Source: Isoetes taiwanensis (Eukaryota; Streptophyta; Lycopodiopsida; Isoetales; Isoetaceae). Taken from it: DNA of 64,000 nt. This document shows, in pieces, positions 1 through 64,000 of the stretch. The stretch lies in the NCBI GenBank assembly GCA_021234155.1, contig JAJEKV010000097.1, forward strand, positions 1,240,001 through 1,304,000. The letters are read 5' to 3'. A program made the position numbers and the translations under genes. The notes beneath the pieces are model-generated. The model was not told the origin of the DNA, ran no database searches, and saw only the letters and a program-made list of their open reading frames with translations. Each line of letters opens with the position of its first letter. Position 1 is the stretch's first letter.

Positions 1-1600
1 AGCAATTATTACCACTTATCCAAAGATTCACCATAGACCGACAGGTCAACATGGCCCATTAATTCCAACTGCCCGGCAATTGTGACTAACGGTATCCCCA
101 TGCTCATGGACGTCCGTCAAGGGCCTGATTCCGGCTATGCCCTTGGGAGCACCTGTAACAATGGAAGTAAACAGGTTTGAGACTCTGTTAACCAGGAAAG
201 CTCCAAACTATATGAAACCCACTTTAGAAACATAGGATATATATCCCTACATAGTCTAGAATAGTGAATTCAAAACTTCAAGATAAATAACCAATATCAA
301 TAGAATAAAAAATGTTCGAAAAAATGAGAAAGATACCCACATGCATGTATTTAGACAAAATTGAACAACCCAACCAAAAAGACACGGTGAAAGAAAAGGT
401 TCAAATGAATATTTACAAACGAATAAGTGTTAGTTAAGGAAATTATAGCTGGTTATAGATAGATGTATGGCATGTTGACAAACTAATGGTTAAGATAAGG
501 AGCGGTTTGTTAGTGATGCATAGAGATAAAGCCGGTTGCATGGCAAAAATGAACCCCTGGGAAGCAAGTCGTTCTAGATACAAGTGCATTGAAGAATACA
601 ACGGTGGAGTTTGAGGTTGCAAAGGTTCCATCCCTAAGTTAATGGCAATAGACCAAGGGAAGTGTTAGTGGAAACATTTAACAAATCTAACCAAATGAAA
701 ATAACATATCACCTCGAGCTCATTTTCTAACTAGAAGATGAAAAAATATAAGACCTCCAAGAAAAGACAGATGAGTCTATATAAGAAGAATAGAATGTTC
801 TGATCACAATACAAGTCCCAAAATAATAAATGCTATTGATCTAGCAACAACATTTTATCTCCTATGTGCATCATGATGGTCCACCATAATAATGCACAAA
901 AAAATCATACAAATCAATTTTTAAAGCACGACAATATGTGCAACAAGGAAGGAAATGCCCAAGTAAATACAACAATTTAACTCACAAAAAAATGAAAAGA
1001 AAATAACAGTATTAGGGGGGCTGAGTGGAGATCGAGTTTAAAGTCGAGGTTGAGGTCAAAGGCATAGCCAAAATGGACAAAGAGGGCAAGCACAAATGAC
1101 TGGGTTAAAAACGACGACTCATTGAATTGGCAACGGTCAAGCTTGTTCTAATATGAGAGGATCAAAAACATAAGTTGGCAAGAGGAACCCAGTTAAAGCT
1201 ATCTATTATGAGAGGATAAAAACATAAGTGGACGAGATGAGGCCCGCGAAAGCGGTCTGTATGATAACTAGAAGATAAGAAGCATACCTTAGGGGGAATA
1301 TTAAACTTAACCAACTAAAGCTTAAAAAATGGATTGACAGTACCATGGCTCAAACCCTCATCCATAAGGTGACAAACCTACACCTTAACAACAACACTAT
1401 ATTTTCACATTTGTTATTATGTAAAATGGAATTTCTATAAATGTATAAAATGGAAAAAGGGCAATTAAACTTGTCTGTGCAAAATTCGAACAGCAGAAGG
1501 GAGCGCAAAGCGCGCTTGGAGAAAGCGGAGCAGCATGCATGGCCAGGTTAAGAACAGTTAAAATTGATGGAGTATGCCAAGATGAGATGATTTGTCAGAG
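1..1600. other. Intergenic DNA, no gene recognised
   Basis: AT-rich sequence with only short open frames, none resembling a family I know. I see no splice-bounded coding stretch and no transposon termini. It may hold degraded repeats that need a library search. Confidence 0.5.
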
Positions 1601-1604
1601 TAAG

Positions 1605-2187
1605 CTGAGTTGCCCAAGTATCTAAGAATTGATTCTATTCTGACGAATCCGCCCTGCATGCAACCAAATAATACAAAGAGAGATACCAGGGCCGCCTTCA
1701 AACTGTTGGTGTCACTGTGAGGAAATCAACCGTCTGTTATCTATGCAAAATACGAAAAGCAATCGAGGGATCCCGTCCGAAAAAGCTATCTAGACCAGAG
1801 ATGCATGCAAGAAACACTACTCTTCCAATTGGCATGCATAAATCAGCCAACATGCACGAGGCAATTGTGCTAAGGAAAAATAAATCACGTCGGCAAAATG
1901 CATAGAAAACTGGCAAAGCAAGATGAATACTTCCAAGATGCCTGAGCTGCCCAAGTCTCTATGAATTGATTCGATTCTGACGAATCCGCCCTGCGTGCAA
2001 CAAAATACCACAAAGAAAGATACCAGGGCCGCCTTCAAACCGTTGGTGTCCCTGTGAGGAAATCAACCGTCTGCTATCTATGCAAAATACGAAAAGCAAT
2101 CAAGGGGTCCATCCGAAAAAAGCAATCTGGACTAGAGATGCATGCGAGAAAAGCTACTCCTTCAATTGACATGCACAAATCAGCCGC
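1605..2187. repeat. 337-bp-period direct duplication
   Basis: Two diverged copies lie head to tail, roughly 1605-1850 and 1942-2187. Shared landmarks are GACGAATCCGCCCTGC, GATACCAGGGCCGCCTTCAA and GAGGAAATCAACCGTCTG, each recurring about 337 bases later. Copies differ by scattered substitutions and small indels. Open frames across it are short and not conserved between the copies, so it is probably non-coding. Confidence 0.8.
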
Positions 2188-2224
2188 CTCAGTTTGTGAA
2201 TCCTCCTCATAGCATGCAAAGCAA

Positions 2225-2375
2225 AAATTTACTTTCAAAAAACCATGAGGAAGAGCACGCGAAAAGGGAAGGAAAGAAGAAGAGCAATGTAAAAGGGAAG
2301 AAAAGAGGAAGAGCAATCTAAAGAGGAAGAAAAGAGGAAGAGCAATCTCAAAGGGAAGAAAAGAGGATGGATAGA
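2225..2375. repeat. GA-rich degenerate tandem repeat
   Basis: Purine-rich tract on the plus strand built of about 33-bp units around AAGGGAAGAAAAGAGGAAGA followed by GCAAT. Units vary by substitution. The minus strand reads as a Leu/Phe/Ser-rich frame, which is a by-product of the composition. Confidence 0.7.
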
Positions 2376-2499
2376 GCCAGGGGAAGCAATGGGCAAGGAA
2401 GAGACGCTGCTGCAAGAAGATGCCGATAACCAACCACAAGAATGAATAGTGCATATATAGCTGCTCGTCCCTTCCCAGAATGCCCATCCGATGGCTTGG

Positions 2500-3560
2500 A
2501 TCGATGCCTATTCTAGGTGTGAAAAATACATACTTTGAGACTGACCATTACTAAATAAATCTCTATGCTGTTTATAAACGGGATAATACAGAATTTTTTG
2601 ATGTTGAGGAGTTAAAAATGGGCATGCTCACATGGAACAAGGAAATTATTGCTCTCAAATAAGATGATGGTAATATAGAATGCCCATGCAATGCTATAGA
2701 GACTCTGATATGCTGCATCAGAGCATATTTACAGTTTTATATCTTCACTTGCGCTACGACCCAAATGATGAAAACATGACAATGGTTTTGAAAAAAAAAG
2801 CTATCCTTATCTATGCCAATCGGTCGGATAAATTCCACTATATAGTCGGAATCAAACACAACTCTTCAAAAATTAAGTTCGACATGGAAGGGATTTCAAG
2901 CACTCAATCAAGGGAGGTAGTTTGTTTATATTCTTGAAGATTATGATTGGGTAGGCATATGGAGGGAGTGGTATGACTTCAACTATAATAGTAGGGGTCT
3001 GGCCTCCCTATAATTACAGATTATAACATGGGTCTTAACACTTTCTTCGAAAGGTGGTAGGATTTTTTTTCTTTGAAATATTGTAGGACATATGTATATT
3101 AGAAAGGTTCTTGGAAATTTGAGTGACTTCACAAATGATTTTACATCACTCTCTAATTTGGGCACTTGTTTATGCAAATAACATGCATATTGAATGACCT
3201 TTGGTTAGGATGACTACTAAAGCTGACAGAAATACAATGGGCCTATGGGGATGTCTTGAAATACAAAGGATAATACATAGTACTTTAATTTATGCACTTG
3301 TTTTTTGCCTATTACTTGTCAAAAGACCTTTAGGGGTTATATACTGACAAATGCCTTGAGAATTCTAGATACTTCATTCTTTTAAACATTTTAAGTCATA
3401 AAGTTTTTTTTTTTTTTTTTTTTTGAAGGAGTGAAGCTTTTTAGTCATTAATTATGGAAAATAAATAAACATAAAGATATGATCATAGATAATGATCATC
3501 AAAATGTGGAGTTGAGCTTAGAAAAACTCAATCCAGTAGTAGCAAATTGTCAATAGTTTA
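2500..3560. other. Unassigned DNA with a poly-T tract
   Basis: No recognisable gene. An open frame at 2680-2937 (+) encodes 85 residues without any family resemblance. A run of more than 20 T lies near 3402-3424 and may be the tail of an old minus-strand retroelement insertion, though no coding remnant is visible beside it. Confidence 0.4.
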
Positions 3561-3564
3561 AGTT

Positions 3565-4231
3565 TTAAATACACAATGTATAGACAGGTTCAAAAATATA
3601 TAATATCTCTGACAGAGGCTTCATAGAATTCCTGCAATGTAGTCGACCAAATCCAAAATGATTTATAGTAGAGAAGATCCTGATGCTTTCTGCAGTCACT
3701 GTAAGGCCAAGTACCTGGACAAAGCTAAGACAAAATGAAATGAGCAAACGGAAATTAGAAGTCATAAGTATCGAGGAAATGGAAGTGATCATGAAATTGA
3801 GGCTGAAGGATAAATCTTTCATTGCATCCCCAATTGACTAACTCGACAAGCCTGTCTGAGTTACAAGTGGACATAAGATGGATCATGGTACCATAGCAAT
3901 CTGCCCTGGTCCTATGGTAATAGTAGCACTCCCTGTAGAACTGAAACTGTTGGTCAGTCATGTTTGCACTGTTGCTTTCCAGAAACCTAAAAAAGACAAT
4001 CATGAGATATGTTTCTTTGCAGAATTCCCTGCCCCATGTGATTTCTTTCTGTTGTACTTGCTGAATAGACTGAATTAATCTTCCCCTCACTGATCCTGAC
4101 CACATATTATAATCCCAAATTCTGTGGACAGATAATTTTTTTGGCTGGTATTTTTGAACTTCAGTATCATCTAGGTCAACATTAAACTTGTGCTTGCAAC
4201 TCCTCAGATAATCTAGCATCAACAGATTCAA
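3565..4231 (-). CDS. Unassigned minus-strand coding-like region
   Basis: A 158-residue open frame (4231 to 3755) reads like real protein: mixed composition, rich in Tyr/His/Cys in its second half (for example FYRECYYYHRTRADCYG). A possible intron with a lariat-like T-rich stretch and AG lies in the middle, so the protein may be assembled from two exons. A second open frame runs 3822-3565. I do not recognise the family. The upstream end stops about ten bases before transposable element A, so the 5' part of any gene may have been displaced by that insertion. Confidence 0.35.
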
Positions 4232-4247
4232 TGTTAGATAATGCCAT

Positions 4248-4273
4248 GGTTCTATTGCGATAGCAATAGAACC
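4248..4273 (+). repeat. 5' terminal hairpin of element A
   Basis: Perfect inverted repeat with arms GGTTCTATTGC and GCAATAGAACC around a GATA loop. The identical structure starts element B, which marks it as a functional terminus and not a chance palindrome. Confidence 0.85.
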
Positions 4274-5679
4274 GACATTCCTTGGATGGGGACGCCCCTT
4301 TTTCGGACTCTCTATTTATTCAACATATTTTCATTTTTTCGTCATCGGCGTTCTCTTGAGCTAGTTTTCTGCTTCTTCTCTATCCTACCAGTTGGATAAT
4401 CTACCGTTCAAAGACTATTCCTATGTTTGATCTTTATTGCACAATCTGCTAAAATTTCTGGTCTGGTGATCATGTCCTTTTGCGTTTCTATGCTTTTGAG
4501 ATTGAATGTAGCATCCTTTTCCTTTCTCTGCGAGTTTTCTTTGGCTTTTCCAGGAAGCTCGGTAGTAGGGCTCTTCCTTTGGCTTGGATTCGGCCACTGC
4601 TGCCAGCGACTGATTCCCGCTAAGCCTTCGTGGATGTGGTTCAAGAACTATTTTTTCGACCAGAGTTTTTGTGCAGTCCAGATCTGGTTTTTCTTGGTTT
4701 TCTGGGTTCTTAGCGGTGAGGGTTTTGCAGGAATCCAGTTCTTTGGTTTGTATGATCCTGGTGGACCACTCAATATATTCGTGGACAGTTTTCAATCATT
4801 TTTCTTCCTGATCTTGCTAGAGCACAAAGCATGAATCGATGGTTGCAAGGAGTCTTTCCGAACCGTGGCATGCCTTGGGATAATATTGATACCTTTTTAT
4901 TCCACTTTTGCGGATGTGATCCGTGGTTTAGCATAAATCGATGGTTGCAAGCCCGAACCACGTTTCGTTCATATTGATTTTTGTCTTTGCTTTGATGTTC
5001 AAAGATGAGGGCTCGTGGTCGTTTTCCCGGTTGTCGGTGCTTATAGAGACCCACCTGATTCGTTTGTCAAGGCTAGTTTTGAGCGAATCGACTCCGGATC
5101 GTGTTAGCAAGGACGGACTCTAGCCACAAAGATCCGCGGAATAACTCAGATCGAATCCTTGCATGGATTCGGGGTTCGTTGTCAGCGACCCTAGAAGTCT
5201 TCACCGCAGCAAACCTTCCCCATCGTAAAGTCGGGCCAGTAGTCGTTTTTGCCTTCTTCAAAAAATATGATATTGTTAATACAAATTGATAGGGTACATT
5301 GGATAGCCAAATGGTTTTTATTCCTGTGGTCATAGGTTCAAGTTCCGAATGAAACAATTTTTCGAGTCCAATGTTTTGGCGTTGTATTTATCTTTATTTG
5401 TGATTGGAAGGTTTTTTCATTCAAATTCTATTGTCTTGGGGATGTTTGTATCTTTCATTGTAGCGTGCGAAGTTGCTAGTCACATATGGGCCGTTACATG
5501 ATATTTTATCCTTCTTCTTAAATTGTTTAGAGTGACCCATGTGAGTAAAGTCCTATTTTAAGGCATTTCTTTTGTAAAGATCTAGGCTTTAGTCCTCATA
5601 TTAACGACAAGTATATTTTCCTATCCTTATTTGTTGTCCGGAGATGTTTTGTCCATTTTATAAAATGCCTTCATCAGTT

Positions 5680-6080
5680 TTTGGCAACATATGTTGTTGG
5701 ATTCACGTTCCATTCAAATGCCTTGATATGTGATACGCCGTCTTTCTATGTTTCGCCGTTTTTTTTCTTGTGGATTTTTTTTCGAGCACAACCTAGGTAT
5801 GGTTTTGTTTTCTCATTTCATTCATCCGCCACGTGAGTTTTCGACTAGGTATATTGTAATCATTTTTTTCTAATGTTGGCCCCCTCAATTTTTTGTGGTT
5901 TCTTCAAGTTTAACCTAGTGGATTTTTTCAAGCCGCTAAACCAAGATGTGTTGTAGGATTCTTGTTTCATTTAATTGCTCGTGATAGGTTATACTTTGCT
6001 CTCCTAATATTGGTGCCGATTTTTCTTTTGTGGATTTTCTCAAAAGCTAAACCTAGGTATGTTTTTATTTTCTCATTTCT
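5680..6080. repeat. Internal degenerate repeats of element A
   Basis: The motif TTGTGGATTTT followed by a T/C-rich spacer, CTAAACCTAGGTATG and TTTTCTCATTTC recurs about three times with substitutions (near 5770, 5910 and 6030). This suggests part of element A grew by local duplication. Confidence 0.5.
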
Positions 6081-8763
6081 TTTGGGGCCATACCAAACTT
6101 GCATTGGATTTTATTGTGCTATGGGCTCAATATTTTTTTTCTCGCCTAGAAGGCCCATATAAGGGTTTAGGGTCCGGCCTCCCTTTTTTGTCATATTTTA
6201 TACCGGTTATAGATTGCATGCCCAACTATTGTGTACCAGACTCACAACTTTTGTTTGTCGAGCATTTTTTGCGCTTTTATCTTTCTCATTGTCATTAGTT
6301 TAACACGCTGTGTTGTATAGTACTCCATGGTTGGGTGGTTCGTTGCATCACTTGGGTACGTGTCTTTTATAGTTTGCATCACTTGTGTATGTGTTTTTTA
6401 TAGATGTCCCTGAGGTTGTATTGCGTTTTGACTGATATTGCGTTTTTCTTGAGATTCTTCTATAAGATTCGTACTTGCCAATAGTGATAACTCATCATGT
6501 TGTTGCCCTTTTCTCTTAGTTTGTTTCACATAGCGTGTTAGTCAGTGCTGGACTGCTTTCAATTGATCAATCTTTTTAGTTTTTCCAATTTTTATGACTA
6601 CATTCTTGTCTGGGACTATCACAACTTATGGTCTTTTGGATGTTTTCCATTTGGTGGGCACGTGATAGGGGATGTTTGCGCTTATCCCCTCTTTTTTCAG
6701 TTTTTAGGTTGTATGTCATTTTGCTCAAGGTGCTCATTCTTCTATTGGACGCTACTCGTATTTGTGCCCCTTTCTTCTTGACTCTGCATTAAGCATAGTG
6801 TCCTTATTTCACTCATGGTAGCCTTTAGAGGCAATTTGTAGTTCTTCTATCGCAATTTTTTCATTGGAGACTGCTTGTGGCGGCATTATGGTGATGTGCA
6901 CATTTTCATGGCATATATTACATAGTTCTCTCCATCGTTGGTTTTCCAGATTTCTTAGTTGTTTCGATTATCTATCTTGTGTTCTGGCATTAGAGTTTCT
7001 ATGGGCGTTGTTTGCAAGTTATGGATCTCACTGAGCTATTCATTTATAGGGTCTCCTATAAATTTTCTAGTTGTTTATCGTGTTGTTCCTTGTTCTCCAT
7101 TCTTCGCTTGAGTCATCCTATTTGCAGTTACATTTGTTCCTTTGCCCCCTTTTGTTTGCTCGTTATTTTTGCCTTCGTGCCACTCTTGCTCACGTTCTTA
7201 TTTTAGATCCTCCCATAATTTGGGGCTCAAGGGTTGCTTTTTCCAGTTATCTTTGGTCCCTCCGGGTTCACGTCATTACCCTTGTTTCGACATCTTTGAA
7301 CTTTTTTCGTTGATCTTGCTCCCTATATATGTAGTTAGGTTGATACTAATTTTTAGCATATTGGGTGCATGCGGTTTGGCATCATGTTTTATCGCGTGTT
7401 TCCTTTGTCGACTAGTCTTTCACTCATTCTCGTATTTAGCCATTTGCTCCATGTATTCTCGTTGACTTCTTTTTAGCTATTTTAGTTCCTTTTTTAGTTC
7501 ACCTTTCTATTTATTTTTGATCCACATTTCATTAGTCTCATATGTGTTTTCTTTTCGTTTGTTTATTGACCGTGGTCGAGCCTTCATTCTTCTTTTTTTT
7601 AATCTATATTCGCTCAAGTTCCTTTTCGTTTTTTTTATTCAATTAACCTTTTGAATTGTCTTTACTCTATTAGCCTTGCTTAGCCCTTTCTTCTTGATTT
7701 GTAACCCTCACGATCTATTCTAGTCATCCTTTTTGCCAACTTGTTACGTCTTCTATTGCTCATTTGTTACTTGTTTCTCTCCGCTTTCAACTGTTATGTT
7801 CAAACCCGTTGTACCAAGTTGTATTCAATCCTTTGTTGTATTTCACAACATCGATTGGAGCGATGATAATCGATATCTTAGCCTTTGCTAATTACATTTG
7901 TCTATTTTCTTAATGGTGGGTTATATAGTGGTTGTTTATATTCGGTGAGATTTAGTAGTACACTTTGGTTTTTTGCTTTCTTTGCATGGTTCGTTCCGCA
8001 CCATTTTGGGGTCATGTTTTTATCGGGTTTTGATGCTTTTTCCATTGAGTTATCATTGTTCTTTGCTACATTGCTCCATGGTTTCCACATTCTATGCTTT
8101 AGAGTCGCGAGTGGTTTATTTGCTCCTTAGCTTTTTTGGTGTCCTTGATCATTTCACCTATATGTGCTTCATCTTTTTTGAATTACTACATCACCACCAT
8201 TCCCTTTTTGTCCGGGGAAGTTCCTTTGGTCTCGATGAATTTCGTCATTTCCTATTAGCCGTTTACTCCTTTTTATTTTTGTCGTTTCATTTGCTCCATT
8301 TGCACTTTCATCTTGCCTTCTTTGTACCATTGCCTTAAGCTACTCTTTCAAACTCCATTGCCTTCATTTGACTCTTTACCATGTTTTATGTACTCTCTTT
8401 AGATTTTTGGTACCATGGGTTTCAATTTTCCGTTTTTCACGCCTAGTTCTCTTCTTGCATTTGATAATCCTATGTTTTTTGTTACGTTTCCAACCCTTGG
8501 TTTTTCAGATTCAGCTTTGGTTGCTCACTTTTTTTTCTAGGATTTCCAAATTTTAAAGTACTTTTACGATTATTTACGGTTGTTCAAGTTTGTTAATAGG
8601 TTTTTTCTTTATTTTTAGGCGTTTTTACTTTTTGTCATTTAGGTATTCTTTTGGCCCTTTTACTCCTATTTTTGTGCTTTTATTTTTCCGCTTTGACCCT
8701 TTGTTATTTTTCGTTTTAGATTTGTTACGCTTTGCTCAATATGTCCTATTAGCTTCTTTCATT

Positions 8764-10072
8764 GCATTCTGTTTCATTTTGTTTTCAATGATCCTTGTGG
8801 ACTCGTTTCTCCACATCTTTATTCCACATTTTCAATCTGTTCTATTAGATTCGACTTGCTCCATTATGGGTTGTTCGCTCCCTTTTGTTATCGCTCCTCA
8901 TTATCTCAAAGAACTCTATTTGATGGCATTTCTCTATTAGGTTGTGTATGCCATGTTCCCTTCATTGATTTCCTTTGGCTTGTTGTTTCCTTTCACATTA
9001 CTCCTTTAGTTGCATCGGTTCCTTCTTTGTCTTCTTGCTCCTTGTCTTTTTTGCTAGTTAGGATAGTTCGGATTTTTGTATCTTTGTTAGTGTAATATGT
9101 ATTGGTGCATTGGCCATTTGCCATCGTCACTCTATTGATGTCGTCAGGTTCATGGCTCTGTTTGCTGTTGTACCATGAGTTCCTTTCCTCATCTCTTACC
9201 GCACTTTTCCATCTGCTCCCTCATTTTTATGCTTCTCTTCCATCTTCCACGAGAGTGTCCCATTGTGTCCTTCTTTTCTCCTTTGTCTGGGTTCATCCTC
9301 TCTGTACCTTCAGGCTTTGTGGTCGTTCCGCTTTTACCATATTTTCTATCAGCCTTACATGTGCATTCTGTTTCGTCTTTATTTCAGTGACCCTTGTGGA
9401 CCCTTGTGCATTCTGTTTCATTTTGTTTTCAATGACCCTTGTGCATTCTGTTTCATTTTGTTTTCAATGATCCTTGTGGACTCGTTTCTCCCTGTCTTTA
9501 TTCCACATTTTCAATCTGTTCTATTAGATTCGACTTGCTCCATTATGGGTTGTTGCGCTCCTTTTTGTTATACGCTCCTCATTATCTCAGCAGCTCTATT
9601 TGATGGCATTTCTCTATTCGGTTGTGTATGCCATGTTCCCTTCATTGATTTCCTTTGGCTTGTTGTTTCCTTTCACATTACTCCTTTAGTTGCATCGGTT
9701 CCTTCTTTGTCTTCTTGCTCCTTGTCTTTTTTGCTAGTTAGGATAGTTCGGATTTTTGTATCTTTGTTAGTGTAATATGTATTGGTGCATTGGCCATTTG
9801 CCATCGTCACTCTATTGATGTCGTCAGGTTCATGGCTCTGTTTGCTGTTGTACCATGAGTTCCTTTCCTCATCTCTTACCGCACTTTTCCATCTGCTCCC
9901 TCATTTTTATGCTTCTCTTCCATCTTCCACGAGAGTGTCCCATTGTGTCCTTCTTTTCTCCTTTGTCTGGGTTCATCCTCTCTGTACCTTCAGGCTTTGT
10001 GGTCGTTCCGCTTTTACCATATTTTCTATCAGCCTTACATGTGCATTCTGTTTTGTCTTTATTTCAGTGACC
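8764..10072. repeat. 679-bp tandem duplication in element A
   Basis: Copy 1 (8764-9442) and copy 2 (9443-about 10072) are nearly identical; both begin GCATTCTGTTTCATTTTG. Differences are a few single-base indels, for example near 8875 versus 9555, and substitutions. At the junction a unit of about 33 bases is repeated again (9390-9480). The high identity indicates a recent event or an assembly duplication. Confidence 0.9.
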
Positions 10073-10208
10073 CTTATAGTCTCATTTCTCCCTTGCTTTC
10101 GAACAATTCTTCATTTTGGCTTCCTTTCTTTCTTTGTCTATGTTGAGATTTGTTCCTCTTCTATCGGCCGATATATATGTTGTCATAGGACCCATCCTAG
10201 GAATGCCA

Positions 10209-10236
10209 CGGTTCTATTGCGATAGCAATAGAACCG
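10209..10236 (+). repeat. 5' terminal hairpin of element B
   Basis: Arms CGGTTCTATTGC and GCAATAGAACCG, 12 bp each and perfect, around GATA. Compared with element A the stem is one pair longer. Confidence 0.85.
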
Positions 10237-10699
10237 ACATTCCTTGGATGGGGGGCCATTTTAGGACTCTCTATTTATTCAGCATATTTTCATTTTTTCG
10301 TCATCGGCGTTCTCTTGAGCTAGTTTTCTGCTTCTTCTCTATCCTACCAGTTTCCCTCACCCTCCCTCCCTTGATGGTTTTACATCTGACCTTATCCGCA
10401 TTTTGTTTTCTCATTATCCCTTTCTATTCCATTTCCTTTTTGTCCGTTGACCATCTTTGTCTATGTTTCCATATTTTTCGGGTCCCTCTGTAGTCTCTTG
10501 TTCTTCCGTGGTTTCCTTTCAATGTTTTTGATAGTGCATATGTCCTTATTCATCAGTTTTCTGGATGTGGCACTTTAGCCTGTGAGGCCTACTCATTATC
10601 TCATTCTTCTCAGACTCATCCAAATCTTACGTACTTTTCAGTAAGCCTTATGACCCTCGATATCCTCCGTGCTTTCTTTCTTCTTTGAGGATATATATA

Positions 10700-11085
10700 T
10701 TTTTATTTCCATTTTTTCTCGGTGTGGCTCTGTAGCCTCCGCGACGTCTTATCATTTCATTCTTTCTCAGCATGGCTATAGCCTCTGTGACTTAATTCAT
10801 TTTTTCTCGGACATCATTTTCACAGCCGTGTGGATCTGTCTATGTTGTGGCTCTGGTGTCGTCGGCTTTGTCTGCATAGTTTCTTTTTCTCGGCGTGGTG
10901 TTGTAGCCTCCGACACAACCTTTGTTATTGATTTCCTCTCGGCGTGGCACTGTAGCCTCCGAGGCAGCACTAATCGGATGGTTTTTCTTTTTTCCCGCGA
11001 TGGTTTTTTTTTTCCGCGGACGGTTCCCGATTGGTCGGCTGTTGTTTCTTCCTCGGCGTGGCCCTGGAGCCTCCGAGTGCTATTA
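10700..11085. repeat. Degenerate CTCGGCGTGG / GTAGCCTCCG repeats
   Basis: A roughly 25-bp unit, CTCGGCGTGG then about 4 variable bases then GTAGCCTCCGAG, recurs at least five times (near 10720, 10770, 10890, 10950, 11060) at irregular spacing with T-rich spacers. The unit's ends, CTCGG and CCGAG, are complementary, so each copy can fold. It lies wholly within element B. Confidence 0.6.
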
Positions 11086-11833
11086 TATTTTGATATTTTG
11101 CGCTTTCGCACGCGTGTCGGGCTTGAAGCTCCTAACTTTCTAACGGGTCATTCTCCTTTGCATTCTTTCCACTGCAGGTTCTTTCTTGCAGCTTGCTCAG
11201 TTGTCAGCGCCATCACGTTGTATTTCAACTCTTTTCTTGGCAGATGTATGCTAGTAGCAGTCTTCTGGAACGTTGGTGGCCATTTGTCATAAGGGCGGGG
11301 TTTTCTATCCCGATGGGAAGCGGTCGCGGGTTCTTACCTTTGCTTATACCAAGTAGCGAAGAATCACCCTCTATTCTGGATGAGAAGCATTTACTAATTT
11401 TCTCACCTTTGCATAGACCACGTGGCGGATAAATCATCTTTTATCTTGTATTCCTTAGTCTTATCATGCTCTCGATGATTGTCTAGTTTTCGGAGCACTA
11501 AAATTTCAAGTTTTTCAGAAGTTCTACTCCAGTAGGGGTATCAATTTGTATTCAATGATTTTACAAAGCTCAATGAGAACACCACTTCGGCCGATATATA
11601 TGTTGTCATAGGACCCATCCTAGGAATGATTGATTACAAAAAAGTTTAAAAGAACCATAGAAACCAGTAAAATTCCCAACTGAAGACCAACTGTTATCTA
11701 TTTGAAGTCCAGAATTTCTGTATTTATGTGCAGTAGCAGTGAGCTCAATGTCAAAAATAACTTGCCATTTGATCCAAAGAGGAGAAGGATTATGACCACC
11801 ATGCAGGCATCTATTTCTGTGTTTCCAAACATT

Positions 11834-13108
11834 TCATAAAGCAATAAAGGAGATTGAATTTTTAAACTTGTTATCAGACATAATAAAACTAACAATACTC
11901 CCTTGCTTTCTGATGTTGAAAACCTGCTGAAACCAATTCCAAAAGCTCGAGATCTTGGGACAGTTAAAAATATGCTCAATATCCTCAATGCCATTACACT
12001 GCAAGGGGCATAAAGAGCTTATAGCAGAATTATTTGGATCATTAGATGGCTGATGATGCCTAGACAAAGTCTCCATATTTGGAATGCTCTTGTTAGCAAG
12101 CAGCCAAATAAAGTAAGATATTTTTGGAGCACAATGAGAATTCCACACATTTCTAAAAAGTGCATTTCCAGTGTCAACAGAAAGATTCCAATAAAGGCAA
12201 GCTTTAGAAGCTTGATTAATGTTAGCCAAGGACTTGTAAACATTAGCAACTTTATAAACGTTCTTATCTTTATGCTGCCAATCAATCCTAGCTGACACAA
12301 CATTATGGAGATTGAGGTTGGAAACTTTGCTAATAACATGTTTAAATAAAATCTTATCAGAGGAGGTTCCATTAACAAGTGTTTTGAATTTAGTCCAAGT
12401 CATCCATCTACTGTTAAACCAAATATCTGCAAGCTTATTAAATCCAAAGAAAGTCCATTTTTTGTAAATTTTCGGATGTTTTAAAGCCAAAGGGATCATG
12501 TCAGCTTTGGCAAGAGATGGATTCCAAAAGATGCTAGTACCCTTATGAAATTGATTAACACCAATGTGAGAAAAAGCTTTGTGGACTTTATTCCAGGAAT
12601 TAATAAGGTTCCTCATGAGAGGAGAAGAATTGCTAGCTGGTTTGAGCAAATTGAATGCAGAAGATGGCAGATAATGAGTAATGGAAGGATGACCAACAAT
12701 TGTACTTTTACTGAGCCAATAATAGATAAACTTACTGGCTGGATTACTTTGAGTCAGCAAAGACTTCCAGATATATTTCCCTGCCAAGGCATACCCCTGC
12801 AATAAAAGGTTTTTACATCCAAGACCACCCTTTCTTTTACTTTGAGTTACATATTTCCAATTGACCAGGTGATTTTTGCCCCAAATGAAATTTCGGACAA
12901 TCTTTTCAATTTGCTGGTAGATGCATTTAGGAGCTAGCAAAGCAGATGAAAAATAAGTATGAGAACTAGCTAGCACAGAGGAGGCAATAATAGTTCTACC
13001 TGCAATGGAGAGGCAGCTGCCATAGTTGCTTAGCTTCTTTCTGATCTTTGAGACAATTGGAGACCACATATTTTTAATGGAGATATCTAAGGCCAGAGGC
13101 ATTCCCAA
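11834..13108 (-). pseudogene. LINE-A ORF2, C-terminal part
   Basis: A 424-residue open frame covering the region downstream of the RT: thumb/connection-like sequence, then the C-terminal zinc-binding motif CPLQCNGIEDIEHIFNCP typical of plant L1 zf-RVT domains, then SSFWNWFQQVFN. A continuation near 11750-11830 in another frame reads WKHRNRCLHGG, the usual end of plant LINE ORF2, showing a frameshift near 11834. The start at 13108 is artificial: the frame is cut there by the small LINE-B insertion. Confidence 0.85.
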
Positions 13109-13237
13109 GAGAATAGAATAGAATAGAATATGATTTTATCGTCCACGGAGACCAACTGGCCTATGGGACCCAAGTACAAAGAGAGAGCAGCAGGCGTATT
13201 ACTACCAGGATTAAAAAACCCCCGCCCCGAAGGGAGA
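13108..13237 (-). mobile_element. LINE-B copy 6: 130-bp 3' scrap in LINE-A
   Basis: Reading on the minus strand it starts at the CCCTTCGGGG stem-loop, runs through the family's terminal box (CCCATAGGCCAGTTGGTCTC) and ends in TATTC repeats (13110-13131). It interrupts the LINE-A RT between codons for ...NQTS and LGMPLALDI; AGA flanks both sides as a possible short target duplication. It is 5'-truncated at the base of a predicted RNA hairpin. Confidence 0.85.
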
Positions 13238-13770
13238 GGATGTTTGATTTACAGGAATACACCTAATGCCTAAGATGTCAGGTCGATCATTTACCCCAAT
13301 TAAAACACATTTGGCCATGTTCAGATAAATACCAGAAGCAGCACTAAATCCATTCAAAATCTTGATGAAAAACTCAATGTTTTTGACCATTATGAAGAAA
13401 GCTGAAAGAATCATCAGCATATTGTAACATAGTGAGATGGCTGTCATTGCCAGGCATATTAAGGCCTCTAATATTCCCACTGTTCTGATGGTGCAAAATG
13501 ATTTTGGTAAGCTGCTCAGCCACAATAATGAAAAGATAGAGAGCTAAAGGACATCCTTGTCTCACACCTTTATTCAAACTGAAGAAATTACCAGGAGAAC
13601 CATTAACCAGGATGGCAGATTGAGATCTAGAGTTGAGGCCCATGATGAGATCAATGATTTTAGTTGGGATACCAATTTTCTTCAAAGATAGTGTCAAAAA
13701 ATCCCACCTCACAGTATCAAAAGCTTTCGAGAAGTCAAGTTTTAACAGAACACAGTTCTGATTTGTAACT
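13238..13770 (-). pseudogene. LINE-A ORF2, RT catalytic part
   Basis: Two overlapping frames (13712-13374 and 13525-13211) together cover RT blocks with GVRQGCPLALYLF and the catalytic YADD at 13410-13421. A frameshift lies near 13375-13400, just after YADD. Another break near 13770 separates it from the upstream RT block. Confidence 0.85.
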
Positions 13771-13775
13771 CTGGC

Positions 13776-14595
13776 CTAGTGCATGCCCTCCATAGCTGCA
13801 ATATAATTGTCTAGAATAAACCTATTTGGGAGGAAAGCTGACTGATGCAAATTGATATATTTTTGCAAATGCCCTTTTATCCTATTGGCCAGAATTTTTG
13901 CACAGATCTTATAGGATGAGTTGGTGAGGGAGATAGGTCTCCAATCACTAAACAGAGTAGGATTATTAACTTTTGGAATAAGAGAGATCAATCCAGCTGA
14001 GATAGCAGGATGAAGGTGATTATTGAGCCAAAAGCCATGAACCATTGAGACAATATCAGATTTTAAGATTTCCCAAAAATGAGAATAGAATTCAGGAGGG
14101 AATCCGTCTGGTCCAGGACTCTTACCACTGGCAAGACTTGAGAGAGTGGACTTAATCTCCTCCTCAGAAGGAGGCAATTCAAAATTGGGAGATAAGGGAT
14201 CAGCAATATTATCTGGCAATGAATTTAGCAAATCAATGCATTCAGAGGCAGGAGTGTCAGTCCAGGGGATATCAGATTTGGCTGCAAAGATATTAGAATA
14301 TTTGGAGTGGAAGAATTCAGCAATATCTTTGGGAGAGTCCAAGGTAATATCAAGATCATTCTTAATTGTGGTAAGCTGACGCTTGAGCAGCCTATTTCTT
14401 GCAATTCTAAAGAAGAATTTAGAATTGCTACTGTCCATGGAAGAAGAAAATTTAATCTTTGATCTGATTGCTGCCCCCTTTAGCTTCATATTCTTCAATG
14501 CTTTTGATTGACTGTTCTAACTTGGATTCTTGCAAATGAAGATCAAGATTTAAAGGTTCAGCCTGGAGCTTGGTTCTAGGTGTTTCCTCTGTTTT
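13776..14595 (-). pseudogene. LINE-A ORF2, RT N-terminal blocks
   Basis: Frame 14498-13776 encodes the plant L1 motif GKSPGPDGFPPEFYSHFW, then LISLIPKVNNPTLFSDWRPI and ANRIKGHLQKYI, RT blocks 0 to 2. Sequence upstream to about 14595 continues the linker in another frame (QESKLEQSIKSIEEYE), so there is a frameshift near 14500. The linker is interrupted at about 14596 by LINE-B copy 1 and resumes beyond 19452. Confidence 0.85.
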
Positions 14596-15935
14596 AGTCG
14601 CCGGAATCCACCTGACAGTCCCGGCCCTCTATGGCCACCCCTGACAGCATGCATGCGTTGAAGAAAAGAGCCCGCTTAATTTGGATACCTCGTCCCCATC
14701 GAGAAAGGTATCACGGGCCGAGGCAATCGGGGTTGTACAGAACAGGCGGTTCCCTCCGTGCTGTCGGCAAGCTTGAGGCATCACGGACCATCCGCCAGGG
14801 CTGCGCCAAGAAGCGGCTTCTCCAACGTAAGGGCGAATTTCCCTTGTGGAAGTTCGGCTTGGGGATTATGATTGCGGGGAGCCCAAAAGGTCGATGACCG
14901 GATAAGAGGGGAGATACAAGCAACAACGCAGCCTAGTCACGGAGATGGGGCACCGCTTGGATAAGGTCCACCGGCAGTGGATGGAAGACATGGCGCAAGC
15001 ACGGGCCGACATGAAGGGGTTGCTCCAGCCAGATTGTACAAGTCACAAGCATGGCTGGTCGGATAGATGCTAAGGAAAAGGATGTGGAAGCAAGGGCGGG
15101 GCAGGCTCCAATTCCTTGATGAAGCAAAGGCGACAGGTGGGAGATGTCGAAGATGCTCACATATAGAGAACCATATGGCCCACTTACAAAGCAAGAGATG
15201 CGGGACCTCCGAATGGAGGTGCAACGAAGTCCCGAGTGCACCACAAGTCGTCTGCACCAAGCACCCCCATACCGCAGGCCGAGGTGGCTCAGTGGAATCA
15301 GCGGTACTTGCCGTGAGGAGCAAGACATCCGTGCACGCCGCCTTTAACCTTATTGTCAGCGGGGATTGCCGAGGAGCAAGGCGAGGATTTGCCTGTAAGC
15401 TTACCACCCCGGTACTTGCAAAGCTCAATTACATGATTTGGTTATCAAGAATCCAACCAGTATGGGAGGACCGAGCATGAGACCTCGGCTAGTTAAGTTT
15501 GCGATCTTGGATTGGGAGGCAAAATCTTTGTTGTTGCGACGCCCCGGCCGCTTGAAAGGTACGATCCATATACTTGGATCGGATCTCACGCCACCGCAAC
15601 AACGGGAAAGAAGCCAAGAGTTGGTCAAGATAAGAGAGATTCGACAAAGCTGGAGGGGCTGCTGGTTTGGTTAATGGCAAGATGAAGGTATATGTGCCTC
15701 CCTCGTCGACGATTTGCAGAGGCAAAGACTCCCACCTAACAGGCTGCGTCGCAGGGCGGAGAGCGGTCTGGGGGCATCGAGGCCAGGCGAGAGCCGAGGG
15801 ACGTGGTGGATTGAGGCCTTCCACAACTGCTAAAGACATCCATCGAGGGTCCCGCGGAGCGGGCTGCCCGAAGTTATTCCAAACCGGCCGGCCCCTCGAG
15901 GCACTCGGATGGGTCCCAAACCGCGGTCGGCATAG

Positions 15936-16860
15936 GGAAAGTGTCTTCGCATTGTTTCACGGAATTGTAGGGGCTTCCCCGTGGGCGTATGGGCGTGGCT
16001 TGAATGGGATCGCTGACGGACATGGACATCGCCTTCTTCGCAGGAGACATGGGAGTATGAAGGGCATCGATTGCCGGACATTCGAGGATATCAGCATTTC
16101 TCACTTGCTAATGGCGCCATGGCGACGCTGGTACGCACGGTGGAGTGGCTTTGCTACTTTAGGGACGCTTTAGCATGCAAGATCACACTCGAAGTCCGAT
16201 GCATTTAATCGCTACATGTGGGTAATGGTATTAGAGCCCGGTCATGTCCCATTGTTTCTTGCTAGCCGCTACATTCCCCATCACGGGCTCTAAGTTCTAC
16301 CGGTACATGATGCGGAATAATGGATGTCCGGATGCCGTATAGGGAACTGTATGATGACATAGACCGCTATAGACGGCGGGGACATGTATTTTGCTTGGAG
16401 ATTTCAATGCTCGTCTGGCCTTGATTCGCGGTCGGTGACCTTCCAAGGTGACGATAATGCTGATCCGCTTTGGCTTGAGGCAAACCGCTATTCAAAGATA
16501 CACGGCACTCCGGGATATGGTGGCTAGACCATTTGGCGGGCGGCTGGTCCAGCTCTGCGCGGGTTTTGACATGGTAATTTGTAATGGTATGCGCCGATGG
16601 CCACACTCGTGGGGGTTACTTGCGGGGAGTGATAGGCGGGGATGGGGAGCTAGTGTGTTGGATTACCTTCTCGCTCCGTGTGAAAGACTTGACATGGTTA
16701 CACACTTCTCCATTGGCACAAGCACAGAGGGGGATGAGGAGGCTTTGTCGGATCACTACCCGCTTTATGTCACTTATTTGGATTGGGAGCACTCAATAGT
16801 GGAGACACCGCAAAGGGGCGTGGAGGGTTACCATACATCCCACGCCATCGAGGGGACGGT
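15936..16860 (+). pseudogene. LINE-B copy 1 endonuclease remnant
   Basis: Endonuclease/exonuclease/phosphatase-fold remnant scattered over frames. Visible motifs: NCRGFP near 15960 (the usual preceding Trp codon is changed), LLGDFNAR near 16395, and SVLDYLLAPC with SDHYPLYVTYLDW at 16650-16795. The SDH motif supplies a catalytic His in this family. Frameshifts separate all three blocks. Confidence 0.75.
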
Positions 16861-17627
16861 ATGAATCTGTGTTGGTGCGGGAGTTCTGAGGGGTTTGATA
16901 GCTTCTACACACCGCAAGACAGTGTGCATGGTGGTGAGGTATTTGCTTGCACCGCCGAGGCTTTCCTTTGCGGTGAAGGGCCCTCCAAGGAGGGACACCG
17001 CGCATTTTCACGAGAACCCGTGGTTTGATGCTGATTGCAAGGCTCTAAAGAGCCACCGCGCTTGGTCATAGATCCACAGATTCGCGCCTCGGGCCCCGCA
17101 AGACTATAAGCTCTTCCTAAAAGCCAAGAAGGGGAGATACATGGCGTAAAACCCAGAGCTTTGTTTGACATGCTCATGGCGAGCCAAAAGCTTTTGGCAT
17201 AAGGTGTTATACAAGAAGCGCCCGGGTGGGTGGTAATGTAAGTGTGGAGCAATGGATGCACCTTGGAGGAGTTATATGACCCCGAGGGAGCTAATGCGTG
17301 GTCCCGGATCGTAGGAGAGATGCTGCAGCCTCACGGGAGGATGTCCAGCCGAGGTCTCGTGCATCCGGCGAATGGCAAGGCAAAGGATTTTACTGTGGGC
17401 TGCGTGCCGAAGCTGTTGAAATGGGGTGGCTTATCGTGGTAGGGCCCCCGGCGGTGATCATTAACCGTGCTCGGCGAGGGGCTCCCTCGTGAGTGGATGG
17501 TTAGTAAGGTTGTTCCCTGTTCATAAAGCCGGTAATATCTGGATGAGCCGCAAATTACCGGATGATTATGGTAAGCTCATTTGTTTGCAAAGCTCCCGGC
17601 GGGGGTGGTGGAGAAGAAACTTACTAA

Positions 17628-18590
17628 GTGGGCCGAGGAGGTGTGGGTGCGCAATTGGCCAGGCGGGCTTTAAGCCCAGCTCACTCCATCCGACCATATC
17701 TTCACTTTGAGAGTGTTGATGGAGGCAAGCCTAATGACGGGACTTGTATTCTTTGCTTTGTAGATTTTAAAGGCGCATATGATACCGCCCCCGAGAGACA
17801 TGTTGTGGCGAGAGGTTGCAAGAATTGCGAGTTCCACGGGGAGTTGCGAGAATGGGGTGCACCCGGCTTTATGATGGGATTTATGCCGCACCGCCTTATG
17901 AAGATCGGGCGGGTAGCTAGCACTATGGGAGTTAAGCGGGGGCTGCCCGTTGTCTCCAACGCTTTTGGGTTGTACACCGATAGCTTGGAGGCGTGGATCT
18001 GACACCATGGGGAGCGGGGTGCAATTATCGATCGCGACCTGCGTGAGCCGCTTACTATATGCGGATGATGTAGCTTTGCTAGCCCACCGCCGGCCAGCGG
18101 TATGCGGAAGCATTTGGATGCCCCGATGGGGTTACGTGGGGCAACGGGAATGGCGGTGAACTTGCACAAAACTAAGCTTCGCGATCCCGTCCTCGCAACA
18201 CCCTATCCCGGGAGTTATATTACGAGGGGCGGGGAAGTGGAGATGGTCGCGAGCTTCAAGTATCACGGGAATTGATTTCACTACTAACATGCCGTGGGAT
18301 GAGTGTGTGGAGAGGAGAGTCGTCAAGGGCCGGAAGGCTTTATATGCAATTGCAAAATGCGTGTTGCCGGATAGATCTCTGTGACTGGGCGAGGAGAGCA
18401 CACCTGTTTAGGGCTTTGGTCGAGCCGGTGCTGCTATATGGGGTGGAGGTTTGGGGCCCAACAGTTAGCAAAAATACGTGGGATAGGTTGGAAAGGGTGC
18501 AGAAAGCTTTCTTGACATATAGCTTGGGAGTGAAGGACACCGCACCAGATCGATTTTGTTGTATGAGGCGGGGTTACGGCCTTTGACGAT
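17628..18590 (+). pseudogene. LINE-B copy 1 RT remnant
   Basis: RT blocks include CFVDFKGAYDTAPERH near 17755, a degraded GVKRGLPVVSNAFGLYTDS near 17930, LLYADDVALLA with YADD at 18058-18069, and ALVEPVLLYGVEVWGP at 18415, the conserved block after the RT. Frames shift at least three times. Confidence 0.8.
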
Positions 18591-18784
18591 ACGCTATCTT
18601 GCGCAGCATCTTACTTGCTTCCATAAGGTGGATGGGATGGATGACCATCGCTTGCCCCCACAGGCCGTGTTGTTAACGCAGGGCCCCCAGCGGCTGAAGA
18701 GGGTATGGCACGAGCACTGTAAGGGATGGTTTAGGTGGTGGTCTATGGATTACCAACAGATGGTGGCACCGCGGCATTCGATCG

Positions 18785-19255
18785 ATGAGAATGGGCAATT
18801 GGATGCGGGCTATGCCGCCACCCCGTGGGATGCCTCTACTCTTGCAAAGCCCAAGGCGAGCACTATCACGCCAGATTAATCCCGACCTTGAGCATGGACC
18901 CCATCGGTTGAAAGCACACATCTCTGTGAAGAAACGGAGAGCTATTGCTGCCATAAGGACGGGTTCCCATTACCTCGTAATTGAAACAGGTCGCTGGGGG
19001 GTGAATGGCGGGCACGGGATCCCCAGGGAGGAGAGGATATGTCGGTGTTGTGAGATGCACGTGATAGAGGATGAGCACCATGCCCTCAGTGATTGCCCAA
19101 AGATATGCCCATGTCCGAAGCAGTTCACACTCGATCTTAGATGCTCGACACACCGCTACATCGATTACTTCGCATCACCTATGGTAGCGCGACTGGGAGC
19201 TTACATCCTGCAGATTTCGGCCGTCAGACTTGCTCTTCTGGGGCATGGTATTTGA
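18785..19255 (+). pseudogene. LINE-B copy 1 C-terminal Cys/His domain
   Basis: Open frame of 156 residues with RRAIAAIRTGSHYLVIETGR and CRCCEMHVIEDEHHALSDCP, the same C-terminal motif seen in copies 2 and 4 (CXXC, His, Cys). This is the probable ORF2 end; the 3' UTR follows. Confidence 0.75.
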
Positions 19256-19452
19256 GAGCCTACTGTTAGGGTTTTTCCTCCCAAGTGGGGGTTTTTTCAT
19301 CCCGGTAGTAGGGTTCTACTGTACAGTTACATTGTTTGTTTTTTGTGTTGGGGTTTTTGGCTTTTTTGCCTGTTCTCTGCATGTACCGTCTCATAGGCCT
19401 CTGGCCTCCGTGGACGTTAAAATAAACTTCCTTCCTTCCTTCCTTCCTTCTA

Positions 19453-19760
19453 ACAGATTGCATTTGAATCAACAGATTATTTCTCTCAGCTTTTTTTGAC
19501 TCCCAATCATTCCTAGACCATTGCTTAATCCAAGATTTAGAAGATTTGATCTTAGCATAGAAATCTCTCATAGAGTTAGTTGCCCTAATTTTGGGAAGAT
19601 TGGCATAAAAGATCTTAAATTCTCTACAAAAGTTTGCATTTTGGAGGAGGGAACAATTAAATTTATAAGGAATGTTACCCGATCTCTTAATAGAAAGAAG
19701 ATGAAACAGAAGTTCTCTCATCACTTGAAACAAAACTGTTATCCCAAAAATCATGGCTAG
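19453..19760 (-). pseudogene. LINE-A ORF2, linker resuming after insertion
   Basis: The frame 19754 down to about 19453 encodes MRDFYAKIKSSKSWIKQWS and WESKKAERNNLLIQMQSV, linker between endonuclease and RT. It continues in sense beyond the LINE-B insertion at 14595. A frameshift near 19690-19760 separates it from the endonuclease. Confidence 0.75.
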
Positions 19761-20379
19761 AGTTGCTTATGTAAAACCTATCCAAGGCACAACAAACTCT
19801 AGAGTTACCCTTCTGTTTATTTGTCCAAGTGAATCTTGCAGTTGAAGAGGGAATATGAGTAAAAAGGAATGTGTCTAGCAGATTGTCCCAATTAATTTTT
19901 TCTGTGTTTGACATGTTGAGATTTTTGCCAAGCTTAAGGTCCCATGAAGGGGTGTTGTTAAAATCTCCAGCTAGAATCCAAGAAATTGAATTATGATTCA
20001 GAAGCCAAGATCTAATATCCAGCCATAATTTTTCTCTCTCTTTTGAGATAGTTGAAGCATAAATATTCAGAATTCCAAATTGAGAACCTTTAAAGTTAAA
20101 GATAACAGCCTGCCAACATTTGCAGGGACTGTTATAGATCAAACTTTGAGAAATGTTTCTCCAAATCATAATAAGGCCCCCAGAGGTCAAGGTGGCATCA
20201 ATCCAGAGGGAGGAGAAGTCAGGGCCAATCCAATTTGCAAGATTGGAACATTCAAAATTAGGGAGCCTTAATTCTTGTAAAAGAATAATGTCAGCTTGGT
20301 ATTCTTTTATTTGAGCAATTGCCCTTCTTCTCTTGACAGGCCCTTTAATGCCTCTGAGATTCCATGTCATAATCTTCAT
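19687..20379 (-). CDS. LINE-A ORF2, endonuclease domain
   Basis: N-terminal part of ORF2, 230 residues. Motifs of the endonuclease/exonuclease/phosphatase fold: TWNLRG at residue 5, LLQELR (catalytic Glu) near 35, LAGDFNNTPS near 133, FTWTN near 173, and LDRFYIS near 195. The expected SDH is read as SDER because the frame breaks at the end. It nicks target DNA for target-primed reverse transcription. The start ATG lies about 45 bp downstream of ORF1's stop. Confidence 0.85.
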   Translation of the reverse strand: MKIMTWNLRGIKGPVKRRRAIAQIKEYQADIILLQELRLPNFECSNLANWIGPDFSSLWIDATLTSGGLIMIWRNISQSLIYNSPCKCWQAVIFNFKGSQFGILNIYASTISKEREKLWLDIRSWLLNHNSISWILAGDFNNTPSWDLKLGKNLNMSNTEKINWDNLLDTFLFTHIPSSTARFTWTNKQKGNSRVCCALDRFYISNSSHDFWDNSFVSSDERTSVSSSFY

Positions 20380-20423
20380 GAATAAAGATAGACAAGAATG
20401 AGAGAACTAGCAGAATAGGAGCT

Positions 20424-22952
20424 CTAGAGAAATTTTTTAGATTGACTTCTAGTAGGCCTTTTGGATTGATGTCTGGTATTAGAGGCAGGAGTGTCCATAC
20501 GAGCCACAGTCTTTCTCATTTTGATTCCCTTCCTTGTGGAGTTTTTATTTTTCGGGACTGGAGTCTTAGAATTTGAGGTAGCTAGAAAATGATCATCATC
20601 CCAGGAGTTTGTGAAAACAGAAAGGTCATTCTCTAGGATATTTTCTTTTTTAGCAAAATCATGATCAGTATTATGGGGGCAAGCCCAAAATTTGGATTGA
20701 CAGCAATCAGGGTTTGATTCAGAAGACTTCAGTAAAGAATTACCATTAATTTCAATTAAACATGAAGGTTTGAATAGATCTTTTGCATCCTTGTCAGCCA
20801 TAAAAGTTGAAGTACCTTCTGGAACAGTCTGCTGCCAAGCACCTTGAGTAGTTGCTGCTGACTCATCTGTTGCTATACTTACATTAACTGTATTAACTGC
20901 ATTAACATTTCCCTTATTTGCATTTATGTCCTGAACCATAACTGAAATGCCCTTATTTGCATTTATATCCTGAACCATAACTGAAGTGCATTTGTTTCCA
21001 ATCTGCTCATCTCCAATGTCCACTTGTAACTCAGACAACTGTAAAGCAATCTTTTCAGAGATGGAGCAATTTAAATTTGGGGTTTGATAGTTAATAGGGG
21101 AGGAAAAATCAATGAGTGGGACAACTGGTAAAGGAGGACTTAGGGTGAGTGTTGTGCAAGTCGATGTGGTAGCTTTTGGAGGGCAAGTAACTTGAACAGA
21201 TATTGGCATTACAGTATCTGCAGAAATCTCACCAATAGTGTCAGATAAAACTTTGAATCTGTTAGTACAGATTACCTTGTCTTCATTGTTTTCAGAACTT
21301 GCAGCATTTACATTTTTGCTACAATTCAGATGATCAGAGTTGGCTTGCCGAGCATCTGTTTTGCTAGAGTCCAATTTGAGAATTGGAGTATCACCAATGC
21401 TACCATTTTCCACAATTAATGACCCTTCACACCTTTTTGTTTGGGACGAGATCTTAATCCCATGCTGGATATTTTTTGGGGGAGGCTGAATAACTTTAGG
21501 AGCTACCTTATTATTTTTGCAAACAGCCTTGGCTTTTACATCTGTCAATATGTTATTCAAAGTCTTGTGTAAGTCAACCTCCATGGGGAATTTACCTTTT
21601 GACATCAATTTGTTGAAGTTCCTCTCCTTATCTTGCTGTGAAGTAACTGAAGCATTATGCTGAGAAGAGGGGCCTGTTGGATTGGCATTTTGAAGCAGAG
21701 GAAGGTCACCCTTATTTAGAATTTTAATACCTCCATAAGGCACAGAAGGAACATTAAAAACTTGAGAGGAAACTGAATTTGCTGAATTTTCTTGTTGATC
21801 CAACCTCTGCTGTCTTTTTTTCTCAATTCTCCTTTTGCTGCCATTAGATTTTGTCCAATCTGTCTGATAGTGTTTGGCTGGGGTTTGGCCAATGTAATCT
21901 GAAATTTTGTATTGTTTACCAAAGCTTGAGCTTCTGCCATCATCATTGACCTTTACTGATTTGTCTCCAGATGTATTTACAGCTTCTTCTGGTGTAGCAT
22001 TTGCATTATTCCCAGCCACATACTGACACATCTTTGAAGAAAAATGCCTGGAGTTGCAGTTAGGGCAGAATGCAGGTAGACCAACCCATCTAAGCTGGAG
22101 GTTAATTTCTTTGCCAAAGAAATCTAGGATTGGAATGGAGGTGGGGACAGGCTTAGAAATATCCAGTTGAATATAGCATTTAGGGGGCTTATATGGTGAA
22201 TAATCAGTTGAAATGTAGGTCCCAATTGAGTTGAAAATGGCTGAAAAACAGTCTTCATTCCAATATATGGGATTAAGCTCACTCATGCTAACAGAAGCAA
22301 CAAAGAATTTATCAAAATCCTCCAGAGATAGTTGAGGGCCCCATTTTAGGAAAACCAGTTGGAATGTATCAAAAGTGGATCTGGCTATTTTCAAAAGGTA
22401 GTTGGCAGTTCGAGAGTTTGCACATTCTATCAAAAGATAGGGATAGTTTAGCCAGTAAATAGAGTTGACAATGATTCCTTTATGAAGTTTGAGAATATGA
22501 CCCCATAATTTATCAATTTGAATACCTACTTTATCCACACATACAACAACTGCAGTTGAAGATAAAGAGCTAATTCTTGAGGCAATTAAAGGAGAATCAA
22601 GCTTGATACCTCTGAACATTGGAACATTTGGCTGAGTTCGAGCTTGGAGATTGTTAAACTCCTCTGCTAGTTGTTGATCAGAAAGAACTGGTTGTATTGG
22701 TCTCGGGACACCATGAGGGAGAGGAACACCTTCAGCATTTAGAACAGGAGCAATACCATTGGGGCCCAGATCTTTAGATAAATTGTCCCAAGATGGAACA
22801 TCGGAGGAAAGATAATTCATGTCTTTGGAGAGGAAGTTTAAGTCAGCAAAATCACCAAATTTGAAGACCATAGAAGGATTTTTGTGATAGAAACTTAACT
22901 GGTTAAGCAGGTCGGATCGATCAGCCGGAGAGAGAAGCATAAATTTATGCAA
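20424..22952 (-). CDS. LINE-A ORF1 protein, intact 842 aa
   Basis: The longest intact coding sequence in the window. Residues about 125-280 resemble the RNA-binding DUF4283-type domain of plant LINE ORF1 proteins (LWGHILKLHKG, RWVGLPAFC). A zinc-knuckle-like CPNCNSRHFSSKMC follows near residue 299. A long Ser/Asn/Thr-rich, probably disordered tail then extends 500 residues and carries the duplicate SVMVQDINANKG twice in a row. It ends in a basic stretch (TRHQSKRPTRSQSKKFL). The role is RNA binding in the retrotransposition particle (family knowledge). Intact ORF1 beside a broken ORF2 is odd. Confidence 0.85.
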   Translation of the reverse strand: MHKFMLLSPADRSDLLNQLSFYHKNPSMVFKFGDFADLNFLSKDMNYLSSDVPSWDNLSKDLGPNGIAPVLNAEGVPLPHGVPRPIQPVLSDQQLAEEFNNLQARTQPNVPMFRGIKLDSPLIASRISSLSSTAVVVCVDKVGIQIDKLWGHILKLHKGIIVNSIYWLNYPYLLIECANSRTANYLLKIARSTFDTFQLVFLKWGPQLSLEDFDKFFVASVSMSELNPIYWNEDCFSAIFNSIGTYISTDYSPYKPPKCYIQLDISKPVPTSIPILDFFGKEINLQLRWVGLPAFCPNCNSRHFSSKMCQYVAGNNANATPEEAVNTSGDKSVKVNDDGRSSSFGKQYKISDYIGQTPAKHYQTDWTKSNGSKRRIEKKRQQRLDQQENSANSVSSQVFNVPSVPYGGIKILNKGDLPLLQNANPTGPSSQHNASVTSQQDKERNFNKLMSKGKFPMEVDLHKTLNNILTDVKAKAVCKNNKVAPKVIQPPPKNIQHGIKISSQTKRCEGSLIVENGSIGDTPILKLDSSKTDARQANSDHLNCSKNVNAASSENNEDKVICTNRFKVLSDTIGEISADTVMPISVQVTCPPKATTSTCTTLTLSPPLPVVPLIDFSSPINYQTPNLNCSISEKIALQLSELQVDIGDEQIGNKCTSVMVQDINANKGISVMVQDINANKGNVNAVNTVNVSIATDESAATTQGAWQQTVPEGTSTFMADKDAKDLFKPSCLIEINGNSLLKSSESNPDCCQSKFWACPHNTDHDFAKKENILENDLSVFTNSWDDDHFLATSNSKTPVPKNKNSTRKGIKMRKTVARMDTPASNTRHQSKRPTRSQSKKFL

Positions 22953-23218
22953 AAAAATGAGGGAGTTTGCAATTAGGTTTTTAGATGTATACGGGTTTTT
23001 TTTTGAGCAAAGGATTTTGAATATTTGGAGACATTATGAGAAAAAGCACAGGGTGAAGCAACAAAAGGTCAAAAAGACAGAGAGATGAGCGGGAAATGCA
23101 AACAAGAAAGAGAGGAGGAAGAGATCTAAGGCAAAGAAATTAAATTCTAGCAGAGAAAGGCCGAGAAATACCCAAATTCTTACCCTTCCAGGACAAATGC
23201 AGGCACATGGCAACAGAT

Positions 23219-23536
23219 CTAGCAATCGGATTCACCAAGCTGCTTTTCATTGTAGACTTTAACTGTGATTTTGTGATCAAAGTCTTCTTTGTAGACTCTA
23301 AAAGTACCTGTAGCAGCAATATCTTTGTGTCCAACAAATTCCTCTAACCAAGATTCAATTATCTCAATTTCAAATTCAGAGCAACTAGGAGAGAAAGAGT
23401 ATTCAATTTGGAATAGATTATCTGGAAAAATTTGATTGTGAATGAGGCTATTCCAGAGATCTGAATCTTTCCCTTTGAGAAATCCACAAATTAACCTTGA
23501 ACCCTGCCAGAGAATTGTGAAAATTTGAGGGTCCAT
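23219..23536 (-). CDS. Small ORF upstream of LINE-A ORF1
   Basis: A 105-residue frame starting MDPQIFTILWQGSRLICGF and acidic in its middle (EFEIEIIESWLEEF). It sits 267 bp ahead of ORF1 on the same strand, where the LINE 5' UTR is expected. I do not recognise it. It could be an extra LINE ORF, a decayed N-terminal piece of an earlier ORF1, or a captured host fragment. Confidence 0.45.
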   Translation of the reverse strand: MDPQIFTILWQGSRLICGFLKGKDSDLWNSLIHNQIFPDNLFQIEYSFSPSCSEFEIEIIESWLEEFVGHKDIAATGTFRVYKEDFDHKITVKVYNEKQLGESDC

Positions 23537-23769
23537 AGAGTGTTCAATTCATTGCAATGCTAACCCTCTACAAGGGTAGCAAGCAATTAGGCACCAGAAT
23601 CGATCAGAAGGAGGAAGGATCGATCAATCTTGATCAAGTTTTTCCAAGAAAAGAGTTCGAACTGAAAGAACCGCCATTTTCAAGAAAATAGGCGCACTTT
23701 AGCAAAGCGCCTACCGTTGTTCTCATAAAGTAAGTTTGTCTTTTAAGCCGTACTTTTTCTACAAACTCA

Positions 23770-23950
23770 TGCAACTAAGGGTACCTTCGCACTCGGCGTT
23801 AAGTTAGGATTGCATTAAGCTTTTAATGGTTTTTAGATTCACACCACAAGTTAAGTTAGTGTTTCGTTAAGTTAAATAATTTGTATTCCGTCAATTTTTT
23901 TAACCCAAAATCTCTAACCCAAACGACCTTCAGACCAGTTTGCTTTAGGT
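23770..23950. repeat. MITE-like repeat, partner of 49.95 kb
   Basis: Contains GGGTACCTTCGCACTCGGCG followed by GTTAAGTTAG repeats. The inverted relative at 49940-50170 ends in GGCGAGTGCGAAGGTACCCT. Both are rich in TTAAGTTA/TAACTTAA. Likely a short non-autonomous DNA transposon family; exact ends not resolved. Confidence 0.5.
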
Positions 23951-23957
23951 TAACAAA

Positions 23958-24235
23958 TTTAATAGAATAGAATTGTTTTTATCGTCCACGGAGACCAATC
24001 GGTCTATGGGACCCAATACAAAAAGCGCAGCAGTCACATTACTGCCCGGATTAAAAAACCCCCGCCCCGAAGGGTTTTCGAGGGAAAAACCGTGGCAGCA
24101 ATAAGACTGCTGACATCAATTAAATGGTTGACTGGGGGCATATCTGAGCCCTCAAGTCCAGTACTTCCTGAATGTATGATCCGAGTGAGCGCACCGAAGT
24201 CGTGCCCAGTATCATGTGTAGCGGCTCATCAGGTC
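23958..24235 (-). mobile_element. LINE-B copy 5: 3' fragment
   Basis: Minus-strand fragment: TATTC-type tail at 23961-23973, terminal box (CCCATAGACCGATTGGTCTC), UUCG hairpin with loop at 24068-24071, and a short stretch of the ORF2 end. It stops where the CACTA-like terminus begins at 24236, so it may have been cut by that insertion. Confidence 0.8.
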
Positions 24236-24275
24236 CACTACAACATAATAGGGCATTTTTCGTCGGGTATAGCGT
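24236..24275 (+). repeat. Left terminal inverted repeat of CACTA element
   Basis: CACTACAAC start, ATAGGG at 24248-24253, then a T run and GTCGGG. Matches the right end at CACTACAA, ATAGGG, the T run and GTC. Confidence 0.65.
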
Positions 24276-24409
24276 CAAATAAAGTGACGCTATGCGTGTT
24301 CTCAAAGGCCTGTTAAATGTCACGATAATGACGCTAAAAGTTCTATACTTTGATGTCGCATGGACGTCAACTTTTGCGTCAAGTATTGCGTCACGGCTAC
24401 ATAACGCAA

Positions 24410-24720
24410 AAATGACATAACGACTACATTTGTGGCAATTACATAGCATGTTTGTGTCGATCTTGTATCCAAGTTATTCAATAATTACGTTATATTTTGT
24501 ATCATATTAGTTTCGACACAATGACTGCATTTGTGGCAATTGCATGCCATGTTTGTGTCGATCTTATGTCTAAGTTATTCAATGTTTGTGTCCTATTTTT
24601 TATCATATTAGTCTTAACACAATGACTACGTTTGTAACAATAGCATGGCATATTTATGTCAAAATTTATATTCAAGTTTGTCAACAACTGCGTCATATTT
24701 ATATCATATTAGTCTCGATT
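24410..24720 (+). repeat. CACTA subterminal tandem repeats
   Basis: Three diverged copies of about 100 bp in a row, near 24417, 24521 and 24621. Landmarks in each are ATGACTACNTTTGTGGCAAT, GCATGNCATGTTTGTGTC and ATCATATTAGTCTCGACAC. Such arrays bind the transposase accessory protein in known CACTA elements (family knowledge). Confidence 0.75.
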
Positions 24721-24989
24721 ATGCAACTAAATTGTTACACCATATTAGTGCACATAGCTTGCATAGGTTGATATCCTTTACGTCAGATTTACAACTCTTA
24801 TTACACGTTGTATATCTTTTTGTTATGACGATCTAGTTTTCTTTTTGTAATAGTTGAGTAATAAAATTGTGTCAAAGTTTAAGTCTTTTTGTAACATATG
24901 CATGTCAATTTTATAATGAGACCATTGTCAAATTTGTGTCCATGATACCTTCACTTTATGTCCTTTTGTGGCAATTCCACCTTTATTTT

Positions 24990-25135
24990 TTGTCATTTTA
25001 TCTTTTCATTAATAGATTTTTTATTTTATTTTTGGGTTGCCCCTAGGGGGGCAATCCCTTGTTTATGTGGGTTTTTGGCATATTCATGGTATATGCTAGC
25101 ATATACCTAGAATATGCCAAAAACTGCTAAAAACC
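24990..25135 (+). repeat. Dispersed repeat family, copy 1
   Basis: GGGTTGCCCCTAGGGGGGCA, then GTGGGTTTTTGGCATATTC and a TATATGCTAGCATATA palindrome. An inverted relative lies at 54640-54790, which in turn shares its other half with 36545-36610. Confidence 0.6.
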
Positions 25136-27128
25136 TGCTGTAAGCTGTAAATGCTAGGTCATCCCTGTTGCCAGGCGGCTGCTGTGCATACCGGCTAACC
25201 GGAAGTTTGGATGCATGGAGGCCATGCGGGAATGATGCAACTCCTACGATCTGGCATTTGCCTCGTTTCCCAACAGACCGAGTCAGGTTTTTTTCTTGCT
25301 TCATTTTCTGCTAACTATTTTCCAGGAGGTTTGATCGGTGCCAGTTAGCTGTGATTTCCATGGCTAGCTTGTTTTGTCTCCCCTCTGAAGGCTATGGTGG
25401 CATTTCCTGCTGGATAAGTAAGAATTCAAGCATCACTATTTTAGTGTTTAACCTAAGAAGGATCATTTAAATGCGGACCTCTAAAGATCCTAGTAGCCGT
25501 CGAGTCAGTTCGGATCTATTTGCAACATGCCCAAATAGATACACAGCAGCAATCTTGGATAATTTGGGACGAGAGAACAAGAATTTTTAAAGATTTTCGA
25601 CCTTAATTTATGACGAGGAAGAATGGTATTCAATCAAGTCACAGTTGCGAAATGCAGAGCTTTTAAGATATTATGTTCCCTGTTCTTCAAGATAAATTTT
25701 GGTAGTTTTGAGGACCTTCAGGTGATTATGGCGCATCTTTTGGATGAAGATTATGGCAAGCATCTTTTGGATAAACCGCGGTACACTTTTCTTGCTAGCT
25801 CGAGCTTTTTTCTTATATTCCTTGCATTTGTGACACTTTTAAGGCCCTTATAGAAGGGATCTCTTTGTCAACCGGACTTGGATATTTGAGGCCTCCATTT
25901 TTCTTCTATGTTTGGTTCTCAACCTTATTTACTTTGTCATTCACACCATGATTGGCAAACCCGCATCCAGATCTTATGGATCATTTTGGCATGATTTGTT
26001 TTGGTACGTTTTGGAATATTATAATGCGTAGTTTCTAGCTGAAACCGATGCTTGAAAGATGTTGGGGTTGTCTTGCAAAATGCATGGAGGTCGATTGCAG
26101 GATCTCATTTCTAACTTTGTAGAGATGGTTTGGGATGGGTCTGGAAACATCAAGATATAAGAAAAAGAGTAGTTTGTTGTAGTGCAAAAGCACGGGAGGA
26201 CTTTGCGGTGCGGCTCTTATTTGATGAGTGCTAGTGTGCCTTACAAATGGGAATAAGGCAACAAGGATAGCAAAGTGGGCTGCATGAAGCTTGACAAGAG
26301 GAAGAGGCAGTTGTCTCTAGCTTGTGTATCATATACCAATTTGTGAATAGTGCTTGTGTTATTGTGCTTCTTTGGCTACCGATAGTGTAGTTAAGTAAGT
26401 TTAGTTTCTGTCAATTCAAGAGTCATGTATGGATCGAAACATAGACATAGCATACTGGATATTTGTAGTTCACTTAATGATCTGAGGGATTGGAAAAATT
26501 GAGATATGGAGTTATTATGCCACTAACTGGCTTAAGATGAGGACCATGGGGATTGTGAAAAAATGATAATTTGTCTTTGAGCGTGGGCAAAGGGATGTGG
26601 AGAATTAGGGATAGCCTTTTTATAATAAGCAAATGAGCATTGCAGGTTTTGTTGGGAGAGAAAGCCAAACTATGTTTGGGGGAAAGCCAAATTACGGCAT
26701 GCCGGAGAGATAAAGCAACAAATTATGGCAGTGAATGGACAACATTGTTATGTGTTGGTAGCACATTTAAGATGTCTAGATGCTTATGCAAGTAAAATGT
26801 GATTAAGCAATTTGGTGAAAAAAGATGTGTTAGGAAGGAATTTACAAGATATACCAACGTAATGCTATGTGGGATGTTTGTTATGGTTGAGAGGTGGGAT
26901 TGATGCAAATTCTGAGGATAATGAAATATAAAGAAGGGGGAAGTGAAAGAGGTGTTTTCATCAATGTCAGCACAGGAAATCTTATGCTTTATAGGATGTT
27001 AACGTACCATATAGACCTAACTATTCCTAAGGATTTTGTATTTAAGTGTCTAGCTGCATTATGTTTGTAAGCTCAATTTTGTCCAATCATAACATATGAA
27101 TATTTGTTTCTTTTTGTACCTTTGGCAG
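25136..27128. other. No recognisable gene
   Basis: Sequence inside the putative CACTA element with short frames only (for example 25623-25853, 76 residues, no family resemblance). It may be the 5' flank or first intron of the kinase pseudogene that follows, since an AG acceptor precedes 27129. Confidence 0.4.
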
Positions 27129-29180
27129 ATGCATGGAGTTAATGAGAATACGCATAAAGCATCCCACTTCTTCATCACCGCTCTTTCATGTGTTTTCCAA
27201 TCCCTATTAAATTCATGCATTCAAGAAGCGCAACATATAATTTGCTATTGCTCTGAGACTTTTGAACTCTTGTGTGCAACTCTGGAATTGCCTGATATGC
27301 TTAAGGACACAATTAAAGATTCACCAAGTAACAGGCATGTTGCATACCCCAAGAGAAGGTTGCAGGTTTCATCTTCGCTGCTTAGTCGATCTTATCAGGG
27401 TTATGTTGTTCCTCCAGGTGTTTGTCAAAATATTCAACTGGAAAATAATAATATCGTGGCTAATGGTTGTCTTCCAATGTCGGAAGCACCTTCAGAGACT
27501 GATAAAAAACATGTAGGGCTATCAAGCACAAAATTTACTAGGAAATTGAGAGTTCTTTGCCAGAAAAATAATTGTACATGCTTCAAATATGAGGATCTTG
27601 AAAAAGCAACATGTAAGTTTTCTTTAGGTACTACTCTCTTATCCTAGCGCGCATTATGTCTTTAGGACCTAGCTCACTATATGAACATGGTTTTATGTTG
27701 CCAGAAAATCTTGTTGGAACCGGAGGATCTGAAAAAGTGTACAGGGGTATATTAAATGATGGGAAGGTAGTGGTCTGTTAAATGCTTGAATGAAGGTGCT
27801 TTGGAACGAAGCGAAGAGCTCGAGAAGTAGAAATTCTCAAGTACTTTAAGCCACCCTAATATTGTGAATTTACTTGGTTATTGTGTGGATGAAAGAAGCC
27901 GATTCTAGTGTATGCGACTTGTCCTCTAATGGGAACACGGAAGAGAATCTTTATGGTAAGAATTCTTGAAAAGCATTCATTGCATGCTCCACATTGCAAC
28001 ATCGTTTTTTACTTCATATTTTGCGGGGAAAGATCTCAAGTCGATTGTTGCCTTGGGAAGCAAGATTTAGAATTGCGATTGGATCGCCAAAGATTTACGC
28101 TATTTGCATGACTCTTGTCCACGACCAATTATTCATAGAGTTGTGAAATCGACAAATATTCTTTTTCGCCAGATTTTCGTGCTCGGGTTGGTAAATATAA
28201 TCGAGAAATGCTAAAGATGAACACCATCGATGATGCTAGTGCATTCGGATATCCGACTTTAGACTTGCAAAGTGGGCTCCATCAAATTCATCCCATATTA
28301 CGTGCCCATATGTTGTTGGAACTCTAGGGTATAAACACTAATAACCTTTATCTACAAAATGACATCTCACACATACTAATTCATTTGTTTACAATCTCAA
28401 ATACGTGTATCTAAGCTCCCGAATATTTGATGTTTAGGAAAATAAATGAAAAACATCACGTATACTCATTTGGTGTAGTGTTCTTTGCAGACTTATAACT
28501 AGAAGACAACCAATCATTGTGTCTAAGCCCTGAAGGACAAGAGAATTTAGTGGCATGGGTAGGGAAGATTTGCAAATATGTTTCCAGAAGCTGACCCTTC
28601 CTAATGTTGGAGTTTCAGAGTAGACCATTGCTTGAGGCAGAAAATATGGAGGAGCTTATTGATCCTCAACTAAAGAGCCAATACAATGGCGTTGAAATGA
28701 AAAACATGACAGATTCTGTTATTTGCTTGTTTTATGCCTACCATCTCGGTTTAGTTTCTAGAATAAGGGGGTAGGCTTACTAAATGAAACAAATTATGCA
28801 TTATCAAACAACCTTTTATAAAATTCCATCTAAATTGTGAAAATTCACCAAAACATTGTTTTTAGGTGAAATTGTTGGTTGGAGAAGAACAAAATGGCTT
28901 GCAATGGCCTACAACAAAATTTGGTGAATCGTTCAACGGGTCATATCTCGATGAAATTGGGGAATCCGACATCAGGAGACATTTGGCATTAGCCATGGTA
29001 GGAGTTGATGATGATTTAGCTTCAATTAGCACAGGCCAACAGATCAGAGCACGGAAGAATACCTTGGAGGAAGGTTTAACCGTTCCCCTAGCCTGGAATA
29101 ACATGTTTATCAAATCCCTATGCCTGGGAACTGTCGCCATACGACACCATTGTTTTGTATACATAGTTCAATGTACATGA
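27129..29180 (+). pseudogene. Receptor-like kinase pseudogene
   Basis: Exon 1 (27129-27627) ends FKYEDLEKATCKFSL. Spliced to exon 2 (from 27705) this continues ENLVGTGGSEKVYRGIL, a plant RLK juxtamembrane plus glycine-rich loop. Further pieces in shifting frames: VKCLNEG (27775), LSHPNIVNLLGYCVDERSR (27850), ARFRIAIGS (28060), LHDSCPRPIIHRVVKSTNIL (28115), YSFGVVFF (28470), EELIDPQLKSQYN (28650), and a C-terminal exon (about 28866-29180) with ESDIRRHLALAMVGVDDDL. The HRD catalytic Asp is Val and the DFG segment is lost, so it is dead as well as frameshifted. Normally such kinases phosphorylate Ser/Thr at the plasma membrane. Confidence 0.85.
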
Positions 29181-29633
29181 TTCCAGAGTTAAATTCTGCC
29201 TTTGCTGGAAATTGTGATAAATTAGCTGGAGGAGCACTTCCAGTTGAAAAGGCTAAGTATACAGATAATCATGGAAATGGGGAGACCAATTTGGCTTCAA
29301 AAGGCAAAAGCCTTGATAAGAAATGGCATTTTCCTATTCTGGTATCGTTGGATTAAGGTTTCTTTCTTGAACTGAAACTTAATTGTTAGGAAGAATGCAT
29401 GGTATTTAAGATGGTTCAAATGTGTCTTTTGTCTTCTGTTTAATGTGCATCCTTTTTAGCCTCACCGTGGTTAGACTGCTTTCTTACTTCTAGATCTTAA
29501 TATGAGTTTAAGGGTCTCTATTGCGTTCATTTTAAACCATTGGATATTATCTTATATATAATGGTCTTGACCTTTTCCGGCGTGGCCCTCCTAGCGCCCA
29601 CTTCCCTCCTGAAGGCGGCAGAATTTTGATCGG

Positions 29634-29990
29634 TCATATCTCTCACATCCGGTGTCAGATTTTCATGTGCTTGGGCTTGTTGGAAAGCTGGTTCAGAGAG
29701 CTTTCCAACGGTGTATGGTACTTGCATGCTTGTCTTTGTTTCAGTGCTCAAATCTGCTGTTTTCTGGGCTGTGTGCTAGGGTTTTCGTGGCAGCCCATAG
29801 ACACTTTGACGGACTGTATCTCTCACATCGGTGTCGATTTTTCATGTGCTTGGGCTTGTTGGAAAGCTGGTTCAGAGAGCTTTCCAAAGATGTATGATAC
29901 CTGCATGCTTGTCTTTGTTTCAGTGCTCAAATCTGCTGTTTTCCGGGCTGTGTGCTAGGGTTTTTGTGGCAGCCCTTCTTCTTCCTTCTT
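29634..29990. repeat. 180-bp tandem duplication with inverted motif
   Basis: Two copies (from about 29634 and 29814) at roughly 179-180 bp spacing. Each holds GGAAAGCT, a seven-base spacer and AGAGCTTTCC, which can fold into a hairpin, and a block ending GCTAGGGTTTTYGTGGCAGC. The motif resembles parts of plant LTR retrotransposons known for TTGGAAAGC blocks, but I cannot assign it. Confidence 0.75.
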
Positions 29991-30282
29991 TGAGAAGTAT
30001 AGCCCTCACCGATGCCGTTGTTGGCCTTGGCCCAGCGGTGTTGAAAGGTGTGTGTTGTACTCTTATTGAAGGTTACGAGAATGTTTTACTAATTCATACC
30101 CTAGTTCCCGATGGTGTTGTTGATGAAAGTCCGACACCAATATAGGGATGGCGATGTTTTAGTAAGTATTTGAAAGGGTTTCCGATTGACTAGCCCAAAA
30201 GGTGCTCGCCGCGTTCTTGAGTCCCCAAATTCAATTCTAGGCACCCTTTCCGCAGCCGGAGACCCCCTCAAACTTTGCGCAG

Positions 30283-30894
30283 TCATGGCCACGAAGATGG
30301 GCGGCCGGGGAAACCAAAGGCGAGGCCCGCCCGCGACAAACGGTCCCGTCCCAGCCATCATGGACGGGGAGAGTCATCCTCCATGAAGAAGGAGGCTCGG
30401 GCTAAGGCTAAAGGCCCCTCAACCGAGGCCAGTCCGCCGGAAGGGATTAATTGCTTTCGAGACCACATAGGAACTCCTCACCTCTAAGAGAATTGGAGCC
30501 ACGCCAAAGCGGGAATGGAGGCTACCAATGGCTCTTATTGAGGCTAACAAAGGCGCCCGATTAGCCTGGTGGCATGGCGTTGGAGATGGAGTCCTCGGCA
30601 TCCCATGTGCTCAAAAGGCAAATCGGGGTCGAGAAGAATCGTATCACAGGCTTGGAGACCCGCACGCTGCATGTGGAAGATGGCCTTGGCCTTGCACACT
30701 TCGAGCGGCAGCAGGCCAGGCAGGAGGTTGCTGACATGCGGGCCCGCCTAGACTCTGTGTTCATCACTCTGGACACCATGACACAGGAGAGGGAGCGCGC
30801 AATGCAGGAGACGATGGTCACTGCCCCACTTCGGTCCGAGGTAGAAAAAGCAGCCACCACCATGGCAGGGGAGCCTGGTGCTCAAGCAGCATGA
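30283..30894 (+). pseudogene. LINE-B copy 2 ORF1 remnant
   Basis: A Gly/Arg/Pro-rich N-terminal part (about 30283-30480) followed after a frame change by 30574-30894. The latter encodes a heptad-like helix (LETRTLHVEDGLGLAHFER, ARQEVADMRARLDSVFITL). A coiled coil is common in LINE ORF1 proteins, where it drives trimer or multimer formation. No zinc knuckle is visible. Confidence 0.55.
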
Positions 30895-31928
30895 CGCATA
30901 ACCCGGCCGGGATCTTGAGTAAGATCGAATAAAGAAGCCCGCCCTCGGCCTTCAGGTGTGCTGGGGCTCGAAAGACGCCTCGCTACTTCGAGAGCCCTGA
31001 GCTCCGTGGCTGCGCGGCAACCATCCGCAGTGGAGAGAGGGGTCTCCCTACCGAGGTTCATAGTCAGCTGCGGCAGGTCACGGTGAGGGAGATGGCCAAG
31101 CAGCAAAGGCTGCAAGAGCTGTGCTCCCGACCACACCCGGGGCCAGAACGCCGCTCAGACCGCCATCCCGGGCCACGGCCTCCCGTGACCCGCAGCCCCG
31201 CCTTCGCTACCCCCGGCCACACTCCGGTCACTCCCGCGCCATCGGCCACCACCACCACCCCGGCCACGGGACCGCCTTAGCCCACCTTGGACCCCCAAGA
31301 GTCGGAACTCGTGGAGCCCTTGGCGGAGAGGCCACAACTGGTAGTTCGAGGTATGCCGTAACGAGCGGGGAGAGTCTCGCCCACAACATCCAGAACACAC
31401 ATTCTCGACGGATGACATTCCCGGGCCAGTTCACATTTCTCGAAAGCAGCCCAAGATGGGGCTCAATACCGGCCGCGGACCGCATTGTCATATTCCACGG
31501 TTGCGGATGCACAGTGCGTGATGCCATATTGGCGCCGGGGCCGGATGTTGAAGGGGACATCCACAGATGTGCCGGGGACCTCACACCCGCGGCAACAGGA
31601 GGCACGCAGGGGCGGTGAGCTTGTCAGGTCGAGGCATTCGCCAGCGAGGGGGGTGCCGCAGATTGGTTCGAGGCAGGATGCGCATTTTCCGACAAAACAA
31701 GCATCGCTGCGGACCCGCAGCCCCAACCCGCGGTACCGCACGCTGCCCCCGCTACCGCTTCTACTACCACGGCCCCCTTCTCCGCTCCCTACTCCTGCTC
31801 CCTCGCGGCCCACGCCCCTCAGCCACATTGCCTCGGGCTCCATCTACTTCTCACTCAGCCTCTGCTTCCGAGTCCTCCCCGCTGACTCAGTTGCGCAAGA
31901 TACCATCCCTGGCGACAAATAGGAATTG

Positions 31929-32760
31929 TGTCTCCGGGGTGGTCTCATGGAACTGTCGAGGCTTCCCTTAGCGAAGGGGGCCGATCCCGAACTTCCGCGT
32001 GGCGGCGGTATGGATCTCATCTTCCTCATGGAGACATGGGAGCATCTTCAAGCAGGGCTACGATTTCTTGGGGTTACCAACATTTCTCGGTCTTCACAAT
32101 GCAGGCAGACGGCGGGGGTCATGGTGGAGTGGCTTGCTACTCACCAGGACAACCTTTTGGCACATTCGGGTTACCCTCGAAGGCAGAGCAGACACAACCG
32201 GTGCCACGGGTTCGGTTCGTGCATAATACCGGTGGCAACCCTCTTTTACGGCGCTGTTATTTCCCTCACCTTGAGCGGCACCTTCTATCGCAGACCACCC
32301 GTCTGGCGGATAGGGATGGACTTGGAGTATGTCGATCTATATGATGACATCAAAGAAACATCAGCGATTGGGTAGGGTCGTCCTTCTTGGAGATTTCAAT
32401 GCACGGACGGGGAGTAGAGCAGCCCATGCGACTTGACCCCTCGGTGACGATGTAGCCTTCGCCCGCATGTAGTAGCTGGCCCGTGGGTCGGATGTGACGT
32501 AGTCACTTTCGCTTTGGCGGTGAGTTACTCTGCTATGTGGCATTTTGACTTGATAATTTGCAATGGCCTTTCACGGTGGCGATTCACCGCAAGTGCACAT
32601 GCGACAGGGACAATCGGGGGAGGGTCTAGTGTGGTGGACTATGTGCTTGTAGTTCGCAAGATATGCATCTCATCGGTCGTTTCGGGTGGGCCAGGGCGGT
32701 CGGGATGAGGGAGGTCGACTTCGGATCACCTCCACTTTATTTGGACCTGGTTTGGCGAGC
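31929..32760 (+). pseudogene. LINE-B copy 2 endonuclease remnant
   Basis: VVSWNCRGFP at about 31941-31971, LIFLMETWE at 32015, VVLLGDFNARTG near 32382-32415, DLIICNGLSRW at 32550, and SVVDYVLVVRK at 32625. The order matches an AP-endonuclease-like LINE domain. At least three frame changes. Confidence 0.8.
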
Positions 32761-33479
32761 CGCCGGAACCCCCACTATGCCGACCCCCCCGTCCTCGGTT
32801 GAGACTTCGATTATGGCAGGGAGGACTACTGGCCAAGATGCTCATGGGCCCTCCGGTAATTGCGGACCTCCACACTGAAGCGTGAGGAGACGGACCGGTG
32901 ACTTGGCTATTACGGGATCGCCGGACGGGTGCTTTGGCCGGACCCGGCGTCGCCCGGTCGAGTGGTCACAACATTCAGCGTAGAAGATGGTTTGATGCGG
33001 TGTAAAGAACGCATGGGCGGCTCCATCACATCCACGGATCAGTAATTGCCGCTTGCAGGCCACCACGCGATCTGCGCCCATCCGGAAGGAAGGACACAAA
33101 GCGGTACCTTGCCAAGCATCGGGGAGATGTTTGGCTCTTTGGACCTCATCCTCGAACCTTTTTGGCAGAGTGCTTGAAGGCCAGCCCGACCCTCTGGGGA
33201 CATCACACCGGGCAGTGGGGAGCGGTACTTGCGGTGAACTCTATGACCGCCCGGGGGCAGCGTGACGCCCATACCCCCCGCGGGATGGCCCCCATTGGTT
33301 CTCGTGGGCCGAGGATGTTGAGGAGGGCACGCGAACGGCTAGCTAATGGGAAGGGTGACCTCGATGGTATGCGTGCCGAAGTTACTCGCGGGCGGGGCGG
33401 CCGCTTTGTGCCGGGTCCTCACTACCCGCTCAACAGAGCATTGCGGGGAGGGTTTCCCCGACAATGGACCCTAAGCGGT

Positions 33480-34660
33480 GGTTGTTCCCATTCACAAAGG
33501 CGGGCGACCCCACCTTTGTCCGCCAATTCCTTTACGATCATGGTCGGGCCAAGTATTTGCCAAACCGTTGGGCGGCATTCTCGGTAGCAGCTTGACCGGT
33601 ACCGGGCAGAGGCGTGGATGTCGCGTGCCCCCACACAGTAAGCTTTCGACCCCGCCACTCAACGATTGACCATATCTTTACTGCGGGCATCGATTGAAGC
33701 GGTAGGAATCACCGGGTCGGACTTGTATTCTTTGCTTTGTGGACTTCGTGAAAGGCTTTTGATACTGGTCCGGGGAAAAGTTGTGGGCTAGATCTGCGTA
33801 ACTAGGGGCTCCCCAATACCGTGCGAGAATGCCATATACAGGTTGTATGAGAGTTGTTTTGGCGGGGATGCGTCGGCCAGGCCAAGCATTTACCAAGAGG
33901 TATCGAGGGTCCCGGGGGTTGCCCCCTCTCGCCAACACTTTTGGCCTCTACATTGATCGGTTAGAGCCCCGCTTACCTTCGAAAGCATGGGGGGATGGCA
34001 TACAACTTTTGCAGTAACAGGTCATCCGCCCGGCTCATCTATGCGGACGATGTTGGCTGCTGGCCCACACCCGAGGTTATCGCGATCTCCACCGGATGCC
34101 CTAGACACATTTTGTCGCTCTGGACATGGCGTCAATCCGCCAAGACCGGGGTGGTTCTCATATCCTCTTCCGTCACCCCATGCCTCCTGCACTCACTCAC
34201 ATATCGGCACTGTGGGCGTCCACGCCCACCTACAAGTACCTAGGGTGGAGTTCCCCTCCTCGCTCTGGCGGGGCGTCTATCCGCTGCGGGGGTGTGACAG
34301 GCTGGAGCGCTTTTATGCAATGCGAGAACAGCGGTCACCAAAGTGAGCTATATGATTGGGGCCATCACATCCACATCACCGGGTCAGTCGAGCCTCTTTA
34401 AATGCGGGGTCGAGGTTTGGGGCCCGGTCGTCTCTTTGGCGACTGGAATGACTTGGAGGCGAGGTGCGAGAAGGCATTTTTGGCACGGGCACTTGGGGTG
34501 AAACCTTCAGTCCCCTATCGATTCTAGCTGCGGGCAGAAATCGATTCTTTGCCGGTGGGCAGCCCTTGATAGACACATCGTCTATTTTTCGTAAAGTGGT
34601 TACTATGGGTGATGCTCGGCTCCCCGCTTTGGGCTTACACCGTGGCCATGAGTCCCGAGC
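33480..34660 (+). pseudogene. LINE-B copy 2 RT remnant
   Basis: LCFVDFVKGF near 33735, LPPLANTFGLYIDRLE near 33925, and LIYADDVGCW with YADD codons at 34040-34051. The following block around 34380-34450 reads GVEVWGPVV, as in copy 1. Heavily frameshifted. Confidence 0.75.
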
Positions 34661-34693
34661 GGCTTAGGGCCTGTTGAGGGGTAAGAGAGATCA

Positions 34694-35215
34694 GTGGTTC
34701 GCCCGGATGGAGCGATGCGAGAACCAATGGTCGTCTGGGCGCAATGTCGATCCCGTCGTAAAATGACTGCGGGACTACCTAGATGCTTGTTTCCTTGGCA
34801 AGCTCGGGACCCCATTGCTCTAGAGCAGGTCAAAATGGCCCATTACAAGGAGCACATCAACCCCGTGTTAGCCCGGGGCCCACAAGCTCTACTGCGTTCG
34901 GCTGCTGAAAAGCGCAGCTCATTGCCTCCATTCGCGACAGTGCCCACCATCTTCGCGATCGGAGGCAGGCAGGTGGATTGGGGAGCCCCGCCAGACGAGC
35001 TCTGTCGATCTTGTCAAGCGGGTGCCATTGAGGATGAGTCTCACACTTTCGAGTTGCCGGTGATTGGGCCGGATCCGGGCGGACACGCTCCCTTAGTGCT
35101 ACCGGGCGTGCCTTTGCATTTTGTTGATGAACACACCGGTCGTGCCACGGGGTCATACATCCGGGAGGTATCGGACCTCGCGAGGTCACCTTTGCCCCCT
35201 TTGGTCCGTGACTAG
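34694..35215 (+). pseudogene. LINE-B copy 2 C-terminal domain
   Basis: Open frame of 173 residues with DELCRSCQAGAIEDESHTFE, the Cys/His motif of the family (the last Cys is missing), and ending YIREVSDLARSPLPP like copy 4. Ends about 105 bp before the 3' UTR hairpin. Confidence 0.75.
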
Positions 35216-35445
35216 GCACTACGGGGGTGGTGCATGCTTGTATATATTGGGATGTTTTCGCATTTTATATGATTAGCCTGCGAGTTTGTCGGCCGATTGA
35301 TTGCGCCCGCGGTTTTCCCTCGAAAACCCTTCGGGGGGTTTTTAATCCGGCAAGAATCCGCTTGCTGCGTTTTTTGTATTGGGTCCCATAGACCGATTGG
35401 TCTCCGTGGGCGATAAAAGTAACTTCCTTCCTTCCTTCCTTCTCT

Positions 35446-37416
35446 GAAATTTACACATCAAATTTGGGTTGAATTTTTTGCCAAAGAGTACTATAATGGT
35501 TGTCACATAGTGGGGCATTGCTCAAAGGGTACTATAATGGTTGTCAATGGTTGTCATGTGTGTCAAGGGTACATTGCCTAGTCGTCAACGCCAATCTTGG
35601 GGAACTCCCTCGCATTAGAGATTTCAATCTCTCAATTGTACAAGATCTATATAGTCGCCATAGCCATTCGATGACGATTATACATATGTTCATATACTCG
35701 ACCGATATTGTATGTAGCATGGGTGGTATGTATGTGATCAGTCATGTGCAAGTAGTATTTGGTTGCTTTGGCTTGGCTTCTTCGAGGGGGTATGTGGGGT
35801 ATGGGATAAAGCCTTGAAAAGGTTGGGGCCCATTATATAACGATTTTCATGAAGGATCCGCCCTCTTGGTGTGTTGCTTAGCACTAAGAGATTATTGTGT
35901 AACATTTGGCATCACAACCAAGGTTCAATTAGTGGCAGCCACCACCATGTAACTAACTAACTATAACTTTCCCACCATGTTGTGGATCATGTATGTTACT
36001 ACAATTTCAACTTGCACCATCTGCTATATGCCATTTGTGATCCTAATAATTTGGTTCCAATTCAAACATGTTTGGAATATATCCAAATACCCAAGTGAAG
36101 ATACGTAATTCCACACTATATAGAAATGCTCCATGTCGAATGTTTATTTCCTTATCTAATACATCCACGTGATGTGACTCGTTTAATGGTGCTATAGATG
36201 AAGACCTATAGCTTAAAATATTGTGAGTACAGGGAAGTGATGACATTGCGAGGTTTGGAGTTAGGCTATGCATCAATGTTTCATTCCTCTACAAAACCTG
36301 CTCCTTAGATGTTTGAAGCTCTTCGTGACAAAAAATTGATCAGAGGTCTTCAAGCAGTTCTCTCATTTCTATGCTAACAAAACATGTATTTCCATTCTCT
36401 GCTCTATTACACTTGTCCTTATGCTTCTGCAATACTTCTTCCATGCCGAGCACCAAATATTTCTTCAGGCCAATTCCAATAAAGTCATGGTATCAAGCAT
36501 TCTATTGTCTAGAAGTAGCAATTTGAATTGATTGTCAAAACATGACTTTGGACTATGATTTAAGCCACATCACCCTTCGGCCATGGAGGGCAACCCGCCG
36601 TCTTGTGCAAAGACCTTGTTTTTTTCAGGCGGGGGAGGGGGGGAGGCAAATTTGTATTTGAGATGGCTTTTCTTGTGTTCATCCCAGATTGGTTTCATTT
36701 GAGTCTATAGTTGCATCATGCACAATGAACAAAGGAAGAGAAAATAAAAAGGAAGTAACTGGACCAGTAATGATAAAAAAAAGATTAATCGTGATCAAAT
36801 TACTTGACAAAATAAGGAAATTAAGGTCAAATGCAAGATCATTTTACATTTAGAGTACTTCTAACATTGATCAAAATAAATCCAATAGTTTTCAGTTTGA
36901 AACACTTTCTATCATGGATTGTAGGAGATGGACCTTTATCATTGGGCTGATTGTATTCTTCATCTTCGCTAACCTGTTTAAAAAAAGAAAAGAACTTGGT
37001 CAATTCTTAAATTATGCACCTATTTCAAACAAGTTATATGCCTCTATATTTTTGGATTTAACACATATTCTAAGTAAGTTGCTTAAAATCACAATATCAG
37101 TAAGGCCATATTTATTGATTAGATTATGGACTAGTCTTCCATTACTTATGGAAAGGCCAGTATTACAGCATCCAGCAAGGAAGTATTTCAATCAAGTTAT
37201 ATGCCTCCTCTATATTTTTGAATTTAAGTCTTTAAGCCTTATAGATTAACATGAGCATGAGAGAAGGTTGAAGCTTGCCACATCTGTTTTTGACTATATA
37301 ACAAATGGCTGAATTACTTTCTTGCTGTAAGATAGACCAGCATCATGTTCGGAATGAGGTGGATGCCACTATTGAAGAATATAGTAAAAAGGTGAAATCA
37401 CAGCTCCAAGGCTATT
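35446..37416. other. No recognisable gene
   Basis: Short frames only (for example 36914-37249 plus and 36276-36043 minus) without known motifs. The stretch 36545-36610 is a copy of the dispersed repeat family also seen at 54640-54790 (GGAGGGCAACCCGCCG on plus; TTAAGCCACATCACCC). Confidence 0.4.
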
Positions 37417-37793
37417 CTAGTTAACAATTAAATGTGAATCGAAAGGCATCTTAAAATTTCCAATAAAATTGCTAACCTCGTCAAAATTAAGATAAATAGG
37501 TTCTTGGTTCTTCAAGTTTGCTCCATCCTCTTGCTTTAACTTCTTCTTAAACACAATCCCAGGGCTAGGTTTCTTGACGTAGTCACTAGCTTTATGCTGC
37601 AACACAAAAAATATCATAAGCATATAATTTTTCAAGCAATAAAATGTTGATTCACATGCAGATTATCATTTTCTTTATACCTTACATACTTCATAACCTT
37701 TTGCAATCATTTTCTTCTTCCATACTGTATATCCACCTCGTCTTTTATTTTCCGTACAAGATCATCAATTGGACACGTTCCCCAATCATTGAA
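37417..37793 (-). pseudogene. Two-exon fragment, unassigned
   Basis: Minus strand. Upstream exon 37793-37681 (acceptor TTATAG, donor AAG-GTATAA) reads FNDWGTCPIDDLVRKIKDEV then, after a one-base frameshift, KKMIAKGYEVCK. Downstream exon 37596-37417 (acceptor TTGCAG) reads HKASDYVKKPSPGIVFKKKL and ends at a stop after FDSHLIVN. Splice signals are good and the protein looks real, but I do not know the family. Confidence 0.5.
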
Positions 37794-38202
37794 CTATAAC
37801 ATCAAAGAAAGTTATCAAAATACATATAAAAAAAGGGGATTTCGACATAACCCTTACACTTTACAAGCAATAGAATAAAACAAAGGATTTTGAGCTGGCC
37901 TCCAGCAAATGTCTACAATCAAAGTTTCTCAGAAATTATGGCATATGGACTTACAGATGGATGGGGTTCACAGATGTATGGAAGCTTGTATGACAGTACT
38001 GCGCAGGACTGTGCAGTTGCTACAAGTAGCATTGTTCAATTGGATCTGCAAGGATCATAAGCATGTCTAACCAAATCTTGTACCTTCCAAGTCTATGTTC
38101 ACTTTATCATAATTGAAGGGTCAAATGCAGTTGCACAATCTTCAAAAATGTCACATCGTTTACCTTTTACTTTAGAGGCAAATTAAGATATTGCTTTAAT
38201 AG

Positions 38203-39600
38203 GTGCGAGGGCAGAGATAGATTGCCTAGAAATGCAGAAGCATTCCATACTTGTGGACATATATTCACAACTTGAAATTCAAGACACTCAATCTCAGGAC
38301 TTTAGTATGGATCTCGATGTGAGATAATCTGAGTATTTCAGTGCTTAACACATTCACTCCTATGGCAGATCATAGCTGAATGGCATTACAGATCCTTGAC
38401 CATGAACTAATCTTAGAGGAATTAAGAATATTACTGGATGCGCTTAAAAAGGACAAACAGTTAACAAGGTTAGTAATAAAATATTCCGTAGCTATGGCAA
38501 CACCGATATACTAACATCATAGATCTGTTCTCATTTTTGCAGAAATGAATCGGTGGAAGAAAAGGAACAGCTAAAGGAACAAATTCGGGTCATGGCATCC
38601 CTTCTAGAGGAGAGAGGGGGGTTGATATATGCTCTGCAGAATGATCTAACTTATGTTCATCAACAAATGACCGAATCCAAAGAAGAGAAACAAAAGTTGC
38701 TTATGAGTTGCAAAGAAATAATGAAAAGTCTGCATCTCATGTTAAGATCTTGGAGCAGTTTCTGATCCAGAAAGAAACAGAGGCTTTGTTTAATCAGTTA
38801 AGCAAAGATGCACTTGAAATGGCTGTTGAGGAATACCATGAGAAGGTTAAAAGTCTATATGAGGAGATATGAAATAAAGATGCTGCTCTTGCAGGGGCCA
38901 CATCAGAAATAAATCAAAGAAGTTCGATGCTTATGGAGATACTCTCGCAGCTTCAGAAGATTCAATCTAAGCTGACTGGACGGGATGACTTCTTTTTAGA
39001 ACTCGAGGTTAGATAGCTACATATATAGATAATAACACTATAAGGTCCGATATCTGTGTCTAATCCCTGTGCAACCCATCTACAGGTTCATGACCACGAA
39101 AGGATCCTAATGGAACTACAGGAATCATTGGATAACCTTGTAATAAAGAAGAACTTGATATCAAGGTTTGTATTGGGAAATTGCGTTACTAGCTGACAAT
39201 GATGTAGTAGTAACGTTCTCTTATATTTGCAGGCAGCTGGATGAGCTTAACAGTGCATGGAAAGCAGAAAGAGAACAGCTGAAGGAACAAATTAGAACAA
39301 CATCTTCGCTTCTACAAGACAGAGAGGTTCAGATATTTGCGTTGCAGCATAATCTAGTTTATGCTGACAAACAGTTAACAGAAGAAGAAGGGAAAAGGGA
39401 GTTGCTAAGAATAAGTCTGCAAAGGCTATGATAAATATTAATTACCGAGGCGCATGAATTTGTAGTCAGTGACAAACAAACGATGGCTTTAACATTGAGA
39501 TCACAAATAAAGCAACATGTGGACTTCCATCAGAGAGCATTAGGATAGCTTGAACAGAACTCCATCACTGAGTTTGGAGTCATGTCACTGAACCATTTTG
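38203..39600 (+). pseudogene. Coiled-coil exons in tandem modules, kinesin-tail-like
   Basis: Exon a 38203-38318 (GARAEIDCLEMQKHSILVDI), exon b 38392-38468 (ILDHELILEELRILLDALKK), exon c 38543-39007 (EKEQLKEQIRVMASLLEER). Second module: the end of exon c repeats a (GATSEINQRSSMLMEILSQL), exon b' 39086-39165 (VHDHERILMELQESLDNLVI), exon c' from 39233 (EREQLKEQIRTTSSLLQDRE). All have AG/GT borders in matching phase. A TGA near 38868, a frameshift near 38705 and TGA/TAA near 39428 disable it. The heptad-rich sequence looks like the tail of a plant kinesin or similar motor, a low-confidence family call. Confidence 0.65.
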
Positions 39601-40450
39601 CAGGTATTTGATAATGGAATAATGAAAAGATTAGAGTTAAAAGGTGTTGTTGTAGAAGCTCTTATCAATATGTATGGCGAGTGTTTTCTTCATATATACA
39701 ACATAAAGACAAGGAAAGTGCTTTCAAGATTTTTGAGAAAATGCAGCAGAAAGGCACTCAGCACAGATAAGTTTGCACATACAATGATTCTAAGTGTATG
39801 CTTGACTTTCATAGGGCAGGGAAAGAAACTTCACGCTGAGGTGGTAGTCCATGAGTGGATATCTGACAGGATCAACACAATTATTTGATAGGATGCTTTA
39901 AACGCACTTATCATGGACTGCCATTATTAGTTTTGCAATGATTATCATGTATAGTAAGTGTGGATGGCTTCATGATGCCCAAGTGGTCTTCGATCAATAC
40001 CATGAGACTAAAATCCAACAAAAAGGGCTTGCAGCCCGACGATATCTGCTTGTCTTTTGAGTTTGAATGTATTTGCTAGTCTTGCAGCCCTAGCAGAAAC
40101 TGAAATGATTCATGCTCAGATGCTTGATGGTGGATATGACTAGAGGTCATTGTTGGCACTATCCTCGTCACTGCATATAGAAGATATGGTAGCATAAATC
40201 ATGCACGAATGATTTTTGACAACATGGATAACCAGAATTTGCTCTCACGGTCTTTCAAGATTGGGTTGTATTCTCAGCATGTAATCTGTAGCCACATGCA
40301 ACAGGCAGGTCAAGAGATAGATAGTGCTACTTAAGTTAGCATTCTTGCTGCAATGCCATCCATGATATGTATGCCAAGTACGGCAATTTAGAGGTGGCAA
40401 ATCACTTATTTACCTGGATGGGGCATTGCACAGTCTCATCTCCATGAAGA
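39598..40450 (+). pseudogene. PPR protein pseudogene
   Basis: Plant P/L/S-type pentatricopeptide repeats in broken frames: VVVEALINMYGEC (39650), LTFIGQGKKLHAEVVVHEW (39800), YSKCGWLHDAQVVFDQYHE (39955), LAALAETEMIHAQMLDGGYD (40080), ARMIFDNMDNQN (40205) and a final MYAKYGNLEVANHLF-like unit (40370). Several units are recognisable in order. Intact members bind organellar RNA for editing or processing. It begins right after the coiled-coil module, probably a separate insertion. Confidence 0.8.
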
Positions 40451-40604
40451 ATCTACCTTGTGTCTGGCTGGACAGCAAACACAAATGTGTCTCCTAAATC
40501 AGGAGCCAACTTTATTAACATTTGGGAAAAGCTACTTTATGACAAGCAGGATGCAACTAATGAAGATGGTAACTACAGATGCATTTACCTAGGTGAGAAC
40601 TCAC

Positions 40605-40845
40605 CTGTTAACTGAATTGTCCTTTCCTTGTTGTTCTTCACAGTTTCTAGGTTCCCTTTGCTTTATTTCAAGGTTTCTTCTTACCCGTTTCTCCATTTCA
40701 TCAAAGAAATCTTGATATATTTCAGCTGGCATATTACCAAAGAACCTGGCCATTCGTTCTTCTCTAGCACATTCGTCACTTTCATCCCCAGCCCGATTTC
40801 CAGAAGCATGGGCTTTGCCCTTTCCTTTGTCTTGTCCACCAGCCA
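40605..40845 (-). CDS. Single unassigned exon, minus strand
   Basis: Bounded by a strong acceptor (TTGTTTCAG) at 40846 and donor (AACAG-GTGAGT) at 40604. Encodes a hydrophilic stretch: AGGQDKGKGKAHASGNRAGD, then EERMARFFGNMPAEIYQDFF and EMEKRVRRNLEIKQREPRN. No stop inside. I do not recognise the family; partner exons were not found. Confidence 0.5.
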
Positions 40846-40859
40846 CTGAAACAATCATA

Positions 40860-41505
40860 ACCAAAGCTTAAAATAAAAACTTTCCCTCGGTGGTTCATAG
40901 ATTCGGTAGAAAATTTTTTTCCCTCCCATCGGCCCAGTCGGTGGATCATTCGATTCGATAGTAGATAGTATATGGTCTTTGAATGACCTTAAAAATCCCA
41001 TACTATCGATTCGATAGTAGATATAAACTCTAAACCTTTACTGCTCGAACCATTGAATATGCTCGAAGCTTTACTGCTCGAACTATTGAATGTGCTATAA
41101 CCATTGGAACCTTATGTTTTTTATAAAGTTAATGACATTGCTAGTCTTCATAAAAAAAAAATCATTCATGAGGGACTTACTAATAGGATTGAAAAGATAA
41201 ACTAGAATACAAAATGTTGTCAATAATCATTGTTTAACTTTATTGACATGTATAAATGTTAGGGCATCACAAATGATGTGAGTGATAAGCTTGTAGTCAT
41301 TCGTTTGTAATGGGGTTTGTCCTTATCCATTCCAATCTTTGTTAAATCCCACCCTAAACCAATAACATTAATTTATTACATTAATAATTCCTTGTTGCAT
41401 GTTGGCATTCATGCATTTTCCATGGTCATGTTGCTAGGTCTATATAGCATATCGCACATTTTTAGCACATTCATGTTTTTGTTGGGTTTTTGGTAGTTGT
41501 TTTCT
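40860..41505. other. No gene; short repeats
   Basis: Contains CGATTCGATAGTAGATA twice (near 40948 and 41006) and a TTTACTGCTCGAAC / TTGAAT unit twice (near 41037 and 41070). Otherwise featureless AT-rich sequence. Confidence 0.5.
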
Positions 41506-41509
41506 CACT

Positions 41510-41780
41510 ATGAACAATAGTGGCTCCAGCAACACTAGTAGTTGAAATGCTTATTTACCAGGTCATGCATCCTCATCCTCATCTTCGCCTTCGTCTTCGT
41601 CTGTTCCATCGCCTCGCCGAAGACACAGAAAAAGACCTAGAAATAACCCTGTTGAGGCATTGTACCTCAATCGCGAAAGTTGTTGGTGCAATACATGTCG
41701 TGGTAGTGCTACACGTTCTTATCATGTTCGACAAGAACATGAGGCAAGATATGGCATGTGGCAACAGGCCGCAATAAAGT
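41510..41780 (+). pseudogene. Possible CACTA transposase N-terminal scrap
   Basis: A frame from ATG at 41510 with one stop at 41543 encodes a Ser-rich stretch, the basic SPRRRHRKRPRNN, and SCWCNTCRGSATRSYHVRQE then HEARYGMW. A Cys-x-Cys-x2-Cys cluster followed by His and an HxxxxG is reminiscent of the N-terminal CPC..C..HL..G region of TNP2-type transposases. The match is to pattern only, and no catalytic core follows. Confidence 0.35.
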
Positions 41781-41879
41781 GATGAAGAATGTTGGCTCGA
41801 GCAGGAAGCCAGCGAGATATACTACCAATATCCCCTCATGGGTCCAAAAATGCTAGACCCTAGCATATTAGCATGTCCT

Positions 41880-42500
41880 GGACATACGTGCTGGAAATGT
41901 GCTGGAAGAACTTCATGCCCATCACTCGTCGCCCTTCACTCCCCTTCAATGTTTTTTCGTCCTCCTCTCTCTCTATAGCGGGAAAAGAATAGCAAGAACG
42001 ATTTGGAGCGGTTTGGAGCTCCTGGAATGGCAATTTTTGCAGCCATGTCATCAATCCTATGGGAATCGGTTGCATTCAGCGGGAAAAATTGGGATGAACC
42101 ATTTTCTTTTGATTATAGGTCTTACTTCAAGGCAGTGGAGAGCAATGGATTGGGAATGATGTTTCTCTGAATCTATTGCTTTTTAATCTATTGCCTTCTC
42201 TGATCTATTGCCTTCTCTGAATCTAGTACGATGTTTTTAATGTCTCCAGCACATACAACAACTTACCTAATAACTGCTCACCATATGAAAGATCATCAAG
42301 AGCCCTAGCCTGGCCATGTTAAGATACAAAGGAGCAAATTCATGAGCACATTTACAACTCCTGTGTATCCAAGCAACGTGCCACTTAAAAATGATAGCAC
42401 CTTTTTTTGCCAATCCTAAAGGCATATTAAGAGCCTATAGTCAAAGCATATCCTGCCAAAGTGCCATAAACATGTAGATGTGAACCAATTCTGGGTAGTT
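41880..42500. other. No recognisable gene
   Basis: Short frames (41899-42159 plus) without known motifs. A short duplication AATCTATTGC / CTTCTCTGA lies near 42170-42225. The satellite array begins downstream. Confidence 0.4.
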
Positions 42501-42516
42501 CGTCAAATGTAGAACC

Positions 42517-43125
42517 CAACATGCCAAGGTGGTTCCAACATGCCAAGGTAGCTCAAACACGCCATGTGGGCCCCAACATGACATCTAGGCCCAAACATGG
42601 CACCTAGGCTCCAAAATGCCATGCTGGCTCCAACATGCCACCTAGGCTCCAACATACCACCTAGGCTCAAACATGCCACTTAGGCTCAAATATGCTACCT
42701 CACCAAAGGGAGAAGCCAAGTGTAACCTTCCAATTGCCACTACAACAGACAACTTAGCAGACAATGCCATCTCCTTGCAGACAACTTAACATAATCTTAG
42801 TTACAGTCAGAGATCACCATTAATGACTTACATTCAACAGCTTCTCTTTTACAGAAAGACAAGTGCCCTGGCCTGGATGGTTTCCCAGTGGAATTTTTTC
42901 AGGAATATTGGGATTGGTTGGGTTTGCCAAGGTGGCTCAAACATGCCACGTGGACTCCAATATGCCATCTAGGCTCAAACATGCCACCTAGCTTGAAATG
43001 CCATGCAGGCTCCAACATGCCACATGGGCTCCAACATGCCAAGGTGGCTCAAACATGCCACGTGGACTCTAATATGCCACCTAGGCTCAAACATACCACT
43101 TAGGCTCAAATATGCTACCTCACCA
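42517..43125 (-). repeat. 19-bp satellite, reverse-oriented arm
   Basis: Monomers such as CATGCCACCTAGGCTCCAA and CATGCCAAGGTGGCTCAAA in two blocks (42517-42712 and 42905-43125), separated by unrelated sequence with an RT scrap. Each block ends in the same junction, ATATGCTACCTCACCAAAGG, so the block end was duplicated. Confidence 0.85.
42836..42925 (+). pseudogene. LINE RT scrap inside satellite
   Basis: About 90 bp reads QKDKCPGLDGFPVEFFQEYW, the block 0/1 motif of plant L1 RT (compare GKSPGPDGFPPEFY of LINE-A). No other LINE sequence adjoins it, so it is a small captured fragment. Confidence 0.7.
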
Positions 43126-43275
43126 AAGGGGAGAAGCCAAGCTCTGGGAGATGGAACACAAAAACGTTCCCAATGTAGCCTTTCTTGGCAGCGCTCCTCC
43201 GGGACGACGTATGCTAATGCCCCCCCTTCCGGAGCTCGATTTCCCTATCCAACCGTTGAATCCTCTGTTTAAGGA

Positions 43276-45636
43276 GCATGTTTGAGCCACCATGGCATGT
43301 TCGAGTCTAGGTGGCATGTTGGAGCCTAGGTGGCATGTCTGAGCCACCTTGGCATGATGGGGCCTAAGTGGCATGTTTTGGAGCCCACGTGGCATGTTTG
43401 AGACACCTTGGCATGTTGGAGCCTAGGTGGAATATTGGATCTTGCGTGGCATGTTTGAGCCACCTTGGCATGTCTGGGCCACCTTGGCATGTTCGATCCT
43501 ATGTGGCATGTTGGAGCCTAGGTGGCATGTTTGAGCCACCTTGGCATGTTGGAGCCTAGGTGGCATGTTGGAGCCGAGGTGGCATGTTTAAGCCACCTTG
43601 GCATGTTTATCCTAGGTGGCATATTGGAGCCTAGGTGGCATGTTTGAGCCACCTTGGCATGCTGGAGCCTAGGTGGCATGTTGGAGCATACGTGTTTGAG
43701 CCACCTTGGCACGTTGGAGCATAGGTGGCATGTTGGAGCCCATGTGGCATGTTTGAACCACCTTGGCATGTTTGGGCCACCTTGGCATGTTTGATCATGG
43801 GTGGCATGTTGGAGCCTAGGTGGCATCTTGGAGCATGTGTGGCATGTTTGAGCCACCTTGGCATGATTGAGCCTAGGTGGCATGTTGGAGACGAGGTGGC
43901 ATGTTTGAGCCACCTTGGCATGTTGGAGCCTAGGTGGCATGTTGGAGCCTACGTGTTTGAGCCACCTTGGCACGTTGGAGCATAGGTGGCATGTTGGAGC
44001 CCATGTGGCATGTTTGAACCACCTTGGCATGTTTGGGCCACCTCGGCATGTTTGAGCCAACTCGGCATGTTTGAACCACCTTGGCATGTTTGATCCTAGG
44101 TGGCATGTTTGAGCCTAGGTGGCATATTGGTGTGCATGTGGCATGTTTGAGCCATCTTGGCATGTTTGAGCCTAGGTGGCATGTTGGAGCCGAGATGGCT
44201 TGTTTGAGCCACCGTGGCAGGTTGGAGCCTAGGTGGCATGTTGGAGCTCGCGTGGCATGTTTGAACCACCTTGGCATGATGGAGCCTAGGTGGCATGTTG
44301 GAGCCCACGTGGCATGGTTGAGCCACCTTGGCATGTTTGAGCCTAGGTGGCATGGTTGAGCCACCTTGGCATGTTTGAGCCTAGGTGACATGGTTGAGCC
44401 ACCTTGGCATGTTTGAGCCTAGGTGACATGTTGGAGCCGAGGTGGTATGTTTGAGCCAACTTGGCATGTTGGATCCTAGGTGGCATGTTGGAGCCTAAAT
44501 GGCATGTTTGAGCCACCTTGGTATGACGGAGCCTAGGTGGCATGTTGGAACCCACGTGGCATGTTTGAGCGTGGCATGGCATGTTTGAGCCACCTTGGCA
44601 TGTTTGAGCCTAGGTGGCATGTTGGTGTCTGGGTGGCATATTTGAGCCAACTTCGGCATGTTTGAACCACCTTGGCATGTTTGCTCCTAGGTGGCATGTT
44701 GGAGGCTAGATGGCATCTTGGAGTGCGCGTGGCATGTTTGAGCCATTTTGGCATGTTTGAGCCTAGATGGCATGTTGGAGCCGAGGTGGCATGTTTGAGC
44801 TACCTTGGCATGTTGGAGCCTAGGTGGCATGTTTGAGCCACCTTGGCATGCTAGAGCCTAGGTGGCATGTTGGAGCCATCTTGGCATGATGGAGCCTAGG
44901 TGGCATGTTGGAGCCCACGTGGCATGTTTGAGCCACCTTGGCATGTTGGAGCCTAGGTGGCATTCTAGAGCGCGTGTGGCATGTTTGAGCCACCTTGGCA
45001 TGTTTGAGCCTAGGTGGCATGTTGGAGTCTAGATGGCACATTTGAGCCAACTTGGCATGCTGAATCCTAGGTGGCATGTTGGAGCCTGCGTGGCATTTTT
45101 GAGCCACCTTTGCATGTTTGATCCTAGGTGGCATGTTGGAGTCCGCGTGGCATGTTGGAGCCTAGGTGGCATGTTTGAGCCACCTTGGCATGATGGAGCC
45201 TAGGTGGCATGTTAGAGCCCATGTGGCATGCTTGAGCTACCTTGGCATGTTGGAGCATGCGTGGCATGTTTGAGCCACCTTGGCATGTTGGAGGCAAAGT
45301 GGCACCTTGGAGAGAGCGTGGCATGTTTGAGCCATCTTTGCATGTTTGAGCCTAGGTGGCATGTTTGAGCCGATGTTGGAACCGGCGTGGCATGTTTGAG
45401 CCAACTTGGCATGTTTTATCCTAGGTCGCATGTTGGAGCCTAGGTGGCATCTTGAAGCGAGCCGAGGCACCTTGGCATGTTTGATCCTAGGTGGCATGTT
45501 GGAGCCCGCATGACATGTTTGGGCCACCTTGGCGTGTTGGAGCCTAGGTGGCATGTTGGAGTCCGCATGGCGTGTTTGACCCACCTTGGCATGTTTGAGC
45601 CTAGGTGGCATATTTGAGCCACCTTGGCATGTTGAC
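43276..45636 (+). repeat. 19-bp satellite, forward array
   Basis: About 120 tandem 19-mers over 2.36 kb. Two monomer types alternate loosely: TTGGAGCCTAGGTGGCATG and TTTGAGCCACCTTGGCATG. Variants include TTGGAGCCCACGTGGCATG; a few units are truncated (near 43690 and 43955). Adjacent types form a hairpin AGGTGGC-ATGTTTGA-GCCACCT. The monomer has no stop on the minus strand and three monomers make 57 bp, so long minus-strand frames with a 19-residue period appear; these are not evidence of a gene. Confidence 0.95.
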
Positions 45637-45639
45637 TTT

Positions 45640-46080
45640 GGCTAACTTCAGTCTCGACAAATGGCAACGGTGTATGAAAGGAGAGAAAATGAAAAAGAGA
45701 TGATTTTTTTGGGTGGAATGGTAGTAAAGCCTTGGGAAATAGCAAATCATGCCTTAAGAAGTAACATCATGGCTCATGCAAAGTGCCATTGAAATTCGAG
45801 TGGTCTTCCAAACTTGAACTTTGGGGTCTTCAACCTTTGACTTCAAGTGTTCAAGATGCTTAGGTGATCAAATATTCTTCAAGAACTGCCTATATGATGC
45901 CAAACTAGTGTCCATCTTTGGTTCTTCACTACAAGTTGCCAAGTGATGGATGTCTTCAAGTTTCACGCTCTACAAGCTCTCACAGACGCATGTATGAAGT
46001 CAAATGCTAGTGAAGTGTGAAGCGTGCATATAGTTGTTGTATGCTGCCATTTTGTGGCAGTAATGGCATGTGGACAACTT
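45640..46080. other. No recognisable gene
   Basis: Unique-looking sequence between the satellite and the A/C-rich repeat. No coding potential seen. Confidence 0.4.
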
Positions 46081-46084
46081 GGTC

Positions 46085-46340
46085 ATACATGGATTCTTAG
46101 AAAACCATAAAAAACCACACCTCAAAAAAACACTACCTTAAAAAACAACATCCCTTCAAAAAACCATACAGCCTAAGAAAACAACACATCCATAAAAAAG
46201 AAACTACGCCTCCTTAAGAAACCACACATTAATAATAAAAAAAAAACTATGGTTCGTTAAGTAAAACTACAGCATATCCTTGAAAAACCACACGTCCGTA
46301 TAACTACATTTTACAAATCTTCAAAAAAACAACCCGTATT
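46085..46340. repeat. A/C-rich degenerate repeat
   Basis: About ten irregular units around CCTTAAAAAACCACAC with variable A runs, for example near 46105, 46135, 46165, 46215 and 46280. It could belong to the CACTA subterminal region. Confidence 0.5.
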
Positions 46341-46649
46341 GTGTTTTTATTGTTGTTTTCAGCTGTGGACCAAATGTTGGGGTTGTAGTGAGACCAATTC
46401 AATGCTTTATGACAATTCACATTGAATATTTTATAAAAGTTTGCTCTAAGTTGATTTTCTTGCAATTCGATTAGGCTATATAAGACCTAAGAACATACAT
46501 GCATAAACACCTAAATATTGGTCATATTGTTTATGTAGTACCATTAATGTTATTTATACATTTATCATATTATCATTAAAACCATGATAGTCTAATTAAA
46601 AACCATAAAATGTTTATTTACAAGGTTGTTTCCCTCATGCGAGCTAGTG

Positions 46650-47188
46650 GCACTTTTGTGTCAAACTTAGCCCTTTTTGCGTCAAGATATCTATGTATTT
46701 CTACTTAACAATGTCACTACATTGACACTTTTTTGACACAATCACAAGATATAAGTGCCACAATCTATAACAAAAAATTGATGCAAAATTGCCGTTATAT
46801 ATGATACTACAAAATGATGCAAAAGTTCTACAAAAGGTGACAAGAAACTATCACAAAATGTGACACAAATGCGTAACAAAATCGACCAAAACTGTAGAAC
46901 TGGCGATGTTACAGTGGAAACAAACCTATTGCTACATTGACTTAAATTATGTCACAATCTTGTTGCAATAAACGATGTAATCATCATTATAAAAGCTAAC
47001 GAAAAAATTCCAAAATTTTGACACACATGTGCCATAAGAATGACGTTGGTATTGATACAATTGTATTGACACAAGTTCTGACGCAATCAAATTAATTTGT
47101 GTCACTTTCAAGCTTCTGACACAAATCTGACAAACCTTAGAAGGTAGTGACGCAGGGGTTGACGCAAAAACCCTATCCTCTTGTAGTG
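46650..47188 (-). repeat. Right subterminal region and TIR of CACTA element
   Basis: Rich in short repeats such as TGACACAA, GTGTCA, GACGCAA and ACAAAATGTGACA, mirroring the GTGTC-rich left end. It ends CCTCTTGTAGTG at 47188, the inverted CACTACAAGAGG. Confidence 0.65.
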
Positions 47189-47191
47189 GTC

Positions 47192-48060
47192 TAATCAACT
47201 GAGCGATGGCTTTAGAGAAAGCAACAAGCGGCTACAAAATACAGCTACGAAACATAAATGTGCCCTTGCCTATTGATTCTCTCATCAGGTGATTCTTATT
47301 TTTTCTTCTTTACCTTTCTTCTTAATTATCTAGACACCAACCATAAATTCAACCTCAACCTGACAGTGGGTTGGAGCTGCCTGGCTCGTCCAAGTGTTGG
47401 GCAAAGTTTTTAACCCCAATCGGAAATTTTCCTACTCTTTTATCAAATAGCCAGATATCTTCAGTTCCCAATTGAAAATTTGTATTACTCTTATATAAAT
47501 ATGCATAAAACTTTACCGAAATTTTTCCTGCAATGCGCTAACTCAAACGAAAAATCTTAGTTTCAACTGGAACAAACCTTCTCTACCCCGGAATTTGCCC
47601 AACAGTGCGTCCAGTTATTCTATTCTATTCTATTGAAAACGCGTGGATTTGAAAGAGATGCCCTGAATGCATGTCCATGGAGTTGAACACTTTGAACAAC
47701 AAGTCTTTTTACATTTGGCCTACAAAGGAGTTGTCATTCATGCTAATAAGCGGTACTTAGTAGAATAAGCATTGTAAAGATATCACTGGTTCCTCTGCTG
47801 TTTATAACATTTTTTTATATATTACATTGCTTGCAGGATAAATATGTTCTATTTAGAAAGCTTCTGGTCAGCTATTCAGAATAAGCATTGTCATATTATT
47901 GTAATTTACATCTCTCTCTATTACAGATTGATGGTGTTCTATTGTTGTATTAGAAATATCTGGAGGCTCCAATACTGGGGAACATACAAACTTTCATGGA
48001 GTTACACGTATGGAGATGGCAAATTATGAGGTTCAAAAAGCAGATCAGAACATAAGGTTC
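47192..48060. other. No recognisable gene; orphan TATTC tract
   Basis: Contains a short (TATTC) run at 47615-47635 like LINE-B tails, but no LINE-B terminal box beside it. On the minus strand TCGCTCAGTTGATTAGAC (about 47193-47210) resembles a tRNA A box, probably by chance. Confidence 0.4.
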
Positions 48061-48064
48061 AGAT

Positions 48065-48396
48065 CAGAACATGGATAAGGCTGGCTTTTATGGTCAATCT
48101 GGAAGAGAAGGAGGTTGTTTATCTTTAAGGGCGTAGATACTGCAGATCATGAGATTGTTCTTCAGTGGGCGCAAAATAAAATTGTTATGGCTTACAATTG
48201 TTCTTCTCTTGATCAAGAGAAGAAAGTACTGATCTGGCATACTTACCTTCGGATTCATTCTTTTGCATAGGCAGGTGGTTGTGCTCAGTTGGATCGGTTT
48301 GTCCACTGGGGTTATAATCCTGTCTTTGCATTTTATGGTGTTCTGGTTTTTAGTTGGTGAATAAAGCTTGTCGTCCTTCAAAAAAAAAAAAAAAAG
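48065..48396 (+). mobile_element. 5'-truncated L1-type LINE 3' end
   Basis: Carries LWSIWKRRRLFIFKGVD (about 48090-48140), the usual W.IW..R...F terminal motif of plant LINE ORF2, then a 3' UTR ending in a poly-A run of about 16 (48380-48396). The 5' end is not resolved. Confidence 0.65.
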
Positions 48397-48399
48397 ATT

Positions 48400-49938
48400 G
48401 GAAAATACGACAATGACAAGCATGTTGTCACTTGTTTCACTTCGCTCTTAAAATGATGAGCAAATTTTATGCAATTTCAGTTCCTTGTTTCTTATGTTAA
48501 AAGTAAACAACGTGGGTAACCAATGGGATTAACTGTTCTGCTCCAGAGAACACCGTGTAGGAAGCATTCTTGGGATTGCTCATTCTTTGTAACATCTAGT
48601 TTTTCACACATGTGCAATAAGATGGCTTTGTGCTTTCTGATTGCATAACATTATACTTTTAATGTTGGCTTCCAATAAGGAACACAAGCTTGATAGAAAG
48701 GTCAAAACGAACTATGTTGTCTATGATTCGGTCTATATGCGTAAAAGAAATTTTTTACATTCTTTTTATTGCACATCATTTTAAACCATCTGATAGCCTG
48801 CTTTATTTGGTTGCAGACCACTCTGAATGGAGTTTGAGAAAAGCTTGGATGCAAAGCCTCTTCTTCCAGAAAAAAAAAAACCATGTGATAATTATGCATA
48901 AAAATGCCTTGCTTCTGGCTGGAGCCCATTCTTGTTTGCAGCAGGTCTAATAGTGGGGTCTACTTTTCCCCTCATCAGTACAGATAGGAACAAGGTGTAA
49001 TTTTCGTGGTTTTTCCGTCCAATTGGCATCTATGTTTTGCTTGCATTATCATTTTTTTTTTCTCAACAAATCTCATGTTAGGTTGTGGAATCAGGCTATG
49101 TGGAATATCAAACCCATGGCAATTCTGCGCTTCTCCACATTACTTACCTTGGCATGGTACCTTATTGTTGCAGCAATGATTCATGGCAATGCATACGATA
49201 TAGAATGAATGACATAATTCAAGTAATTTAAGAAATTGTTGGGAGCTAAACTATTCTGCTTGGCATAGCCAGTCCTGATCTTAATGTGGAGCATACTGCA
49301 CCAAGAAGCATGATTCAATATTTGACAGGGAGCACCAATATGCTTTCCATGTTTCAGTGATGTACATACTCATGCTGAACCCGCTCGTATCTATGTATGT
49401 GGCCTTTAAAGACAAGATGCTAAATAACTCATATGCATTTGTAGTCTATTCCAATTGGAGCCCCTACTACATCTTGTTCTTCTATTAGAAACTGATTGAA
49501 ATATTCAGATGTATCATGGCCTCCTCTTATTATCAACGGTTTAGGAATTGCACGACTTTCCCGTTTCAGTTTATTTTTTGTATCATGTAATAGACATGCA
49601 GCTCTTGATGCTAGCAACAATGAAAACAAAATACATTTAGAGAAAAATGAAGTCAAGTCAAATGTTAAACATGACCACTTTTGCACTGTTTTAAATCGAC
49701 AAAATCCATTCTTACGCATGCATTCGACTGTGAAATGTTGGGCATTAATGGCTAGTCAACCATCACAAATTTAGAACCAAAGGTTTGTGGGCTACAACAA
49801 ATTTCTTGTAATTCATAGAATTCTTGAATTTGAGTTGAAAAATTTAACCTATGTGTGAAGCAATCATCATTAGCGTTAAGTTAGCACTAACATAATGGAA
49901 TATATGTGAAGGAATTGTCATTAGCCTTAGATTAGCAC
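48400..49938. other. No recognisable gene
   Basis: Short frames only (48690-48950, 49496-49774 plus; 49719-49429 minus) with no motif I know. No transposon ends seen. Confidence 0.4.
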
Positions 49939-49939
49939 T

Positions 49940-50170
49940 AAATTAACCTAGGCATGTGCGAACCCCTTTTTTTTCGTTTGCCATTAAGTTAAGAAAAACA
50001 ACTTAACTTTTTTTAAACGAAAGGATTTAACTAGTTTACGTCAAGCTAAAGTCTTACGGAAAGTTGACAAAAATCTTGCTGCGAACATAAAGATCTCTTA
50101 GTAGTTTAACTAGATAGTTAAAAAATTTAACTTAATCTCAATTTAAAGGCGAGTGCGAAGGTACCCTAAC
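49940..50170. repeat. MITE-like repeat, partner of 23.8 kb
   Basis: Starts near GGCATGTGCGAACCCC and ends near GGCGAGTGCGAAGGTACCCT, which can pair over GTGCGAA-like sequence. Dense in TTAAGTTA/TAACTTAA. The right end is the inverse of the repeat at 23770. Confidence 0.5.
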
Positions 50171-50723
50171 TGGTTTAGAATGAGAGATTTGTCCAGGATA
50201 TTGTTGAGTGCCACAACTAAGTTGGAACGTCTTTGTATGCCTTTAGCAAGGCCTCTAGGAATGAATGTGTTGTACCTTTAGTGGACTATCATTTGTGTAA
50301 GTGTAAAGATTTAATTCTTTGCCAAGATTTATCCAACTCATGTTACCAACTTGTCATTATCTCATGCAAGTCTTGATGAGATCTTGGATTACTTGGAGGG
50401 CAAATTCGGAAGGTCCATCACATGTTCAAATGTCCAAAAGATCATTAGAATGAGGTTATTCATAACAACTATTAAACCAAAACTTTAAGTTAGTCTTTTG
50501 AGAATAGATACTAGAAACGTGTGCCCGTGATGCGGGCATTTTTCCAGAATGAATGTGTGGCATGGGTTTATGGTATTATATTCTGCAACTACAGTAGAAT
50601 TCATAGATAAAATTATGTTTGTAGATGAAATGGGTAGAAAGGCATATTGCATGATTGTAGTGGAGTAGAAATAGGAAATGTACATCTGCATGAAGGATGA
50701 GAACAAACCTTGTTTTTAAATAG

Positions 50724-52465
50724 AATAAAATAGAATAGTTTTTTTATCGTCCACTGAGACCAATCGGCCTATGGGACCCAGGAAGAGCGCAAACAAACTT
50801 ATTCTTGTCGGGTTAAAAACCCCGCCAGAAGGGTTTCGAGGAAAAACCGCGGGCGATAATAAGAATCTTTGTCAACCGTACAAGTATACATCATCATGAA
50901 ATAAATGTGTATGTACATGTCAAGTGCGTGCCCGAGGGCATAGCTGATCTCGCATGTCCATGACCTCCTGAAGGTATGATCCTAGCATCCGATGCGGATG
51001 CCGTGCTCAATGTCACATGTAGCGGTGGCCAGGCGACCAACTTCGGCATAGCGTCCGGATTTGATCATATCTTTGGGCAACTTTGAAGGGTATGAGATTC
51101 ATCCTCAATGACTCCCATTTGGCAAGCATTGTGAGCACGTCCCGGCGTGGCTCACCAATCCATCACTGTCTCAATTGAAGATGATGTGCCCCCAATGCGA
51201 ATGGAGGCAATGAGTCTCGCGTCTTTTCATGGGCAAGTGGGTACCTTGAGGTAGCATTGTGGGCCTCGTTCTAATGTGGGATTTATGTGGCGCGGTAGTG
51301 TCTTTGTCTTGACCTGTTCAAAGGGCGGCATCCCAAAGCTTGCTGATGAAGCAAGCGTCAAGATATTGCCTCAAGCTATGGCGATCTGCCTCTGTTTGCA
51401 CATGTATGCACCGTGCTTCTCGCACATTCCATCTAGCCATCCATTGAGCTCTCTTTTCCTTCCAAAGGGCCTTGAGGCGTTGTGGCCCCATTGCCATGAT
51501 ATAAGCTAGTTTTGGAAGGCGAGCATCGTCCATGTTGACCACCTTCCGAAAATAGACAATGTGGCGATCAAGGGGCCCTCACGAAGAGGCAAGAATCCTG
51601 TTTCTGCAGTAGAATTTGATATGGGACTGTGGACTTCACCCCTAGTGCTCATTACCAAGAAGGCTTTCGCACTTTTGCTCCAAGTCATTCCAAGTAGCGA
51701 GGGATACTCTTGGGCCCCATACTTCAACCCCGTATAAAAGGGCGGGCTCCACTAAGACTTTGAGCAGGTGTGGTGATGGGTCCAATCATACAACTCCACG
51801 CTCTATGACTATTGTTTTGCATTGCATATAGTGCTTTCCAGCCAGCAAGTAACTTCGAGCGTATGGATGTGTCCCGGTGCATAGTAGGCGGAAACTCCAC
51901 TCCCAAATATTTGTATGTGGATGCTACTTCCACATTCGCCCTCGATGAAGCGGAAGGAGGGATCCCTCTACCGTCGTGAAGATGATATGAAAACCACCTT
52001 AGTCTTGGCCAAGTTGTAGCATATCGGTCGCTTGACAAAATGTGTCGAGGGCATCGAGATGTCGTTTGCATGTCCGCTGGTGTGTAAGCTAGGAGGTCCA
52101 CATCATCAAAGCATATATTAACCGCTTGATGATCCGGTAGAGAAGGTGAGCCCCGTCGCCCCCATTATCAGCAAGCCAGCTCTCCAATTGATCAATGTAA
52201 AGCCCAAACAATGTTGGGGAGAGAGGGCATCCCTGGCGAACCCCGATACTACTATCAAATGGTTGGCCTGTCGGCTGCAACCGACCCGAGCATCTTTCAT
52301 AAAGCCTGTACACTGCATTCTGCAAATCTACCGGAACCCCCAGCTGTCGCAATCTTGCCCATAGTTTTTCCCGAGGCACAGTGTCAAATGCCTTTGCAAA
52401 ATCCACGAAGCAACAATATAGATCCTGACGGCGGTTCCTGCTGTCTTCAACCAGAGCTCGCAATG
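50724..52465 (-). mobile_element. LINE-B copy 3, 5'-truncated
   Basis: Minus strand. TATTC-type tail (50724-50740), terminal box, hairpin with a mutated loop (CCAGAAGGG on plus near 50825), C-terminal region and RT. Truncated within the RT at about 52465. The preserved RT is the least damaged of the family in this window. Confidence 0.85.
51724..52463 (-). pseudogene. LINE-B copy 3 RT domain
   Basis: The frame 52463-52089 encodes CFVDFAKAFDTVPREKLWAR and GVRQGCPLSPTLFGLYIDQL, RT blocks with the first catalytic Asp. A frameshift falls at the YADD block (LIYALMMW in frame, YADDVDLL in the next), and 52101-51724 continues with TYKYLGVEFPPT. It shows the family consensus best. Confidence 0.85.
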
Positions 52466-52749
52466 TAAACCCCCTATGAACTAATCTTGTAGAAAACCTT
52501 TATGCCTTTACCACTCGAAAAAAATGATTTCTAAAAGCAATAAGGTCCATTCACATAGTAAAAATATTGATATGTGTGAAAGTGATTCGTCTCATGTCTA
52601 TTTGCTATCAAAGTTGCCTTAGAGAAAATTAAGTGGTTCATTAAACAAATGGTTCGTTACTAAATGTAATGGGTCTTGAGGAATAAGGAAGCGAAAATTG
52701 ACATTTGCACCAACATTGTCTATAGTGAAAACAATGATGCTTGTTGATG

Positions 52750-53025
52750 TGACGCGGGGGATCTAAGGGAATCTTCATAAAATCTAAGGGAATCTAAAAT
52801 AATGTTGATGAAATCTTAGAGTATCTAGGGGAATCTTTATAGAATCTCTTTGAATCTCATATAATGTAAGGGAACCTAGAGCAATCTCATAAAGTCTAAA
52901 GGGATCTAAGGGAATCTAAGGAGATCTAGGGGGATCTTCATAGAATCTTGGAGAATCTACGGAAATCTAATGGAATCTAGAAGGAATCTTATAAAATTTA
53001 GAGGAATCTCCACGAAACCTCCAAG
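52750..53025. repeat. GGAATCT short tandem repeat
   Basis: Degenerate 14-16-bp units around AAGGGAATCTTCATAGAATC, at least 15 in a row with irregular spacing. GAATCT recurs throughout on the plus strand. No coding potential. Confidence 0.75.
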
Positions 53026-53259
53026 ATTGCTTCCCTGGTGTGAATCTTTTTCTCAAGATTTCTCAAGGTTTTGCGAGCATGTCATCGTCCTCTGCTATGC
53101 CATGTTTTTTGAAGCTCTAACAGCCTGCTCAAATAGGAAAACGTGCCTCTATGGAGGTGGCACTGGGACAATCTAATATGGTTTAGTGCATTTGATACAG
53201 AAATCGAAATTTGTTAAAATACTCAGTGTATCTTCCAGCTTATCATTTTTGTGTACTAG

Positions 53260-54350
53260 ACAAGGCAGGCATCAGATGAGGCAGGTAGGGTAGTGGAGGA
53301 GGTCAAAACAGCTGCTCATCTTGAGATTGAAGTAGCTATAGGGGCAGCAGAAAGAGTACGGGCTGCACTTGATGAGCAAGAACGAGCGTCTGCTGCCGTA
53401 GAAATGCAGGTATGATGCAAAGTTCCTCATTCACACAACTAACTTATGAAAACAAGATATAACTGTTATTAAAATATTTGATAGAAAATATTGGAAAGGT
53501 TAGCTATTCGACTTTCCAAAGAAGAAAGACTTGCATGGTTCTATGTTAAGTTGCATGGATTTACTCCTTGATTAAATTCTACAACGTTTTCGTATTCAAG
53601 ATGTATATATTTAAGGCTTACATTGGCATTATAAGCCTTTTAGCTTGGTGTCATAATTTTACGAACTCCTGCTGCTCATAGCCCAATAGATCTTCTGCAG
53701 TTCGGCCCTGCCCTGGAAACCCTGAGGCTATTTCATGAAGAATTCCTCTGCAATATATCCTTGAGGAAATGCTACATAAACCTTTCCGTATGAGCTGCAA
53801 GGTTAGATTGGAAAGCATGCAAAATCGTTGAGGAGGAGGTCTGCTGAAAAAGTTGCCCTTCAGTGCAAAAACTGGGATACAATTTATAAACTCCGAAATT
53901 TTGAGCATCTTTTAAAGGGCTCCTAATGCTTTTTGATGTTTAATTGTCACCAAAATCTTATAACTCATTAACTGAGATGAGTTGGACAACCATCAATTCT
54001 CATAGCCAGTGGATGACTGTCATTTGTACAGGAGCTTGAACACCTTCGATTGGAAATTCAACAAGCCCGCCGAATAAGAATGTTACATGAGCCCAGTAAG
54101 GTATCCATCTGGCCATCATTTTGTAGTAAGCAATATGGATTTTTGTTTCTAGAAGCACATAGGATAGTAAACTGACTTTGTATAAGGGCACATTCTACCA
54201 CTTTGTATACTAGAAATTTCCATTTCTTTCTTAAATGATTTAGCTGAACTTAACATATGTTGAATGATATAAGTTATGGGCATGGAATTCCAAATTGAAG
54301 AACTACGGCAACAATTAGAAGAGAAAACACGGGAGCCAGTTTGTTCCTAG
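53260..54350 (+). pseudogene. Three coiled-coil exons, kinesin-tail-like
   Basis: Exon 53260-53409 (AG before, GTATGA after; 50 codons) encodes VVEEVKTAAHLEIEVAIGAA and VRAALDEQERASAAVEMQ. Exon 54032-54100 (23 codons) encodes ELEHLRLEIQQARRIRMLHE then PSK. Exon 54274-54350 encodes MEFQIEELRQQLEEKTREPV then CS and a stop. The third acceptor needs one extra G to keep frame, so a base is lost or the gene is dead. Alpha-helical, Glu/Arg-rich. Probably the C-terminus of the same kind of motor tail as at 38-39.6 kb, possibly the same broken gene. Confidence 0.6.
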
Positions 54351-54639
54351 GAATAATTAGACCCAACTTACCTTGATTATGCAAGAGTTCTTACTCAAAC
54401 CCGTGAAGCCAGTTCAATTTCTCATGGGCCTTTCAAACTCCTTCCTATGATTTTTATAGCTTGAAAGCTCCCTTTCACTTCCTAAATGATTTACTGCAAT
54501 GTCTGTCTTCAATACCTTCATCGTTTAATGGGTAGTGGAATTCTCAGATGATCATGCTCGCTTGCAAAAATTGTTTAAAGCTATATAAGCCACCGGTTAT
54601 CCAAACACATATGAACAAGGTGCTACGCACGGAGGGTTG

Positions 54640-54790
54640 CCCTCCGTGACCCGAGAGTGAAATGGCTTAAATCACACTTCAAAGTCATGTTTTCGAGCAT
54701 ATACTGACATATACTTGGAATATGCCACAAACCCACATGGATGAGGGTTTTCCCCTTAGGGGCAACCCAAAAAACTGGACTCAAACATAT
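54640..54790 (-). repeat. Dispersed repeat family, copy 3
   Basis: Read on the minus strand: GGGTTGCCCCTAAGGGG, CATGTGGGTTTGTGGCATAT, matching 24990-25135. Its plus-strand left part (GGGTTGCCCTCCGTG, GGCTTAAATCACACTTCAAA) matches the inverse of 36545-36610. Confidence 0.65.
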
Positions 54791-54799
54791 CAGTGGAAT

Positions 54800-56225
54800 G
54801 CTATTTCCATGCCCAATTCATAATTCATAAGGCAAGGCATTCAAATACGCTAATAACTCACAAATTGAATGTTGCAAATAGGAAAAAGAAACACAATCCA
54901 TTGGTTCCATTCAAACCTTGAACATATCGAAAGACGAGAAGCAAGAATGATGATTTCGTTGGTGTTTTAGTTTTCTTTATCGGGGCTCAACACGCACGCA
55001 CCTTTGTAGTCCCGGTTCTCCAAGATTCAAGGAATTCGATTTTTTATTGCTATTTTTGTTTTCTAAATTTGAAATTGCCTCCAAGATTTCCAACCACCTT
55101 TATTGATTTTAGTACTAAATTGGGGGACAAAAGGGACATCGAAAATGAGACACCCCAGTGTGCAGACATTTGTTTGGTTCTAAAACTACAAGGTTGAATC
55201 CATTATTAATGTTCGACATTTTATGGTAGAGTATATCTCTCAATTTTGAATGGCGTGGAAGACGATCTTGAATATGTGGGATTTGAACCCACATTATGCC
55301 CAAAATCTAAGCATATCAAAGTATAATTATAATGGCTAAGAGATAGCCACGAAGCAACCACCATCCATGAGTATTCATGTTCACAATGAATATATTACAT
55401 TCAAGAGGCCCTTACAATCTATAAGGTACTCTAATTATTAGCCAGATAACTTTATTTATACTTACTCCATATATCATAACCATTACAAGCAGTTTATCGC
55501 GGCGGCCAAGGCCGCCGCGCACATTCCCTTTTTTTTTTTGGCATTTTATCGAGGAATACGTTTGATCCTCAAGCATTATCTAAGGGTATGAAGTTTTGAT
55601 GCCCATTGTTAATAGAGATGTAAGGAGTTATGGTATGCACAGTTGTAATATAGGGAATGAGTTCAAGCAGTAAACCAACTCAATGACATGTGCCCTCGTT
55701 TCCAAGCCCACATATGTAGATCATAAGCCCCATGTCCATGTCTCCTCTGAATTTGTCTGCACCATAGCGGATGGTTCCTCAAACCATCCGCTAGCGTGGA
55801 AGGATCTAATCCACGAGGTAAACATGGTAACGATTTTGGCACCAGGTTAGTATGAGATATAACTGCGGCATTCTGCAGCCTTTCTGTATCACATTAATGC
55901 CATGGTATTGAATGTATACATATATCTAAGAGGATGCGAATGGAGCTAAAAGGCTGCATGGAATGCGAGTCTCAAAAAAAAAACTAATAATATCATAGTT
56001 GCAATCCAGGTGTAATGTTCATGCTTATTCCGAACAACTGCTATTTCTTTGTAAGCCATTGGTTAAAACATTATATTAGCTGAGAAGAATATTTCTTTGG
56101 GTCCTAGCTTGTTCAACTATATCCATTATAACATTCCTAACCTGTTTAATTAGATCCACTAACATATCCTATGTTGATAAATTTCCAATTAGGGAGCTAA
56201 CTTTTGGACCATTTCTTTTTATTTA
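54800..56225. other. No recognisable gene
   Basis: AT-rich with short frames. At 55258-55340 the minus strand has a perfect tRNA-like T arm (see separate entry). The rest is unassigned. Confidence 0.4.
55258..55340 (-). other. tRNA-like remnant
   Basis: Minus strand contains GTGGGTTCAAATCCCAC, a perfect 5-bp T stem around TTCAAAT, which also fits the RNA polymerase III B box. The upstream half (GGCTATCTCTTAGCCATT) is only loosely A-box-like and no clear anticodon arm forms. Could be a decayed tRNA or SINE. Confidence 0.3.
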
Positions 56226-56229
56226 AACA

Positions 56230-56812
56230 CGTGTAGTTAATTGGAACGAGGCCCACAATGCTACCTGCGCACCCACTTGCCCATGAAAAGACGCAGACTC
56301 ATTGCCTCCATTCGCACAGGGGCACATCATCTTCGAATTGAGACAGGCAGATGGATTGGTGAGCCACGTCAGGACAGGCTCTGTCAATGCTGCCAAATGG
56401 GAGTCATTGAGGATGAATCTCATACCCTTCAAAGTTGCCCAGCATATGATCAAATCCGGACGCGCTATGCTGAGTTGGTCAGGCCTGGCCAGCCGCTACA
56501 TGTGACATTGAGCACGGCATCCGTACGGATGCTAGGATCATACCTTCAGGAGGTCATGGACATGCGAGATCAGCTATGTCCTCGGGCACGCACTTGACAT
56601 GTACATACACATTTATTTCACGATGATGTATACTTGTACAGTTTGACAGCATTCTTATTACTGCCACGGTTTTTCCCTCGAAAACCCTTCGGGGCGGGGG
56701 TTTTTTAACCCGGACAGTAAAAAGTTTGATGCGCTCCTTCTGGGTCCCATAGGCCGATTGGTCTCAGTGGACGATAAAAAAACTATTCTATTCTATTCTA
56801 TTCTATTATTAA
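56230..56812 (+). mobile_element. LINE-B copy 4, 5'-truncated
   Basis: Plus strand. Carries the ORF2 C-terminus in an open frame (56241-56597, 118 residues) with RRRLIASIRTGAHHLRIETG and CQCCQMGVIEDESHTLQSC, the cleanest Cys/His motif of the family. Then the hairpin with TTCG at 56688-56691, terminal box (CCCATAGGCCGATTGGTCTC) and a (TATTC)5 tail at 56787-56811. Confidence 0.9.
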
Positions 56813-56814
56813 TG

Positions 56815-59050
56815 TTCTAATCCTTCTAACTTTGCTCGTTTAAAGGTTAAAATTGCTAGGACTACTCAATGTATCAATTCGAGTAGATGGTTTGAAAATA
56901 TACAGGAGTTGAGCCCACACTATTGCCTTGCATTTTGTGCCCCTATAGGTCAGGCATTCATTACTGCTGGCACCCAAATGTTTCAGAAAGAAGTTAATGA
57001 AATTATTGTTGACGCAAGAATTATTGTTCGTTAATGAAATTACTATTGCTGCTCAATGTTTTTGCCAATTCCGAGATTGGAATATAGTTCGTAATGATTG
57101 CAAATAAATGTGCAATTATATGCACTCTGGGTAGGGTGCAAATAGGCCTTAGAGATATATTAAAAACTAGTGTTGGCTAGAAAGCAAGATTGGAATTCAT
57201 TATTTTTGTTTGTGTGAAATGGTATTTTATTGTATTTTATGCATGATGATGACGCAAGGATGATTTTTCACATATTTTGATTTCTGACGTCTATTTAGAT
57301 TTCTCTCAAAAAACACGTGGCATCAAAACATTGATTTAGATCGTGACCCAGAAAAACATAAATGCTACATCTTCCATGGGATCATTTATCTTGATATCTC
57401 TTGTTGAGACTATACTTTTTAAGTACTCAATAAAGTAGAAGAGCTTCTATATCAATGCAAAGAAGCTCATCTGCATTTATGATCCAAAGCTCAAAAAATG
57501 GCATACAGACAACACTTCAAAATTGTTGGAAATGGCATCTAGAAAATTGTTGGAAATGGTATCTATTGAAATCGCATTTAAGTGATGACGTGGCATGAGA
57601 AAAGATAAAGTCGTAAAAGCATTTTTTTTTTTTTGCAACGGGCTGGCCGGATTTGTTTTTAGCTTGGTTGCAAAAGTTTGAAAGGGGATTTAGCTTGGTT
57701 GCAAAAGTTCGAAAGAGGATTGCGAAGTTATGAAATTGCTGTAGAAAGCAGCGTGGTTTTGCCATTGAGGATCTCAGCAAAGCCATAGTCGATTTGGATT
57801 GAACCTGAAGGCCATTGCTATGTGCTGAGAATAAATAGGGAGAAGTGAGTTGGAGTGGAGATTTCGTGATTTTTCTCTTGGGTTCAAAGACCAAACTCAA
57901 TCTTTTTTGTTTTTCAACAAAAATGAGATCCTAAATGAGACCAAACTGTTGAACAAATGCACCCCGAAAATATGCATATTCACTGATGATGGCTCCCAGA
58001 GAAGAAAACAATTGGGCAGAGTTCTGATATTTAATATCGTTGCACCCAAAAAAACTTGAAGAGAGCAATACGACAGACAGGTATGGAGGGAAGAAAGCGA
58101 GATAAAGAATTATACCTGGTGCAAAAAAAAAAAATTGGAAAAAAAGAAGCTCGCTTTTTCAACAACACAGACAGCTGGTGTGGACCAAATAGAAATATTA
58201 ACTTGCCCTTTCTTCCAGAAGAAAAAGCCATGCTTTGAAACTGGAGCTCCTCTGTTCGAAACATAAACAAAAGATTTATGTAACAATCAAGCTCTGGATG
58301 TAAAATGTACTGGCCAACTCTTAATTTAGTTGCAACCGAGCAGCATTCTTGCAATTCGTGGGTTTCTGAGCAGCATTCTAAATTCACCCGAAATCTAAAC
58401 TGGAATCTATAAAGAATTTTTTCAGAATGGGGTTTTAAGAATTGAGTGGGAGAGATGTCACGGAGTTGAAAGATGTGCCTAGAGATTGCATAATTGTGGG
58501 AACTGCAGTTTTTGACTGCAACCACAAAGACATGGCCTATACATGCTGCATACACCGGAGAAGCTATTTTCGCAAGCTACAATATATGAAGAAGAAAAAT
58601 CCTTATCACGGTTAATAAAGAATCAAAGGAGGGCTGGTCAGAGAGAATAGAAGTTAAAGGAAATGACGCTGCCCTTCGTGCCCAGTGCGCTGCTTCATTA
58701 GACATGCGTTCTTTTGTTATCTGGTCTTCAGCAGCTCTTCTGCTTCCACAAATGGCTGAGTTTCGGCCTTATTGATTTTGATTCCTTCCACTGCTAACAC
58801 GCCCCAGTGCAAACATTTGTACCAGTTTCGGCATAGTTCAAGCAACCGCTAGTAGTTCCAGATTCAAATGCCTCTAGAGCTAGATAGTTAAAAATCAATC
58901 TAAAATAGCGCAACTTAGCTTCTGTGGGAAATAGAGACTGGTCGGCAAACAAATAAAGGAATGCCAAACACAAAGACCAAAAGGTGCTCGGGTTAATACT
59001 GCTGCTCTAGTAAATCGTCTTTGAGAAGACCCCAATTTGGATCCCACAAC
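56815..59050. other. No recognisable gene; small duplications
   Basis: Two short tandem duplications: AAAATTGTTGGAAATGG near 57520-57560 and TTTAGCTTGGTTGCAAAAGT near 57658-57715. Frames at 57900-57517 and 58555-58031 (minus) are low-complexity or unassigned. The region may be introns or 3' part of the heat-shock-promoter gene. Confidence 0.4.
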
Positions 59051-59057
59051 TCATTAC

Positions 59058-59188
59058 CTGGACTGATGAAGAGATGGCAGGCTGCTTGGAATTGAGCCCG
59101 ATGAAGACGCTGGTCCGCCATAGCCACCGGGAGTACTGAGCTCTGGGCTTGAACCTGGAGGTTCAGCAATTAAAAAATGGAGCTCAGA
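59058..59188 (-). CDS. Exon-like coding segment, minus strand
   Basis: Acceptor GTTCAG at 59189 and donor CAG-GTAATG at 59057. Encodes ELHFLIAEPPGSSPELSTPG then YGGPASSSGSIPSSLPSLHQ, Pro/Ser/Gly-rich and probably disordered. Lies downstream of the minus-strand heat-shock promoter. Function unknown. Confidence 0.45.
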
Positions 59189-59424
59189 CTGAACGCACAA
59201 AAGAGAAGCACCAGGGCAAGTCGTGGCTCTTATTGATCCATGAATTCGCGACCTGCATCCTTCTTAGAGCGCTTAAAACCGTATAAATTCAGAAGAGCAT
59301 ATTTATCACCCACCCATGACTACAGAATCTATCATGGCAATCTTGAACACACCAGTCCAAATAATCCGATAATACATACGTGCTCAGTAATTCAAGTTGG
59401 ACAAACGAATAAACCATTACCTAC

Positions 59425-59565
59425 CTGATTTATATGCAACCTGCTTGAATCTGTAGACAGAGACCTGATGTTACCCCTAATGCCGGAGGCGCGAACCGTT
59501 GCACAGAAACTCAACCCAAGTTACCCAACCCGCCTTTAACAGTCACTTAAGCGCCACTTCCGTTC
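59425..59565 (-). other. Probable untranslated leader exon
   Basis: Follows the minus-strand TATA box by about 30 bp and ends at a GTAGGT donor (59424). Contains no ATG on the minus strand and has CT/GA-rich sequence near its start, as in plant leaders. The start coordinate is inferred from the TATA position. Confidence 0.4.
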
Positions 59566-59590
59566 TCTCTCTCTTGTGTTGTCGCTCCTC

Positions 59591-59759
59591 CCTTTTATAG
59601 CAAAATAGAGACGTCTCGAGATCATTCGAGAAGCCCCAGGCATTCCGGGTACCTTCTAGAAAGCTTCTAGAAACGGCGTCTCATCCTCCTACAAACCTTC
59701 CCCTGGCACGAACCATTAAAAAATTTAAGCTCAATTTCTATTTATGGAACATTCCAGAA
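59591..59759 (-). promoter_or_regulatory. Heat-shock-type promoter, leftward
   Basis: TATA box CTATAAAAGG on the minus strand (59600-59591). Upstream: TTCGAGAA 59625-59632, TTCTAGAA 59654-59661, TTCTAGAA 59665-59672, and a perfect three-unit heat shock element GAAcaTTCcaGAA at 59747-59759. Heat shock factor trimers bind such inverted GAA units (established knowledge). Four sites within 135 bp of a TATA box is unlikely by chance. Confidence 0.7.
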
Positions 59760-59764
59760 ACTGC

Positions 59765-60900
59765 CCCATTATAATTATATGTTAGAGATAACTGTATTTA
59801 AAGGCACCGATTTAAATGAAGTGTTTAAAATAATCCCAGCTATGTAAAACTGCCTTCTTAATGAATGACCCATAATCATTTTCTTTGCCAAGGCTTGTAT
59901 CATGAATCTATGTTTTTGTTTCTAGCATTTTCTTCAAGCCAATGTGGTTGTTTAGAACTTGGCGATATCAAACATATGGCAAAGAAATCGTAATCACGTT
60001 GCTTGCCTAGGAGTAACAATTTACTTCTTATATTCTATGATATAACAATAACCTTAGCTACAAGGCTTTTCTAAAATACTACAAACCACGGAAAGAAATG
60101 CCATTATATCCTATACGTCTTGTTTAAGGAGCCGCACCACACTTTGGAGCACATGTTCATGCAATGTGATCTGTTTGAAGAAGAGTTAAACAACACACGC
60201 AATTCAAAATCATCTACTTGTACTAAACCATTAATTGTTGCAGGTTGGCTAGTTTGAAAGGCTGATTTGCTTCAAAATGCACTCCAACTCTTTATAGTTG
60301 CATTCATTATGTTTTATGACCCTCCCTTTCACTAGCTGGAAATCTATCCATTCATACTGTATATCTTTATCATCTGCTGAATACATGTGAGCCAATGCTC
60401 CACACTTCTCGCAAATCACAAATGCTTGCTAGCTTCAGGGGATTTATTTATTTTGAATACTTCTACGGTTTTTTTATACAATACCTATACATAACCATAG
60501 AAATCTCAAGTTAGAAATATACGTTCTTACAATTGGGCCACTTTATACATCGCTGATCATATGGCCAATGCAAGAGACTCTTCACGCATATGGCTAGTCC
60601 AAAGAGAGCTCTTCACAGAGTACCAGCCCATCCCAGTATTAGAGAAAGAAAAGTGAAGATTGCCAAAAGGCCTACTTAAAATTGAAGGAGATGGATATGT
60701 AGAACTCAACAGCAATTGAATCTATTGTATATATCTGAACTGGAAGTTGAACTGGAAGTTAAAAGTTAATCTCCTTTCTGTGTCCAAATTGGATGATATC
60801 AAAATGTCAAGTAACCTTTTGGAAATGGAAAATGTGTAGTGAAAAATCTTAGGCATAGAGTAAAAGGGAAGGAGATCTTTGTCAACTTGACTTCGGCTTT
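59765..60900. other. No gene; possible LINE scrap
   Basis: At 60125-60195 the plus strand reads PHHTLEHMFMQCDLFEEEL, similar to the TLEH.F..C terminal motif of plant LINE ORF2. No other LINE sequence adjoins. The rest is unassigned. Confidence 0.4.
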
Positions 60901-60905
60901 TTAAA

Positions 60906-61676
60906 ATGTGTAGTGAAAATCTTAGGCACAGAGTAAAAGGGTCTCCAAACATTCACACAGAACACAAAGTTGTAGAAGAATCCATGGCATATTTTGTGTG
61001 CTCTATGATTGGTGAAAACACATTAAGTACCATGCCTTTACAGCATGCCTTTATAGATCAAAGGAATTTTCCAGATAGTTTTGTAAAGGCATTGAATTTT
61101 CTAAAAGGGTACACGAAGCAATAGTGTCTTGTCTTATTGCGAGAGACATAATCAAGGGCTTGTGGTACTTAACTCAGGGGCAAATGAGCATACGACCAGC
61201 ATGAAAGAAGCATTCACAATCTACCATTCTAGCAATTCAGGAAGGAAAGTAAGAATTGTTAAGGGTAAATATAATATAGCTGGCATAGGATCTGTAAGAC
61301 CACAAGGAAAGCTATACCTCAAAGCCAATCAACTCTCAGTGATGGATGGATGGAGCTAAAAAAAGGTAGCAGTTAAAAGAGCAGCCAAGCCAGTTGAAAT
61401 GCTAAACATGGATTTATGGGGATCTGCAAGTGCCAGAACCCTTGGAGGATCCAAATACTTCCTACTGATATTATAGTAGGAAGAACTGGTGTAAAAACAG
61501 TTAGGACAGATCAAGGCAAAGAATTCATTTGGAAGTTCAGTGACATCTTGCAAAAGCGTGCAATCCACCATAAAAAATCTATGGATTATGAACGGCACGG
61601 GTTTGTTGAGAGAAACAACAGGACCTTGCTGGAATGTACAAGAGCCATGATACATCACATCTAATCCAGCACACAT
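60906..61676 (+). mobile_element. Ty1/Copia pol fragment
   Basis: Protease-like VLNSGANEHTTSMKEAF with the Asp of DSG changed to Asn (61150). Then a gag-pre-integrase-like stretch to 61350, KPVEMLNMDLWGSASARTLG (61390), and integrase core KTVRTDQGKEF (61495) and GFVERNNRTLLECTRAMIHH (61600). Internal deletions and frameshifts; no LTRs found. It ends abruptly at about 61664. Confidence 0.85.
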
Positions 61677-61699
61677 ATATAAGCCTCAAAGAGGCATGA

Positions 61700-61800
61700 A
61701 CAGACACAGATGCAACCCTTAGCCAAGAGTCACGATTGTGGCTCTTGGGCTGGATCGATGAGGTGTGCATGCAGTGTCACCTGGATATGCCACCTGGATA
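61700..61800. repeat. Hairpin and short duplication beside Copia fragment
   Basis: AGCCAAGAGTCAC-GATT-GTGGCTCTTGGGCT at 61720-61752 folds with one bulge. CACCTGGATATGC is repeated at 61778 and 61790. Possibly the scar of the insertion. Confidence 0.45.
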
Positions 61801-61821
61801 TGCCATGTAGGCAATATTTCA

Positions 61822-63433
61822 TCAGTTCCAACTGGTGCAACCTTCTCGGTTTTTTGGTGTCATCTTCATACTGTTGTTAAGGCTTGTATGCTTGCCTGTT
61901 CTACTGTCAAAAGCTGCAATAACTGGGTAATTGTCTATGTAGGCAGGGTAATTATCTGTGCTAGCATCTGTTTTCAAAATGTCTGTATTGAAGTCTGCCT
62001 CAAGACCCATGACATACTGTGGAAATAATGTCCTTACAGGTAAACAAAGATAATCAGCACTGCTAGCAACATGTGATGCAGGGGAATTGGGCTCTCCATC
62101 ACTTTCTCCAGAAGCAGTGTCATCATCATTGTCTAAAACTGTTGCGGGTATATCATATGTCTCTGATGATGATTCCCTTGAAATGGAACTATTCTCACAT
62201 TCGTTGGAATTCTCAAAGCTTTCCTTTGAGTCCTCAAAAACACTAAATGTGTCAAAGTTGTCATCAAATTCTGGAGTTTCAACACTGAGATCTGGAGTCT
62301 CAAGACTATTATTATCACTAGCCAGTTCCCACTATCAATGTTTGTATATGCATGTTCTCTCTCTGCATAAAGCTTTGCCTCATTTCTAGCATTATCTTTA
62401 GACATGATCCGTACATCCATAACTTTTGAACCAACTCTTTTGAACCAACTGTGTATACAAGTGAATCAGAGCCAATGCTAGCATGCATAACTCGGCATTC
62501 TTCAATAAGCTCCTTATACCGTTCCCTGAAAAAATCAAATCAAACAATTACTTGATGTTCACCTCAATTTTTTCTAGCATGAAACAACAACCGGTTTGTT
62601 AAATCACTTGGAATCACGACAAGTAAAATTATATACAAAATAATTTAATACAATCAATTGGTAAAGATTCCTCCTTTGTTACTGATGAAAGACATTGAGC
62701 CGTTCATATGCCTATTAGTGGGTGAGAGTGGGTAATAAACAATGTAACATGTGTCAGAATGCATTTTCCCTAAGATTAAATGCTCCATTGGTGATGACAG
62801 TGCACCATTACATATCCAGATTCATTTGGTATTTGGAACTTGATTCCATTTTTTTCTTCAATACTATCTAAATGAAAAGACAAAGATGACCTGCGAGCTT
62901 CTCGAAGCCGATGCCTATATATGGATGTAGTACTTGGTGCATAGCAGCCAAGCAGGAACTCCCAAACCTCAGGTCGAATTGTGTGATCTGCTCCCTGGTA
63001 AAAATGAATAAAATCAGGAAAAGACAACAAGCATTTGGTAAACAGGACATATTCCATGTCGTGATGGAGGAGAAATTGTGCTCACTCCTGCAATAATTGC
63101 CTTCAGAACCTTCTGGAAGCCTATAACTCTTCTTGTCAAAGGCTGCCTGCCATTTATCTGGCTTTAACCGTTTTGAAGCCTACAGCAGTGATTAATCATC
63201 AGATGCCCATGACCAAACATTGAGTAACATGATAACAAGATAAGCATTCTACATGGAAAACAACCATTAGAAAGTTGCCAGACCTTAGTACTCTCAATTG
63301 ATGGTGCCACATAAGGAAGTTCTGAAGTGCAGTTCACTGCTGTAGAAGCTGCCTTTGACAGTTTCTTAGACACCATCTTATGGGGTACATGTGCCCCACA
63401 AATCCAGCGTGGCTCATCCCAATCCTTCGACAT
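61822..63433 (-). pseudogene. TBC-domain Rab-GAP gene, truncated
   Basis: Exons with good splice sites: 63433-63284 (starts MSKDWDEPRWICGAHVPHK), 63179-63086 (LKPDKWQAAFDK then, one base out of frame, IGFQKVLKAIIAG), 62994-62891 (GADHTIRPEVWEFLLGCYAP), and 62525 onward (ERYKELIEECRVMHASIGSD). This is the start of the TBC domain of plant Rab GTPase-activating proteins. A 14-bp repeat (TTGGTTCAAAAG twice, about 62425-62455) and another shift near 62325 break the frame. An acidic insert (VLDNDDDTASGESDGEPNSP) then runs to a stop at 61822. The catalytic IxxDxxR and YxQ motifs are absent; the Copia fragment lies just beyond. Confidence 0.8.
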
Positions 63434-63509
63434 AACATACTGCTTCCTTCTTTCTTAGCATTCACCATAAGCTACACCTGGTGCATATTATATTATTGTG
63501 AACTGATTC

Positions 63510-63960
63510 ACCTACTGCAGGGACATCAAGAGCACAAGCATGCTCTTTACTAAAATCCTTTGCTACAACCATATCTGAATCAATAAACACAACTGTAGAA
63601 CCTCTTGCATGACTGATGCCCAGATTTCTTGCCTTGGCAGACCCTCCATGCTCCTGCACCAACATCTTCACATGATGAAATCTGCTACTTTTGACTGCAT
63701 CAACGCTTGCCATAACATCTACTCCTATTAAATATTCAGCAGTTCCATCAGTAGATCCATCAACTACTATCAAGACCTCATACTCTTGAGCCCCAAATTG
63801 GGCATATAACCTAATTGCTCTTCCAATGCGGTCAAGCATTTTTGGAGAATAGGCAAACGGTTGTAAGTAGGGATTATAATACTCCAGAACCTAGATGCGG
63901 TATCAGAAGTCTTATGTGCACCAGCTTGGAGGATGTACTGCAAAGAAACAAAGAAAAAAC
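63510..63960 (-). pseudogene. Family 2 glycosyltransferase exon
   Basis: Acceptor TTTGCAG near 63943, then FWSIIIPTYNRLPILQKCLT, a one-base frame change near 63830, EYEVLIVVDGSTDGTAEYL, KARNLGISHARGSTVVFIDS and DMVVAKDF. This is the nucleotide-sugar-binding half of a GT-A fold family 2 enzyme, with the VDGSTDGT and the metal-binding DSD (normally DxD) motif. The sequence ends soon after (63520, possible donor CA-GTAGGT). Upstream exons lie outside the window. Substrate unknown. Confidence 0.75.
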
Positions 63961-64000
63961 TAGAAGAATTTGATATATAGTGCAATCTGTGTGAAAATGA

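Follow-up and report, generated by a model that had tools for sequence, protein, structure and literature searches.

A non-coding element with split direct repeats in Isoetes taiwanensis, very probably a DIRS-order retrotransposon

Split direct repeats in described elements and in the window

Several retrotransposons that rely on a tyrosine recombinase (YR) are bounded by direct repeats that are split between the ends and the interior of the element. The order A1-B1-A2-B2 has been described for PAT (PMC4157794), the equivalent order A-pol-B-A-B for Ngaro (PMC3783388), and a split direct repeat arrangement for VIPER, whose A2-to-B2 stretch corresponds to SIRE of Trypanosoma cruzi (PMC6681497). 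DIRS1-like elements have a three-base circle junction, are thought to integrate by recombination, create no target duplication, and end in NTT, most often ATT (PMC3266345). In contrast to the former group, their terminal repeats are inverted and accompanied by internal complementary regions, and split direct repeats are absent.

The window, that is, the whole 64,000-nt stretch of I. taiwanensis DNA analysed here (contig JAJEKV010000097.1, positions 1,240,001 to 1,304,000), contains repeats in the order A1-body-B1-A2-tail-B2, with B1 directly abutting A2 (Table 1). This is the A1-B1-A2-B2 order of the split-direct-repeat YR retrotransposons PAT, Ngaro and VIPER, and, as in those elements, a short identical core is present at the borders and at the junction without target duplication. 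We assign positions 4240-11627, at a probability of about 0.93, to one retrotransposon that is non-autonomous, belongs to the DIRS order and has the split-repeat layout A1, body, B1A2, tail, B2. The original prediction had proposed an unclassified kind of element; as the descriptions cited above attest, the arrangement was already on record.

The sequence features from which that prediction started were largely reproduced. The common 5′ part, estimated at 145 bp, measures 151 nt in A1 and 148 nt in A2, which are identical at 143 of 148 aligned positions and differ by three further gap positions, and the 42 bp reported for the common 3′ part are identical throughout. Each A repeat contains, five bases in, the expected perfect hairpin, a 26-nt palindrome with completely paired 11-nt arms and a 4-nt loop. 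The 5′ inner motif CATTCCTTGGATGGG, which had been described as the inverse of the 3′ terminus, does stand in inverted relation to the 3′ end CCCATCCTAGGAATG, but the two are near-inverse and not exact. Together, B1 and A2 make up a larger inverted repeat, with a folding energy of -26.2 kcal/mol against a mean of -7.0 kcal/mol for shuffled sequences (z -10.2; 0 of 200 shuffles). In the junctions of three recombinase-encoding relatives (L144, L148 and L150; see below), the palindrome arms are mostly kept inverted while the centre varies, which suggests that the inverted repeat itself is needed. All four elements compared have a TATA-like motif, CTATTTAT, at +67 to +69 of A1; its conserved position suggests a putative promoter from which RNA would start inside A1.

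The base composition of the element is strongly asymmetric between the strands: T makes up 44% of the body and 39% of the tail and A 17% of each, whereas the flanks have 26% T and 30% A. Within the body, a tandem duplication of about 680 bp occupies positions 8763-10120 and includes a 300-nt stretch that is 100% identical; related copies such as L005 apparently contain the duplicated unit once.

Table 1. Positions of the element and its parts in the window
Feature	Positions	Strand	Basis
Whole non-autonomous element, AAT core included at both ends	4240..11627	+	Empty LINE sites L013-L018
AAT core, left border	4240..4242	.	Sequence
A1, left terminal repeat, 151 nt	4243..4393	+	Alignment to A2
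Palindrome in A1, 26 nt	4248..4273	.	Sequence; fold of left end
TATA-like CTATTTAT in A1, putative promoter	4312..4319	+	Position kept across elements; promoter role inferred
Body, T-rich on + strand	4394..10163	+	Base composition; no match to relatives' recombinase/RT
B1, internal copy of right terminal repeat, AAT at its end	10164..10204	+	41/41 identical to B2
A2, internal copy of left terminal repeat, 148 nt	10205..10352	+	Alignment to A1
Palindrome in A2, 26 nt	10210..10235	.	Sequence; fold of B1A2
TATA-like CTATTTAT in A2	10271..10278	+	Sequence
Tail, A2 to B2 interval	10353..11586	+	Alignable across subfamilies (14 dimers)
Tail block b1	11465..11497	+	14/14 tails, at most 8 of 32 mismatches
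Tail block b2	11566..11585	+	14/14 tails, at most 3 mismatches
B2, right terminal repeat, AAT at its end	11587..11627	+	Sequence; identity to B1

Coding relatives and the candidate helper

The window copy encodes no recombinase, reverse transcriptase (RT) or RNase H. In tblastn searches of its body, six recombinases had no match at E values up to 1e-3, and the one RT frame used reached no E value below 1; apart from the ends, the body shows no similarity to the coding relatives. A tyrosine recombinase is encoded by relatives with window-type ends, not by the window copy. Since this copy lacks coding capacity, its helper has to be inferred from the shared ends and would be the recombinase of those relatives.

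A genome search with the PF00589 profile retrieved 58 matches, mostly in open frames of 200-440 codons, and eight tyrosine-recombinase loci, hand-picked among them, were fetched. In four of the eight (L144, L147, L148 and L150), a B1A2 junction lies 48-59 bases past a recombinase frame of 324-347 codons and is followed by blocks b1 and b2; a second B is present in two of these four, L144 and L148. The Pfam Phage_integrase profile matched with E 1.8e-8 in L147 and E 1.4e-9 in L144. The coding relatives that the original prediction had proposed to look for are recombinase loci with the B1A2 junction, and its suggestion that the family is non-autonomous and depends on an enzyme that other elements encode is supported by recombinase frames lying beside the same junction. 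The remaining four fetched loci (L143, L145, L146 and L149) had no such ends within the 4.6 kb read. Three of them (L143, L146 and L149) contain long open frames of a second recombinase clade, which shares about 50% identity with the first and probably belongs to another family with its own repeats. The frame in L145, without these ends in the 4.6 kb read, is of yet another type, possibly that of a Crypton or another DIRS-order lineage.

The left end was analysed by comparing the positions of exact copies of the L147 start variant (53 sites) with loci matching the start of the L147 recombinase stretch. Forty of 98 candidate loci were scored, corresponding to 40 of 41 recombinase matches, the one dropped being a second piece of a locus already listed. 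An A1 repeat was located 4.4-6.0 kb upstream on the same strand at 14 of the 40 loci, and an A2 repeat 1.10-1.13 kb downstream at nine; four loci had both start repeats, 19 had one or both and 21 had neither. Altogether 23 of the 53 exact start sites were paired with recombinase loci, while 0.007 pairs are expected by chance, and a single pair within 8 kb was on opposite strands. The count excludes starts separated from a recombinase by 14-15 kb (C83, C1089), as well as one that lies 7 kb downstream (C1034).

Just upstream of one recombinase copy, whose own frame is broken, locus L151 contains a 457-codon frame with a YVDD motif. Its matches, to RVT_1 at E 7e-5, to RNase H at E 0.0095 and to the Dam methylase profile PF05869 at E 0.0097, all fall under the Pfam cut-offs. 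Put together as a composite of several loci, the coding relatives appear to run A1, RT/RNase H, recombinase, B1A2, tail, B2. The A1-coding-B1A2-B2 repeats, the internal repeats downstream of the recombinase and, at one locus (L151), a candidate RT/RNase H frame upstream of it resemble the PAT group and Ngaro (PMC4157794, PMC3783388), from which the window copy differs in being non-coding. PAT and Ngaro are separated from each other by a putative methylase domain, to which the frame in L151 gave the weak match mentioned above.

The same ends could be taken for those of two non-autonomous Helitron2/Helentron rolling-circle elements arranged head to tail. Subterminal inverted repeats with a hairpin near one end, a trait of Helitron2/Helentron elements, are present in the window: on the minus strand, a subterminal inverted repeat is seen at one end, an inverted repeat plus hairpin at the other, and insertion is between T and T. 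This anatomy fits the descriptions of HINE/DINE-1 (PMC4067079) and FoHeli (PMC5148889), with which it shares the hairpin near one end, the subterminal inverted repeats and a T-rich target. The genome also contains Helentron-type Rep proteins with a GSPH motif (142 matches to one of them), in one family together with an endonuclease domain. However, when the genome was searched with PF14214, the GSPH motif and the Rep protein, the ends of the window element were found in none of the nine Rep loci fetched (L044-L048 and L139-L142; 9-10 kb each, so that ends farther away would be missed), whereas recombinase loci do have window-type ends, and the fixed body-then-tail order described below would be unexpected for chance tandems. 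One PF14214 match, on C967, is about 9-10 kb from a start motif, and no end motif encloses it within the 11.6 kb fetched. Because the ends associate with a recombinase, the rolling-circle reading was set aside, and we consider it very unlikely. The searches also turned up a 7.9-kb family (L047:236-8125 and L048:197-8087, 92.8% identical) with a Helentron-type Rep (QHRGSPHDH) and, downstream of it in L047, an endonuclease domain that matches PF03372 above and PF14529 just below the cut-off; we take the family as an endonuclease-bearing Helentron in a plant-like genome.

Body and tail as compartments of one element

The units designated "A" and "B" in the original prediction, which took them for a tandem pair, are two compartments of one element: the A-B-A-B succession is that of split repeats, and the sampled ends follow a body-then-tail order. 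In the 1.66-Gb genome, the start motif has 1609 matches and the 3′ end motif 406 matches at up to three mismatches, and the reversed-pattern controls gave 0 in both cases. Forty ends (20 from each of two lists of 100 matches) and forty starts (from 100 listed of the 1609) were sampled, neither sample being random, and were typed with libraries of body ends and tail ends from 14 dimers, the other three of 17 candidates being excluded because they had no junction or no end. A second start follows 16 of the 18 body-type ends, the other two running into host DNA, and none of the 15 tail-type ends (Fisher p 1.5e-7, relatedness ignored); the seven untyped ends precede host DNA in six cases and a start in one. 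Among the sampled starts, 13 have an end in front of them, and ten of these lead into tail-type sequence while three are untyped. The 27 starts that face host DNA lead into body in seven cases and into tail in eight, with 12 untyped.

The compartments diverge to different extents. Across the 14 dimers, tail distances between subfamilies do not exceed 0.37, while distances for the last 1 kb of the body reach 0.57, at which no true resemblance is left. Body and tail distances are correlated with each other (Mantel r 0.82, p 0.0001, uncorrected for relatedness). Blocks b1 and b2 are present in all 14 tails and missing in four of the five body units compared; the fifth, L090, contains both blocks and a decayed second start and is probably body plus tail. 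Within one element, A1 and A2 are 95.7-99.2% identical over the first 120 nt (five elements), and this identity is not always above that between elements: the window value of 95.7% compares with 95.7-97.5% to the related copy C296, and the 97.4% of L089 with up to 97.5% to L091.

Two long copies considered as coding partners were rejected. C296 has the window body type with about 6 kb inserted, and C920 has no frame of at least 150 codons in 10 kb. In the members of other subfamilies L089-L092, no recombinase match at E 1e-3 and no RT-frame match better than E 1 was found.

It is extremely unlikely, in our estimate, that the tail (A2 to B2) forms a short element of its own, which repeatedly inserts where a distinct body element ends, even though 8 of the 27 host-facing starts lead into tail-type sequence, one such start (C912:1087781) has an end motif 1.1 kb further on, and L095 has a body end close to that of L098 (distance 0.08) and a tail close to that of L097 (0.02). 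None of the 15 tail ends is followed by a new start, the coding elements keep the same order, and recombination between A1 and A2 or template switching would account for both the solo tails and the reassortment. The solo tails have the A2-to-B2 form of SIRE; unlike in VIPER/SIRE, non-coding copies that retain A1, several kb of body and B1 are common here as well.

Insertion, proposed mechanism and the land-plant host

The sequence AATG had been noted at all three borders, and it is indeed found at 4240-4243, 10202-10205 and 11625-11628, but only AAT is common to them, the G being part of the element at 4243 and 10205 and part of the host at 11628. All 10 of the other two-ended elements have AAT at their left border, as do 22 of the 27 sampled host-facing starts, a count independent of the search pattern; in the other five, AAT is shifted by one base (L052, L065) or the triplet is one letter off AAT (three cases). 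The AAT found at 23 of 23 right borders in the end sample was not counted, as the search patterns contained AAT. The core resembles that of DIRS1-like elements, AAT being ATT on the opposite strand.

The element is inserted in a LINE, whose frames in the right flank match zf-RVT, RVT_1 (below the cut-off), an endonuclease domain and DUF4283. This domain set is that of plant L1 elements, and DUF4283 is typical of plants. So is the NAC domain, for which the genome gave 91 matches, counted exon by exon; both observations agree with a land-plant host. A search with the joined flanks listed 40 LINE matches, two of them being the window's own flanks. Six of the 40 matches (L013-L018) were read, all of them related LINE copies that lack the element. 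Where the flanks meet, each has four bases: AATG in L013 and L014, which are the closest at 97% identity, and ACTG in the remaining ones. Since these six empty sites, all for the one insertion, contain the four bases once, insertion was precise and duplicated nothing past the short core.

An LTR retrotransposon remnant or a pair of TIR DNA transposons, or as a special case a Gypsy element with DIRS-like repeats, for which the alga Klebsormidium offers a precedent (PMC5890265), would share the repeats at both ends and the TATA-like motif, but the two end repeats are unlike each other and do not form one direct or inverted terminal repeat, the identical long terminal repeats and target duplication of LTR retrotransposons were not found in the window element, nothing past the short core is duplicated and the coding relatives have a tyrosine recombinase, which leaves this explanation a negligible chance. 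The earlier concern that the ends might be internal parts of an LTR, Helitron or TIR element found no sign in its favour.

For the DIRS-order element, the following mechanism can be proposed. Transcription from the putative promoter in A1 would yield RNA without the outermost bases, and helper proteins of the coding relatives would reverse-transcribe it. Because the RNA would begin inside A1, the internal A2 copy would be needed to rebuild the lost start, and B1 would likewise restore the end, so that internal B1A2 would restore both ends and give circular DNA with joined ends; B1A2 has the form expected of the joined ends of such a circle. The helper recombinase would then exchange the AAT of the circle with a target AAT, leaving AAT on both sides. 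Solo tails may arise by recombination between A1 and A2 or may be mobile short elements like VIPER's SIRE.

Reports on the DIRS order in plants are divided. A 2022 review of land-plant transposons omits the order as known among plants only from green algae (PMC9033089), and according to a 2012 paper streptophytes were not known to contain complete elements of one DIRS1-like class, ALOG plant regulators being derived from the recombinase of that class (PMC3537659). A table for ferns includes a DIRS row with an entry of 361 (PMC6890710), DIRS is one of the classes of plant retrotransposon listed in a 2024 review (PMC11630846), the hosts of Dirs1-like elements given in a 2014 paper include Viridiplantae, with Volvox as the host of Kangaroo (PMC4157794), and Gypsy elements of Klebsormidium, a streptophyte alga, are reported to carry DIRS-like repeats (PMC5890265). 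Because of these reports, the novelty of the present element is not complete. Among the titles and abstract openings retrieved in searches of open-licence papers, none describes a split-repeat recombinase retrotransposon from a land plant. What the window holds is a known kind of element in an unexpected host, a land plant, and its hairpin and inverted ends, which resemble those of Helentrons, are a pitfall for annotation. We give an even chance to the broader proposition that land plants do have abundant DIRS-order elements and that these have here given rise to a modular non-autonomous superfamily, in which the tail and ends recognised by the helper are conserved, the long non-coding body is repeatedly replaced, and bodies and tails are swapped between subfamilies. 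Since the I. taiwanensis genome contains open recombinase frames together with 1609 start-motif matches, the survival of the DIRS order in plants becomes testable.
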